43,058 nucleotides of DNA, taken from Shackletoniella antarctica. GTDB taxonomy: Bacteria > Cyanobacteriota > Cyanobacteriia > Phormidesmidales > Phormidesmidaceae. Below, in pieces: positions 1 to 43,058 of the stretch. The stretch is from the NCBI GenBank assembly GCA_003241845.1, contig QBMN01000010.1, positions 1-43,058 on the forward strand, written 5' to 3'. Numbering within the stretch: the first letter of the stretch is position 1; the number at the start of each line of letters is the position of its first letter. The notes under the pieces were generated by a model. The model saw nothing but the letters and a program-made list of their open reading frames with translations, did not search any database and was not told the DNA's origin. Both the position numbers and the translations under genes were made by a program.

Positions 1-19
1 CCCCTCACCCACTCACCCC

Positions 20-1012
20 ATGCTCACCGCCACCCCAACCCTCAACCAGGTCTTCGAAGACTACAAACATCGCCAGATCACCCTCACCATTCTCGGCTCC
101 GGGGCCTGGGGCAGCGCCCTGGCCCACATCGCCAACGGCAATGGCCACACGGTGCGGATGTGGTCGCGCAGCGGCGACCTCTCCCTGGAGGATGCCGTCG
201 ATGGGGCCGAGGTGATCATGTCGGCCATCTCCATGAAGGGGGTGCCGGAGCTGGTGCATCGGCTCAAGGGGTTGACTATTCCTGAGACCACAGTATTCGT
301 GACCGCCACGAAGGGGCTAGATCCTGAGACTACGCTGACCCCCTCGGCGATCTTTCAGCGGGCGTTTCCGCACCATGCCGTAGCGGTGCTCTCTGGCCCC
401 AACCTGTCGAAGGAAATTGAAGCTGGCCTGCCCGCCGCCACGGTGATCGCCTGTGAGAATGAAACCGCCGCCGAGGCCGTGCAGCATGTATTTGCCGGGG
501 AAAACTTCCGCACCTACAGCAGCACCGACCCCCTGGGGGCCGAGCTGGGGGGCACGCTGAAGAACGTAATTGCGATCGCCGTCGGCGTCTGCGAAGGTCT
601 AAAGCTGGGGGCAAACGCGCGATCAGCCCTGATCACCCGCGCCCTGCCCGAGGTGATGCGCATTGGCACCCACCTGGGCGGTCAGCCCGAAACCTTTTTG
701 GGCCTTTCGGGCCTGGGCGATATGCTGGCCACCTGCACCAGCGTGCTCAGCCGCAACTACCGGGTGGGCTACGGTTTAGCTGAGGGCAAACCGCTAGAGC
801 AAATTCTCGCCGAGCTGGGCAGCACCGCCGAGGGGGTCAACACCGCCCGCGTGCTGCACGACATTGCCCAGCGCGAGCAGATCTCGGTGCCGATTTCGCA
901 GCAGGTGTATCTGCTGCTCAAGGGCGATATCTCTGCCGAAGAAGCGGTCGCCGCCCTAATGGAGCGCAAGCTCAAGGCCGAAGATTACCAAGAGGTCTTG
1001 CAGAACGATTGA
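20..1012 (+). CDS. gpsA: NAD(P)H-dependent glycerol-3-phosphate dehydrogenase
   Basis: This soluble enzyme reduces dihydroxyacetone phosphate to sn-glycerol 3-phosphate, the backbone for membrane lipid synthesis. The Rossmann motif GSGAWGSA lies at residues 26-33, the substrate-site segment LSGPNLSKEIEAGLPA at 124-139, the catalytic-lysine region GGTLKN near residue 181, and the conserved GLSGLGDMLATC segment at 228-239. The 330-residue length is normal for the family. The first 20 residues precede the Rossmann strand and look like a weak extension, but no better ATG lies before the motif, so the ATG at 20 is kept. The gene is alone on its strand and is followed by an intergenic stretch before a convergent hypothetical gene. 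Identification rests on family motifs and is secure. Confidence 0.95.
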   Translation: MLTATPTLNQVFEDYKHRQITLTILGSGAWGSALAHIANGNGHTVRMWSRSGDLSLEDAVDGAEVIMSAISMKGVPELVHRLKGLTIPETTVFVTATKGLDPETTLTPSAIFQRAFPHHAVAVLSGPNLSKEIEAGLPAATVIACENETAAEAVQHVFAGENFRTYSSTDPLGAELGGTLKNVIAIAVGVCEGLKLGANARSALITRALPEVMRIGTHLGGQPETFLGLSGLGDMLATCTSVLSRNYRVGYGLAEGKPLEQILAELGSTAEGVNTARVLHDIAQREQISVPISQQVYLLLKGDISAEEAVAALMERKLKAEDYQEVLQND

Positions 1013-1051
1013 TACCAAATCCGAATCCCATAACCCCGATTCCTAAAAGGT

Positions 1052-1086
1052 CAAACCGTAGGGGCGAATTGCGTTCGCCCTCCCGA
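1052..1086. repeat. Degenerate copy of a GTAGGGGCG palindrome
   Basis: GTAGGGGCGAATTGCG is followed by an imperfect reverse complement (TTCGCCCT), giving a short hairpin. It resembles the perfect GTAGGGGCGCAC palindrome at 8851-8878 and a third degenerate copy near 28652. It sits between gpsA and the convergent hypothetical gene and may act as a weak terminator (inference). Confidence 0.4.
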
Positions 1087-1158
1087 ATCGGGGGTAAACA
1101 AACCTGAGTCTCCAATGCAGGGGTGCGTAGATATATGGGCTTTGCCTGCGGTCTCTAG

Positions 1159-1830
1159 TTAGACAGATTCAACAATGGCGGCGGCCTCGGTGTCTGCGGC
1201 AGTGAGCGGTTCTGGGGCAGGAGCCTCTATGGCCGCAGGGTCAAGGGTCTCGAGCGCATCTAGGCCGGGGGCATCTGCGATATCAGCATCTACGGTTTCC
1301 CCAGCGTCAGGCAGCTCCATCTCGGCGATGGTCATATCTGCATCAGCGGGTTTGAGGTCAGCAGGTTCAAGCTCAGCAGGTTCAAGCTCAGCGGCCTCGG
1401 CAATGGCTTCAGCCACCGCTGGCTCGACCACTTTAGGGCTCGGGTATGGGGTTACAGGGGCTTTGGCCTGGGGTTCGCTGACAACGACGGCAGCGGTCTT
1501 GGCCGGCTTGGCCGTGGTCTTGGCCTTGGCCACGGTGGGAATTTCGCCCGTGAGCAACAGCTGGCGAACAATGCCGCCGTCGAGGTCGGGGGTGCCTTTG
1601 GCCTGGGAGAGGTCGGCAATTTTTTGCCCCAGGGCCTGGCCCGCCTGGGTGGCTTCGTCTAGGGTGCTGTAGCTCTGCTGCGCGAGCCGCTGCACCGCCA
1701 GGGTGAGTTCTTTGTTGCCGCGTCGGGTGGCGGGCTGAATGCCGCTGGCCACTAGGGTATCTTTGACGCCGCGCCGCAGGGCGGCTTGAATTTGGCGCCC
1801 AGTGAGAGTAGATTGGTTGACCGATGCCAT
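1159..1830 (-). CDS. Hypothetical protein with Ala/Pro/Glu-rich tail
   Basis: I do not recognise a named family. The first ~95 residues are a compact, basic-to-neutral, mostly helical region (TGRQIQAALRRGVKDTL and similar) that looks like the folded part. Residues ~100-223 are low complexity, rich in alanine, proline and glutamate, with a repeated ELEPAELEPADLKPAD pattern, and are probably disordered. No signal peptide or membrane segment is visible. A GAGGAAA ribosome binding site lies about 7 nt before the ATG on the minus strand, which supports the start. It is divergent from the TPR lipoprotein gene. A cytoplasmic structural or scaffold role is possible but unsupported. Confidence 0.7.
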   Translation of the reverse strand: MASVNQSTLTGRQIQAALRRGVKDTLVASGIQPATRRGNKELTLAVQRLAQQSYSTLDEATQAGQALGQKIADLSQAKGTPDLDGGIVRQLLLTGEIPTVAKAKTTAKPAKTAAVVVSEPQAKAPVTPYPSPKVVEPAVAEAIAEAAELEPAELEPADLKPADADMTIAEMELPDAGETVDADIADAPGLDALETLDPAAIEAPAPEPLTAADTEAAAIVESV

Positions 1831-1846
1831 AGCGTTTCCTCGTTAC

Positions 1847-1891
1847 TGCGTTCTGTGAAAATTGTGAATTCTGCGTTCTGTGAAAACTGTG
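1847..1891. repeat. 25-bp-period direct repeat at a divergent promoter
   Basis: The 20-mer TGCGTTCTGTGAAAATTGTG at 1847-1866 recurs with one mismatch at 1872-1891. It lies between two divergent genes, and the second copy contains the GTG proposed as the start of the TPR gene. It could be a paired operator or a local duplication. Confidence 0.5.
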
Positions 1892-2707
1892 GGAAAGTTG
1901 GCTGAGCCAGGGCTGGCCCAAGGCCAAGCTACAGCAGAACTGCGGCTTTGCCTTGCTGTGTGGAATACATCGCTGCTCTGCACGGCCCTGGCCCTGGCGG
2001 GCTGCCAGCAGGAGGTGACGGTGCCCTGGCAGCAGGCTGTCCTTTCGCCAGCGGCGTTAGAGACAATTGCCTACCCACCCTTTTTAGTCGATGCTGCGGG
2101 CGCTGCCATCTATCGGCAGCAGGGGTTAGTCTTTCGCCAGCAGGGAAATTTTGAACGGGCGATCGCCACCCTCAAGATCGCCGCCGCCCTTGACCCGCGC
2201 AATCCCGATGGCCAGGTCTTGCTGGGCTGGACTCAGCACCTGGCCGGGTTTGCGCCCCCCGCGATCGCTGCCCTGCAAACCGCCCTCACCCACAGCCCCG
2301 ACCACCTGCCCGCCCTCAACGCTCTGGGCATTGTTTACCTGGTAGATGGCCAGCTAGAGGCGGCGGTAGAAACCCACACCCGCGCCGCCCAGCTTCAGCC
2401 GAGTAACGAAATTGCCCACTATAACCTCAGTCTGGCCTACCAGCGTCTGGGCCAGGGGGATGAGGCGATCGCCGCTGCCCAAACCGCCACCGAGCTAGAG
2501 CCGGGCAACCCCCACCCCTGGGTGGCGCTAGCCCTAGCCTACTGGTCGGCGGGCAACTCTACCCAGGCCGTGGCCAACTATCGCCAGGCGCTGAGCCTAG
2601 ACAGTCGCTACATCAGCCGAGGCTACCTAGATCATCTAGAACAGGCCGGGTTTAGCCCAGATCAGATTGAGGCGACGGAGGAGATTCGCCAGGCGGCAGG
2701 TCTTTAG
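1880..2707 (+). CDS. TPR-repeat lipoprotein
   Basis: This is a probable exported, lipid-anchored tetratricopeptide protein. A hydrophobic stretch ending in the lipobox LAGC (cysteine near residue 42) is followed by tandem TPR units from about residue 75 to 255: RQQGNFERAIATLKIAAALDP, then DHLPALNALGIVYL, EIAHYNLSLAYQRLG and HPWVALALAYWSAG with their partner helices. TPR arrays are protein-docking modules, and the partner is unknown. The start is uncertain. The GTG at 1880 gives an unusually long 41-residue leader, while an in-frame GTG near 1960 would give a short leader without basic residues. The start lies inside a direct repeat (1847-1891), so the true start may have been moved by duplication. 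Confidence 0.8.
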   Translation: MKTVGKLAEPGLAQGQATAELRLCLAVWNTSLLCTALALAGCQQEVTVPWQQAVLSPAALETIAYPPFLVDAAGAAIYRQQGLVFRQQGNFERAIATLKIAAALDPRNPDGQVLLGWTQHLAGFAPPAIAALQTALTHSPDHLPALNALGIVYLVDGQLEAAVETHTRAAQLQPSNEIAHYNLSLAYQRLGQGDEAIAAAQTATELEPGNPHPWVALALAYWSAGNSTQAVANYRQALSLDSRYISRGYLDHLEQAGFSPDQIEATEEIRQAAGL

Positions 2708-3022
2708 AGGACGTTTGGGATTTAGATGTTGGAGTTTGGGGGTTGGGGGTGCGCGATCGCTCAAACTCTTGCAGCGCATCACTGGTGCCGATGTCGTTTG
2801 CCCGCTCTACGAAGTGGGGAATCACCTCTGGCATATTCACACCTGGCACATTCACACCTGGCACATTCACACCTGGAAACGTAGGGCTGGTATCGACTTC
2901 CTTGATATTTACTTAGTGCAGCCGTGCTAATGCTAATAAACCCTGGCCTTTATACCCTCAGATGGGGGTAATAAAGACCCAGGCTGTGCGACGCTGCTTT
3001 AATTCATCCAGGTGCCCCAGCT
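2708..3022. other. Intergenic region with a short tandem repeat
   Basis: This stretch of about 315 bases holds no convincing gene. The reading frames across it are low complexity and cross the 15-bp tandem repeat at 2828-2872. The promoter of the SMP-30-like gene should lie in its right half, but no clear consensus was picked out. Confidence 0.6.
2828..2872. repeat. Three 15-bp tandem repeats
   Basis: CTGGCATATTCACAC is followed by two copies of CTGGCACATTCACAC, then CTGGAAAC. The array differs at a single base between the first and later units. It is noncoding as far as can be judged, and slippage is the likely origin. Confidence 0.9.
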
Positions 3023-3910
3023 ATGCCCCCTGCTACTCTGCCAGAGCTATCGGCCCAAAACCTGCTCCACGCCCGCGCCCGCCTGGGGGAAGGCCCCCTG
3101 TGGGACAGCGACAAACAGGTGCTCTACTGGGTAGATATTCTCAACCACCGGGTGCATGTGTTTGAGCCCAGCAGCGGCGACGACTGCCACTGGGATGTGG
3201 GCGGTGTGGGCAGCGCCCTGGCGCTGATGGCGGGCGAAAAACTGCTGTTGGCCATGGGTGATCGCATCACCACCCTAGACCTCACATCGGGCGCGGTAGA
3301 CACCCTGACCACCCTCACCTTCGACACCCCCGGCACCCGCTTCAACGACGGCAAGTGCGACCCCCAGGGACGCTTTTGGGTTGGCACCCTTAGCCCCGCG
3401 CTAGGCACCGCCGCCCTCTATCGCTACGACCCCGACGGCTCGGTGCACACCATGGAAACGGGGCTGACTATTTCAAACGGCCTGGGCTGGAGCCCCGACG
3501 GCAATAGCTTTTATTTGATCGACTCGCCCCAGCGTAAGATCTTTGCCTACCGGTTTGACGGGGCCACCGGGGAGATCAGCGATCGCTGTACCGCGGTCGA
3601 CCTCGGCGATGAGCCGGTGGAGCCCGACGGCCTGGCGATCGACCGCGACGGCAATCTCTGGACAGCCCTGTGGGATGGCTGGGCGGTGGCCTGTTTTAGC
3701 CCAGCTGGCAAAGCCCTGGGCCGGGTTAAACTACCCGTGCAGCGCCCCACCTGCCCCACCTTTGGTGGCCCAGATCTCTCGACGCTCTACGTCACCACCG
3801 CCTCGGTGGGGCTGAGCCAGCAGGAGATTCAGCAGGGGTTCTACGCGGGGGATGTGTTTGCGATCGCCGCCCCGACCCCCGGCCTGCCGACAAATCTCTT
3901 TGGGGCTTAA
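3023..3910 (+). CDS. SMP-30/gluconolactonase family hydrolase
   Basis: This is a probable calcium- or zinc-dependent sugar lactonase of the SMP-30/LRE family, a six-bladed propeller. Family marks are the N-terminal metal-ligand segment RLGEGPLWD (residues ~19-27, with the glutamate ligand), NDGKCDPQGRFWVGT (~108-122), SNGLGWSPDG (~152-161) and the aspartate-bearing PDGLAIDRDGNLWTA (~203-217). The length of 295 is typical. No signal peptide is present, so it is likely cytoplasmic. In other bacteria such enzymes open aldonolactones, but the substrate cannot be read from sequence here. It is followed on the same strand by the ferric-reductase-like gene after a repeat-bearing gap. Confidence 0.88.
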   Translation: MPPATLPELSAQNLLHARARLGEGPLWDSDKQVLYWVDILNHRVHVFEPSSGDDCHWDVGGVGSALALMAGEKLLLAMGDRITTLDLTSGAVDTLTTLTFDTPGTRFNDGKCDPQGRFWVGTLSPALGTAALYRYDPDGSVHTMETGLTISNGLGWSPDGNSFYLIDSPQRKIFAYRFDGATGEISDRCTAVDLGDEPVEPDGLAIDRDGNLWTALWDGWAVACFSPAGKALGRVKLPVQRPTCPTFGGPDLSTLYVTTASVGLSQQEIQQGFYAGDVFAIAAPTPGLPTNLFGA

Positions 3911-3940
3911 CCCGATATCCATTAGCATTGCCTGAATGCT

Positions 3941-3957
3941 GGTGGGCAATGCCCACC
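3941..3957. repeat. Dispersed palindrome GGTGGGCA-n-TGCCCACC, copy 1
   Basis: GGTGGGCAATGCCCACC followed by CTACG is an 8-bp-arm palindrome. Further copies lie at 7952-7968, 15916-15928 (shorter) and 35410-35426. It sits in the gap upstream of the ferric-reductase-like gene. Confidence 0.85.
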
Positions 3958-3985
3958 CTACGCCCTAACCCCCTGGAGCCTGACC

Positions 3986-5323
3986 ATGCGCCGTCTCTTC
4001 ATGCAGAGCCCCATTGCCCTAGCCGCCCTGTGGATTGTGGCCTACCTGGCGATTATTTTGCTGCCCTTGGCGGTGGTGTTGCTGCACCCGGCCCCAGCGG
4101 CGCGGGGCTTTTGGACAGAGTTTTCGGTGGCGCTGGGGTTTATTGGCCTGGCGCTGATGGCGCTGCAATTTGTGCTGGCGGCGCGGGTCAACCGCATTGA
4201 GGCCTCCTACGGCATCGACATTCTGATTCAGTTTCACCGCTACACCTCGATTGTGGCCTTTGGCCTGGTGGTGATTCACCCGCTGATTTTGTTTGTCGCC
4301 CGACCTGAGACCCTGCAACTGCTAAATTTTCCTGAGGCACCGTGGCGGGCGCGGCTGGCGGTGATGAGCGTGCTGGCGTTCTGCACCATGGTGGCGACCA
4401 CGATCTGGCGCAAGCCGCTCAAAATCCCCTACGAGCCTTGGCGGGCGGCCCACTCGTTGCTGGCGGTGCTGGCGGTGGGGCTGGGCTTTGGCCACGGCAT
4501 TGGGGTGGGGTTTTACCTGGGCCAGTTTTGGCAGATTGTGCTGTGGTCGGGGTTTATGGCGGTAGCCCTGTGGCTGATTCTCTACGTGCGGCTGGTGAAG
4601 CCGCTGCTCATGACCAAGCGCCCCTACCTGGTCGAAGAAGTCGTCGAGCAGCGAGGCGACGTGTGGACCCTGGCCCTGCGCCCCCACGGCCACGACGGCT
4701 TTACCTTTGAGCCGGGGCAGTTTGCCTGGCTCACCCTGGGCATTACGCCCCTCGACCTGCGCGAGCACCCCTTCTCAATGTCGTCGAATGGCGACCGGGG
4801 CGATCGCATTGAGTTTGGCATCAAGGCCCTGGGCGATTTCACCAAACGCATCAAAGATGTGCAGCCCGGCACCAAGGCCTACCTCGACGGCCCCTACGGC
4901 GTTTTCACCACCGAGCGCTACTGGGATACCGCCGGGTTTGTGCTGATTGCGGGCGGGGTGGGCATCACCCCCATGTACAGCATGCTGCTCACCGCTGCCG
5001 AGCGCCGCGATGATCGGCCCTTTCTGCTGATCTACTCGGCCCCCAGATGGGATGACTTTACCTACCGAGAGGAACTCGAAGCGCTCAAGGAGAATCTAGA
5101 TCTTACCCTTGTCTATGTGCCGCGCCGTGGCCACGACGGCTGGGAGGGCGAAACCGGCTACGTCGATCAAGCCCTGCTAGAGCGCCATATCCCCCTCCAT
5201 CGGGGCAGCCGCCAGTACTTTACCTGCGCCGCCCCGGTGATGATGGATGCCGTGGAACGCGCCCTGTTTGACCTCAAGGTGCCCGTTACCCACGTCCACA
5301 TGGAGCATTTTAACTTGGCGTAG
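3986..5323 (+). CDS. Ferric-reductase-like transmembrane flavoprotein
   Basis: This membrane oxidoreductase has the layout of ferric reductases and NADPH oxidases. About six hydrophobic segments fill residues 1-205, with histidine pairs suited to haem (HRYTSIVAFGLVVIH at ~79-93, and HSLLAVLAVGLGFGH at ~156-170). The cytoplasmic half carries the FAD-binding motif EHPFSMSS (~258-265) and the nucleotide-binding motif GGVGITPMYSMLL (~316-328), with a C-terminal CAAP-type cysteine that usually contacts NADPH. It should pass electrons from NAD(P)H via FAD across the membrane. The acceptor (metal, oxygen or other) is not determined. Two starts, ATG 3986 and the ATG five codons later, are possible. 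A lipid kinase gene follows after a tandem repeat. Confidence 0.88.
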   Translation: MRRLFMQSPIALAALWIVAYLAIILLPLAVVLLHPAPAARGFWTEFSVALGFIGLALMALQFVLAARVNRIEASYGIDILIQFHRYTSIVAFGLVVIHPLILFVARPETLQLLNFPEAPWRARLAVMSVLAFCTMVATTIWRKPLKIPYEPWRAAHSLLAVLAVGLGFGHGIGVGFYLGQFWQIVLWSGFMAVALWLILYVRLVKPLLMTKRPYLVEEVVEQRGDVWTLALRPHGHDGFTFEPGQFAWLTLGITPLDLREHPFSMSSNGDRGDRIEFGIKALGDFTKRIKDVQPGTKAYLDGPYGVFTTERYWDTAGFVLIAGGVGITPMYSMLLTAAERRDDRPFLLIYSAPRWDDFTYREELEALKENLDLTLVYVPRRGHDGWEGETGYVDQALLERHIPLHRGSRQYFTCAAPVMMDAVERALFDLKVPVTHVHMEHFNLA

Positions 5324-5368
5324 TGTCGGGGTGAGGGGCCGCCGCCGCCCACCCTGAGTAAATTTCCC

Positions 5369-5452
5369 CAGCAAGCCCTAGACAGCAAGCCCTAGACAGC
5401 AAGCCCCAGACAGCAAACCCCAGACAGCAAGCCCCAGACAGCAAACCCAGGC
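5369..5452. repeat. Six 14-bp tandem repeats upstream of the lipid kinase
   Basis: The units run CAGCAAGCCCTAGA, the same again, CAGCAAGCCCCAGA, CAGCAAACCCCAGA, CAGCAAGCCCCAGA, and then a decaying sixth copy. The array ends 28 bases before the lipid kinase start codon, inside its probable leader. Confidence 0.92.
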
Positions 5453-5479
5453 AGTAACCCCTAGCAAGAATCGCCAGAG

Positions 5480-6478
5480 ATGAACACCCTACTGATTGTT
5501 AACCCCACCTCTGGCCCCAGCGAGAATCCTGACGATCTGGTGTCCAGTCTCACAACCGCCCTGCAAAATCAGGGCATTGAGGCTGAGGTCTGCCCCACCA
5601 CTCCCGACGAAGATGGCCAGGGGCTGGCGGCGGCGGCGGCTAAAGCGGGCACCCAACTGGTGATTGTCGCCGGGGGCGATGGCACCATTGAAGCCGTGGC
5701 CCGGGGGCTGGCCCACAGTCAGACGGTGTTGGGCATATTGTCCCAGGGCACCCGCAACAATATTGCCGCCAGCCTAGAGATTCCCACCGATGTCACCCAG
5801 GCCGTGCGGGTGATTAAGGAGGGCGATCGCCGCCAGATCGACATGGGCAAAGCCAACCACCACTACTTTATGGAAGTCGTCGGCATCGGCCTAGAGGCCT
5901 CTCTATTTCCCTGCGGTGATGAGGTTAAAGAGGGTATCAAAAACAACTATTGGGCTGCCCTTAAAAACTTCTTTTGGGGCCTCAGAACATTCTTGCAGTT
6001 TAAGCAACACCGCCTGGTCTTGCGCTTTGATGGCAGACTGGCGCGGCTGCGTACCCTACAAGTGAATATCTGCAACAGCCCCCGCTACGGGGTTGAGTTT
6101 GCCCTCGCCCCCGATGCCAAAATGGATGACGGCAAACTCGATCTGATCTACATCGATAAGCCCTCTAAGTGGGAGCATTTTCGCCACTTCTTTGCGGCCA
6201 TGCGGGGCAAACATTTGCCCCATAAGCGGCTGCAAATGCATCAGGCCACCACCATTGAAGTCAGAAGCTATCCATCCCTAGATGTGCATGCCGACGGAGA
6301 ATATATCGGCACTACGCCGGTTATGGTTGAGGTGGTGCCCAAAGCCCTCTGGATTTGCGTGCCCACCCCTGAGCTGCTGACCCAGTTTGCAGAAGAAAAC
6401 GCCGTTGACGAGCGCAACAATTTTTTCAGTTTCGGCCAGCCAGCTGAAGTCCCTGAGCAGGTGCCGCCCCAAAGCTAA
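5480..6478 (+). CDS. Diacylglycerol kinase-family lipid kinase (YegS-like)
   Basis: This is a probable ATP-dependent lipid kinase. It has the DAGK catalytic signature: the N-terminal IVNPTSGPSENP (residues ~5-16), the glycine-rich nucleotide loop GGDGTIEAVARGL (~63-75), and GTRNNIAASL (~89-98), where the usual GTGN is GTRN. The C-terminal beta-domain ends with DGEYIGTTPV (~272-281), a normal YegS feature. The 332-residue length fits the family, and the last ~30 residues are a weakly conserved tail. The substrate (diacylglycerol, phosphatidylglycerol or a sphingoid) cannot be told. A PAP2 phosphatase converges on it, so the two may act on related lipid phosphates (inference). A tandem repeat lies immediately upstream. 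Confidence 0.88.
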   Translation: MNTLLIVNPTSGPSENPDDLVSSLTTALQNQGIEAEVCPTTPDEDGQGLAAAAAKAGTQLVIVAGGDGTIEAVARGLAHSQTVLGILSQGTRNNIAASLEIPTDVTQAVRVIKEGDRRQIDMGKANHHYFMEVVGIGLEASLFPCGDEVKEGIKNNYWAALKNFFWGLRTFLQFKQHRLVLRFDGRLARLRTLQVNICNSPRYGVEFALAPDAKMDDGKLDLIYIDKPSKWEHFRHFFAAMRGKHLPHKRLQMHQATTIEVRSYPSLDVHADGEYIGTTPVMVEVVPKALWICVPTPELLTQFAEENAVDERNNFFSFGQPAEVPEQVPPQS

Positions 6479-6503
6479 CGGCGCTATTCTCTACTATCGC
6501 AGC

Positions 6504-7175
6504 TTAAATTCCCCCGATTTGAGCCAGGCCTTGCAGACAGGCCCCCAGCCAGATGCCCCCAGCCACCCAGCCGCTCAACACATCGGTGGGCCAGTGCACC
6601 CCCAGATACATGCGGCTAAACCCCACCCCTAGGGTGACAACCATCGCCACGGTAGCCGTAATGCCCAGGGGAACGCTAAAAAAAGCGGTGAAGCTGGCGG
6701 CCAGCAGCCCATAGAACGAAATTGCGCTCATTGAATGGCCGCTGGGAAAGCTGTAGTCCATCGGGCGCTTAGACGATGCCCACAGTTCGGGTCTTTCTCG
6801 CTTAAAAAAAGATTTAAAAATGCCGTTGAGCAGCCAAGACCCCCCCAGCCCAATGGCCAAGACCAAGGCTGCGATCGCCTCATCGCGGTAGGCCAAAATT
6901 CCCCCCACCACCATCACCAACGGGATCGTGACTTCGCCCTGGGCCAGCCAGGTGATAGCCGCCATGACCCGATCTAGGGTGGGGTTGGCCCAGTCTTTAA
7001 ACCTCAGCAGGCAGGCCTCTTCAAAGGGTCGCAGCCAGTCTACTAACAGAAATCGCGCAAAGAGAGCACCGAGCGTTAAAACCAGCGCCCCCGCCACCAG
7101 CCCCACCAGCAGGTAGGGCACAAAGGCCAAGAACGACTGGAACAACCAGTAAAGGCGGGTGCTCACCACTGCCAT
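6504..7175 (-). CDS. PAP2-superfamily membrane phosphatase
   Basis: This is an integral membrane lipid-phosphate phosphatase. All three catalytic motifs are present: KRERP preceded by K121 (K-x6-RP, residues 121-129), PSGH at 144-147, and SR-x5-H-x3-D at residues 187-198. About six hydrophobic segments surround them. It probably removes phosphate from phosphatidate, undecaprenyl pyrophosphate or a related lipid on the outer face of the membrane. A ribosome site AGGAGA stands 8 nt before the ATG. It converges with the lipid kinase gene with a 25-base gap. Confidence 0.9.
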   Translation of the reverse strand: MAVVSTRLYWLFQSFLAFVPYLLVGLVAGALVLTLGALFARFLLVDWLRPFEEACLLRFKDWANPTLDRVMAAITWLAQGEVTIPLVMVVGGILAYRDEAIAALVLAIGLGGSWLLNGIFKSFFKRERPELWASSKRPMDYSFPSGHSMSAISFYGLLAASFTAFFSVPLGITATVAMVVTLGVGFSRMYLGVHWPTDVLSGWVAGGIWLGACLQGLAQIGGI

Positions 7176-7395
7176 TGAAAATCTCCTGAAATAGCCGACT
7201 CGGCGCTGCTGACATTGTATGCGTTGATTGACTTCCCCCCAGCCCTAGCGCCACCGCTAGGGGCCGCTGCATCTGTGGCTTGACTTGCATCTGGCCTGCA
7301 TTTGTGGCTCTTCTAGATTGAGCCATCCGATACAGGCGCTGCTCTAACAGTGAGGATTACCATAAATCCTTCAGCCCTATTGCAGCGGGTAACCT

Positions 7396-7716
7396 ATGTC
7401 ATCGCCATCAAACCGTGAATTAGAGCCTGAGACCCCATCAGCCTCACTGCTAGACCGCATCTTTCGAGATAGTGAGGGTCAAATTATCATCGGTCAAGCC
7501 CCCAACCTGCCGCTCATGGTGGGGTTAGCTGCTACCGTGCTGCAAGCCATTCTCCCCAGCGGCAGCGGCCAGGCAGCCCTAGACCTGATCGCCTTTGGCG
7601 CATGGTTTACCTGGGCCTGGCAAGAACTCTTTGACGGGGTCAACTACTTCCGGCGATCGCTGGGTTTGCTGGGTCTGCTGGGTCTGCTGGCCGCAAGGCT
7701 ATCCGGCGGTCTCTAG
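7396..7716 (+). CDS. Small conserved membrane protein
   Basis: This 106-residue protein has a polar N-terminus (~1-38) and two hydrophobic stretches (~39-55 and ~62-103) separated by a short loop. The central NLPLMVGLAATVLQ and FGAWFTWAWQELFDGVNYFRRSLG segments resemble a cyanobacterial family of unknown function that I recall without a firm name. No catalytic motif is visible. The C-terminus contains a leucine/glycine run (GLLGLLGLLA) encoded by a short triplet-like repeat. It stands alone on the plus strand upstream of a repeat-rich gap. Confidence 0.75.
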   Translation: MSSPSNRELEPETPSASLLDRIFRDSEGQIIIGQAPNLPLMVGLAATVLQAILPSGSGQAALDLIAFGAWFTWAWQELFDGVNYFRRSLGLLGLLGLLAARLSGGL

Positions 7717-7832
7717 TCCCCGTCTTGACGCCCGTCGCCCAAGGGCTTTCGCCCGAGACCTTGCGGCCTAAGACAGAGAACCCCAGCCCTGTCAATGTGG
7801 CCAAACTATTCGCGCAATGCCTATAGGTTAAA

Positions 7833-8085
7833 GGGGCTCTGGCCCCGACCACCAGGGAGTGAACTCCCTGGCTCATCACAAAAGTCTGCTAAAGCAGACT
7901 GGGAAACTTAGCCCACAATCCTCTTTAGAGGAATGGCACTGAATTAAGGCTGGTGGGCAGTGCCCACCCTACGGCAGATCAAGGCTTCTGGCGATCTGCA
8001 AGGGTTAATATTAGCTTATGTCAGTGCCATTCCTCTTTAGAGGATTTCAGCTTTGAGCCTAGGACTAGCAGTCCTAGGCTCAAAG
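7833..8085. repeat. Cluster of REP-like hairpins
   Basis: Hairpins in order: GGGG/CCCC at 7833-7846, CCAGGGAG/CTCCCTGG at 7852-7871, AGTCTGCT/AGCAGACT at 7883-7900, TCCTCT/AGAGGA at 7919-7932, GGTGGGCA/TGCCCACC at 7952-7968, TCCTCT/AGAGGA again at 8031-8044, and a 16-bp stem with an AGC loop at 8051-8085. The two TCCTCT hairpins are also the ends of a larger 24-bp inverted repeat (7919-7942 against 8021-8044, two mismatches), so the centre looks like a small mobile or MITE-like unit. The type resembles cyanobacterial REP-like elements. Confidence 0.75.
7952..7968. repeat. Dispersed palindrome GGTGGGCA-n-TGCCCACC, copy 2
   Basis: GGTGGGCAGTGCCCACC is followed by CTACGG, as in copies at 3941 and 35410. 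It lies at the centre of the inverted repeat 7919-8044. Confidence 0.85.
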
Positions 8086-8168
8086 CCAATCCAAGGGATC
8101 GCCTCGTGAATCTCCACCTTGACATGACTGGACAGAGGAAGCTTAATGCGGCCCTACAGCTCAATACC

Positions 8169-8200
8169 AAAAGCCCGGCCATCAGAATGACCGGGCTTTT
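8169..8200. terminator. Bidirectional terminator hairpin
   Basis: AAAAGCCCGG at 8169-8178 pairs with CCGGGCTTTT at 8191-8200. It has A/T tracts on both sides, so it can end transcripts from either strand, chiefly the minus-strand CsbD-like gene that stops at 8220. Confidence 0.8.
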
Positions 8201-8219
8201 GGGCTAAGCCTGCTTTAAC

Positions 8220-8624
8220 CTATTGGCCAAAGAAACTCTTTACGGAATCTACGATGCCCCCAGCCGAATCTTGAGCTGCATCGGCAGCGTCTTCTACCGC
8301 CCCCTGGGTGCGGCCAAAGTCACGCTGGGCGCGGCCCTCGGCCCGATTGCCTAGGCTGTCATTGCCGCCGGTCACTTTTTCGACCTGGTTCTGCACTTGG
8401 CCAATGCCTTCTTTGGCGCGGCCTTCGATTTGGTTGGCGGTGCCGGCCCCGGCCTTGCTGTCTAATTCGCGCTCGGCCCGTTGTTGCACAACATCACCAG
8501 CTTTATTGCCCAGGGCGGCTGCCGGGGCGCTAAAGCCAAACAGCAGGCCCGAGCCAATTACCAGGGTGGCCAGACCAACGCAGAGAATACGCTGGAGCTT
8601 GGTTGCGATCGCAGTAAACGTCAT
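8220..8624 (-). CDS. CsbD-like secreted protein
   Basis: This 134-residue protein has an N-terminal signal-like segment (basic start, hydrophobic residues ~12-31, then SAPAAALG, cleavage likely after AAA). The mature part is hydrophilic and helical with repeated patterns such as EGRAKEGIGQVQNQVEKVTG and EGRAQRDFG, which recall CsbD/LEA-like stress proteins. The role is inferred as general stress or envelope protection, and no catalytic residues are visible. A strong AGGAG site stands about 9 nt before the ATG. A terminator hairpin follows at 8169-8200. Confidence 0.75.
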   Translation of the reverse strand: MTFTAIATKLQRILCVGLATLVIGSGLLFGFSAPAAALGNKAGDVVQQRAERELDSKAGAGTANQIEGRAKEGIGQVQNQVEKVTGGNDSLGNRAEGRAQRDFGRTQGAVEDAADAAQDSAGGIVDSVKSFFGQ

Positions 8625-8992
8625 AAAAAAATCTCCTGAGGGAAGTAGCGCTTACAGTAGTAAGTGCTTGTCTTATCCACTTATAGGTCGCTAACCCCCC
8701 GCCTCGAATCACCCCACAGACAGGCATCGTCTGCTATTTAGATACATATTTGGGCGGATGAATTCAAACCGCAATTTTCTTCGCAGGGGCGCACGGTAGG
8801 GGCGCACGGTAGGGGCGCACGGTAGGGGCGCACGGTAGGGGCGCACGGTAGTAGGGGCGCACAGCTGTGCGCCCCTACCGTTGACGAAGGCTTTAACCAA
8901 TAAATATTCATGTCAGTTCAGGAGCCACCCCTAGCGTGCCGCCCGCTGACCTGGCTTAAAATCATGGCAACCTAGAAGGCCCAGCATCCCCT
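8625..8992. other. Divergent intergenic region with tandem repeats
   Basis: This 368-base gap separates the CsbD-like gene (minus) from the FAD/SLH gene (plus). It carries the tandem array and palindrome at 8785-8878. No gene is supported, and the minus-strand frame across it is repeat-coded. Confidence 0.65.
8785..8878. repeat. Five 13-bp tandem repeats ending in a 28-bp palindrome
   Basis: Five exact copies of AGGGGCGCACGGT run from 8785 to 8849. They are followed at 8851-8878 by a perfect palindrome whose half is GTAGGGGCGCACAG. The repeat unit is the palindrome arm, so the array probably grew by copying one arm. Degenerate palindrome copies occur near 1052 and 28652. Confidence 0.92.
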
Positions 8993-11128
8993 ATGGCTAA
9001 CGCGTCTAACGTCATCACCCAGCGCAACGGCGTATTTGCCGACGGGGCCTTTACCCGCCCGGTCAATGGGGCCGAGCTAACCTGCTCCATTCTCGTAGTG
9101 GGTGGCTCGACGGCGGCCTACACCACTACCCTCGCCGCCCTGCGGCTCAACCTTGACGTGTGTGTGGTGCAGCCCCACAGGGTGGTCGGCGGCCAGTTTA
9201 CCGCCCAGGCTCTGCCCGCCTCCGACGACGGCGACCTGCTCCAGGCCAAGGCCACTCTGTACACCGTCGGTGGCGAAGAGTTTGCCATCTCTAGGTCGCA
9301 GCGGGCCTTTCGCGATCGCCAGCGCGAGCTACAGCCCGTCGGCGGCAGAAAGGTGCCCAACCCCGGCGGCGGCTGGGTCAGCCCTCTGGCCACCTACCCC
9401 GTGGTAGCGGCCACCGCCATGAATGAGGCGCTGCTGCCCTACCTGCGTGATGGGCAAAGCCCGGCCTTGGGCCAACGCCGCCTCACCCTAATTTCCTTTG
9501 CCGAACCCGTCGAGGTGCTGTTCGAGACCGTGAACGGGCGATCGAAGGTGCAGGGCGTGATTTGCCGCGACACCCAGACCGGCCACAGCTTCACCGTCAG
9601 GGCCAAAGTCACCGTCGAGGCCACCGATCTAGGCGACCTGCTAGAGGTGGGCAATATCCCCTCCTACGTGGGTCAAGAGGCCCGCCACGAGACCGGCGAA
9701 GCCATTCTGCCTGAGGATGCCCGGCCTCAGTGCCAGCAGTCGATCACTTTTGATGTGGTGGTCGAACACACGGCCCCAGGCAGGGGCGTACCCATTGGCA
9801 AACCCCAGGGGTTTGAAACCGAGGGCTGGCTTGGCCTAAAAGAATTTACCCACACCTTTTGGACTAAAGCCAAACCCGACAAATGGCAGCGGTGGGATTT
9901 CTTTAGCGACTTTGGCATCTTTCGCTATCGGCGGCTGTACCGCGCCCATACCCACGACAAAAAAGTCACCCCCGGCGATGTGTCGGTGATCAACTGGGGC
10001 ACCTCCAGCGAGCCAGACCGATCCTTCTGCTGCGGCAATGACTATCGCCCCGGTCGGCTGGTGGGGGTCAGCCGCCAAGAGCGGAACCTGCACATTCAGC
10101 GGGCGCGGCAGCGGGCACAGGCCTACATCCACTACCTGCAAACCCACGGGGCCGCCGACCTCAAACCTCGCGGCGACCTCACCTGGACCAGCGACGGCAT
10201 TGCGCTAGAACCCTACGTGCGCGAGGCCCGCCGCGCCATGGCCCTGACCACCATTCGCCACGAAGACGTGGCCGAGACCTTCTTCCCCGACCAGGCCCGC
10301 GCCCGCTGCTTTGACGACTCGGTGGGCATTGGCCAATACCACTACCTCGACCTGCACGGCAATGACGCCAAGGGCCACGTCAGCCCCAAGGGCAAAGATG
10401 TGGTGGCCCTGCCCTTCAGCCTGCCGCTGGGCGCTCTGGTGCCAAAAGACACCGACGGCCTGGTGCTGTCGGCCAAGAGCCTGGGCACTACCCACATCAC
10501 CAACGCCGCCTACCGCATGCACCCAATGGAGTGGGCGATCGGCGAAGCCAGCGGCTTTTTGGCTGTGTTTGCGGTGTGGACGGGGCTAGACCCGAGAACC
10601 CTGGCCACCGAAGAAAAACACATTCGCAAGATCCAGGGCTTCATGGCTCGCAACGGTATCCCGATCTTCTGGTTTAACGACATCAGCCACGACGACCCTG
10701 ACTTTGAGGCCATCCAGGTGCTGGCGGCGGCAGGCACTGTCCGCAGCGAAAACCCCAAAAATCTCACCTTTAGACCCCACGCCCCGGTCAGCCGCGCGGT
10801 GGTGGCCATGGCCTTGGTCAACGTGCTCAAGCTGCCGACCATGCTGCCTGAGAAGCCTACCTTTACTGATGTAGCCCCCGGTAAGCACTGGGCCTATATG
10901 CCCATCGAAACTCTCTACGCCCACGGCATGATCGCCGGGGTCGGCAAAGATCGCTTTGCCCCCGATGCCAACATTACCCGCGAACAGCTGTCATTTTTGA
11001 TCAAGCGGGCTATGCCCGAGGTCTATGACAACGCCTTTGCCCGCACGCCGATTGATCGCCAAAACCTCCAGCGCCGCGAACTCTCCCGCGTGCTCTACGA
11101 GGTGCTCAAGGGCAGGCTAGAGATTTAG
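8993..11128 (+). CDS. FAD-dependent oxidoreductase with C-terminal S-layer homology repeats
   Basis: This 711-residue fusion joins two modules. Residues ~28-560 form an FAD-dependent oxidoreductase of the PF12831-like type: a dinucleotide fold with SILVVGGSTAAYTT (~31-44), VGGQFTAQALPASDDGD (~65-81), a long middle domain, and a late FAD-contact segment GALVPKDTDGLVLSAKSLG followed by HITNAAYRMHP. Residues ~585-690 carry two S-layer homology repeats, including FTDVAPGKHWAYMPIETLYAHGMI and FAPDANITREQLSFLIKRAM. SLH domains normally bind envelope polymers, yet no signal peptide is visible at the N-terminus. The substrate is unknown. Confidence 0.82.
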   Translation: MANASNVITQRNGVFADGAFTRPVNGAELTCSILVVGGSTAAYTTTLAALRLNLDVCVVQPHRVVGGQFTAQALPASDDGDLLQAKATLYTVGGEEFAISRSQRAFRDRQRELQPVGGRKVPNPGGGWVSPLATYPVVAATAMNEALLPYLRDGQSPALGQRRLTLISFAEPVEVLFETVNGRSKVQGVICRDTQTGHSFTVRAKVTVEATDLGDLLEVGNIPSYVGQEARHETGEAILPEDARPQCQQSITFDVVVEHTAPGRGVPIGKPQGFETEGWLGLKEFTHTFWTKAKPDKWQRWDFFSDFGIFRYRRLYRAHTHDKKVTPGDVSVINWGTSSEPDRSFCCGNDYRPGRLVGVSRQERNLHIQRARQRAQAYIHYLQTHGAADLKPRGDLTWTSDGIALEPYVREARRAMALTTIRHEDVAETFFPDQARARCFDDSVGIGQYHYLDLHGNDAKGHVSPKGKDVVALPFSLPLGALVPKDTDGLVLSAKSLGTTHITNAAYRMHPMEWAIGEASGFLAVFAVWTGLDPRTLATEEKHIRKIQGFMARNGIPIFWFNDISHDDPDFEAIQVLAAAGTVRSENPKNLTFRPHAPVSRAVVAMALVNVLKLPTMLPEKPTFTDVAPGKHWAYMPIETLYAHGMIAGVGKDRFAPDANITREQLSFLIKRAMPEVYDNAFARTPIDRQNLQRRELSRVLYEVLKGRLEI

Positions 11129-11300
11129 GTGACAGAAAAAAGGGAATTCTTGGTGTCACACTACTGCAAGGTAGGCAATTTCCAAAATAGGCTGATAGCC
11201 ATTCTAGTTTCCCTTCACTTGTCCCATGTTAGGTTCCAGCCAAGCTCGGGCACTCTAAGGTTTACAAAAAACTCTCGGGAACCTTTGAGGGGCTAAGCTT

Positions 11301-12773
11301 ATGAGTCAGATATGGCAACCTCTTTGTACATTCAACAGCAACTCCACCTTATTTGGTGGCATACGCTCAGTTGCTATAAATGAGAGTCGTCAGATCATCG
11401 CTTGCGGCAACGGTGATACGACAATAAAATTGTGGGATCTTAGAAATGGTCATTCATTAGCATCTGCCTTTAGCCACGCTAAGGCTGTTCGCTCAGTTGT
11501 CTTTGATCCAAGCGGAGATAGACTCATTAGCGGCGGAGATGATGGGATCATCAGAGTATGGGATATAAATAACCTAAAAGAGTTAGGTAGCTTCAAATAT
11601 CATTCTAGATCAGTAACAACAATTGCAAAGATATCGCCCTGCAATTCTATAGTTAGCGGCAGCGATGATGGACTAATAAAAATTTTCAATCTCACAAACA
11701 GCGATGAAGCTAAGACGCTGCGAGGGCACTCAAGCTATATACAATCTATTGATGTAAGTTCACATGACAACCTAATTGCTAGTGGCAGTTGTGATTGTAC
11801 AATCAGGATTTGGAACATTGAGACATTAAAGGAAATACATTCTTTGAATGGCCACTCAAAGAGTGTACGCACCGTAGTTTTTAGCCCTGATGGTCAAACG
11901 CTTGCTAGCGGTGGTGGTGATGGCGATATCATACTCTGGAATGTAAAAACTGGTCTATCTAAATGTACAATTCAAGCTCACTTAAGTAATATACGTAGTT
12001 TAAGCTTTAGTTCCAATGGATGTTTTCTTGCAAGTGGCGGAGACGATGGCTATATAAAAATTTGGGATTTAAGCAAAGGCTTATTACATCATTCTTTTCA
12101 AGCTCACATATCGGGAGTTAGCTCAGTTGTTTTTAGCTTCAGTGATGAAATCATTTTGAGTGGTGGTCAGGATGGAGAAGTTAAGTTCTGGATCTCTGAA
12201 ACAGCGATCCCCAAAGTTGAAAAGTCAGGATTCTTTGAGAATCTATTTGGTAAACGAAAAATAGACTCTCAGTCTGACTCAAATCTCCCAATTTTTCTCT
12301 CACAAAAAGCTCAAGAAGTTACTGTAATAAACAATGAGAGTTTACCTAATCCACAGGAGCATGAGACTAAGAATGATGTTTATGGTTTCCAATGGGAGGA
12401 CGAAAGCAATCCAGTAATAGATCTAAAACTCTCTTTAGACGAGCAGAGGCGATTGCGTAAGAAATGGAAACGTGAAGAAGAAAAACGCAAAAAAGAACAA
12501 CGCGACAAGGAAAGACTCCGTATAAGAGAAGAACGCTTAAAGTTAGACCGTCAAAGAGAAGATCGCCTCAGGGCTGAGCAAAAGTTACGAGAAGAAAAAC
12601 TCAAGCAGCAAAAGGAAACAACTTCCAAAAGCGAAAATTTGTCAAGTCAGAGCAATTTAATAAGTGATTTACTGGTTGGCATTCTATCGAACGGCTCCGG
12701 TGAAAAGACTTATGTAGAGGGATATCGCCGTAAGGATGGGACACAAGTCAAAGGTCATTACCGTAATAAGTAA
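11301..12773 (+). CDS. WD40 repeat protein with charged coiled coil
   Basis: Seven WD40 repeats cover residues ~20-300, each ending like IKLWDL, IRVWDI, IKIFNL, IRIWNI, IILWNV, IKIWDL and VKFWIS, enough for one propeller. A linker (~300-375) leads to a strongly charged coiled coil (~380-440, rich in RRLRKKW and EEEKRKKEQR patterns). The protein ends in GYRRKDGTQVKGHYRNK, a basic tail seen in other proteins of unknown role. WD40 propellers are scaffolds, and no enzymatic domain is seen. The gene is AT-rich (AAA, ATA and AGA codons frequent), unlike the GC-rich neighbours, which suggests recent transfer. A terminator hairpin follows. Confidence 0.85.
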   Translation: MSQIWQPLCTFNSNSTLFGGIRSVAINESRQIIACGNGDTTIKLWDLRNGHSLASAFSHAKAVRSVVFDPSGDRLISGGDDGIIRVWDINNLKELGSFKYHSRSVTTIAKISPCNSIVSGSDDGLIKIFNLTNSDEAKTLRGHSSYIQSIDVSSHDNLIASGSCDCTIRIWNIETLKEIHSLNGHSKSVRTVVFSPDGQTLASGGGDGDIILWNVKTGLSKCTIQAHLSNIRSLSFSSNGCFLASGGDDGYIKIWDLSKGLLHHSFQAHISGVSSVVFSFSDEIILSGGQDGEVKFWISETAIPKVEKSGFFENLFGKRKIDSQSDSNLPIFLSQKAQEVTVINNESLPNPQEHETKNDVYGFQWEDESNPVIDLKLSLDEQRRLRKKWKREEEKRKKEQRDKERLRIREERLKLDRQREDRLRAEQKLREEKLKQQKETTSKSENLSSQSNLISDLLVGILSNGSGEKTYVEGYRRKDGTQVKGHYRNK

Positions 12774-12798
12774 TAGAAAGTAGTGGATAGAGTAAAAA

Positions 12799-12829
12799 GA
12801 ACCCCGGTTTTTTAGAAAAACCGGGGTTC
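12799..12829. terminator. Terminator between WD40 gene and ctaE remnant
   Basis: AACCCCGGTTTTT pairs with AAAAACCGGGGTT around a TAG loop. It lies between two convergent genes and can serve both. A hairpin with the same core is found at 36763-36795. Confidence 0.8.
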
Positions 12830-12848
12830 TGCATTGTGGGAAGGGTAC

Positions 12849-13312
12849 CTAAATCAGCGTCAGCAGATAGATTAGGCTAAACAGCACAATCCACACCACA
12901 TCCACAAAGTGCCAGTAGATCTCGGCCATCTCGGGGCCAACGTGGGTGATGTCGTTGTAGTGGTTGGCCCGGCGCGATCGCCACAGCACCCCCAAAATCA
13001 GCACCAGCCCAATAAACACATGCAGACCGTGAAAGCCCGTCAGCAGGTAAAAGCAGTTGCTAAACAGGTTGGTCTTCAGCCCGTAGCCCAGGTTCATATA
13101 CTCATAGACCTGACCAGCCAAAAACACCGCCCCCATAGCAGCGGTAATGCCAAACCACTGGCGCATCCCCGCCAGGTCGTTCTTCTTAATTGCCTTGGTG
13201 CCCAGGTTAATCACCAAACTGCTCGACACCAGAATAAAGGTGTTGATGGCGGGCAGCAGCAGCTCGACCCCGGTTTCCTTAGGCGGCCACTCGGCCTTGC
13301 TGCCCCAAAACT
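12849..13312 (-). pseudogene. ctaE: 5'-truncated duplicate of ctaE (cytochrome c oxidase subunit III)
   Basis: This fragment encodes the C-terminal ~150 residues of subunit III (from FWGSKAEWPPKE to LTLI) and matches the intact ctaE at 15251-15862. Alignment by eye gives 457 bp without gaps (12855-13311 against 15257-15713), with five substitutions at 12867, 12873, 12900, 12903 and 13270 and an identical run from 12904 to 13269. The N-terminal ~50 codons are missing; homology stops at 13311, where foreign AT-rich DNA begins. The substitution at 13270 changes a Glu of the intact copy to Gly, and the last residue is Ile instead of Leu. A 126-residue frame remains open but has no proper start. 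Confidence 0.93.
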
Positions 13313-13411
13313 AATGTTTAATTCCTTAAGAAGCGGGTGTTAGCCAGCAAATCTAACGGATAATGCCGAGCATGGAGGGTCTTATCCAGCGGATCTGACA
13401 CTTAATACATA

Positions 13412-13421
13412 GTTATGCCGC
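13412..13421 (+). other. Putative cassette left boundary (R' box GTTATGC)
   Basis: GTTATGCCGC at 13412-13421 is the exact reverse complement of GCGGCATAAC at 14071-14080, the outer R box of the attC-like site. In an integron cassette the bases after the boundary G must complement the R box at the far end, and here ten of ten do. No attI or upstream attC is convincing. Confidence 0.6.
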
Positions 13422-13555
13422 TTAACCCTCTGTGGGGACGTAACCATCAACTTATCTGTTTGAGCTAGATTCAAGTCAGCATATTTCTTTCCAATTTGGG
13501 AAGGCTTTGAATTGGATGTTGAGGAAATCTATCAATCTAAATAGATCTTTGAAAT

Positions 13556-14018
13556 ATGGATGAGACGCTGCGTACAGTATTTATGGGAATAGCTACTCTG
13601 GTAGCAGTTTTTTCATTCTTCAATACCACAAGGTTATGGAGAAAAGCTAATCGACCTATTTTGTCAGCATTTGTCGAAACTCACTCGACTGGAAATGTGG
13701 CAACCATGTATAACTTGTTGATCATTAACAGCGGTAATCGCCCAGCAGTCAATGTTTGTCTAGATTTGAAGTTAAGTGATGAGGATTTCGGGAAATGTTG
13801 GACTAACATCAAGTAAATCTGAAGATAATATATGGAGATATAGAAGTTCCTTGCCTATTGAAATTACTTACCAAGATTTAGAAGGGAAAAAATACGTTTC
13901 TGCATTGACTTTAGTGGTGAAATATTCAAAAGCCTTTGCAGGTATGGAATGGTCAGGCAAAACGCACAAGCGGGAGGATGTAGTGAAGCTGCTTAAGCAA
14001 ATTGTAGATTCGATATAG
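13556..14018 (+). pseudogene. Disrupted small membrane-anchored protein in the cassette
   Basis: Two overlapping frames make up one broken gene. The first (13556-13816) begins with an N-terminal membrane segment (residues ~8-22, VFMGIATLVAVFSFF) and then RLWRKANRPILSAFVETH and NSGNRPAVNVCLDLKL. The second (from about 13790 to 14018, one frame over) gives GLTSSKSEDNIWRYRSSLPIEITYQDLEG and a plausible C-terminus. The join near 13790-13800 suggests an internal deletion that also shifted the frame, so the product is probably not made intact. The family is not recognised. Base use is AT-rich. It is the only gene between the proposed cassette boundary at 13412 and the attC-like site at 14074-14160. 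Confidence 0.6.
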
Positions 14019-14073
14019 TAGAAAAAGTCTGTAATGGCAGTCACTCAACGTGAACTATTCGTAATGAAATGCG

Positions 14074-14160
14074 GCATAACAACCCTGGTGCAGCGGATTG
14101 ACATACACGACTTGACGAAGTTGCAGCGCAATTGGCAACCGCTGACCAGGAACGTTATGA
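14074..14160 (+). other. Integron attC-like recombination site
   Basis: The 87-bp site has the attC layout. Outer box GCATAAC (14074-14080) faces GTTATGA (14154-14160). Next to them, each after a 3-base AAC spacer, lie the arms CCTGGTGCAGCGGATTG (14084-14100) and CAACCGCTGACCAGG (14136-14150). They pair over all 15 bases of the shorter arm, leaving G14090 and A14098 unpaired on one side, as the extrahelical bases of attC do. The 35-base tip between the arms holds two small hairpins. Spacers are shorter than in most attC sites. No integrase gene is in the window. Confidence 0.68.
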
Positions 14161-14208
14161 GCAGAGTAACTATGCTACCTACAAAACCCATCATATTTTG
14201 TGCGAACT

Positions 14209-14760
14209 ATGCGCTCAAACGTCGATCCTAAAAAGCTAGAGCAGCTGATGGACATCTTAGGCAAAGAAGCCCGTGGTGCAGGCTCCATATACTTTACAGG
14301 CGGTGCCAGTGCTCTACTCATTGGGTGGCGTAGTTCTACCGTCGATGTCGATATTCGCTTAGACCCCGAACCCCCAGGCATTTTTCAGGCAATTGCTAAA
14401 CTTAAGCAAGACCTAAATATCAACATCGAACTTGCCTCTCCGCAAGACTTCTTGCCCCCCCTACCAGGATGGCGTGAAAGGAGTGTATTCATTGGAAAAA
14501 AAGGTCAAATCTTCTTCTACCATTATGATTTCACTGCCCAAGCCCTCTCGAAACTTTCAAGGGGATATGATCGTGATATCAATGATGTTCAAGCAATGTT
14601 CGAGCAGGGATTATTTTCATTAGCAAATTTGCGCGATTGCTTTGAGGCCATTGAACCCGATTTGATTCGCTTTCCTTCTCTCAATCCTGATGCTCTCAAA
14701 AGCAGAGTCGAAAACTTCATTGAGCAGGCTGACCAAATGCAAGCAGAGGGGCCATCATGA
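14209..14760 (+). CDS. DUF6036-like nucleotidyltransferase
   Basis: This small protein of about 183 residues resembles the DUF6036/nucleotidyltransferase fold. It has the GGAS motif (residues ~31-34) followed by the acidic DVDI pair (~46-49) within IGWRSSTVDVDIRL, the hallmark of minimal nucleotidyltransferases, then ASPQDFLPPLPGW. Such proteins commonly form toxin-antitoxin or AMPylation pairs with a small partner, and the next gene overlaps by 4 bases (ATGA), so coupling is likely. The function here is inference. A GTG nine bases upstream (14200) is an alternative start; no clear ribosome site was found for either. It begins about 50 bases after the attC-like site and is AT-rich. Confidence 0.75.
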   Translation: MRSNVDPKKLEQLMDILGKEARGAGSIYFTGGASALLIGWRSSTVDVDIRLDPEPPGIFQAIAKLKQDLNINIELASPQDFLPPLPGWRERSVFIGKKGQIFFYHYDFTAQALSKLSRGYDRDINDVQAMFEQGLFSLANLRDCFEAIEPDLIRFPSLNPDALKSRVENFIEQADQMQAEGPS

Positions 14761-15053
14761 ATTTAACTGAGTTGCCAGGGGCAGAGCTAATTTTTCCTGG
14801 GCTGAAGGATCTACACAACGGCAAGGCTGATACCGTCGGGGCTTTGCTGGTTGCGATCGCATCAACCCGCTTAACCGCAGCGGGCTTAAATGTTCCCAAA
14901 GATCATCTAGTTCCAGAGCCAGAACTGGCCCTGTATGCACGTCTTCAGGCTGAGCGAGACGATGCCTATCCTTACTACAACGCTTTGCTCAGCAGCCTCA
15001 ATAGCTTTTGCAATGCCCTTGAACTCAGTTATCGATACGAGCAGTCTCAGTAA
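14757..15053 (+). CDS. Small partner protein of the nucleotidyltransferase
   Basis: This 98-residue protein overlaps the previous gene by ATGA. The N-terminal half has a GLKDLHNGKADTVGALLVAIASTRLTAAGL stretch in which the short pieces GLKDLHNGK and GALLVAIAS stand out, and the C-terminal half is helical (ALLSSLNSFCNALELSYRYE). No enzymatic motif is visible. The tight coupling suggests a protein partner of the nucleotidyltransferase, possibly the second half of a toxin-antitoxin-like pair. The function is unknown. The frame contains a HIP1-like GCGATCGC, so parts may be long resident in cyanobacteria. Confidence 0.7.
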   Translation: MNLTELPGAELIFPGLKDLHNGKADTVGALLVAIASTRLTAAGLNVPKDHLVPEPELALYARLQAERDDAYPYYNALLSSLNSFCNALELSYRYEQSQ

Positions 15054-15178
15054 ACTAGTGCTGCACTACTGCGACAGAGTCGCCTGGATCGCCCCCGTGC
15101 CCACCGGGCGCAACGGCGAATACATCAGCGTCATGACTTGCTTTAGCGCTCCAGGGCAGAGCTAAAGCCACAAAAAAA

Positions 15179-15213
15179 CTAGCGGGGGTATTGCACTGCA
15201 ATACCCCCGCTAG
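15179..15213 (-). terminator. Terminator of ctaE
   Basis: CTAGCGGGGGTATTGCA pairs with TGCAATACCCCCGCTAG. On the minus strand the stem is followed by a run of T (CAAAAAAA on plus), so it is a strong intrinsic terminator for the ctaCDE transcript. Confidence 0.88.
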
Positions 15214-15250
15214 GCGAAGATTCTCAACGAGACTGTGCGATCAGCTGGCT

Positions 15251-15862
15251 CTACAGCAGCGTCAGCAGGTAGATCAGGCTAAACAGCACAATCCACACCA
15301 CGTCTACAAAGTGCCAGTAGATCTCGGCCATCTCGGGGCCAACGTGGGTGATGTCGTTGTAGTGGTTGGCCCGGCGCGATCGCCACAGCACCCCCAAAAT
15401 CAGCACCAGCCCAATAAACACATGCAGACCGTGAAAGCCCGTCAGCAGGTAAAAGCAGTTGCTAAACAGGTTGGTCTTCAGCCCGTAGCCCAGGTTCATA
15501 TACTCATAGACCTGACCAGCCAAAAACACCGCCCCCATAGCAGCGGTAATGCCAAACCACTGGCGCATCCCCGCCAGGTCGTTCTTCTTAATTGCCTTGG
15601 TGCCCAGGTTAATCACCAAACTGCTCGACACCAGAATAAAGGTGTTGATGGCGGGCAGCAGCAGCTCGACCTCGGTTTCCTTAGGCGGCCACTCGGCCTT
15701 GCTGCCCCAAAACACAAGAAAGACCGCAAAAAAGCCCGCAAACATCAAAAATTCTGAGCACAAAAAGGTAATCAGGCCGAGCACCCGCAAATCTTCGTGC
15801 TCTTCGTGGGCTGCCACCTCATGGCCAGTGACGACCGGCGTGGAATCTACAGTGCCTTGCAT
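15251..15862 (-). CDS. ctaE: Cytochrome c oxidase subunit III
   Basis: This is subunit III of the aa3-type terminal oxidase in the respiratory membrane. The 203-residue protein has about five hydrophobic segments (e.g. FLCSEFLMFAGFFAVFLVF, FILVSSSLVINLGT, GMRQWFGITAAMGAVFLAG, FYLLTGFHGLHVFIGLVLILG, YWHFVDVVWIVLFSLIYLL). The conserved YWHFVDVVWI near the C-terminus is diagnostic. It is the last gene of the ctaC-ctaD-ctaE operon, 68 bases after ctaD, and is followed by a terminator at 15179-15213. Its last 150 codons are duplicated at 12849-13312. Confidence 0.95.
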   Translation of the reverse strand: MQGTVDSTPVVTGHEVAAHEEHEDLRVLGLITFLCSEFLMFAGFFAVFLVFWGSKAEWPPKETEVELLLPAINTFILVSSSLVINLGTKAIKKNDLAGMRQWFGITAAMGAVFLAGQVYEYMNLGYGLKTNLFSNCFYLLTGFHGLHVFIGLVLILGVLWRSRRANHYNDITHVGPEMAEIYWHFVDVVWIVLFSLIYLLTLL

Positions 15863-15915
15863 AGGGTACGTGGGGGTAAGGAGTTGGATGGGTCAGGAGA
15901 TGGCTGGCTGAATGC

Positions 15916-15928
15916 TGGGCATTGCCCA
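15916..15928. repeat. Dispersed palindrome, short copy 3
   Basis: TGGGCATTGCCCA followed by CCCTACCG is a shorter version of the palindrome at 3941, with the same AATGCT on its left. It lies between ctaD and ctaE. Confidence 0.7.
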
Positions 15929-15930
15929 CC

Positions 15931-17607
15931 CTACCGCTGGGTGGGTACCACTGCCTCGCCAGCGGGGCCAACCTCATCGGCCCTCTCCGCGCCATAGTCA
16001 TAGGGGCCGTGGGTCAGTACCGGCAGCACCTCCCAGTTTTCAATGATCGGCGGCGACGTGGTAGTCCACTCCATGGTCAGTGCATTCCAAGGGTTTGGCC
16101 CCGCCTCTTTGCCTGCCCTCCAGCTCCAGATCACGTTGAGGTAGAAGGGAATCACCGACACCGCCAGAATGTAGGCCCCCACCGTCACCAGCTGGTTGAG
16201 GCTGGTAAACTGCGGGTCATACATCGCCACCCGGCGGGGCATGCCCTGCATGCCCAGCGAGTGCATGGGGGTAAAGGTGAGAATGGTGCCGATGAAGGTG
16301 AGCACAAAGTGTACCTTGCCCAGGGGTTCATTCAGCATGCGCCCGGTCATCTTGGGGAACCAGTGGTAAATGCCCGAGTAAATGCCAAACACCGAGCCGC
16401 CATAGAGCACGTAGTGAAAGTGGCCCACCACGTAGTAGGTGTCGTGGACGTGAATGTCGAAGGGCGCTGCCCCCAGGGTGACGCCGCTGAGGCCGCCAAA
16501 CACAAACATCGACAGCAGGCCCACCGCAAACAGCATTGCCGTGGTGTAGCGAATTTTGCCGCCCCAGAGCGTCGCCACCCAGCTAAAGATCTTCACCCCC
16601 GTGGGCACCGCCACAATCAGCGTCGAGATGGTGAAGAAAATCCGCATCCAGGGGGCGGTGCCGCTGGTAAACATGTGGTGTACCCACACAAACAGCCCCA
16701 CCAGGCAAATGGTCATGGAAGAGTATGCGATCGCCTTATAGCCAAAAATCGGCTTCCGCGCATGCACCGGAATCACCTCCGACATAATGCCGAAGATCGG
16801 CAAAATCATCAGGTATACCGCCGGGTGCGAGTAAAACCAAAACAGGTGCTGGTAGACCACCACATTGCCGCCCGCATCGGGCTTAAAGAACGAGGTGCCA
16901 AAGTTAATGTCAAACAGCAGCAGCACCATCGCCGCCGCCAGCACCGGGGTGGCAAACAGGGCCAGCAGCGCTGTGGCCACCATGGCCCAGCAAAACAGCG
17001 GCATCTGATCCCAGGCCATGCTGGGTATGCGCATCTTCCAGATGGTGATCAAAAAGTTCACCGACCCCAAAATTGAGGAGGTGCCCACCATGATCAAAGA
17101 GATGCACCACAGGCTTTGGGGCAGATTGGCGGTGATCTCGCTCAGGGGAGGATAGGACGTCCAGCCCGACTGGGCACCGCCCCCCACAAAGAAGCTCGCC
17201 GCCAGCAGCGCCCCCGCCGGGGGGTTGAGCCAAAACGCCAGGGCGTTGAGCTTCGGAAACGCCATATCCCGCGCCCCAATCATTAGCGGAATCAGGTAGT
17301 TGCCAAAGCCGCCGATCGCCGCTGGCACGATCCACAGAAAGATCATGATCGTGCCGTGGTTGGTCAAAAAGGCATTGTACAGCTCCGGGGTGAGAAAGTC
17401 AGATTCGGGGGTGGCTAGCTCGGTGCGCATCAGCACCGCCATAAAGCCGCCCACCAGGTAAAACAAAAACGACGTCACCAGGTACTGAATGCCAATCACC
17501 TTGTGGTCAACGTTAAAGGTGAAATAGTCATACCACTTCCACTTGTCGGGGTGGCCATGGCCACCCTGAGCCTCCGTGGGTTTGACCGAAATATCTGCTT
17601 GGGCCAT
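15931..17607 (-). CDS. ctaD: Cytochrome c oxidase subunit I
   Basis: This is the catalytic subunit of the aa3-type oxidase, reducing oxygen to water and pumping protons. The 558-residue protein has the expected 12 hydrophobic segments. Haem and copper ligands are visible: H84 (LTNHGTIMIF) and H398 for low-spin haem a, H396 for haem a3, and H261, H310 and H311 for CuB, with the cross-linking Tyr265 in SHPAVY. The E of the usual HPEVY is A here, as in other cyanobacterial CtaD sequences I recall. HDTYYVVGHFHYV lies at ~388-400. It is second in ctaCDE. Confidence 0.97.
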   Translation of the reverse strand: MAQADISVKPTEAQGGHGHPDKWKWYDYFTFNVDHKVIGIQYLVTSFLFYLVGGFMAVLMRTELATPESDFLTPELYNAFLTNHGTIMIFLWIVPAAIGGFGNYLIPLMIGARDMAFPKLNALAFWLNPPAGALLAASFFVGGGAQSGWTSYPPLSEITANLPQSLWCISLIMVGTSSILGSVNFLITIWKMRIPSMAWDQMPLFCWAMVATALLALFATPVLAAAMVLLLFDINFGTSFFKPDAGGNVVVYQHLFWFYSHPAVYLMILPIFGIMSEVIPVHARKPIFGYKAIAYSSMTICLVGLFVWVHHMFTSGTAPWMRIFFTISTLIVAVPTGVKIFSWVATLWGGKIRYTTAMLFAVGLLSMFVFGGLSGVTLGAAPFDIHVHDTYYVVGHFHYVLYGGSVFGIYSGIYHWFPKMTGRMLNEPLGKVHFVLTFIGTILTFTPMHSLGMQGMPRRVAMYDPQFTSLNQLVTVGAYILAVSVIPFYLNVIWSWRAGKEAGPNPWNALTMEWTTTSPPIIENWEVLPVLTHGPYDYGAERADEVGPAGEAVVPTQR

Positions 17608-17756
17608 GAATTGGGTGTTGTTAAAGGGCTATGAAAAAGGGCTATGAATGGGGGGATCGCGTTAGGGCTTGCAAAAGATGAGGATGTTTGGGGGTCAAGG
17701 GTTTGGGGATCAGGGGTGAGGTGCTGGGCCGTGACCACCCTGCAAGAGCAGCAGGC

Positions 17757-18749
17757 CTAGGGGGTCACGGGTGCCATCTGGGCGATCTGCACCGGGGATT
17801 TTGCCAGGTTGGGGGCGATCGCCGCCAAATACTCCCCGTCGGTGGCGTCTGACCTAGACTGGGCCACCGCGGTGGTCGAGCCCGCCTCAGCCACTCGGCT
17901 GGCCATCCAGTCGGCATAGTCTTCGGTGGAGTGCACAATTACCTGGGTGCGCATGCCGCCGTGGTAGGCCCCACACAGCTCGGCACAGACCACGGGGTAG
18001 GTGCCCTCGCGGGTAGCCACAAACCTTAGCTCAGCCGACTCACCGGGCAGCGCGTCTTGCTTGAGGCGAAACTGCGGCACCCAGAAGGAGTGGATCACGT
18101 CTTTGGCCTCAATGATCAGCTGCACGTCTTGGCCCACCGGCACGTGAAGCTCGCCATCAATAATGTTGGTGTCGGGGTAGGTAAAGATCCAGGCGTACTG
18201 CATACCGGTAACATTCACCGTCAGGTCGGGCGCGTTGCCCAAGCTCTGGGTGCCAGCGCCAAAGCCATAGACCTGGGCCCTAGAAAATACGTCATCTTCT
18301 GGCACCTGGGCCAGCAGCGGAGCCACATCGATGACCGTTTGCTGGGGGGCCATGGCCACCATGGTGCCGTGGTTGTGGTGGCCACCGGGCGAAAACCCGC
18401 CCATCTCTTGAAACACCACCACGCTATAGAGGCCTAGCCCCACCACAATCACGCTAGGAATGGCGGTCCAAAAGACCTCTAGGGGCAGGTTGCCCTTGAT
18501 GGGCAGGCCATCGGTCTCGTCGCCCTTGGGCTGGCGAAAGCGCACCATCGAGTAGATGATCGCCCCCTGCACCACAATGAACAGAGCCGTGCCAATGGTG
18601 ACCATGACGTTAAACAGGTCATCCACCAGGGGGGCCTGCTCTGACGCCTGCACCGGCAGCAGATTGTGGTTTTGCCCCACCCACAGACTGATCAGGGTGA
18701 CGGCAATGCCGAGCACCAGCGTCCAAAAAGGGGCAGGAATTTGTTTCAT
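17757..18749 (-). CDS. ctaC: Cytochrome c oxidase subunit II
   Basis: This subunit receives electrons from cytochrome c or plastocyanin at its binuclear CuA centre. Two N-terminal membrane segments (~10-25 and ~47-68, with a third hydrophobic stretch ~92-113) are followed by a soluble cupredoxin domain. The CuA ligands are H220 (VIHSFW), C255 and C259 (CAELC), H263 and M266. A glycine- and histidine-rich loop, GGHHNHG, at ~122-128 is unusual. A good AGGAGA site lies 8 nt before the ATG. It is first in ctaCDE, with a 149-base gap to ctaD. Confidence 0.96.
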   Translation of the reverse strand: MKQIPAPFWTLVLGIAVTLISLWVGQNHNLLPVQASEQAPLVDDLFNVMVTIGTALFIVVQGAIIYSMVRFRQPKGDETDGLPIKGNLPLEVFWTAIPSVIVVGLGLYSVVVFQEMGGFSPGGHHNHGTMVAMAPQQTVIDVAPLLAQVPEDDVFSRAQVYGFGAGTQSLGNAPDLTVNVTGMQYAWIFTYPDTNIIDGELHVPVGQDVQLIIEAKDVIHSFWVPQFRLKQDALPGESAELRFVATREGTYPVVCAELCGAYHGGMRTQVIVHSTEDYADWMASRVAEAGSTTAVAQSRSDATDGEYLAAIAPNLAKSPVQIAQMAPVTP

Positions 18750-19167
18750 GGCTACTCTCCTAGAGAGATGGGCGATCGCAGTCGCCCGCTAACGGGCACC
18801 GGCGATCAGAATTTGAGAATTAACTACCAAGGCCAAAAAATCATCGGCCATGTCTACTGCATCCTAAAGGGCAGAACTAGTCGGCTTCGCGAAACTCTTG
18901 ATTTGCTTCAAATCTATTAGCAACCGGGAGCAGTTTCACAAAGTTTTGTAACCTCCAGGCGATCAACCCATTGAGGCTTGAGTCACACCCAAGTCCAGCA
19001 GCAGAGGTCTGCCTGTGGAGAAACGACAGATCCCGCTCTGGACTTAGGATCTGTAAAATCCAAGTCCAGAGGGATAGAGGCTGACGGGTGGGAATTCTAA
19101 ACACAATCCTCAGGCGGTAGATTTGCCCTATCGCCCAGGCACTGCCGTACCCAGGGAGAACCCCACT
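18750..19167. other. Divergent intergenic region upstream of ctaC
   Basis: This 418-base gap between ctaC (minus) and a small plus-strand gene holds the dispersed element at 18988-19048. Promoters for ctaCDE should lie in 18760-18900. No gene is supported. Confidence 0.65.
18988..19048. repeat. Dispersed ~60-bp element, copy A
   Basis: The element begins CCCAAGTCCAG and ends CTGGACTTAGG, so its ends are inverted repeats. It contains CTGCCTGTGG and ACAGATCCCG, both conserved in the opposite-strand copy at 38184-38243. A further half-site, TCCAAGTCCAGAGG, follows at 19059-19072. Confidence 0.75.
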
Positions 19168-19443
19168 ATGGAATTTTCGATGGCCTCAAGCCAGCCCGAT
19201 GTTCGCAAAGAAGCCCTCGTGGCCCTAACCGCCCAGTTCGTCAACCAAGGTCACCCGCCTAGCTACGCTCAACACATGGCCACCGCCTCCATTTTTCAGG
19301 CCGACCTTGAGTTACGCAACGCCCAGTTCACCCGTTTGATCTCCTGGCTCAAAGAAACCCACGTCGAAGTCTATCCCGAAGCCCTGGCCATTGCCGAGTC
19401 AGTGCGCCAAGAGTTTGAGAAGCGCGTTACCGGCAAGTTTTAG
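19168..19443 (+). CDS. Small hypothetical protein
   Basis: This is a short, helical, soluble protein of about 91 residues. I choose the ATG at 19168 because AGGGAGA stands about 9 nt upstream and the extra 15 residues from an earlier frame look like noncoding sequence. The chain DVRKEALVALTAQF, PPSYAQHMATASIF, ADLELRNAQFTRLISWLKE and AIAESVRQEFEKR has no motif I recognise. It is not a known enzyme, and a cyanobacterial hypothetical is the most that can be said. It is followed by an inverted-repeat element and a strong terminator. Confidence 0.72.
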   Translation: MEFSMASSQPDVRKEALVALTAQFVNQGHPPSYAQHMATASIFQADLELRNAQFTRLISWLKETHVEVYPEALAIAESVRQEFEKRVTGKF

Positions 19444-19511
19444 CCGCCTCTAGGGCAACTAGAGCCATAGCCGACATCATTAGGACGTTTTGCTCGCAAC
19501 GATCCCGGCCT

Positions 19512-19585
19512 GTCATTCCCGTGGCAACGGGAATCCATTCGAGAGCAGTTACGGGCTAGTGGATTCCCGCCTACGCGGGAATGAC
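19512..19585. repeat. Inverted repeat with GTCATTCCCG ends
   Basis: GTCATTCCCGTGGCAACG at 19512 onward is mirrored by TACGCGGGAATGAC ending at 19585. The two 26-bp arms differ at a few positions and each arm has its own small hairpin. The motif is a common REP/NEMIS-like repeat type in bacteria. Confidence 0.8.
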
Positions 19586-19627
19586 GCTGGGATGCTATGT
19601 AATTGTGGATCCCTAAACGCAATGCCC

Positions 19628-19672
19628 AAAAACACGAGAGCGGCAACCATTGGTTGCCGCTCTCGTGTTTTT
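19628..19672. terminator. Long bidirectional terminator
   Basis: A perfect 22-bp stem (AAAAACACGAGAGCGGCAAC on the left, its complement on the right) with T tracts on both sides ends the small gene (plus) and the sigma factor gene (minus). Confidence 0.9.
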
Positions 19673-19707
19673 GGCCCTAAGTTCGCAACTAGCTAGCCCG
19701 CAATGGG

Positions 19708-20691
19708 CTAGCTCGCAATATAGCCGTGCATGGCGCTCTTGCGTCGGCGCAGGTGCTTGAGGGCCTGCTGCTCTAGCTGGCGCACTCGCTCACGACTGAT
19801 GCTCATGCGGTTGCCCACCTTGGCCAGCGACAGCTCATTGCCGTCGTCAAGGCCGTAGCGCAGAGTGATCACCTCTTTTTGCTGCGGAGTCAGCTCCGAC
19901 AGCAGGTTGCGAATATCCTGCTTGAGCGACTCTTGAGCGGTGAAAGTTTCGGGCGAAATGCCGTCGTCTTCAAGCAGCTCTTGCAGTTCGGTGTCCTGGT
20001 TGTCGCCGATGCGCACATCCAGCGAGATCGGCTGTCGCGCCAGCACCAAAAACTCACGAATTTGCTTTGGCTCTAGCTCTAGCTCTTCGCCAATTTCGTT
20101 AGCGTTGGGGGCACGCCCCAGCTTTTGAGACAGCTCCCGCTGCACCCGTTTGATCTTGTTGAGCTTTTCGGTGATGTGGATGGGCAAGCGAATGGTGCGC
20201 GCCTGCTGGGCGATCGCCCGGGTGATCGCCTGACGAATCCACCAGTAGGCGTAGGTGGAGAACTTGTAGCCCTTGGTGGGGTCAAACTTCTCAACGCCAC
20301 GCTCTAGGCCCAGAGTGCCTTCTTGGATCAGATCCAGGAACTCTAGATTGCGCTTTTGATACTTTTTAGCGATCGCCACCACCAGCCGCAGGTTAGCCTC
20401 GATCATTTTGCGCTTGGCTCGCTCGCCCTGGCGCAGGGTGTGAGTGAGTTTCTCCGCGTCGAGGCCCTCGGCCTCGGCCAGCTCTACCTCAGACGGCGCA
20501 TGGCCCAGAGACTCGGTTAGAGCCTCTTTCTTCTCTAGCAGAGCCATGTAGGCCTGCACCTGCTTGCCAAAGATGATTTCTTCTTCGTGGGTCAGCAGCG
20601 GCACCCGGCCAATCTCATGCAGATACGTTCTTACAGCGTCGGCACTGTAGATAGGCTTGCTCTTTAATGTACGAGTTTTTGTTTTAGCCAT
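19708..20691 (-). CDS. Group 2 RNA polymerase sigma factor (RpoD family)
   Basis: This is a non-essential-type principal sigma homologue, directing RNA polymerase to a subset of promoters. The 327-residue chain lacks the long N-terminal region of primary RpoD. Region 1.2 is [20 protein letters not shown] (residues ~19-38). Region 2 holds [20 protein letters not shown] and the promoter-melting [14 protein letters not shown] (~143-156). Region 3 is [19 protein letters not shown], and the region 4 helix-turn-helix is [20 protein letters not shown] (~285-304). Cyanobacteria carry several such factors (SigB-SigE), but which one this is cannot be fixed by eye. A GGAGG-type ribosome site stands upstream. 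Confidence 0.92.
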
Positions 20692-21754
20692 GAATCAACC
20701 TTTCCTCCACTGACGATGCTGCAAACGCTCTGATACGAAACCCGAAAGAATAAAAAGAACCAGCGTCGATTAATACAATGATCAATCAGTGCCTTGCGGA
20801 GCTGACCGACTCTAAAACCTGGCTCTCGATGCAAAAACTAACTGCGGGGCAAGCTATATGCGATCTACGTCCCAACATCGCAAAAAGACTACGCTCTACA
20901 ATCTTCTCAGCTAAACCCTAACCGTCAGGACTAATTTAATCACTCGCAATGCAGAGCCGCTGATGAATGAAGTAAACGAGTCAGGCGACTCTAGGGACAT
21001 CGTGCTAAAGCTGCCGCTCTGACAAAAACCTCAGGCTCCAGCTCAAACCCCAGTCCTAGATGTAAAGCCTGGATAAAACTCGAAGCCATTATGAGTTTAC
21101 TCCTCCAGAATATAACAACTTTTCAGTTGCGTAAAGTACTACAGGTGTAGTTGCCTGTTTGACGGGTGGGGGCATCGCTTTGTTTCCATGAGGCCAGAGT
21201 AGCTAACTCCCCTGGGGCGGTCTGCATCAGATGTGTCAGTTCAAGGCTGCGGCTTTGCCCCTAGCATCGTTGAATACAGCTTTATTGTCTTACATCGACT
21301 ACGAGAACCCATTGGGGTTTGCCCCGTGGGAAAACCGAACTTGCTGAAGCAGCCTGCTAAGCGCAAAACGGCACAGCTAGATTTTTCCTACTAGCAACAT
21401 TAGCTGGGGCTTATAGCAGGGGTGTGTCAGGGGTATGACAACCCGATGACAGAAGGAAAGCTACAGATCCTGGGCTGGACTGGGTATCTCTGGCCCATCT
21501 GTATCTCTGACCCATCTAATGTTGAATTGTAAGTTTAGACGGCAAAGCTGAGGCTCTCCTGAGTAGGCGGCGAGACCCGTCCAACGGAGGCCAGGGTGGG
21601 CCAGCCGGGGACTAGGGGTAACCCCTGGCCCATCTTAGCTTTACATACTACAAACCACCTCTATCCAGCGGCTCTTTCTCCCGATCTGATGGCGGCTGCC
21701 CCAAAACCCGCTAGACTCAGTGAGATATTTTTCCACCTATAGGTATAGGCACCC
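20692..21754. other. Long intergenic region, no gene seen
   Basis: About 1.06 kb separates the divergent sigma factor and murI genes. No reading frame, tRNA or known riboswitch was recognised. A compact stem around GGGGTTTGCCCC (about 21315-21326) and another around GGGGTAACCCC flanked by TGGGCCAG and TGGCCCA (about 21597-21633) could belong to a noncoding RNA or to regulatory leaders. The size is unusual for this dense region. Confidence 0.55.
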
Positions 21755-22612
21755 ATGAACAACGGGCTACACCACCGCCTGCTGGATACCAGGCCAGCCC
21801 CCATCGGCATTTTTGACAGCGGGGTAGGCGGGCTGACGGTGCTGCGAGAAATCTACCGCCAGTTGCCCAACGAGTCGGTACTGTACTTTGGCGATACGGC
21901 GCGACTGCCCTACGGGTCGCGATCGCCCGAAGAGATTCTCCACTTTGTGCGCCAGATTTTGACCTGGATGGCGGAGCAGGACGTAAAGATGGTGATGATG
22001 GCCTGCAACACCAGCTCGGCCCTAGCCCTCGACCAGGTGCAGGGCGAGTTTCCCTTTCCAGTCCTGGGGCTAATTCGACCCGGTGCCCAGGCGGCCGCCA
22101 TCCAGGGCAGGCGCATTGGGGTGATTGCTACCCAGGCCACCGTCACCAGCCGAGCCTACACCAGCGCCATTCAAGAAATCGACGCCACCCGCCAAGTATG
22201 GGAGGTGGGCTGTCCCAAGTTTGTGCCCATCGTTGAGCAAAACCAGATCGCAGCACCCCAGGCCCAGCGCATCGCCACCACCTACCTGCAACCGCTGATG
22301 GCGGCCAATATCGACACGCTGGTCTACGGCTGCACCCACTATCCCCACCTAGCTCCGGTGCTCAAGAGCATTTTGCCTAGCTCAGTGCAGTACGTAGACC
22401 CGGCCATCTCGATGGTGGCAGCGGCAGCGCAAGAACTTGACGCCCTTGGCTTGCGCAGCAGTGCCCCGGCCTGGTCCACGGAGTTTTACGTCAGTGGGTC
22501 GGCTCCTGAGTTTAAGCGTCTGGCGGTGCAGTGGCTGGGCCACCAGCCTACGGTGCACCAAATTCGCCTGCCAGAGCTAGCCACTAACCCAAAAGGTAGC
22601 GCCAGGGGCTAG
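21755..22612 (+). CDS. murI: Glutamate racemase
   Basis: This cytoplasmic enzyme converts L-glutamate to D-glutamate for peptidoglycan. It has the two catalytic cysteines in conserved surroundings: C84 in MACNTSSAL and C193 in YGCTHYPHL. The N-terminal IGIFDSGVGGLTVL (~17-30) and FGDTARLPYG (~45-54) segments are typical. The 285-residue length is normal. Its stop codon shares the palindromic CTAG at 22609-22612 with the stop of a small minus-strand ORF. Confidence 0.96.
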   Translation: MNNGLHHRLLDTRPAPIGIFDSGVGGLTVLREIYRQLPNESVLYFGDTARLPYGSRSPEEILHFVRQILTWMAEQDVKMVMMACNTSSALALDQVQGEFPFPVLGLIRPGAQAAAIQGRRIGVIATQATVTSRAYTSAIQEIDATRQVWEVGCPKFVPIVEQNQIAAPQAQRIATTYLQPLMAANIDTLVYGCTHYPHLAPVLKSILPSSVQYVDPAISMVAAAAQELDALGLRSSAPAWSTEFYVSGSAPEFKRLAVQWLGHQPTVHQIRLPELATNPKGSARG

Positions 22613-22740
22613 CGAATCTCGCCTTCAGACCGGCGTGCCCCGCTGGTGCGCTTAGCCAGCAACAGCAGCATGCCGTAGACCAACAGCAGGTATGCGATCG
22701 CCAGCGCAGGGATAACAAGGAGAGAAGCAGAGTAGGTCAT
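22609..22740 (-). CDS. 43-residue single-span membrane protein
   Basis: This frame reads from ATG (22740) to a TAG that overlaps the end of murI by 4 bases. It encodes a short polar start, one clear membrane segment (about residues 7-29, LLVIPALAIAYLLLVYGM and on), and a basic tail (AKRTSGARRSEGEIR). The size and shape match the small subunits of cyanobacterial photosynthetic or NDH complexes, but I cannot assign it to one. No good ribosome binding site is seen, so expression is uncertain. Confidence 0.5.
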   Translation of the reverse strand: MTYSASLLVIPALAIAYLLLVYGMLLLLAKRTSGARRSEGEIR

Positions 22741-23343
22741 GGCCAGGGCAGCGGAGGAGGAACAAAAACTAGGGAAATCGGTAGGTCAAACGAGCTTCTG
22801 AGCAGTTCAAAGGCTGCTAAAAGCTAGCTCCTCCTGAGGGAAGAAATGCTATCTGACCAATAGTAGTGAGAGCGCAAAAATGCACTCTCAAAAACAGGTA
22901 AAAATCACTCAGCGCTCAGAGAAATGGTGGAGAACCCACCTGACGCTGCGAGTAATTTGCAGGAACGTAGGAATAAATCGGCAGCGGCCTATCAAAAAAA
23001 AGTCTTGAAGACTTTGCCTAATCTCTTTAAAGAATCCTTGCATAACAGTCTATCACGAGGCTTTCGTGCCAGGAGAGAAAACTGAGCCGAAAAAAGTATT
23101 AATTTAAGATCGTCCCCAGGAATCAATTGGCCGCTCTCCAAAACCAGCCGCGATCGCCTCAAAATCGCTGTAAGCTTTCGCCAGTGGGGCTTCCAGGCTT
23201 AAGGCCAAAGCTGGGCTGAGCCTAGTTTCGGAGTCAGTGCAGCGTCCGAGGCTCAGACTTTTGCCAATACTTCTCCCAGGGTTGTCTTAGAATGACGATA
23301 GAATATGTAAAAATTCGTAACTTTATCACTCTTGCCGGGGTCT
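22741..23343. other. Intergenic region upstream of the polyprenyl synthase
   Basis: About 600 bases hold no supported gene. The stretch 22850-23110 is more AT-rich than the surroundings and should contain the polyprenyl synthase promoter nearer 23250-23330. No repeat of note was seen. Confidence 0.55.
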
Positions 23344-24315
23344 ATGACTTCAGTAACATCTCTTTTCGCGCCGGTTGAGTCCGATCTTGACCTCATGACC
23401 CAAAACCTCAAGGGGTTGGTGGGGGCACGGCATCCGATTCTGTCGGCAGCCGCAGAACATCTGTTTGGCGCTGGGGGTAAGCGGCTGCGTCCGGCCATTG
23501 TGCTGCTGCTGTCAAAGGCCACCCTGCCAGAGCAAGAAATTACGCCTAAGCATCGCCGCTTGGCCGAGATCACCGAAATGATCCACACCGCCAGTCTGGT
23601 ACATGATGACGTGGTTGACGAAGCCAGCGTACGGCGGGGCGTACCCACCGTGCACAGCAGCTTTGGTAACCGGATTGCGGTGCTGGCAGGTGACTTCTTG
23701 TTTGCCCAATCGTCGTGGTACTTGGCGAACCTCGACAATCTGCGGGTGGTCAAGCTGCTTTCCCAGGTGATTATGGATTTGGCTGAGGGCGAGATTCAGC
23801 AGGGGCTAAACCGCTTTGACACCAGCCTTACCCTAGAGGCCTACATCGACAAGAGCTACTTCAAGACGGCATCGCTGATGGCCAACAGCGCCCAGGCAGC
23901 GGGGGTGCTCAGCGACGTGCCCGAGGCGCTGGCTGGGCAGCTCTATGACTACGGACGACACCTAGGGCTGGCGTTTCAGGTGGTCGATGACATTCTCGAC
24001 TTCACCAGCTCCGATGAGGTGCTGGGCAAGCCCGCCTGCTCTGACCTCAAAAGCGGCAATCTCACGGCCCCGGTGCTCTACGCCATGGAAGAACACCCCT
24101 TTCTCACCACCCTGATTGAGCGAGAGTTTTCTGAGGCCGATGACTTTGACCAGGCCATTGACCTGGTGCACAGCAGCAAGGGTATTGGGCGATCGCGCGA
24201 TTTGGCCTCTAGCCACGCCCGTCAGGCCGCCGCCTGCCTAGAGCACCTGCCTCCTTCCTCGGCTCGACAGGCCCTGCAAGACCTGACCAGCTACGTGCTG
24301 CGGCGCATTTCCTGA
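23344..24315 (+). CDS. sds: Solanesyl-diphosphate-type polyprenyl synthase
   Basis: This trans-polyprenyl diphosphate synthase builds a long isoprenoid chain, most likely the solanesyl tail of plastoquinone. Both aspartate-rich motifs are present: DDVVD at residues 88-92 and DDILD at 215-219, with GGKRLRP at 44-50. The ATG at 23344 is chosen because the four-codon extension from a TTG has no support. The length of 323 residues matches SDS. A geranylgeranyl synthase (CrtE) is less likely, as those have a different residue pattern before DDxxD, but this was not tested. It overlaps the CYTH gene by one base (TGATG). Confidence 0.9.
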   Translation: MTSVTSLFAPVESDLDLMTQNLKGLVGARHPILSAAAEHLFGAGGKRLRPAIVLLLSKATLPEQEITPKHRRLAEITEMIHTASLVHDDVVDEASVRRGVPTVHSSFGNRIAVLAGDFLFAQSSWYLANLDNLRVVKLLSQVIMDLAEGEIQQGLNRFDTSLTLEAYIDKSYFKTASLMANSAQAAGVLSDVPEALAGQLYDYGRHLGLAFQVVDDILDFTSSDEVLGKPACSDLKSGNLTAPVLYAMEEHPFLTTLIEREFSEADDFDQAIDLVHSSKGIGRSRDLASSHARQAAACLEHLPPSSARQALQDLTSYVLRRIS

Positions 24316-24779
24316 TGGGCCAAGAAATTGAGCGCAAATTTTTGGTGGTGGGCGATAGCTGGCGCGCCACTGCTCAGGGCGAGGTGATGCGCCAAGGCTA
24401 TATTCCCACCCAAGATGCCCGCACGGTGAGAATCAGACAGGTGGGCGATCGCGCCTACCTCACCCTCAAAGGCCCCGCTGTGGGTCTGGTGCGCCCCGAG
24501 TTTGAGTACCCTATCCCCCTCGACGATGCCCAAACTATGCTCGCCACCCTCTGCGAGCCGCCCCTGATCGAAAAAACCCGCTACCGCTTGCCCCTCGGCC
24601 CTGTGGTGTGGGAAATAGACGACTTTCACAGCCAAAACCAGGGACTGATCATCGCTGAGGTGGAGCTAACCAGCCCAGACCAGGTCGTAGACCTGCCCGA
24701 CTGGGTGGGCGCAGAAGTCACCCACGACCTCCGCTATCAAAACGCCAACCTTGCCCGCCACCCCTTCACCGCCTGGTAA
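24315..24779 (+). CDS. CYTH-domain phosphatase
   Basis: This 154-residue protein starts with the CYTH signature EIERKFLV (residues 4-11) and continues with the acid and basic residues of the beta-tunnel (GYIPTQDARTVRIRQVGDRAYLTLKG, EFEYPIPLDDA, EKTRYRLP, WEIDDF, AEVEL). CYTH proteins hydrolyse tripolyphosphate or other triphosphates with Mg2+; adenylate cyclase activity is rarer. It is single-domain, with no CHAD partner. The 1-base overlap with sds implies co-translation. Confidence 0.9.
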   Translation: MGQEIERKFLVVGDSWRATAQGEVMRQGYIPTQDARTVRIRQVGDRAYLTLKGPAVGLVRPEFEYPIPLDDAQTMLATLCEPPLIEKTRYRLPLGPVVWEIDDFHSQNQGLIIAEVELTSPDQVVDLPDWVGAEVTHDLRYQNANLARHPFTAW

Positions 24780-24795
24780 GGGCAATCACACCTAC

Positions 24796-26010
24796 TCATC
24801 CACCCCCCGGATACTCCCGCCCTCGCCACCGAGTAGGTCGCCGCAAAGACGACAGGCCAATGCGGGCCACCGCCGCTAAGTCGGCCAGGGGCGACAGCCA
24901 AAAGGCCCAGGCACCCGGTGCTCCCTTGAGGTCGTAGGCCGAAGCCACCGCCGCCTGCATGCCAACCCGAATCAGCACCAGCCCACCGTTAACTATCCAC
25001 AGCAGCTGTAGCGCCAGCGACCAGGATGCCGGTCGCCAACTGCGCAAGAGCAGAAGCATCGGGGCCAAAACCCAGGGCAGGCCCTGCACTAGGGCCAAAA
25101 AAAACCAGTCCCACCAGACCTGGGCAGCCGGGGCGGCATCCTTTAGATCGAGGGAGCGGCCCCACTCCCGCCAGGTTTCGGCCATACCTTCATACATGCG
25201 CACCTTGAGCAGACGGCTGCCATCCCAAAAGCCGACCTTGGCCCCCTGGGCAGCGGCATAGCGGGCTAGGGTGACATCATCGCAGAATGACGTGGAAGCA
25301 GAGCGGTAGCCATCGAGCTGCTCCAGCAGCGATCGCCGCACCATAAAGCACTGGCCATTGGCCATCACCCGCTGAGATGAGCTGCTCGGTGTGCCAGCCG
25401 GGCCAAATCGATACACCAAGGTCATCAGCAGGGCAGGCTGAAGCCAAAACTCGCCGGGCCGCTTGAGAATAAATCGAGGTGCCAGAGACACCAGGTCATA
25501 GCCCTCTTGATCCATCGCCTTAGCCAAGGCCGCTACCAAACCCGGCTGGGGCTGGGTGTCAGCATCAATGCCCAATACCCAGGTGCTGGCCGCTGCGGTG
25601 TGGCGAAAGCCATAGTCTAAGGCCCAGGGGCGACCCACCCAGCCCTGGGGCAAGGGGTCATCTTCTAACAGGCGCAGGCGCGGGTCGTGAGACTGATAGC
25701 TCTTCACGACCGCCTGGGTGCCATCGGTCGAACGGCTGTCTACAACTAAGATTTCTCGCACTTCATAGCTTTGGCGCGTTAACCCCTCCAGGCAGGGACG
25801 CAGGCGCTCTGCTTCGTTGAGGGTGGGCACCACTACCGATACAGTGCCCAGCTGGTCGAGGGTCGGCAGTTCAGGGGCCAGGGGCGATCGCCGCAGCGGC
25901 CCCTGCACCAGTCGCGATAACAGTACAGCCACCATAGGCAGCTGTACTGCTAAAACAATCACCGCCAGAGCACTCAACCAGGGAAACGGGGCGGCCACAT
26001 CAGCGGGCAA
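24796..26010 (-). CDS. cruG: Glycosyltransferase family 2, carotenoid 2-O-glycosyltransferase (CruG-like)
   Basis: This is a membrane-associated GT-A glycosyltransferase. An N-terminal membrane segment (~8-30) precedes the GT2 domain with VVVPTLNEAERLRP (~56-69), VVDSRSTDGT (~87-96) and the metal-binding DAD in LGIDADTQPQPG (~144-155). Two or three hydrophobic segments follow near the C-terminus (~300-385). The 3' neighbour upstream on the same strand is cruF, the usual partner in myxoxanthophyll synthesis, where CruG adds the sugar to the 2-prime hydroxyl. The symbol rests on this pairing and on the family. Confidence 0.85.
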   Translation of the reverse strand: MPADVAAPFPWLSALAVIVLAVQLPMVAVLLSRLVQGPLRRSPLAPELPTLDQLGTVSVVVPTLNEAERLRPCLEGLTRQSYEVREILVVDSRSTDGTQAVVKSYQSHDPRLRLLEDDPLPQGWVGRPWALDYGFRHTAAASTWVLGIDADTQPQPGLVAALAKAMDQEGYDLVSLAPRFILKRPGEFWLQPALLMTLVYRFGPAGTPSSSSQRVMANGQCFMVRRSLLEQLDGYRSASTSFCDDVTLARYAAAQGAKVGFWDGSRLLKVRMYEGMAETWREWGRSLDLKDAAPAAQVWWDWFFLALVQGLPWVLAPMLLLLRSWRPASWSLALQLLWIVNGGLVLIRVGMQAAVASAYDLKGAPGAWAFWLSPLADLAAVARIGLSSLRRPTRWRGREYPGGG

Positions 26011-26113
26011 AGGAACACCTCAGAACGGTTATGTAAAAACGGGGTTATGTCAAAACGGTTGTGCCAACCCAGGTATCGCCGAGGGGCAGCTTAGAGGCCC
26101 TTACTTTGAAGCA

Positions 26114-27040
26114 CTACTTTAAGGCCACCTTGCCGGCGTCTACCGCTGCGCCAATGGCCTCAATCGATTCTGCATCAGAGTCGGCCCCGTGCTCTTGAGT
26201 GGTAGCCCGCCAGCACAGCACCGCAGGCAAGGCCCCGGTCAGCATGCCCAGGGCAATGGGTACGTAGAAGCCAGCGGCTAGGCTCATGACCAGGGCAAAC
26301 CCAAAGTTGGCCAAATAGACCACCAGGGGCACAACTAGCTGATCTTGGTCTAGCTCTGGAGAAAACCGAAACACCTTCCACAGCCCCAGGGCCACGCCCA
26401 TGAAAACAACGCCGGTGCCCAGCCAGCCAGCAAAGTTTTGGTAGGGCATGCCAAAGAAAGCGCCCGGCTCATGCCAGTACCAGAACGGTAGCGCGGTCTG
26501 GCTCATGGCCGGGTCTAAAACAAAATCCCAGGAGGTTAGCAGAACAGAACCCAGCAGCACCGCCGCCAGCGATCGCAACCAGTTGTAGCGCTCTGGGCCA
26601 CCCCCAGCGGCCAGCCCGCTGCGGGCCAGCAAAAATGCCGCCAACCCCAGGTAAAACCACGACAGCGGAATGGTAAACGGCACTAGCCCAGCCACCTTAT
26701 AGCCCAGCCCATTGAGGTAGGTGTAGTTGCCAAAGGGAAAGCCCGTGCTGGTGCCCAGCAGCTCGCTGGTGACTGAGATGCCAACGGCGGCGATCGCAAA
26801 GGTAATCAGGCTGCCCAGCCCCAGGGTGCGATAGGCATACAGCGCCATCGCCATAGTGCCCAGCAAAATGTAGCCCACACCGCCCCCGGCCATGCTCCAC
26901 CGAAACATCGTCTGCCCGGCGGGCAGATATTCCAAAATGCCTGGGTGAGGCACCACCCACAACAGCCCGGCCAGGCCAAAGACCATGGCAACCACGTGAC
27001 CGTATAGGCAAAACCGCTCAATGGCTAAAAGATTTCTCAT
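26114..27040 (-). CDS. cruF: Carotenoid 1',2'-hydratase (CruF)
   Basis: This polytopic membrane protein (about eight hydrophobic segments, 308 residues) hydrates the 1,2 double bond of gamma-carotene-type pigments, giving the 1-prime hydroxyl of myxoxanthophyll. The sequence has the typical ELLGTSTGFPFGNYTY stretch (~93-108) and the WDFVLDPAMS segment (~171-180) of the family once called DUF422. It is the first of a cruF-cruG pair (103-base gap). The N-terminus carries a normal cytoplasmic start, with a weak ribosome site (AGGAC). Confidence 0.9.
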   Translation of the reverse strand: MRNLLAIERFCLYGHVVAMVFGLAGLLWVVPHPGILEYLPAGQTMFRWSMAGGGVGYILLGTMAMALYAYRTLGLGSLITFAIAAVGISVTSELLGTSTGFPFGNYTYLNGLGYKVAGLVPFTIPLSWFYLGLAAFLLARSGLAAGGGPERYNWLRSLAAVLLGSVLLTSWDFVLDPAMSQTALPFWYWHEPGAFFGMPYQNFAGWLGTGVVFMGVALGLWKVFRFSPELDQDQLVVPLVVYLANFGFALVMSLAAGFYVPIALGMLTGALPAVLCWRATTQEHGADSDAESIEAIGAAVDAGKVALK

Positions 27041-27385
27041 GGTAAGTCCTAGATACCGCTTGCCAAGCTAAGGCAGCTCGGCTGCTGACTATTCTCCTGG
27101 GCAGGCTGAACAACAGCTGTCACTGCAATCGTCGCCTAAATCATAAGTTTTGTAAACGTTGATTTTTTAGCTGCCGCCTCCCCAGCCGCTTCCATAAAAG
27201 CCCATCTGTAAGGAAAGCCTGAGTCAAACTATCCCAGGCCACCTTATCAATAAGAGTATAGGAGGGGTGCTCCCGCAGCGGGGCTAGCGAGGAGGCCATA
27301 GTAGAGGAGCCACAGTCGAGTGATGGTGTGGGAATTGGGGAAATCGGCTAGGATATCGATATAAAGGTCAGCTCTTTAAGACCCC
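27041..27385. other. Divergent promoter region between cruF and the GNAT gene
   Basis: About 345 bases without a gene. The central part is AT-richer and should hold both divergent promoters. No repeat or hairpin worth naming was found. Confidence 0.6.
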
Positions 27386-28612
27386 ATGGCACCTATGACA
27401 ACCCCTGGCCCCACCTTGACTGTAAGGCCACTGCAATACCGTGACCTAGACGACCTCAAGCAGTGGCAGTCTGAGGATCTTGAGGCGGGCGGTGACCAGA
27501 GCGCCGCCGAAGCCACTGTTTCATGGATTGACCATCAGCGTCGATGGTATGGCCCCCTCAAGGTGCTGAGCTGGCTGCCTGGGCCCATGCCCCAAAGCCC
27601 CACAACTTTTGTGGCCGAGCGCAACAAAACCCTAGTGGGGTTCATCCAGGTATCTCCCTTTAACCGCACCCGCAGCACCTGGCGGGTCGAGCAGGTGGTG
27701 ATCAATCGCCCCAATCTGGCCAATGCCGCCGCCGCCGCCTACATGGATGTGGGGTCTCGCCTGTTGCGCCACTGTTTTGAGGTGGTCTGGGAAGCCAGAA
27801 CCTGGATGCTAGAGGTCGATGTTAGCCACAAATCGGCCATGGCTCTGTATCGCTTTAACGGTTTTCAGCCCCTGGCCCAAACCACCTACTGGGCCTTGCA
27901 GCCTGAGCAAATTGCCGTGCTAGCCCAGCGTGAGCCAGATCTGCCCAACCTGCTGCCCATCAGCAACGCCGATGCCCAGCTGCTCTATCAGCTCGACACA
28001 GCATCCATGCCGCCCCTGGTGCGTCAAGTGTTTGACCACCAGATTCAAGACTTTAGAACCAATCTGCTAACCGGGGCCAGCGTCACCACTGACCGCCTGG
28101 TGAATCAAGTTGAAACCATCAGTGCCTACGTCTTTGAGCAGCAGCGTAAGGCCGCCATTGGCCAATTTAAGCTGGCTATATCCCGCGATGGCAAGCAGCC
28201 CCACGAGGCCGGACTGACGGTGCACCCTGCCTACACCTGGCTCTACCCAGAGCTGATGACCCAAATGGCCAAAATTTTGCAGCCTTTTCCGCCCCAGTCT
28301 CTGCGGCTGACCTCCCTCGACTACCAGCCCGAGCGCGAGGCCTGCTTTACCCACATCGAGGCCGCGCCCGAGGCCCATACGCTGCTGATGTCGCGCTCGG
28401 TGTGGCACAAGGTGCGTGAGGCCCGCCATCTGTCGCTGGAGGGGCTACAGTTGTCTGATGTGTTTACGGGGCTACAGCCTGCGGGCAAGCCCATACCAGG
28501 GCGCATGACCTGGTCGGCAGAGCACTGGCAGACCCTGATGGGCAGCAGCAAGCCAGACTCTACCCAGCCAGAAAATCTGCCGGATACCTCAGCATCCCAG
28601 GGCGATCGCTAA
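27386..28612 (+). CDS. GNAT-family N-acetyltransferase with extra C-terminal domain
   Basis: Residues ~10-180 have a GNAT fold: LTVRPLQYRDLDDLKQW at the start, the central strand FVAERNKTLVGFIQV, and the acetyl-CoA-binding region RLLRHCFEVVWEARTWMLEVDVSHKSAMALYRFNGF (short motifs SRLLRHCF and ALYRFNGF). The remaining ~220 residues form a second region without a motif I recognise; it contains a possible degenerate GNAT copy (WLYPELMTQMAK). A cyanobacterial family of this length is known to me only as hypothetical acetyltransferases, so the substrate is unknown. The ATG at 27386 is used; a second in-frame ATG lies three codons later. Confidence 0.8.
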   Translation: MAPMTTPGPTLTVRPLQYRDLDDLKQWQSEDLEAGGDQSAAEATVSWIDHQRRWYGPLKVLSWLPGPMPQSPTTFVAERNKTLVGFIQVSPFNRTRSTWRVEQVVINRPNLANAAAAAYMDVGSRLLRHCFEVVWEARTWMLEVDVSHKSAMALYRFNGFQPLAQTTYWALQPEQIAVLAQREPDLPNLLPISNADAQLLYQLDTASMPPLVRQVFDHQIQDFRTNLLTGASVTTDRLVNQVETISAYVFEQQRKAAIGQFKLAISRDGKQPHEAGLTVHPAYTWLYPELMTQMAKILQPFPPQSLRLTSLDYQPEREACFTHIEAAPEAHTLLMSRSVWHKVREARHLSLEGLQLSDVFTGLQPAGKPIPGRMTWSAEHWQTLMGSSKPDSTQPENLPDTSASQGDR

Positions 28613-28651
28613 ACCGCTGAGGTGGTCTCCAGGAAAGAAAATACCACCAGG

Positions 28652-28674
28652 TAGGGGCGCAGAGCCTGCGTCCT
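28652..28674. repeat. Degenerate GTAGGGGCG palindrome
   Basis: GGTAGGGGCGCAG is followed by CCTGCGTCC, an imperfect version of the palindrome at 8851-8878. It lies between the GNAT and ruvX genes. Confidence 0.4.
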
Positions 28675-28734
28675 TAGGAAGCAGCAAAATCCTTAGGTAT
28701 TTCCGTTTCCAGAATTGTCCTGAGTTTCTTTTCT

Positions 28735-29160
28735 ATGGCAACCGTTTCAGCCCTGGGGTTAGATATTGGTCGCAAACGCATCGGGGTGGCAGGCTGCGAC
28801 GGCACTGGCCTGATTGCCACCGGGCTAGAGACCCTACATCGCCAATCCTTTGGGCAACTGGTGGCCGATCTAAAACACATTGCCCAGGCCCGTCAGGCTC
28901 AGGTGCTGGTGGTGGGTCTACCCCTGACGATGGATGGCGAAGAGGGCTTTCAGGCTCGCCAGGTGCGCAAGGTGGCTGAGAGTCTGAGGCGGGCATTAGA
29001 TTTGCCCATCGTCTATGTCGATGAACGGCTTAGCTCCGTAGAAGCCGAGCAGCTGATGCGAGCCGAAGGTCACTCGGTTGCCCATGAAAAAGCTCTGATT
29101 GACCGCAAAGCCGCCGCTATTATTCTCCAGCGCTGGTTAGATGAACACCGTCATCGTTAG
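28735..29160 (+). CDS. ruvX: Putative Holliday junction resolvase / pre-16S rRNA nuclease (YqgF/RuvX)
   Basis: This RNase-H-fold nuclease removes the 5' end of pre-16S rRNA and was first proposed as a Holliday junction resolvase. The N-terminal LGLDIGRKRIGVA (residues 8-20, with the catalytic D10), VVGLPLTMDG (~60-69), the YVDERLSS motif (~100-107) and the C-terminal DRKAAAIILQ (~123-132) are all present. The 141-residue length is standard. It is the first of a five-gene run (ruvX, DUF3727, mltG, yqeG, proB), a familiar cyanobacterial order. Confidence 0.92.
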   Translation: MATVSALGLDIGRKRIGVAGCDGTGLIATGLETLHRQSFGQLVADLKHIAQARQAQVLVVGLPLTMDGEEGFQARQVRKVAESLRRALDLPIVYVDERLSSVEAEQLMRAEGHSVAHEKALIDRKAAAIILQRWLDEHRHR

Positions 29161-29296
29161 GTCTCTGTCGTTCTCTATCGGTCTCTATCGTAAATAGACG
29201 TAACAGGATGGGATATTCTGATAAGACCGTTCAGTGTTCATACTGGGCTGTGGCTCAGATTTGCCGCACCCGCTTATCCAGAGAAGAGTAGCCTCC

Positions 29297-29860
29297 ATGG
29301 CGGATAACACCCAACCCATTGATGAGTCAGCCGTAGTTCTTACCGACGAAGTTGGGCGATTTTTGCCCTGCCAGGTCGAGCAGAGCTTTCAGCTCAACAA
29401 TCGCGAATATCTACTGCTGCTGCCCATTGACGCTCCGATTGAGATTTTTGTCTGGCAGCAAGATGACGACGATGAAGAGGTCTTGATGGATGTTGAAGAT
29501 GAAGACATCGATCAGATCTTTCCCACCGCCAAGGCCGTATTGGCCGAGCAAAACCTCACCCTCCAGCGCACCGCTATTACCCTAACCGCCGGAGGCGATG
29601 TGCCTGAACCCGAGGAAGAAAACTGCCTCACCCTAGAGCTTGACGATCTCGATGAAGACGGCAACCCCGTGACCGAGGAGTTTCAGATTTTAGCCACCTG
29701 CTTCTATGAAGACGAGGAGTATACCCTCTGCACACCCCTAGACCCTCTGCTGATTTTTGCCCACCGCACCAGCGATGGGTCTTTAGAAGTTGTAACTCCT
29801 GAAGAATTTCAGACAATTCGCGGCGGGCTCGAAGAAAAATTGTTTGATCTATTAGATTAA
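29297..29860 (+). CDS. DUF3727-type acidic protein
   Basis: This acidic protein has a DUF1292-like N-terminal half (DESAVVLTDEVGRFLPC, VEQSFQLNNREYLLLLPID) and a second related half (LELDDLDEDGNPVTEEFQ, then EDEEYTLCTPLDPLLIFA). The duplication of the same small fold is visible as two beta-rich units joined by an acidic linker. The function is unknown. The ATG at 29297 (MADNTQPIDES) is preferred to the GTG-type start 63 bases upstream, since that extension is cysteine-rich and atypical. It lies between ruvX and mltG in a conserved order. Confidence 0.85.
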   Translation: MADNTQPIDESAVVLTDEVGRFLPCQVEQSFQLNNREYLLLLPIDAPIEIFVWQQDDDDEEVLMDVEDEDIDQIFPTAKAVLAEQNLTLQRTAITLTAGGDVPEPEEENCLTLELDDLDEDGNPVTEEFQILATCFYEDEEYTLCTPLDPLLIFAHRTSDGSLEVVTPEEFQTIRGGLEEKLFDLLD

Positions 29861-30020
29861 GAGTGTTCCAGTAGATTAAGAGTGTTCCAGCTAAATCCTG
29901 ATCCAGCGTTTTACGGCAACCGGCCCAACGGGCCGAGTTTGCGACTTTGAAGGGGAGGTTTATTTAGATGGAATACTCTCAGAACGTTCGCGTTCACACA
30001 TTGACTAACAAATTGCAATC

Positions 30021-31091
30021 ATGTCTAAGGGTTCACGCTGGGTTCGGTGGTTTTTTTTGGGTCTGCTGGTGCCCCTGGCAACCGGAGTAGCTGCCTGGCA
30101 GGGCTGGGCCTGGTGGAGCTGGGCTAACCAGCCCGTGAGCGAAGCCACTGCCGAAACCGCCGCCGCCCCCTCGCAGACAGTGCAAATTCAAGTTCCGCCG
30201 GGTACGGCGGGCCAGCAGATTGGCCAAGATTTAGAGGCGGCGGGCCTAATTCGCTCAGCCTTGGCCTGGAAGCTGTGGCTGCGCTGGCAAACCTGGCAGA
30301 ATTCTGAGGGTGATTTTCAGGCGGGTACCTACGCCCTTAGCCCCACCGACCCGATGACCACCCTTGCCGAAACCATTCGCAGCGGGCAGGTGGTGCAAAC
30401 CTCGTTTACCATTCCCGAGGGCTGGAATCGCAGCCAGATGGCCGCCTACTTTGAGCGGGAGGGATTTTTCTCCGCCGCTGCCTTTTTGGCCGCCACCGAG
30501 CAAATTCCGCGCGATCGCTACCCCTGGCTGCCCGAGGGTATTCCCCACCTGGAGGGGTTTTTGTTTCCCGACACCTACCGACTACCGGCTGAGGGGGTTA
30601 CCCCCGAGGCGGCGGTAGATAGTATGTTGCGCCAGTTTGAGGCGATCGCTCTACCCGTATATCAGCAGGCCAGCACCGACTACTCCTTGCTGGAGTGGGC
30701 CACCCTGGCCAGCATTGTAGAAAAAGAATCTGTCGTATCCGAGGAGCGCGGGGTAATTGCTGGGGTGTTTACCAACCGCCTAGAGCAAAACATTCCCCTG
30801 GGGGCAGACCCGACGGTGGAATACGGCCTGGGCATAAACCAAACCAAAGAGCAGCCCCTAACCTGGACCCAGGTGGGCACCCCCTCGCCCTATAACACCT
30901 ACATCAACCCCGGTCTGACGCCGACCCCCATTGCCAGCGCCGGGCTGGCCAGCCTAGAGGCCACCCTCGCGCCAGAGTCCACCGACTATCTCTTCTTTGT
31001 CGCCCGCTATGACGGCACCCACGTGTTTAGCCGCACCCTGGCCGAACATGAGGCCGCCCGAGATGCCATTCGCGCCGCCATTGACAATTAG
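30021..31091 (+). CDS. mltG: Endolytic murein transglycosylase MltG
   Basis: This membrane-anchored lytic transglycosylase cuts nascent glycan strands and ends their growth. An N-terminal membrane segment (~10-28) precedes a LysM-like domain (~52-115) and the YceG catalytic domain. The conserved HLEGFLFPDTY (~176-186) and SIVEKES (~231-237, with the catalytic glutamate) are present, and NTYINPGLTPTPIASAG (about residue 293 onward) closes the site. The 356-residue length is normal. It sits in the ruvX-proB run. Confidence 0.93.
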   Translation: MSKGSRWVRWFFLGLLVPLATGVAAWQGWAWWSWANQPVSEATAETAAAPSQTVQIQVPPGTAGQQIGQDLEAAGLIRSALAWKLWLRWQTWQNSEGDFQAGTYALSPTDPMTTLAETIRSGQVVQTSFTIPEGWNRSQMAAYFEREGFFSAAAFLAATEQIPRDRYPWLPEGIPHLEGFLFPDTYRLPAEGVTPEAAVDSMLRQFEAIALPVYQQASTDYSLLEWATLASIVEKESVVSEERGVIAGVFTNRLEQNIPLGADPTVEYGLGINQTKEQPLTWTQVGTPSPYNTYINPGLTPTPIASAGLASLEATLAPESTDYLFFVARYDGTHVFSRTLAEHEAARDAIRAAIDN

Positions 31092-31306
31092 ACGACCAAT
31101 AAACCAAGTCCTAAGAATCGGTCCTAGAATCGATAGAGACACCCAGACAAGAGTAAACTCTACGCCTGGGTGAGGCAGGGTGCGATCGCCTGTGGGGATC
31201 AGCGCCTGATCTATGGTGCTACTCTGTGACGCTAAGTTGCTTTACACCTTAATCGGGCGACCGTTCTAGCTTATGCTGGTTATGGGGATCAATTGATTTT
31301 TTGGCC

Positions 31307-31816
31307 ATGCCTTTCTCTCGCCTACTGCAACCCAATCTAGTACTAGATGGCAGCGTCCTGACGATCTCCCCTGCCCTGCTGACTCAGCACAATATCAAAG
31401 GGCTAATTTTAGACGTAGACGACACGCTAGTGCCCCTGCGCCAGGCGGAGACCAACCCCGACCTAGCCCAGTGGATGCACCAAATGAAGGCCATGACCAC
31501 CGTTTGGCTAGTGAGCAACAACATCAATGCTTACCGGATCAACCGCATTGCCACTCTGCTGGATGTGCCCTACATTACGAGCGCTGGCAAACCCTCAGGA
31601 CGCAAACTGAAGCAAGCGCTGACTGCTATGGACTTGCCGGTGCACCAGGTTGCCATGGTGGGCGATCGCCTGTTCACCGATGTTTTAGCCGGCAATCGGT
31701 TAGGGCTGTTCACCATTTTGGTACAGCCAATGCCGGACCTCAATCAGATTGTTCGCACTTCGCTAGTACGGGCCTTTGAGGTAATGATCTCCCAATATTT
31801 GGGGGTTTCTCTGTAG
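31307..31816 (+). CDS. YqeG-family HAD-type phosphatase
   Basis: This HAD-superfamily phosphatase of the YqeG type has the nucleophile motif DVDDTLVPL (residues ~36-44, first aspartate catalytic), the threonine/serine-like VSNN motif (~66-69), and MVGDRLFTDVLAGNRLG (~118-134) with the metal-ligand aspartates. In other bacteria, related proteins act as phosphatidylglycerophosphate phosphatases (e.g. the plant PGPP1/yeast Gep4 type), which would fit membrane lipid synthesis, but that assignment is inference. The ATG at 31307 is preferred over a TTG 6 bases upstream. Confidence 0.88.
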   Translation: MPFSRLLQPNLVLDGSVLTISPALLTQHNIKGLILDVDDTLVPLRQAETNPDLAQWMHQMKAMTTVWLVSNNINAYRINRIATLLDVPYITSAGKPSGRKLKQALTAMDLPVHQVAMVGDRLFTDVLAGNRLGLFTILVQPMPDLNQIVRTSLVRAFEVMISQYLGVSL

Positions 31817-31950
31817 GCCGCTCTTGAGGCCCAAGGCTGCCAAAAATCCGTAGCAACATGAGCAAATTAGAGATTTAGGGGGCCACGCGAGGAGGTTGTC
31901 AGCGATTGCTATACTGCCAGGGCTATCCCTACCGTTGTTGGCGTTTGCCC

Positions 31951-33105
31951 GTGAGCTCAGTTCAAACCCTGGTGGTTAAAATCGGCACTTCTAGCCTAAC
32001 TGGCACCACCTCTGGCCAATTTGCCCTCTCAACCCTAGCCGCCCTGGTCGAAACCCTCTGCGTTTTGCGGCAGCAGGGGCACCAGGTGGTTTTAGTTTCC
32101 TCGGGGGCGGTGGGCATTGGTTGCCGACGGCTAAATCTGGCTGAGCGGCCTAAAACCCTGGCCATGAAGCAGGCCGTTGCTGCGGTGGGCCAGGGTCGCC
32201 TCATGCGCATCTACGACGACCTGTTTTCGGCCCTAAACCAGCCCATTGCCCAGGTGTTGCTCACCCGCAGCGATCTGAGTCTGCGATCGCGCTACGTCAA
32301 CAGCTACCGCACCTTTCGCCAACTCTTGCAGCTGGGGGTGATCCCCATCGTCAACGAGAACGACACCGTGGCGGTGGAAGAACTCAAGTTTGGCGACAAC
32401 GACACCCTCTCAGCCCTGGTCGCCAGCCTAATTGGCGCGCAGTGGCTGTTTTTGCTCACCGATGTTGATCGCCTCTACTCCGCCGACCCGCGCTCTAACC
32501 CCGAAGCTCAGCCGATTATTGCCATTGATCGCCTGGCGGATATCCAAGCCCTAAAAGCCGGGGCCGGGGGGCAAGGCTCGGCCTGGGGAACCGGCGGCAT
32601 GCTGACCAAACTAGAGGCGGCGCAAATTGCCACTGCCGCCGGGGTGCGCACCGTAATCACCGATGGTCGCCAGCCTCACACCATTGGGCAAGCCCTGGCA
32701 GGAGAGGCGGTAGGCACCCAGTTTGCCCCCTCCCCCAAGCCCAGTCGCGCCCGCAAGCGCTGGATTGCTGTCGGGTTGGCCCCCTCTGGCCGGATTCACC
32801 TTGACCGGGGGGCTACCCAAGCAATTTTGAAAAGGGGTAAATCGCTGTTAGCCGCCGGCATTACTCACCTTGACGGCAACTTTGAAGGTCAAGATGCTGT
32901 GGTGATCTGCGACGACAGCGGCACAGACATTGCCAGGGGCATCGTTAACTATAGCGCCGCAGATCTGCAGCTCATCCTCGGTCATCGATCAGAGGATATC
33001 CCAGGCATCCTAGGCTACGAGGGAGCTGATACCGTCGTGCACCGCGACAATTTGGTCGTTGCCGCTGACGATTCAGACACCGATGAACCCTGGGATGATG
33101 CCTAG
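31951..33105 (+). CDS. proB: Glutamate 5-kinase with PUA domain
   Basis: This enzyme phosphorylates L-glutamate, the first step of proline synthesis. It has the amino-acid-kinase motifs VKIGTSSL (~7-14), SSGAVGIG (~49-56) and NENDTVAV (~140-147), and a C-terminal PUA domain (~285-370). I choose the GTG at 31951 because the 15 residues encoded before it lack family similarity. The length of 384 residues is then close to normal. A 4-base overlap with the minus-strand sugar transferase gene at CTAG closes the operon. Confidence 0.92.
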
Positions 33106-33770
33106 TAAGCGCCCCTGCGATCAAATAGGATCGCGACGGTTCTGAAGATGATCTGGAGGTCATACCATGGCGACCAGACTGACTGATAGTGCAGATCTAG
33201 GTGGACGATCTGCTCAAAATCTTTGATCGCCGAGCGCCCGCTAATCTGCCACTGCCCCGTCATGCCGGGCTTAACATCTAAACGTCGCCAGTGGTGAGGG
33301 CTGTAGCAAGAGACCTCGTCCTCGGTGGGGGGGCGAGTGCCCACCAGGCTCATGTCACCCTTGAGCACATTCCAAAACTGTGGAAACTCATCTAGGCTGG
33401 TCTTTCTCAAAATGCTGCCTACGCGGGTAACGCGAGGATCTTGCTCATTTTTAAAGATCAGCCCCTGGGCCTGGTTAGCCACGGTCTGCTTGAGCAGGTC
33501 AGCACTTTGCACCATGGAGCGAAACTTCCAAATGGTGAAGGGTCGGCCTTTGAGACCGTAGCGCTGCTGAGCATAGAAAACAGAGCCAGGGCTGTCTAGC
33601 TTGATGGCCAAGGCCGTTGGGATAGACACTACAGCCAAAATCATCAGGCCGACCAAGGCACCTAAAATATCGATGGAACGCTTAATCAAGCACCGAGCGG
33701 AGGGGTGAACAACAGAAACAGAAGGCTCTCCTAGAGCCTTCCTAGAGGTATCCGGATGGAGAGATAACAT
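33102..33770 (-). CDS. Undecaprenyl-phosphate sugar-1-phosphate transferase
   Basis: This membrane enzyme starts exopolysaccharide or other glycan assembly by moving a sugar phosphate to undecaprenyl phosphate. It has the short form of the family: one N-terminal hydrophobic segment (~28-53, [15 protein letters not shown] region), the [10 protein letters not shown] motif (~77-86), [16 protein letters not shown] (~121-136), [11 protein letters not shown] (~138-148), and [16 protein letters not shown] (~165-180). It converges on proB and shares its CTAG stop. Which sugar it moves is not known. Confidence 0.92.
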
Positions 33771-34209
33771 GGTAGACGCTGCCTGTGAGATGCGTGTGCT
33801 AGTAATTTTTCTATGACTTTATACCAATTTAATCAAAAACCTCCGTATTTACACGTAAAACTTTAGCGTGTCTGTGCTCTTTTGCGGCACTTTGCCTGAG
33901 GATTTGTCGGATAATACTGGAGTTGCACGGGTTTTTGTGTGTCCTTTACAACAACATGCCTACCGTGTAAGTACACATACCATGCCCAGACCCTATCAGC
34001 TCTGGCACAAATTCCCTAGGCAAGTAGAGATGAGCTTTGCGGAATCTTCCTGTAGGCTTAATGAGTGTAAAATTTGCGCGAATTTTTGACGCGCGCCAGG
34101 CTTTCCAGAAAAACCTGCTAAAAAATTTTTCTCGACCGTAAGTCTGAAGAGAACAGACATTAAGATAAAGCCTACAGCCAACTCGAGCACGCTCACAAGG
34201 ACTGATTGC
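33771..34209. other. Divergent intergenic region upstream of the HetZ-related gene
   Basis: This 439-base, AT-richer gap separates the sugar transferase (minus) and the HetZ-related gene (plus). The small frame at 33868-34089 has no coding features and was not accepted. The region probably holds promoters of both genes. Confidence 0.6.
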
Positions 34210-35346
34210 ATGGTCGCGGCAGACACTATGACCGAGGGTTGGTTATCCCGTTTGCGGGAGGAACTCCCCGATCAGCCCCAGTCTACCTGCCAGAGCATTG
34301 TCCATTGGCTGCTGGGAGAATCGCCGGATCGATTTGCCACGCTGGCCGACTCAGACCTGGCGATCGCCCGTCGAGCCATTGAGTACCGCTACCGAATTTT
34401 GCAGCAGCGCTACTGGAATATCAGCCCCGAGCAGGGCTACCAGCGGCTGATTAAACGGCTTAGCAGCTTATTTCTGATTCGCAGCAAAATCAAAACCTGG
34501 ATTTCGCTGAGCCGCGATCGCCGCCGCACCGTGGTCGATGTGATTCAAGAAGTAATTCAGGAGATGATGCGCAGCGATCGCCACCTGGCCCAGCAGCTCA
34601 AGTGGATCTCGACCTGCACCCAAAGCTCTCGGCTGCGCAACCTGCTGATGCTGGCCAGCATTGAAGAATATTGCCTGCGCCCGATTCGCAACCAGCCGCT
34701 GATTATTTATCGCTTCGTCAACTATCTGCGGCGCAGCCAGAAGGGCGGCATGACCCAGGTACCGACCGGCGAGCTAATTCGTCTGGTGTCGGACGAAATT
34801 GCCCCCAACGACAGCGAAGACTCCCTCAGCCTGCTGGACGTAGAAGCCTGGAACAAATATCAAGACGAGCAAAACCAGCTAGAGCAGCAGAGCCAGCGGC
34901 ACCAGGTCAAAACCACCTTTGCCAACTACCTCAGCCGCAGCCTCGACGACACCGCCGCCCGCTGGCTAGAGCTGCACCTCAAAGGTCTTTCCCAAGACCA
35001 GATTGCCCAAGAGCTAGATCTGCCGGTGCAGCAGGTGTATCGCCTGCGCGAAAAGATTAGCTACCATGCCATTCGCATCTTTGCCCTGCGTGAGCAGCCC
35101 GCGCTGGTGCTGGGCTGGCTCAAAACCTCGCTACAAGAGCACAACTTTGGCCTCACCCCCACCCAGTGGGAGCAATTTTGGCAAAGCCTCACCGCAGAAG
35201 AACAGGCAATTTTAACCGCCTACAAAGCAGATCAGCCCACCGACGCCCTAGCCCGCCGCCTGGGGCTAAAAACCAGGCAAATTCAGGCCCAGTGGGTGCA
35301 GATCTACCTGCGCGCTCAGGAGCTGCGCACCCAGTCTGACGATTAG
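34210..35346 (+). CDS. HetZ-related protein 2
   Basis: This 378-residue protein matches the HetZ-related family of cyanobacteria: IARRAIEYRYRILQQRYW (~57-74), RLIKRLSSLFLIRSKIKTWISLSRDRR (short pieces KRLSSLF and WISLSRDRR), EYCLRPIRNQPLIIYRFVNYLRR, and GELIRLVSDE. A C-terminal helix-turn-helix is suggested by GLSQDQIAQELDLPVQQVYRLREK (~259-282), like sigma region 4. HetZ acts in early heterocyst differentiation in Nostoc, but relatives also occur in non-heterocystous species, so the role here is not known. The ATG at 34210 is used; an ATG six codons on is possible. Confidence 0.85.
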   Translation: MVAADTMTEGWLSRLREELPDQPQSTCQSIVHWLLGESPDRFATLADSDLAIARRAIEYRYRILQQRYWNISPEQGYQRLIKRLSSLFLIRSKIKTWISLSRDRRRTVVDVIQEVIQEMMRSDRHLAQQLKWISTCTQSSRLRNLLMLASIEEYCLRPIRNQPLIIYRFVNYLRRSQKGGMTQVPTGELIRLVSDEIAPNDSEDSLSLLDVEAWNKYQDEQNQLEQQSQRHQVKTTFANYLSRSLDDTAARWLELHLKGLSQDQIAQELDLPVQQVYRLREKISYHAIRIFALREQPALVLGWLKTSLQEHNFGLTPTQWEQFWQSLTAEEQAILTAYKADQPTDALARRLGLKTRQIQAQWVQIYLRAQELRTQSDD

Positions 35347-35793
35347 AGCGATGGTGCAAAGAGACCTTGACGCTGATTTTAGGCGACTTCTAAAAAATAG
35401 TTTCCCAATGGTGGGCAGTGCCCACCCTACGACGGCTACAGTCGCTGAATTAAAGCTAGTATCTTCTTTTCTGGAAATCTCCTTAGTCAGGGTTAGTATT
35501 TTTGTCACTGCATGATTTCGCAGCCTGCTATTAAATTATTTGATTTGATGTTGTCTTTGCAACTACGACCCACTACTCTTCACGGCCTGCTAGGGCTAGG
35601 GCTGCTGCTGCGCCTTGGGCGCAACTAATTTTTGAAATAAAGGCGTAATGCCCTGAATAGTTTCACTCCCCAGGTCACAGGTTTTATCTATGGCCATCGC
35701 TTGAACGGGAGTTTGTGCGTTATTCCGAATTCCGGTGCGTCAGGCTTTGCCATGACAGCACCTTACAAAGTTGCACCCTTGGAGACATCCCCC
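35347..35793. other. Intergenic region with a dispersed palindrome
   Basis: About 450 bases hold one copy of the GGTGGGCA palindrome (35410-35426). The frame from 35701 has no support before the leuA-like start at 35794. Confidence 0.6.
35410..35426. repeat. Dispersed palindrome GGTGGGCA-n-TGCCCACC, copy 4
   Basis: GGTGGGCAGTGCCCACC with CTACGACGG on the right repeats the element of 3941 and 7952. A degenerate version lies around 39242-39268. Confidence 0.85.
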
Positions 35794-36724
35794 ATGTTGA
35801 CTAACCCTGCTGAGACATATCGTCCCTTTGCGCCGATCGCATTGCCCGACCGCACCTGGTCTAGCCAGGTGATTACCCAGCCCTCCATCTGGCTTAGCAC
35901 CGACCTACGCGACGGCAACCAGGCGCTGATCGAGCCCATATCTGGGGAGCAAAAGCTGCGGATGTTTGAGCTACTTATAGAAATTGGCTTCGCCCATTTA
36001 CCCCCGCCATCCCTACGTGGGCGACCTGGTGTTTACGGCCTTTTCTGGTTCCCACCAGGATGCAATTCGCAAGGGCTTTGCCGCTCGCCACCCGGAGGAT
36101 ATCTGGAATATGCCCTACCTGCCCCTCGACCCAGCGGATCTGGGCCGATCCTACGAGTCAGTAGTTCGCGTCAACAGCCAGTCGGGCAAGGGGGGCATTG
36201 CCTTTTTGCTAGAGCGCGATTACAACCTCAGCCTGCCCCGTCGGCTGCAAATCGAGTTTGGCCAGGTAGTGCAGCGGGCCATGGATGCCACGGGCAAGGA
36301 GATGACCGCCCCCATGCTGTGGGATCTATTTGAGCAGGAGTATGTGCGGGCCAATGCGCCGCTTAGATACGTCAGCCACCACTGGCAGGATGATGAAGCC
36401 CCATCGGCAATTTCCACAACCTTGGAATGCAATGACACGGTGCTCACCCGCGAAGGCAGGGGGAATGGCCCCATCGATGCCTTTGTGGCTGCGCTGGATC
36501 TGGGCATTCGGATTTACAGCTACGAAGAGCGGGCGATTGGCCACGGCAGCGATGCCGATGCGATCGCCCTGATCGAGATCGCTGCCGACTGGCTAGAGGG
36601 AACCATCCACGGGGTGGGCATTCACAGCAGCATTGTCACGGCTTCGCTGCTGGCGGTGCTGAGTGCGGTGAACCGAGGGCTGGCAGGGGTTTCTCAGAAA
36701 CAGCGGCAGCAGATTTTGCCGTAG
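35794..36724 (+). pseudogene. leuA: 2-isopropylmalate synthase remnant (deleted and frameshifted)
   Basis: The gene begins like the ~560-residue class of LeuA ([14 protein letters not shown], then [13 protein letters not shown], with the catalytic Arg-Asp) and keeps 66 residues up to IEIGF. It then jumps, with a shift of one frame, to [26 protein letters not shown] and runs to the normal C-terminus (WLEGTIHGVGIHSS region). About 250 residues of the catalytic barrel, including the metal-binding His region, are missing. The two halves are in different frames, so no single functional enzyme can result. Leucine synthesis must rely on another locus, or this was a second copy. Confidence 0.88.
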
Positions 36725-36762
36725 ATTCAGACCTGACCAATGGTTGTAGGACGGGCTGCTTG

Positions 36763-36795
36763 AGATCCCCGGTTTTTTGGAAAAACCGGGGATCT
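36763..36795. terminator. Terminator after the leuA remnant
   Basis: AGATCCCCGGTTTTT pairs with AAAAACCGGGGATCT around TGG. The core CCCCGGTTTTTT and AAAAACCGGGG matches the hairpin at 12799-12829. Confidence 0.8.
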
Positions 36796-37016
36796 GCGCC
36801 ATGGTTAGCCGCCTGTCAACCCTCAGCCAGCGCCAGTGATAATCTGCTCAATATCTTGATGAGTTGCACCAACGGTGGGGTTTAGGTTTTTTGGCGATCG
36901 CAGAAATATACCCTTTGAGCGATAAGGTTTCGCAGGGGAATGCCTACCTTGTCCATTAGTAGCTGCTTTAGGCAGAGCACTGGATGGCGGCTGCTGCCGT
37001 TTTTGGAACAGTTGTA

Positions 37017-37373
37017 ATGCAACAGATTTTTGGAATTTTTAAAAAAGCACTGAACCGTATTCAGTGGCAGCAGTTGGCGGTGGCTTGCTCAGCTGTGATT
37101 ATTCTGCTGACCGCCAGTGGGGTTGACGCACGGCAAACCGTCAAAGCCCCTGCTTCTGGCCAACTGCCCCCCACCGCAGCTGTGGGTCGCCCCCGCACCA
37201 TGGGTCAATGGGAAGCTGAGAGCGAATCGCTGGAAGGCCAACCTGGCAAACAGCTGAAGCGTATTGCCAAAGAGTCGGCTGACGCGGTTAAAAATATGGC
37301 TGAAATCTACCCTCAAAACGCTAAAACTCTGACACCTGGAATAGACAATGGAGCGCTGCCTAACGACGACTAA
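37017..37373 (+). CDS. Small secreted or anchored hypothetical protein
   Basis: A basic start (FKKALNRIQWQQ) precedes a hydrophobic segment (LAVACSAVIILLTASGV) and the likely cleavage or anchor region near DARQ. The mature part of ~80 residues is polar, with QWEAESESLEG and AKESADAVKNMAEIYP patterns that recall small low-temperature-induced proteins of cyanobacteria; the link is tentative. The ATG at 37017 is preferred because it puts the signal near the start; an ATG at 36984 is the alternative. Confidence 0.6.
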   Translation: MQQIFGIFKKALNRIQWQQLAVACSAVIILLTASGVDARQTVKAPASGQLPPTAAVGRPRTMGQWEAESESLEGQPGKQLKRIAKESADAVKNMAEIYPQNAKTLTPGIDNGALPNDD

Positions 37374-37514
37374 TCGTTAGCCCTGTCAATCGCTCCATTG
37401 TTTAGGCCAATTCATTGTTACGGGTTCATCTTTCCTAGATAGACAGTAAAAAGCTTTACCAAGCTGCTGCAATCTTACCCAAAACTGTTATCTGACGTTT
37501 ACCTTAGAGTCACC

Positions 37515-37988
37515 ATGAAAGCTGCACAAAAATTTGCATTGGTTATCGGCATAGCCTACCTAGCTATAGGTATTATGGGCTTCATTCCTGCCATAGTTTC
37601 TCAGTCTGGCGCTATGCCCCCTTCGATAGAAAAGCTGGGCGTTATTTCTGGATTTGGCTATTTGATAGGCCTGTTTCCAGTCAATACGCCTCTCAATATT
37701 ATTCACATCGTCACAGGTCTGTTGGGAATCGTTGCTTCTATTGCGCTAGATAGCTCTCGTCTATTCTCTGGCCAGTTGGGTATCTACTACACTACTTTGT
37801 CTGTCTTAGGCCTAGTACCGGTCGCCAACACTTTCTTCGGACTTTTTCCGATTTATGGAGCCGATGTTTTTCTGCACGGACTAACGGGCGCATTGGGTAT
37901 TTATTTTGGCTTCTTTGCTACCCCTACCCTGCTAGATCTGTTCAAGCAAGAGCTGAAGGAAGACGCCGTCTCTGGTGATATTCTCTAG
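37515..37988 (+). CDS. DUF4383-like four-span membrane protein
   Basis: This 157-residue protein has four hydrophobic segments (~8-28, ~62-80, ~88-106 and ~115-140). The repeated loop features (PVNTPLNIIHIVTGLLG, ADVFLHGLTGALGIYFG) are the marks of the DUF4383 family: one conserved His per half. It is presumably an integral membrane protein of unknown role. The DNA is less GC-rich than the neighbours. It stands alone in a relaxed intergenic setting. Confidence 0.85.
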   Translation: MKAAQKFALVIGIAYLAIGIMGFIPAIVSQSGAMPPSIEKLGVISGFGYLIGLFPVNTPLNIIHIVTGLLGIVASIALDSSRLFSGQLGIYYTTLSVLGLVPVANTFFGLFPIYGADVFLHGLTGALGIYFGFFATPTLLDLFKQELKEDAVSGDIL

Positions 37989-38349
37989 TCTCTAGCTAAC
38001 CCTTAATCGTAAGGATTCACTCCCCCCGTCTAAATGGCTAGGATCCCTGATCTTTCGGTCAAAGGTAGGGGGGGATGTGAACGGTTACCCTTAATCAGTC
38101 GATAGGCCGGCCTGCTTGAGGTTTAGGCTGTTAGAAGATAGTCTTTTTTCATCGGATTTAGCTCAAGCAGGTTAGGTTCTATACCGAGTTCAGCTCGGGA
38201 TCTGTAGTTCTCCCATAGGCAGAACTCCACTTCTGGACTTGGATGAGGTTTATTTAGTTTTCAAAGCCAATTTAACTCAGGTTGGTCTACCGTCATCATG
38301 TTGCAGCATTAGTCAACCGCTGAGTAATAGCTGAGCTCAAGGGATTTTT
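37989..38349. other. Intergenic region with an inverted repeat and the dispersed element
   Basis: CCTGCTTGAG at 38111-38120 pairs perfectly with CTCAAGCAGG at 38162-38171 around a 41-base loop. This is followed at once by the dispersed element at 38184-38243. The region has no gene. Confidence 0.65.
38184..38243 (-). repeat. Dispersed ~60-bp element, copy B
   Basis: On the minus strand this copy reads TCCAAGTCCAGAAG, then CTGCCTATGG, then ACAGATCCCG and GCTGAACTCGG, aligning with copy A at 18988-19048 with about 12 to 16 differences in 60. It lies in the leader of the DUF2945-like gene. Confidence 0.75.
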
Positions 38350-38562
38350 ATGGCACAAACCTTTAAACCAGGAGACAGTGTTTCCTGGCATACTGCTCAG
38401 GGTAAAACCATCGGCAAGGTGGTGAAAAAGCTCACATCTCGTACCGAAATCAAAGGCCACACCGCGGCTGCCTCCGAAGACGATCCCCAGTACCTGGTGG
38501 AGAGTGACAAAACCGGTAGCCAAGCTGCCCACAAACCCGATGCGCTAACCAAAGCAGATTAA
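38350..38562 (+). CDS. DUF2945-like small protein (Tudor-like fold)
   Basis: This 70-residue protein has the DUF2945 pattern: FKPGDSVSWHTAQGKTIGKVVKKL followed by SEDDPQYLVESDKTG and a short basic tail with HKPDAL. The family folds as a small SH3/Tudor-like barrel of unclear function, and related domains occur in hypervirulence-associated proteins. It has no signal peptide. Its TAA stop shares the TTAA palindrome with the stop of the minus-strand Uma2 gene. Confidence 0.85.
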   Translation: MAQTFKPGDSVSWHTAQGKTIGKVVKKLTSRTEIKGHTAAASEDDPQYLVESDKTGSQAAHKPDALTKAD

Positions 38563-39203
38563 ATATCGTGACTAATTAACCACTGGCGAAATTTCCTGAT
38601 CAGGCTGTTTTCGCCAGTGGTGGGATGCAGTTGCAAAAACCGCTCGATGTTGCTGGCAGTCAACGGTGGCAGGGCTAGGCTTGCAGGGCTAACGACATAG
38701 CTTCCGTTTTGTAGGGTGTAGATGGCCAAACTTGCGCCATCGAACCGCCAGAGTTCTGGAATGCCCAGAGCTGAGTAGATCGCCAGACGATTGAGGAAAC
38801 TGCTGGTAATGTCAATTTCAACCGCCAGGTCGGTGGGTGGGTAATGGGCTAGGTCTATTTGCACCACGCCGCGCACCTCGGCCTCATGCTGAACGTAGTA
38901 GCACTGGTCGGGTTCTAGTCCTTTGGCCAAGTCTTCGCGATCGCAGGTACGTGACCCCAAACTGCGAATTTCTAACCCCAGTCTTTCTGTAGCCGCTTCA
39001 ATCAACCGACCCAGAAGCTTTTTGAAGGTTTCGTGGGGGTCTGCGTAGGGATCGGGGGGCATCCGAATTTCGAGGGTACCGAGATCGTAGGTGAGGCGAA
39101 TAGCGGGTTCTTGCTCGAAGTCTGTCACCAGCGAACGGTAAGTTTGCCAGCTGATGTTCTGCAAGACAATGCGATCAGGGCTTTGAATAAGGGTGGCGGT
39201 CAT
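38559..39203 (-). CDS. Uma2-family (DUF820) putative nuclease
   Basis: This 214-residue protein belongs to the Uma2/DUF820 family, with a restriction-endonuclease-like PD-(D/E)XK fold. The family mark PTDLAVEIDITS (~121-132) holds the acidic pair of the active site, followed by IPELWRFDG (~149-157). Cyanobacteria carry many such genes, and neither substrate nor partner is known. It overlaps the DUF2945-like gene by 4 bases at the stop codons. Confidence 0.88.
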   Translation of the reverse strand: MTATLIQSPDRIVLQNISWQTYRSLVTDFEQEPAIRLTYDLGTLEIRMPPDPYADPHETFKKLLGRLIEAATERLGLEIRSLGSRTCDREDLAKGLEPDQCYYVQHEAEVRGVVQIDLAHYPPTDLAVEIDITSSFLNRLAIYSALGIPELWRFDGASLAIYTLQNGSYVVSPASLALPPLTASNIERFLQLHPTTGENSLIRKFRQWLISHDI

Positions 39204-39347
39204 GGCGACGCCTGGGGTTAAGAGACTCTGGCTGAGGTGATGTTAGGCGCTGCCCACTCTGTAGGGTGTTTGGCTATCCCGTGCATTTATGATAGACCCC
39301 TAGACGATCACTACAGATCGTCTAGGAGTTTGTAGAAAAGCGGTGTT

Positions 39348-39695
39348 TTAACGACCTGTGGCGCCGGGGAGAATGGGCTGCTCTACCGCCTGGCGGTAGA
39401 TTTCGGTTTCTTCATTAAAATCGATGGGCAGCACGGCCACCACGTTTTCGTGGGGGCGGGGAATGATCACCCAGGTTTCGAGAATGCCACCGGGGGTTTT
39501 TTCGGCGGCCTCTACACCAGCGGCCATGGCGGCTTTCACCTCGGAGACATCACCACGAATGTTGATGGCAAAGCGAGCACTACCGGCGCGAATGTAGCCA
39601 ATCAGCGTAACGCGCCCTGCTTTAACCATCGCATCGGCGGCGGCGAGCACCGGGGGAAACCCTCTGGTTTCGAGCGACCCGACAGCCTGTGGCAT
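39348..39695 (-). CDS. ccmK4: Carboxysome shell protein CcmK4
   Basis: This single BMC-domain protein builds hexamers in the carboxysome shell. It has LETRGFPPVLAAADAMVKAGRV (short key pieces LAAADAM and KAGRV), the pore-loop region RAGSA (residues 36-40), FAINIRGDVSEV and VIIPRPHENVVAVLP. The VGYIRAGSARF-like signature is typical of CcmK4 rather than CcmK2. A strong AGGAG site precedes the ATG. ccmK3 lies upstream, separated by 132 bases, as in the satellite locus of many cyanobacteria. Confidence 0.9.
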   Translation of the reverse strand: MPQAVGSLETRGFPPVLAAADAMVKAGRVTLIGYIRAGSARFAINIRGDVSEVKAAMAAGVEAAEKTPGGILETWVIIPRPHENVVAVLPIDFNEETEIYRQAVEQPILPGATGR

Positions 39696-39827
39696 GGTTG
39701 TACTCCTGAGAAAGTTTCGTGGGTAAAAAATTCAACCTTCATTGTACGGGGCGGTGGTAGCGATCGCGCCGTGTCAATTTATTAAAGACCACTTACTCAA
39801 GACTGTGGGGGGGTGTAACAGCAGAGC

Positions 39828-40139
39828 TTATACCCGAAACGGTTCTGAGGCCGGGGTAAAGCCAATCGGCAAGATCGCGTCGATGTTGTCGGTGGGGTTG
39901 GGGATGATCACGTGGGTGGTGACTTCAGCCAGGTTAGGGCAGGCGTTGGCGGCGACCAGCCCTGCTTCCATGGCGCGCCTGACCTCGGCCACCAGGCCGC
40001 GAATCACCACAAACTGTCGCCCACTCTCGGAGCGATCTTGCACCGAGATGGTAACGTTGCCCGCCTTGACCATGGCATCGGCGGCGGCCAGCACTGCCGG
40101 AAAGGTTTGGGTTTCGATGACGCCGACGGCAATAGCCAT
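39828..40139 (-). CDS. ccmK3: Carboxysome shell protein CcmK3
   Basis: This BMC-domain protein (103 residues) is the usual upstream partner of CcmK4, with which it can form mixed hexamers in other species. It has VIETQTFPAVLAAADAMVKAG (short key pieces ETQTFPAV and LAAADAM), a divergent pore loop RSESGRQ (~36-42), and VIIPNPTDNIDAILP. The pore loop differs from CcmK4, in keeping with a different permeability. An AGGAGA site lies 7 nt before the ATG. Confidence 0.88.
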   Translation of the reverse strand: MAIAVGVIETQTFPAVLAAADAMVKAGNVTISVQDRSESGRQFVVIRGLVAEVRRAMEAGLVAANACPNLAEVTTHVIIPNPTDNIDAILPIGFTPASEPFRV

Positions 40140-40202
40140 AGGGTTTCTCCTAAAGTTGGAATAGCTAGACCATTAAGCGCTGCTCGACGGTCAACTATAA
40201 CT

Positions 40203-40790
40203 TTATACCTTGATGCCGCTGGGTTCTCCGGCGGTGGCGATGATGCGATCGCACCCCGACTCCGGCTTCGCCCAGTCGCAGTGGCAGTCCTTCGGGTCAC
40301 CCCAGCACAGGCTCAGATACAGTTCGCTGCGGGTAGCCGATAGCTCGGCCCACTCGCTGGTGGCAATGCGTTCTTCTACGGCCTCTAGGGTGGTCGGTTG
40401 GGGATCGCTCCCGGCCAGCCACAGGCGCAGACCCTGGCTCGACTGTCGCCAAAACGTCAATAGGCCAGGCCGGGCCGCCGCTAAGACAGCCTTATCGGCC
40501 GGGATGGCAATCAGCTGGGGGTGCAGCTCGGGCAGGCGAATGGTGCGGCCCTGAAACTGACAGCTGTGCCACACCAGCCCCGACACCCCATGCTGGTGCT
40601 GGTAGTGGTGAATCTGGGCGCGAAAGTCTTGAATGGCAAACACTTTGCTGAGCTTGTCGGCCCCGATCGCCTTTGAGAGCACCGGGTTATCGATGCGATC
40701 GGCGGAAGACAGCACCACTCGCTCACCCCGCCAGGTGGCGCGCAGTTCCTGATCGAGAAACTCCAGGAGTTGTTCGGTGGTGTAGCTCAT
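40203..40790 (-). CDS. Conserved hypothetical protein
   Basis: This 195-residue protein has no domain I can name. It starts YTTEQLLEFLDQELRATWRGE, contains RIDNPVLSKAIGADKLSKVFAIQDF and WHSCQFQGRTIRLPELHPQL, and ends with a cysteine-rich WGDPKDCHCDW that could bind a metal or be structural. It is soluble, with no signal. It lies between ccmK3 and the nucleoside hydrolase on the same strand. A metabolic role is not inferable. Confidence 0.7.
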   Translation of the reverse strand: MSYTTEQLLEFLDQELRATWRGERVVLSSADRIDNPVLSKAIGADKLSKVFAIQDFRAQIHHYQHQHGVSGLVWHSCQFQGRTIRLPELHPQLIAIPADKAVLAAARPGLLTFWRQSSQGLRLWLAGSDPQPTTLEAVEERIATSEWAELSATRSELYLSLCWGDPKDCHCDWAKPESGCDRIIATAGEPSGIKV

Positions 40791-40832
40791 GGGGCTATCT
40801 TATCAAGCGCGCCGAGGCAATTTTGTGCCCGG

Positions 40833-41765
40833 CTATAGTTTCCCCAGCCGTTCTGTCAACAGGGCATAGAAACCTGCGGCGTCGGCGGTTTCAAGAATGG
40901 TGGCGTTGGCGGGCGCGGCCTGGCTGGGGGCACTGGCGACGGTGCGCCCCAGGCAGATAGATCCTTCGGTTTCTACCGTCAGCTGCATCGGTCGCCCGGT
41001 AAATAAGTCGGGGCGCAGCAGGTAGGCGATCACGCAGGGGTCGTGGAGGGGCGGCGCAACTAGCCCGTGGCGATCAATATCAATTTGGCCGTAGTGGCGC
41101 AGCAGGCCAGCGGCGGCTTGGCCCACGGGGGTGCCCAGGTTTTCTAAATCGGCCAGGCGAGCGGGCGTGGTCACCACCTGGTGGGTGACATCTAGGCCGA
41201 TCATGGTCAGGGGCAAACCGGCATCGACCACCACCTTGGCCGCGTGGGGATCGACGTAGATGTTGAACTCGGCGGCGGGGGTAACGTTGCCCGGCCCTAG
41301 GGCACCGCCCATGATCACCACCTGGTCGATGCCCTGGGCGATCGCAGGGCACTGAATCAGCGCCACGGCCAGGTTTGTCAGCGGGCCAAGGGTGGCTAGG
41401 GTAACGGGGGCCGATGCGGTGGTGAGGCGTTCGATTAACCAGGGGACGGCGTGCTGAGCCGGGGGCGGCAGGCTGGGTTCGGGCAGGTTGGCCCCCTGCA
41501 AACCGCTGGCACCGTGGATCTCTTCGGCGGTGGTGAGCGATCGCAGCAGCGGCCGGGGGCAGCCCGCATACACCGGCACGTCAGACCGCTGGGCCAGGTG
41601 GCAAATGCGGCGGGCGTTGGCCGTCGTTAGCGCCAGGGGCACATTGCCCGCCACGGTGGTAATGCCCAGCAGGTCAAACTCGTCCGGGCTGGCGAGGGCG
41701 AGGAGCAGGGCGATCGCATCATCGACCCCAGGGTCGCAATCGATAATTAACGGTCGGGGCGACAT
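40833..41765 (-). CDS. Inosine-uridine-type nucleoside hydrolase
   Basis: This enzyme cleaves the N-glycosidic bond of ribonucleosides. It has the calcium-binding DCDPGVDDAIAL (residues 9-20), TVAGNVPLALTTANA (~37-51), NIYVDPHAAKVV (~168-179) and the HDPCVIAYLL segment (~240-249). The 310-residue length matches the IunH family. Substrate preference cannot be told. It is probably independent of its neighbours. Confidence 0.92.
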   Translation of the reverse strand: MSPRPLIIDCDPGVDDAIALLLALASPDEFDLLGITTVAGNVPLALTTANARRICHLAQRSDVPVYAGCPRPLLRSLTTAEEIHGASGLQGANLPEPSLPPPAQHAVPWLIERLTTASAPVTLATLGPLTNLAVALIQCPAIAQGIDQVVIMGGALGPGNVTPAAEFNIYVDPHAAKVVVDAGLPLTMIGLDVTHQVVTTPARLADLENLGTPVGQAAAGLLRHYGQIDIDRHGLVAPPLHDPCVIAYLLRPDLFTGRPMQLTVETEGSICLGRTVASAPSQAAPANATILETADAAGFYALLTERLGKL

Positions 41766-41902
41766 GGCTAGTTCCTACAAGATCTCTACAGGGGTGGCCC
41801 TACAGGGGCGGCACAGCGCAGCTCACTGGGGCAGCACCTCTGCCCTAAAATATGGGTTGTGGATAGTTTTCATCCATCGTTGATTCAGTTAATCCTGCCC
41901 CT

Positions 41903-41910
41903 AAGGAGGT
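41903..41910 (+). promoter_or_regulatory. Perfect ribosome binding site deciding a TTG start
   Basis: AAGGAGGT, complementary to the 16S rRNA tail, stands 6 bases before the TTG at 41917, which supports a TTG start for the SLH lipoprotein. Confidence 0.8.
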
Positions 41911-41916
41911 CGCCCC

Positions 41917-42900
41917 TTGTCTGCTGCGCTTCGTCTCATGGCTCTTATGGTATCTGGGCTGGGCCTGCTGCTTGCCAACGGCTGCGCGGGCAGCTCTCTG
42001 CAAGACTCCCTCCAGGCCGATCCCCAGCTGCAAGATCGCCCCGTCTTTAGCGACGAAGCCAGCGACGAAACACCCGAAACCGCCGTCAAGCCTGAGCCAG
42101 ACCTCACCGCCGACCCGGCGGCGGCTGATGAAACCTCGCCCGCCAACAATACCGCCGACACCCCACGCCCCGGCACCACCGCCCAGCTCGATCAGGTGCC
42201 CGACGATCTGCGGCCCTACGTGCAAAACTGGCTGGCCCTAGGCCTTGTCGAACAGGCCAACGGCTCCAGCAGCAGCGCTACAACCCCCGACTTTCAGCCC
42301 AACCAGTCCATTACCCGAGGCGACTTTGCCCAGTGGCTGCTCGCCGCCAACAACAAGTTCTACCAAGACACCCCGGCCAAGCGCATTCGCCCCAGCACCA
42401 GCAGCGCCACCCCGACCTTTCAAGATGTGCCTAGCTCTCACCGCCACTTTGCCGCCATTCAGGGTCTAGCCGAAGCGGGCATCATTCCCAGCGCTAAAAC
42501 CGGCAACGCCACCGCCGTCAACTTTCGGCCTGAGGCCCCGCTGACTCGTGAAACCCTAGTGCTGTGGAAGGTGCCCCTCGACACCCGCGCCGCCCTGCCC
42601 ACCGCCAATGCCGAGGCTGTCAACGCCGCCTGGGGCTTTCAAGACACGGCCCAGGTCGAACCCCTGGCCCTGCGGGCGGTGCTGGCCGACCATCAAAACG
42701 GCGACTTCGCCAACATTCGCCGCGCCTTTGGCTTTACCACCCTGTTTCAGCCCCAAAAGGGCGTCACCCAGGCCGAAGCCGCCGCCGCGCTGTGGCGCTT
42801 TGGCAACCAGACCGAAGGCATTTCGGCAGCAGACCTGCTGGGACGACCTTCCCCCCAGTCAGGTTCCCCAGAATCGGCAAACCCCACAAACTCTCTTTAA
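41917..42900 (+). CDS. S-layer homology domain lipoprotein
   Basis: This is an exported lipoprotein with the lipobox LANGC (cysteine near residue 23) after a hydrophobic signal (~5-20). A disordered, acidic, Pro/Ala/Asp-rich stretch (~25-90) precedes two or three SLH repeats: VPDDLRPYVQNWLALGLVEQ with ITRGDFAQWLLA (~88-145), and FQDVPSSHRHFAAIQGLAEAGII with LTRETLVLWK (~165-215), plus a weaker third. The SLH part probably binds a cell wall-linked polymer. The TTG start is chosen for the strong AAGGAGGT 6 bases upstream; ATG at 41938 is the alternative. It lies close to a TMEM14-like gene on the other strand. Confidence 0.85.
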   Translation: MSAALRLMALMVSGLGLLLANGCAGSSLQDSLQADPQLQDRPVFSDEASDETPETAVKPEPDLTADPAAADETSPANNTADTPRPGTTAQLDQVPDDLRPYVQNWLALGLVEQANGSSSSATTPDFQPNQSITRGDFAQWLLAANNKFYQDTPAKRIRPSTSSATPTFQDVPSSHRHFAAIQGLAEAGIIPSAKTGNATAVNFRPEAPLTRETLVLWKVPLDTRAALPTANAEAVNAAWGFQDTAQVEPLALRAVLADHQNGDFANIRRAFGFTTLFQPQKGVTQAEAAAALWRFGNQTEGISAADLLGRPSPQSGSPESANPTNSL

Positions 42901-42913
42901 TTCTCCCCAGCCC

Positions 42914-43058
42914 CTAGAGCAATCCGAGCAAAGATAGCCCCATGCCAACAAACGCCAGCACCCCGGCCACAATCATAATCACGGCGGGCATGGCCTTACG
43001 CGTCTGCATCCAGCGGCGCATGAAGATCACCACCAACGCAGCGGTTACGCCCATAGCC
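42914..43058 (-). CDS. TMEM14-family membrane protein, C-terminal part
   Basis: The frame enters from the right edge and gives 47 residues with the family's basic loop RRWMQTRKAMPA and a hydrophobic C-terminal segment (VIMIVAGVLAFVGMGLSLLGLL). TMEM14-like proteins are small polytopic membrane proteins found in cyanobacteria and plastids, with a proposed role in lipid export (FAX in plants), but here that is inference. The 5' part is cut off by the window edge. Confidence 0.65.
   Translation of the reverse strand, partial: AMGVTAALVVIFMRRWMQTRKAMPAVIMIVAGVLAFVGMGLSLLGLL

Follow-up and report, generated by a model that had tools for sequence, protein, structure and literature searches.

A hairpin cluster in Shackletoniella antarctica as a probable nest of miniature mobile elements

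REPs, MITEs, and hairpin clusters crowd many bacterial spacers, and the cause of the pile-up is unclear. What put together such a cluster in the cyanobacterium Shackletoniella antarctica? We examined a stretch of 43,058 nucleotides (hereafter, the window; positions 1 to 43,058 of contig QBMN01000010.1, assembly GCA_003241845.1), which has a chain of hairpins at 7833-8085. The source genome is a 4.7-Mb draft in 287 contigs.

We put the probability at about 90% that three kinds of mobile DNA (two miniature elements, MITE1 and MITE2, and a REP palindrome) are nested in this cluster and that IS4-type transposition explains the nest. The first insertion would have been that of MITE1, a non-autonomous IS4-type element that is about 240 bp long and has hairpins lined up along its body, with duplication of about 12 bp. 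MITE2, a non-autonomous element of 102 bp from a different IS4-type family, would then have entered hairpin H3 of MITE1, duplicating its 10-bp core, and would have brought in the REP palindrome within its body. IS4-family transposases would move both MITEs in trans by cut-and-paste, and the hairpins would persist at least partly as good palindromic targets, rather than as working RNA.

Layers of the hairpin cluster

The chain of hairpins is real: a script that required a stem of at least 5 bp and a loop of at most 8 nt found exactly seven perfect hairpins in 7833-8085, the number that had been predicted within 250 bp (7833-7846, 7852-7871, 7883-7900, 7919-7932, 7952-7968, 8031-8044, and 8051-8085), including the one with a 16-bp perfect stem. 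With stems of at least 6 bp, 7833-8085 has six hairpins versus a mean of 0.68 in dinucleotide-preserving shuffles, and none of 1,000 shuffles reached six. With stems of at least 5 bp, it has seven versus a mean of 2.46, and 10 of 1,000 shuffles reached seven. By this loosest count, the maximum for the contig (857 segments of 253 bp each, with a step of 50) is above the seven of 7833-8085: within 18251-18603, there are nine hairpins per 253 bp (at 18301). Elsewhere in the window, the longest stem among 39 listed perfect hairpins is at 19626-19674 (24 bp, with a 1-base loop), and similar 15-bp hairpins at 12798-12830 and 36763-36795 (AGAACCCCGGTTTTT.. and AGATCCCCGGTTTTT..) are possibly another dispersed palindrome family.

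The neighboring genes that we tested are ordinary: they encode a CsbD-like protein that scores under the family cutoff, a PAP2-family protein, a diacylglycerol kinase, and an SLH-domain FAD oxidoreductase. The gene directly upstream (7396-7716) had no Pfam family match. Just beyond the nest and beside the CsbD-like gene, there is a long hairpin (CCAAAAGCCCGGCCAT..ATGACCGGGCTTTTGG, 8167-8202), perhaps a terminator.

The outer layer is MITE1, at 7784-8130 on the forward strand, made up of about 245 bp that are its own and of the inserted MITE2, and with ends CAGCCCTGTCAATGTG and CACCTTGACATGACTG. Its inverted ends are 16 bp long (7784-7799 on the forward strand, with one mismatch to the family end CAGCCCTGTCAAGGTG, and 8115-8130 on the reverse strand, with two mismatches), and a family with such ends is present in this genome and in relatives. 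In many aligned copies, the inverted ends CAGCCCTGTCAAGGTG are reached beyond the region that corresponds to 7833-8085, and the whole unit in the window is also wider than the predicted cluster, with the nest spanning 7772-8142. A pattern search with up to two mismatches found 52 MITE1 ends in the genome and one for the control. Among 57 genomes searched, 21 (including this one) had a match to MITE1, a number of these being short and partial, and 16 of the 21 were from the same genus.

We scored 36 distinct copies of MITE1 for which both ends and hairpin H1 were resolved (16 from this genome and 20 from relatives), and 27 of the 36 have a 10-12-bp target duplication with at most two mismatches. 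Several other copies have exact duplications of 12 bp. In the window, the two copies (GACAGAGAACCC at 7772-7783 and GACAGAGGAAGC at 8131-8142) are identical at only 9 of 12 positions, so this insertion is probably old.

Most of the hairpins belong to the body of MITE1. H1 (7852-7871, CCAGGGAGTGAACTCCCTGG) has 98.2% of its cells paired across 61 copies; H2 (7883-7900, AGTCTGCTAAAGCAGACT) has a CTAAAG target core; and H3 is present twice, at 7919-7932 and 8031-8044. H4 (8050-8086) has a perfect 17-bp stem here (16 bp if taken as 8051-8085) and is imperfect in many other MITE1 copies. The first hairpin of the chain (GGGGCTCTGGCCCC, 7833-7846) is outside the family consensus: the 61 copies have the consensus AGGGACTCCGGCCACAACC at this site, and the hairpin is unconserved.

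Between the two copies of H3 lies MITE2 (7931-8032, forward strand; 102 bp), with ends GAATGGCACTGAATTAAG and CTTATGTCAGTGCCATTC that form imperfect inverted repeats of 18 bp. Its 10-bp duplication CTCTTTAGAG (7921-7930 and 8033-8042) is exact and is the core of H3. Thus, among the target duplications that were sought, the 10-bp one of MITE2 is exact and the one of MITE1, of about 12 bp, has decayed. The original prediction described 24-bp inverted ends around an inner unit. These are present (7919-7942 versus 8021-8044), but they are imperfect (22 of 24 positions match, because TTTA faces TAAA) and composite rather than one structure, being made up of 12 bp of the outer MITE2 end and 12 bp of the duplicated H3 hairpin. 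The REP palindrome, GGTGGGCAGTGCCCACC at 7952-7968, is within MITE2 and is followed by CTAC (7969-7972), the GTAG tag.

Among the loci of this genome that we examined, there are 24 distinct complete copies of MITE2, and 16 of them are flanked by a 10-bp duplication that has two mismatches or fewer. Across the 65 distinct MITE2-type copies and full-length elements that we examined, 40 have such a duplication, and several of the remaining 25 have duplications of 11-13 bp. Matches to MITE2 were found in 34 of the 57 genomes, many of them partial and often to the palindrome part. In a relative from the same class (G036), MITE2 ends were found 71 and 68 times on the two strands (control, one and one), and its many 90-bp copies with equal scores suggest a recent spread there. 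This genome also has a tandem pair of MITE2 elements in reversed orientation, about 20 bp apart, in one MITE1 (L017/L034, G000:C95).

Full-length insertion sequences with similar ends

In their ends and in the lengths of their duplications, both MITEs appear to match IS4-family insertion sequences. This genome has seven DDE_Tnp_1 matches. Of these, L129 alone is bounded by a pair of MITE1-type ends, and MITE2-type ends that belong to the match itself are absent from all seven. (L130 is a transposase piece inside a MITE1 composite and is apparently a separate insertion.) L129 is an intact insertion sequence of 1480 bp; its 16-bp ends are perfect (TACCCCTGTTAAGGTG), its duplication (AGGTTATGTC) is 10 bp long, and it encodes a transposase of 458 aa. 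This protein scores 111.2 bits against NF033592 (IS4 family; the cutoff is 115) and 54.6 bits against DDE_Tnp_1 (cutoff 23), and its motif YRSRWTVEEMFQVIT is YREK without the final K. The ends of B-type MITE1 copies match those of L129 at 15 of 16 positions. Main-type ends match L129 at 13 of 16 positions and L211, whose own ends are CAGCCCTTTCAAGGT, at 14 of 15. Further inside, we noticed no sequence common to the MITEs and the insertion sequences.

Among other relatives of this transposase, the ends are TACCCCTGTYAAGGTGA in several cyanobacteria and CACCCCTTTCAAGGTGA in a copy on a Cupriavidus plasmid. Its closest named hosts are a Leptolyngbyaceae MAG, a cyanobacterial MAG (94% identity), and two Nodosilinea (88% and 95% over partial matches). 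In Cupriavidus necator, there are many, mostly plasmid-borne, copies of distant relatives with 37-43% identity (L215, L217-L220, L222, L224-L226, L229, L230, and L233), and several that we read have ends CACCCCTTTCAAGGTG and 11-bp duplications.

For MITE2, we found no intact transposase of the matching type in this draft genome, only degraded pieces, so its present mobility here is uncertain. One decayed piece of this type, with stops, adjoins the left part of a MITE1 (L037, G000:C158:1-300). A single MITE2-like end on contig C60 (L111) might have belonged to an autonomous element, but the sequence beside it has no frame of transposase size (the longest before that end is 133 aa).

A family search of two MITE2-rich relatives identified L238 (1489 bp), which was the sole element with the right pair of ends among 18 matches. 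Its transposase scores 236.2 bits against NF033592 (cutoff 115) and 44.7 bits against DDE_Tnp_1 (cutoff 23). At each end, L238 matches MITE2 at 16 of 17 positions (15 of 17 for the left end in the window), and the asymmetry between left and right is kept. Within the genus, the putative partner type was matched in 8 of 26 genomes, including this one. We read six full-length elements of 1478 bp, with 479-residue frames (L306, L308, L309, L314, L320, and L324). One end of all six is AATGGCACTGACATAAG, which is identical to the right end of MITE2 (17 of 17). Their other end, AATGTCACTGACGTAAG (AATGGCACTGACGTAAG in L309), matches the commonest left end of MITE2 (AATGTCACTGAATTAAG) at 15 of 17 positions and the copy in the window at 14 of 17. 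In one species of the genus (G009, which includes L306, L314, L320, and L324), there are seven full-length copies with 479-residue frames and near-equal scores, which suggests recent activity there.

These elements are similar to the IS4 subgroup of the IS4 family, for which Table 1 of PMC2266710 gives the end signature -AATR--------WTW---- and duplications of 10-13 bp. The ends of MITE2 fit the signature, its 10-bp duplication is within the range, its full-length partners are 1478-1489 bp long, and L238 passes the IS4-family model. Compared to the published subgroup, there are two differences: the element in the window has no transposase, and the motifs of L306 (YHLRWQATEVNLRHLK) and L238 (YGWRWQAAEVNLRHLK) are Y(2)R(4)E(6)K instead of Y(2)R(3)E(6)K. 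The YREK residues are all present, with spacing before E that is one residue wider.

Nesting and its alternatives

A BLAST search of the genome with 7819-8110 returned 124 matches (at E values up to 10; in some cases, one palindrome was counted on both strands). The stretch is thus multi-copy, and an objection from single-copy occurrence does not apply. The matches fall into classes: to the outer parts only (query positions 1-114 and 209-285), to the middle only (about 113-214), or to the whole. In 18 of 19 aligned MITE1 copies without MITE2, a single H3 (mostly AATCCTCTTCAGAGGATT) is uninterrupted, and the 19th copy stops at H3. At this position, the window has MITE2 between two copies of H3. 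The MITE1 copies without MITE2 are natural empty sites. Conversely, by their flanks, 15 of the 24 MITE2 copies are within MITE1 sequence and 9 are elsewhere, and outside MITE1 there are clean 10-bp duplications such as GTCCTTAGGT, GACCTTAGGC, and GCCTAAGGTG. Because MITE1 without MITE2 and MITE2 outside of MITE1 are both found in the same genome, the nesting is shown directly, and the predicted nested insertion of palindromic mobile elements is borne out by filled and empty copies.

We also sought an orthologous empty site in relatives. The best relative (L327) keeps the upstream gene, and its contig ends about 150 bp beyond. We looked for the downstream gene in 11 loci of relatives and found it in none.

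How many times MITE2 entered MITE1 is a separate question, and a single old event might account for most of the nests if MITE1 with MITE2 inside it spreads as one unit of about 345 bp. We rate this as just short of an even bet. In most composites, H3 is the site of MITE2 and the orientation is the same, and a variant left duplication (CTTTTTAGAG) is common to L002 and L006, which are at different places. On the other hand, MITE2 is in H3 in the opposite orientation in L012 and in H2 in L019, each with an exact duplication. Together with the common arrangement, these cases indicate at least three insertions of MITE2. There were probably more than three, because there are two versions of the H3 core (TTTA and TTCA) and each is found duplicated on both sides of MITE2, which also argues against one ancestral composite. 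A single composite, spreading as a unit, may still be the ancestor of several of the 15 MITE2-in-MITE1 copies. In L023 and L017, MITE2 is within MITE1 sequence and the duplications do not match. L008 (1494-1838, G000:C276) has MITE2 with H3 on the left and H2 on the right, in a MITE1 with a repeated H2-H3 part, and is probably the product of recombination between MITE2 copies in two MITE1 elements.

There are two other readings of the chain. The original prediction suggested a REP-associated (RAYT or IS200-type) transposase as the mover, and the whole chain could then be a REP- or BIME-like array. The predicted dispersal of the GGTGGGCA palindrome is correct: it is found at four places in the window (up to two mismatches; 0.03 expected) and at 141 genome-wide, where the pattern GGTGGGCANTGCCCACC was searched with up to one mismatch and the reversed-pattern control gave none. 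In 45 distinct contexts of the palindrome, mostly from loci fetched for the MITEs, the GTAG tag is usual (on one side in 37, on both sides in 1, and on neither in 7). The genome does encode RAYT proteins: there are seven Y1_Tnp matches, three of the four that we tested reach the NCBIfam cutoff for RAYT, and one RAYT gene (L140; 86.7 versus a cutoff of 80, although it ends early) is preceded, at a distance of about 60 bp, by a copy of the palindrome that is flanked by GTAG on each side. Nevertheless, MITE1 and MITE2 have long inverted ends of IS4 type, exact 10-12-bp duplications at many sites, and full-length IS4-like counterparts. IS200/IS605 elements are not known to make target duplications. 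The duplications therefore leave a RAYT as a fair guess for the 17-bp palindrome alone, and as the mover of the two larger elements, and so of the whole chain, we consider it very improbable.

The hairpins could instead be kept as working RNA (a terminator, an mRNA stabilizer, or a small RNA), with the mobile ends being incidental. In the alignment of 61 MITE1 copies, 95.4% of stem cells are paired, and seven pairs show two-sided changes versus 2.5 in shuffles (none of 500 shuffles reached seven). In 7700-8300, we found two sites that resemble terminators, of which one is H2 on the minus strand, versus 0.6 expected. Hairpins of MITEs reportedly affect mRNA in other bacteria (PMC3733652). At first, the alignment seemed to be striking evidence of compensatory evolution, but 21 of the 31 cells with two-sided changes are from one pair in H4, which is unpaired in 29 of the 61 copies. 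Furthermore, G-T and A-C mismatches in H1-H4 are similar in number (32 versus 29), so neither strand is favored and nothing points to selection on a single RNA strand. Rfam gave three weak matches in 7600-8300, all far under the gathering scores. An RNA role as the main explanation is unlikely. In our view, the hairpins are for the most part targets and traces left by earlier insertions, and an RNA role in some copies is possible.

Target choice and reciprocal nesting

If the IS4-type explanation is correct, target choice may account for the stacking. We collected 31 clean 10-bp duplications of MITE2-type elements outside of MITE1, from this genome and relatives and with full-length elements included. 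(The other rows were left out: 25 of the 65 have poorer or 11-13-bp duplications, and 9 are in MITE1 hairpins.) The consensus target is NNCTWWAGNN, with a dyad symmetry of 0.43 versus 0.26 in shuffled sites, and none of 5,000 shuffles reached this value. The target core is present in H3 (CTCTTTAGAG; CTCTTCAGAG fits at all but one base) and in H2 (TGCTAAAGCA), and is absent from H1 and H4 of the window. Wherever we read the flanks of MITE2 in MITE1, the insertion is at H2 or H3.

MITE1 itself is in a REP in 15 of the 36 scored copies, always at one position or its mirror image. In the copies that we read, its 12-bp duplication adjoins the GTAG tag (GGTGGGCANTGC|CCACC). This preference comes from relatives (13 of 20 copies) and not from this genome (2 of 16, one of them borderline). 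Among 12 full-length MITE1-type insertion sequences that we read, there is no REP at a flank, which speaks against a simple transfer of the preference from the supposed partner. In one relative (G003), a complete MITE2 is split by a MITE1 that is in its REP (L286), which leaves MITE2 bases 1-39 to one side of the MITE1 and bases 26-102 to the other. Because this REP misses one base, L286 is not among the 15 and is a further case of MITE1 in REP. Thus, each family is found inside the other, with the reverse case seen once for certain. L290 and L165, from the same relative, have MITE1 beside the left end of MITE2 only.

These target rules raise the tentative idea, to which we give somewhat less than even odds, that two unrelated IS4-type families carry each other's preferred landing site: the CTWWAG of H2 and H3 for MITE2 and the REP for MITE1. 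Each insertion would then leave a new safe target for the other family, so that palindromes would be kept and stacked. If so, palindromes would be shared landing pads and a mutual niche between selfish elements, and landing sites for further elements would be a testable reason why palindromic repeats cluster. At this locus, filled and empty sites allow the layers to be read singly, and each layer's target rule would explain the layer that follows.

Among the papers listed by searches of an open-access library, we found none that reports these families or reciprocal nesting. Cyanobacterial MITEs and REPs are already known, and so are IS4-type insertion sequences that target REPs: PMC1525189 describes ISRm22 (IS4 family) and other insertion sequences that do so. 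MITE1 is similar to ISRm22 in being an IS4-type element that inserts into REP palindromes. Compared to that description, MITE1 is non-autonomous and cyanobacterial, it uses a single position of a GTAG-tagged REP, and its hairpins serve as targets for another element. Nezha (cited as Zhou 2008) is a further cyanobacterial MITE, by description a small non-coding element with inverted ends.

The REP is similar to the GTAG-tagged REPs that are treated with RAYTs in the cited part of PMC3733652, in being a short, GC-rich, dispersed palindrome with a GTAG tag and with a copy beside a RAYT gene. The cyanobacterial families in that part are from Anabaena, Nostoc, and Cyanothece, and the likeness is by description rather than by comparison of consensus sequences. 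Unlike the REPs described there, many copies here ride inside MITE2: a script placed 28 of the 45 palindrome contexts in MITE2 and missed at least one (L045). Outside of MITE2, copies often have a wider context in common (approximately AAATAGTTTCCCAAT before and CTACRRCGGCTAYAG after), as at 35396-35441 of the window and in L022 (1624-1670), L009 (2566-2661), L006 (1249-1294), and L020 (1717-1762). It is possible that the palindrome forms the core of a different, longer repeat.
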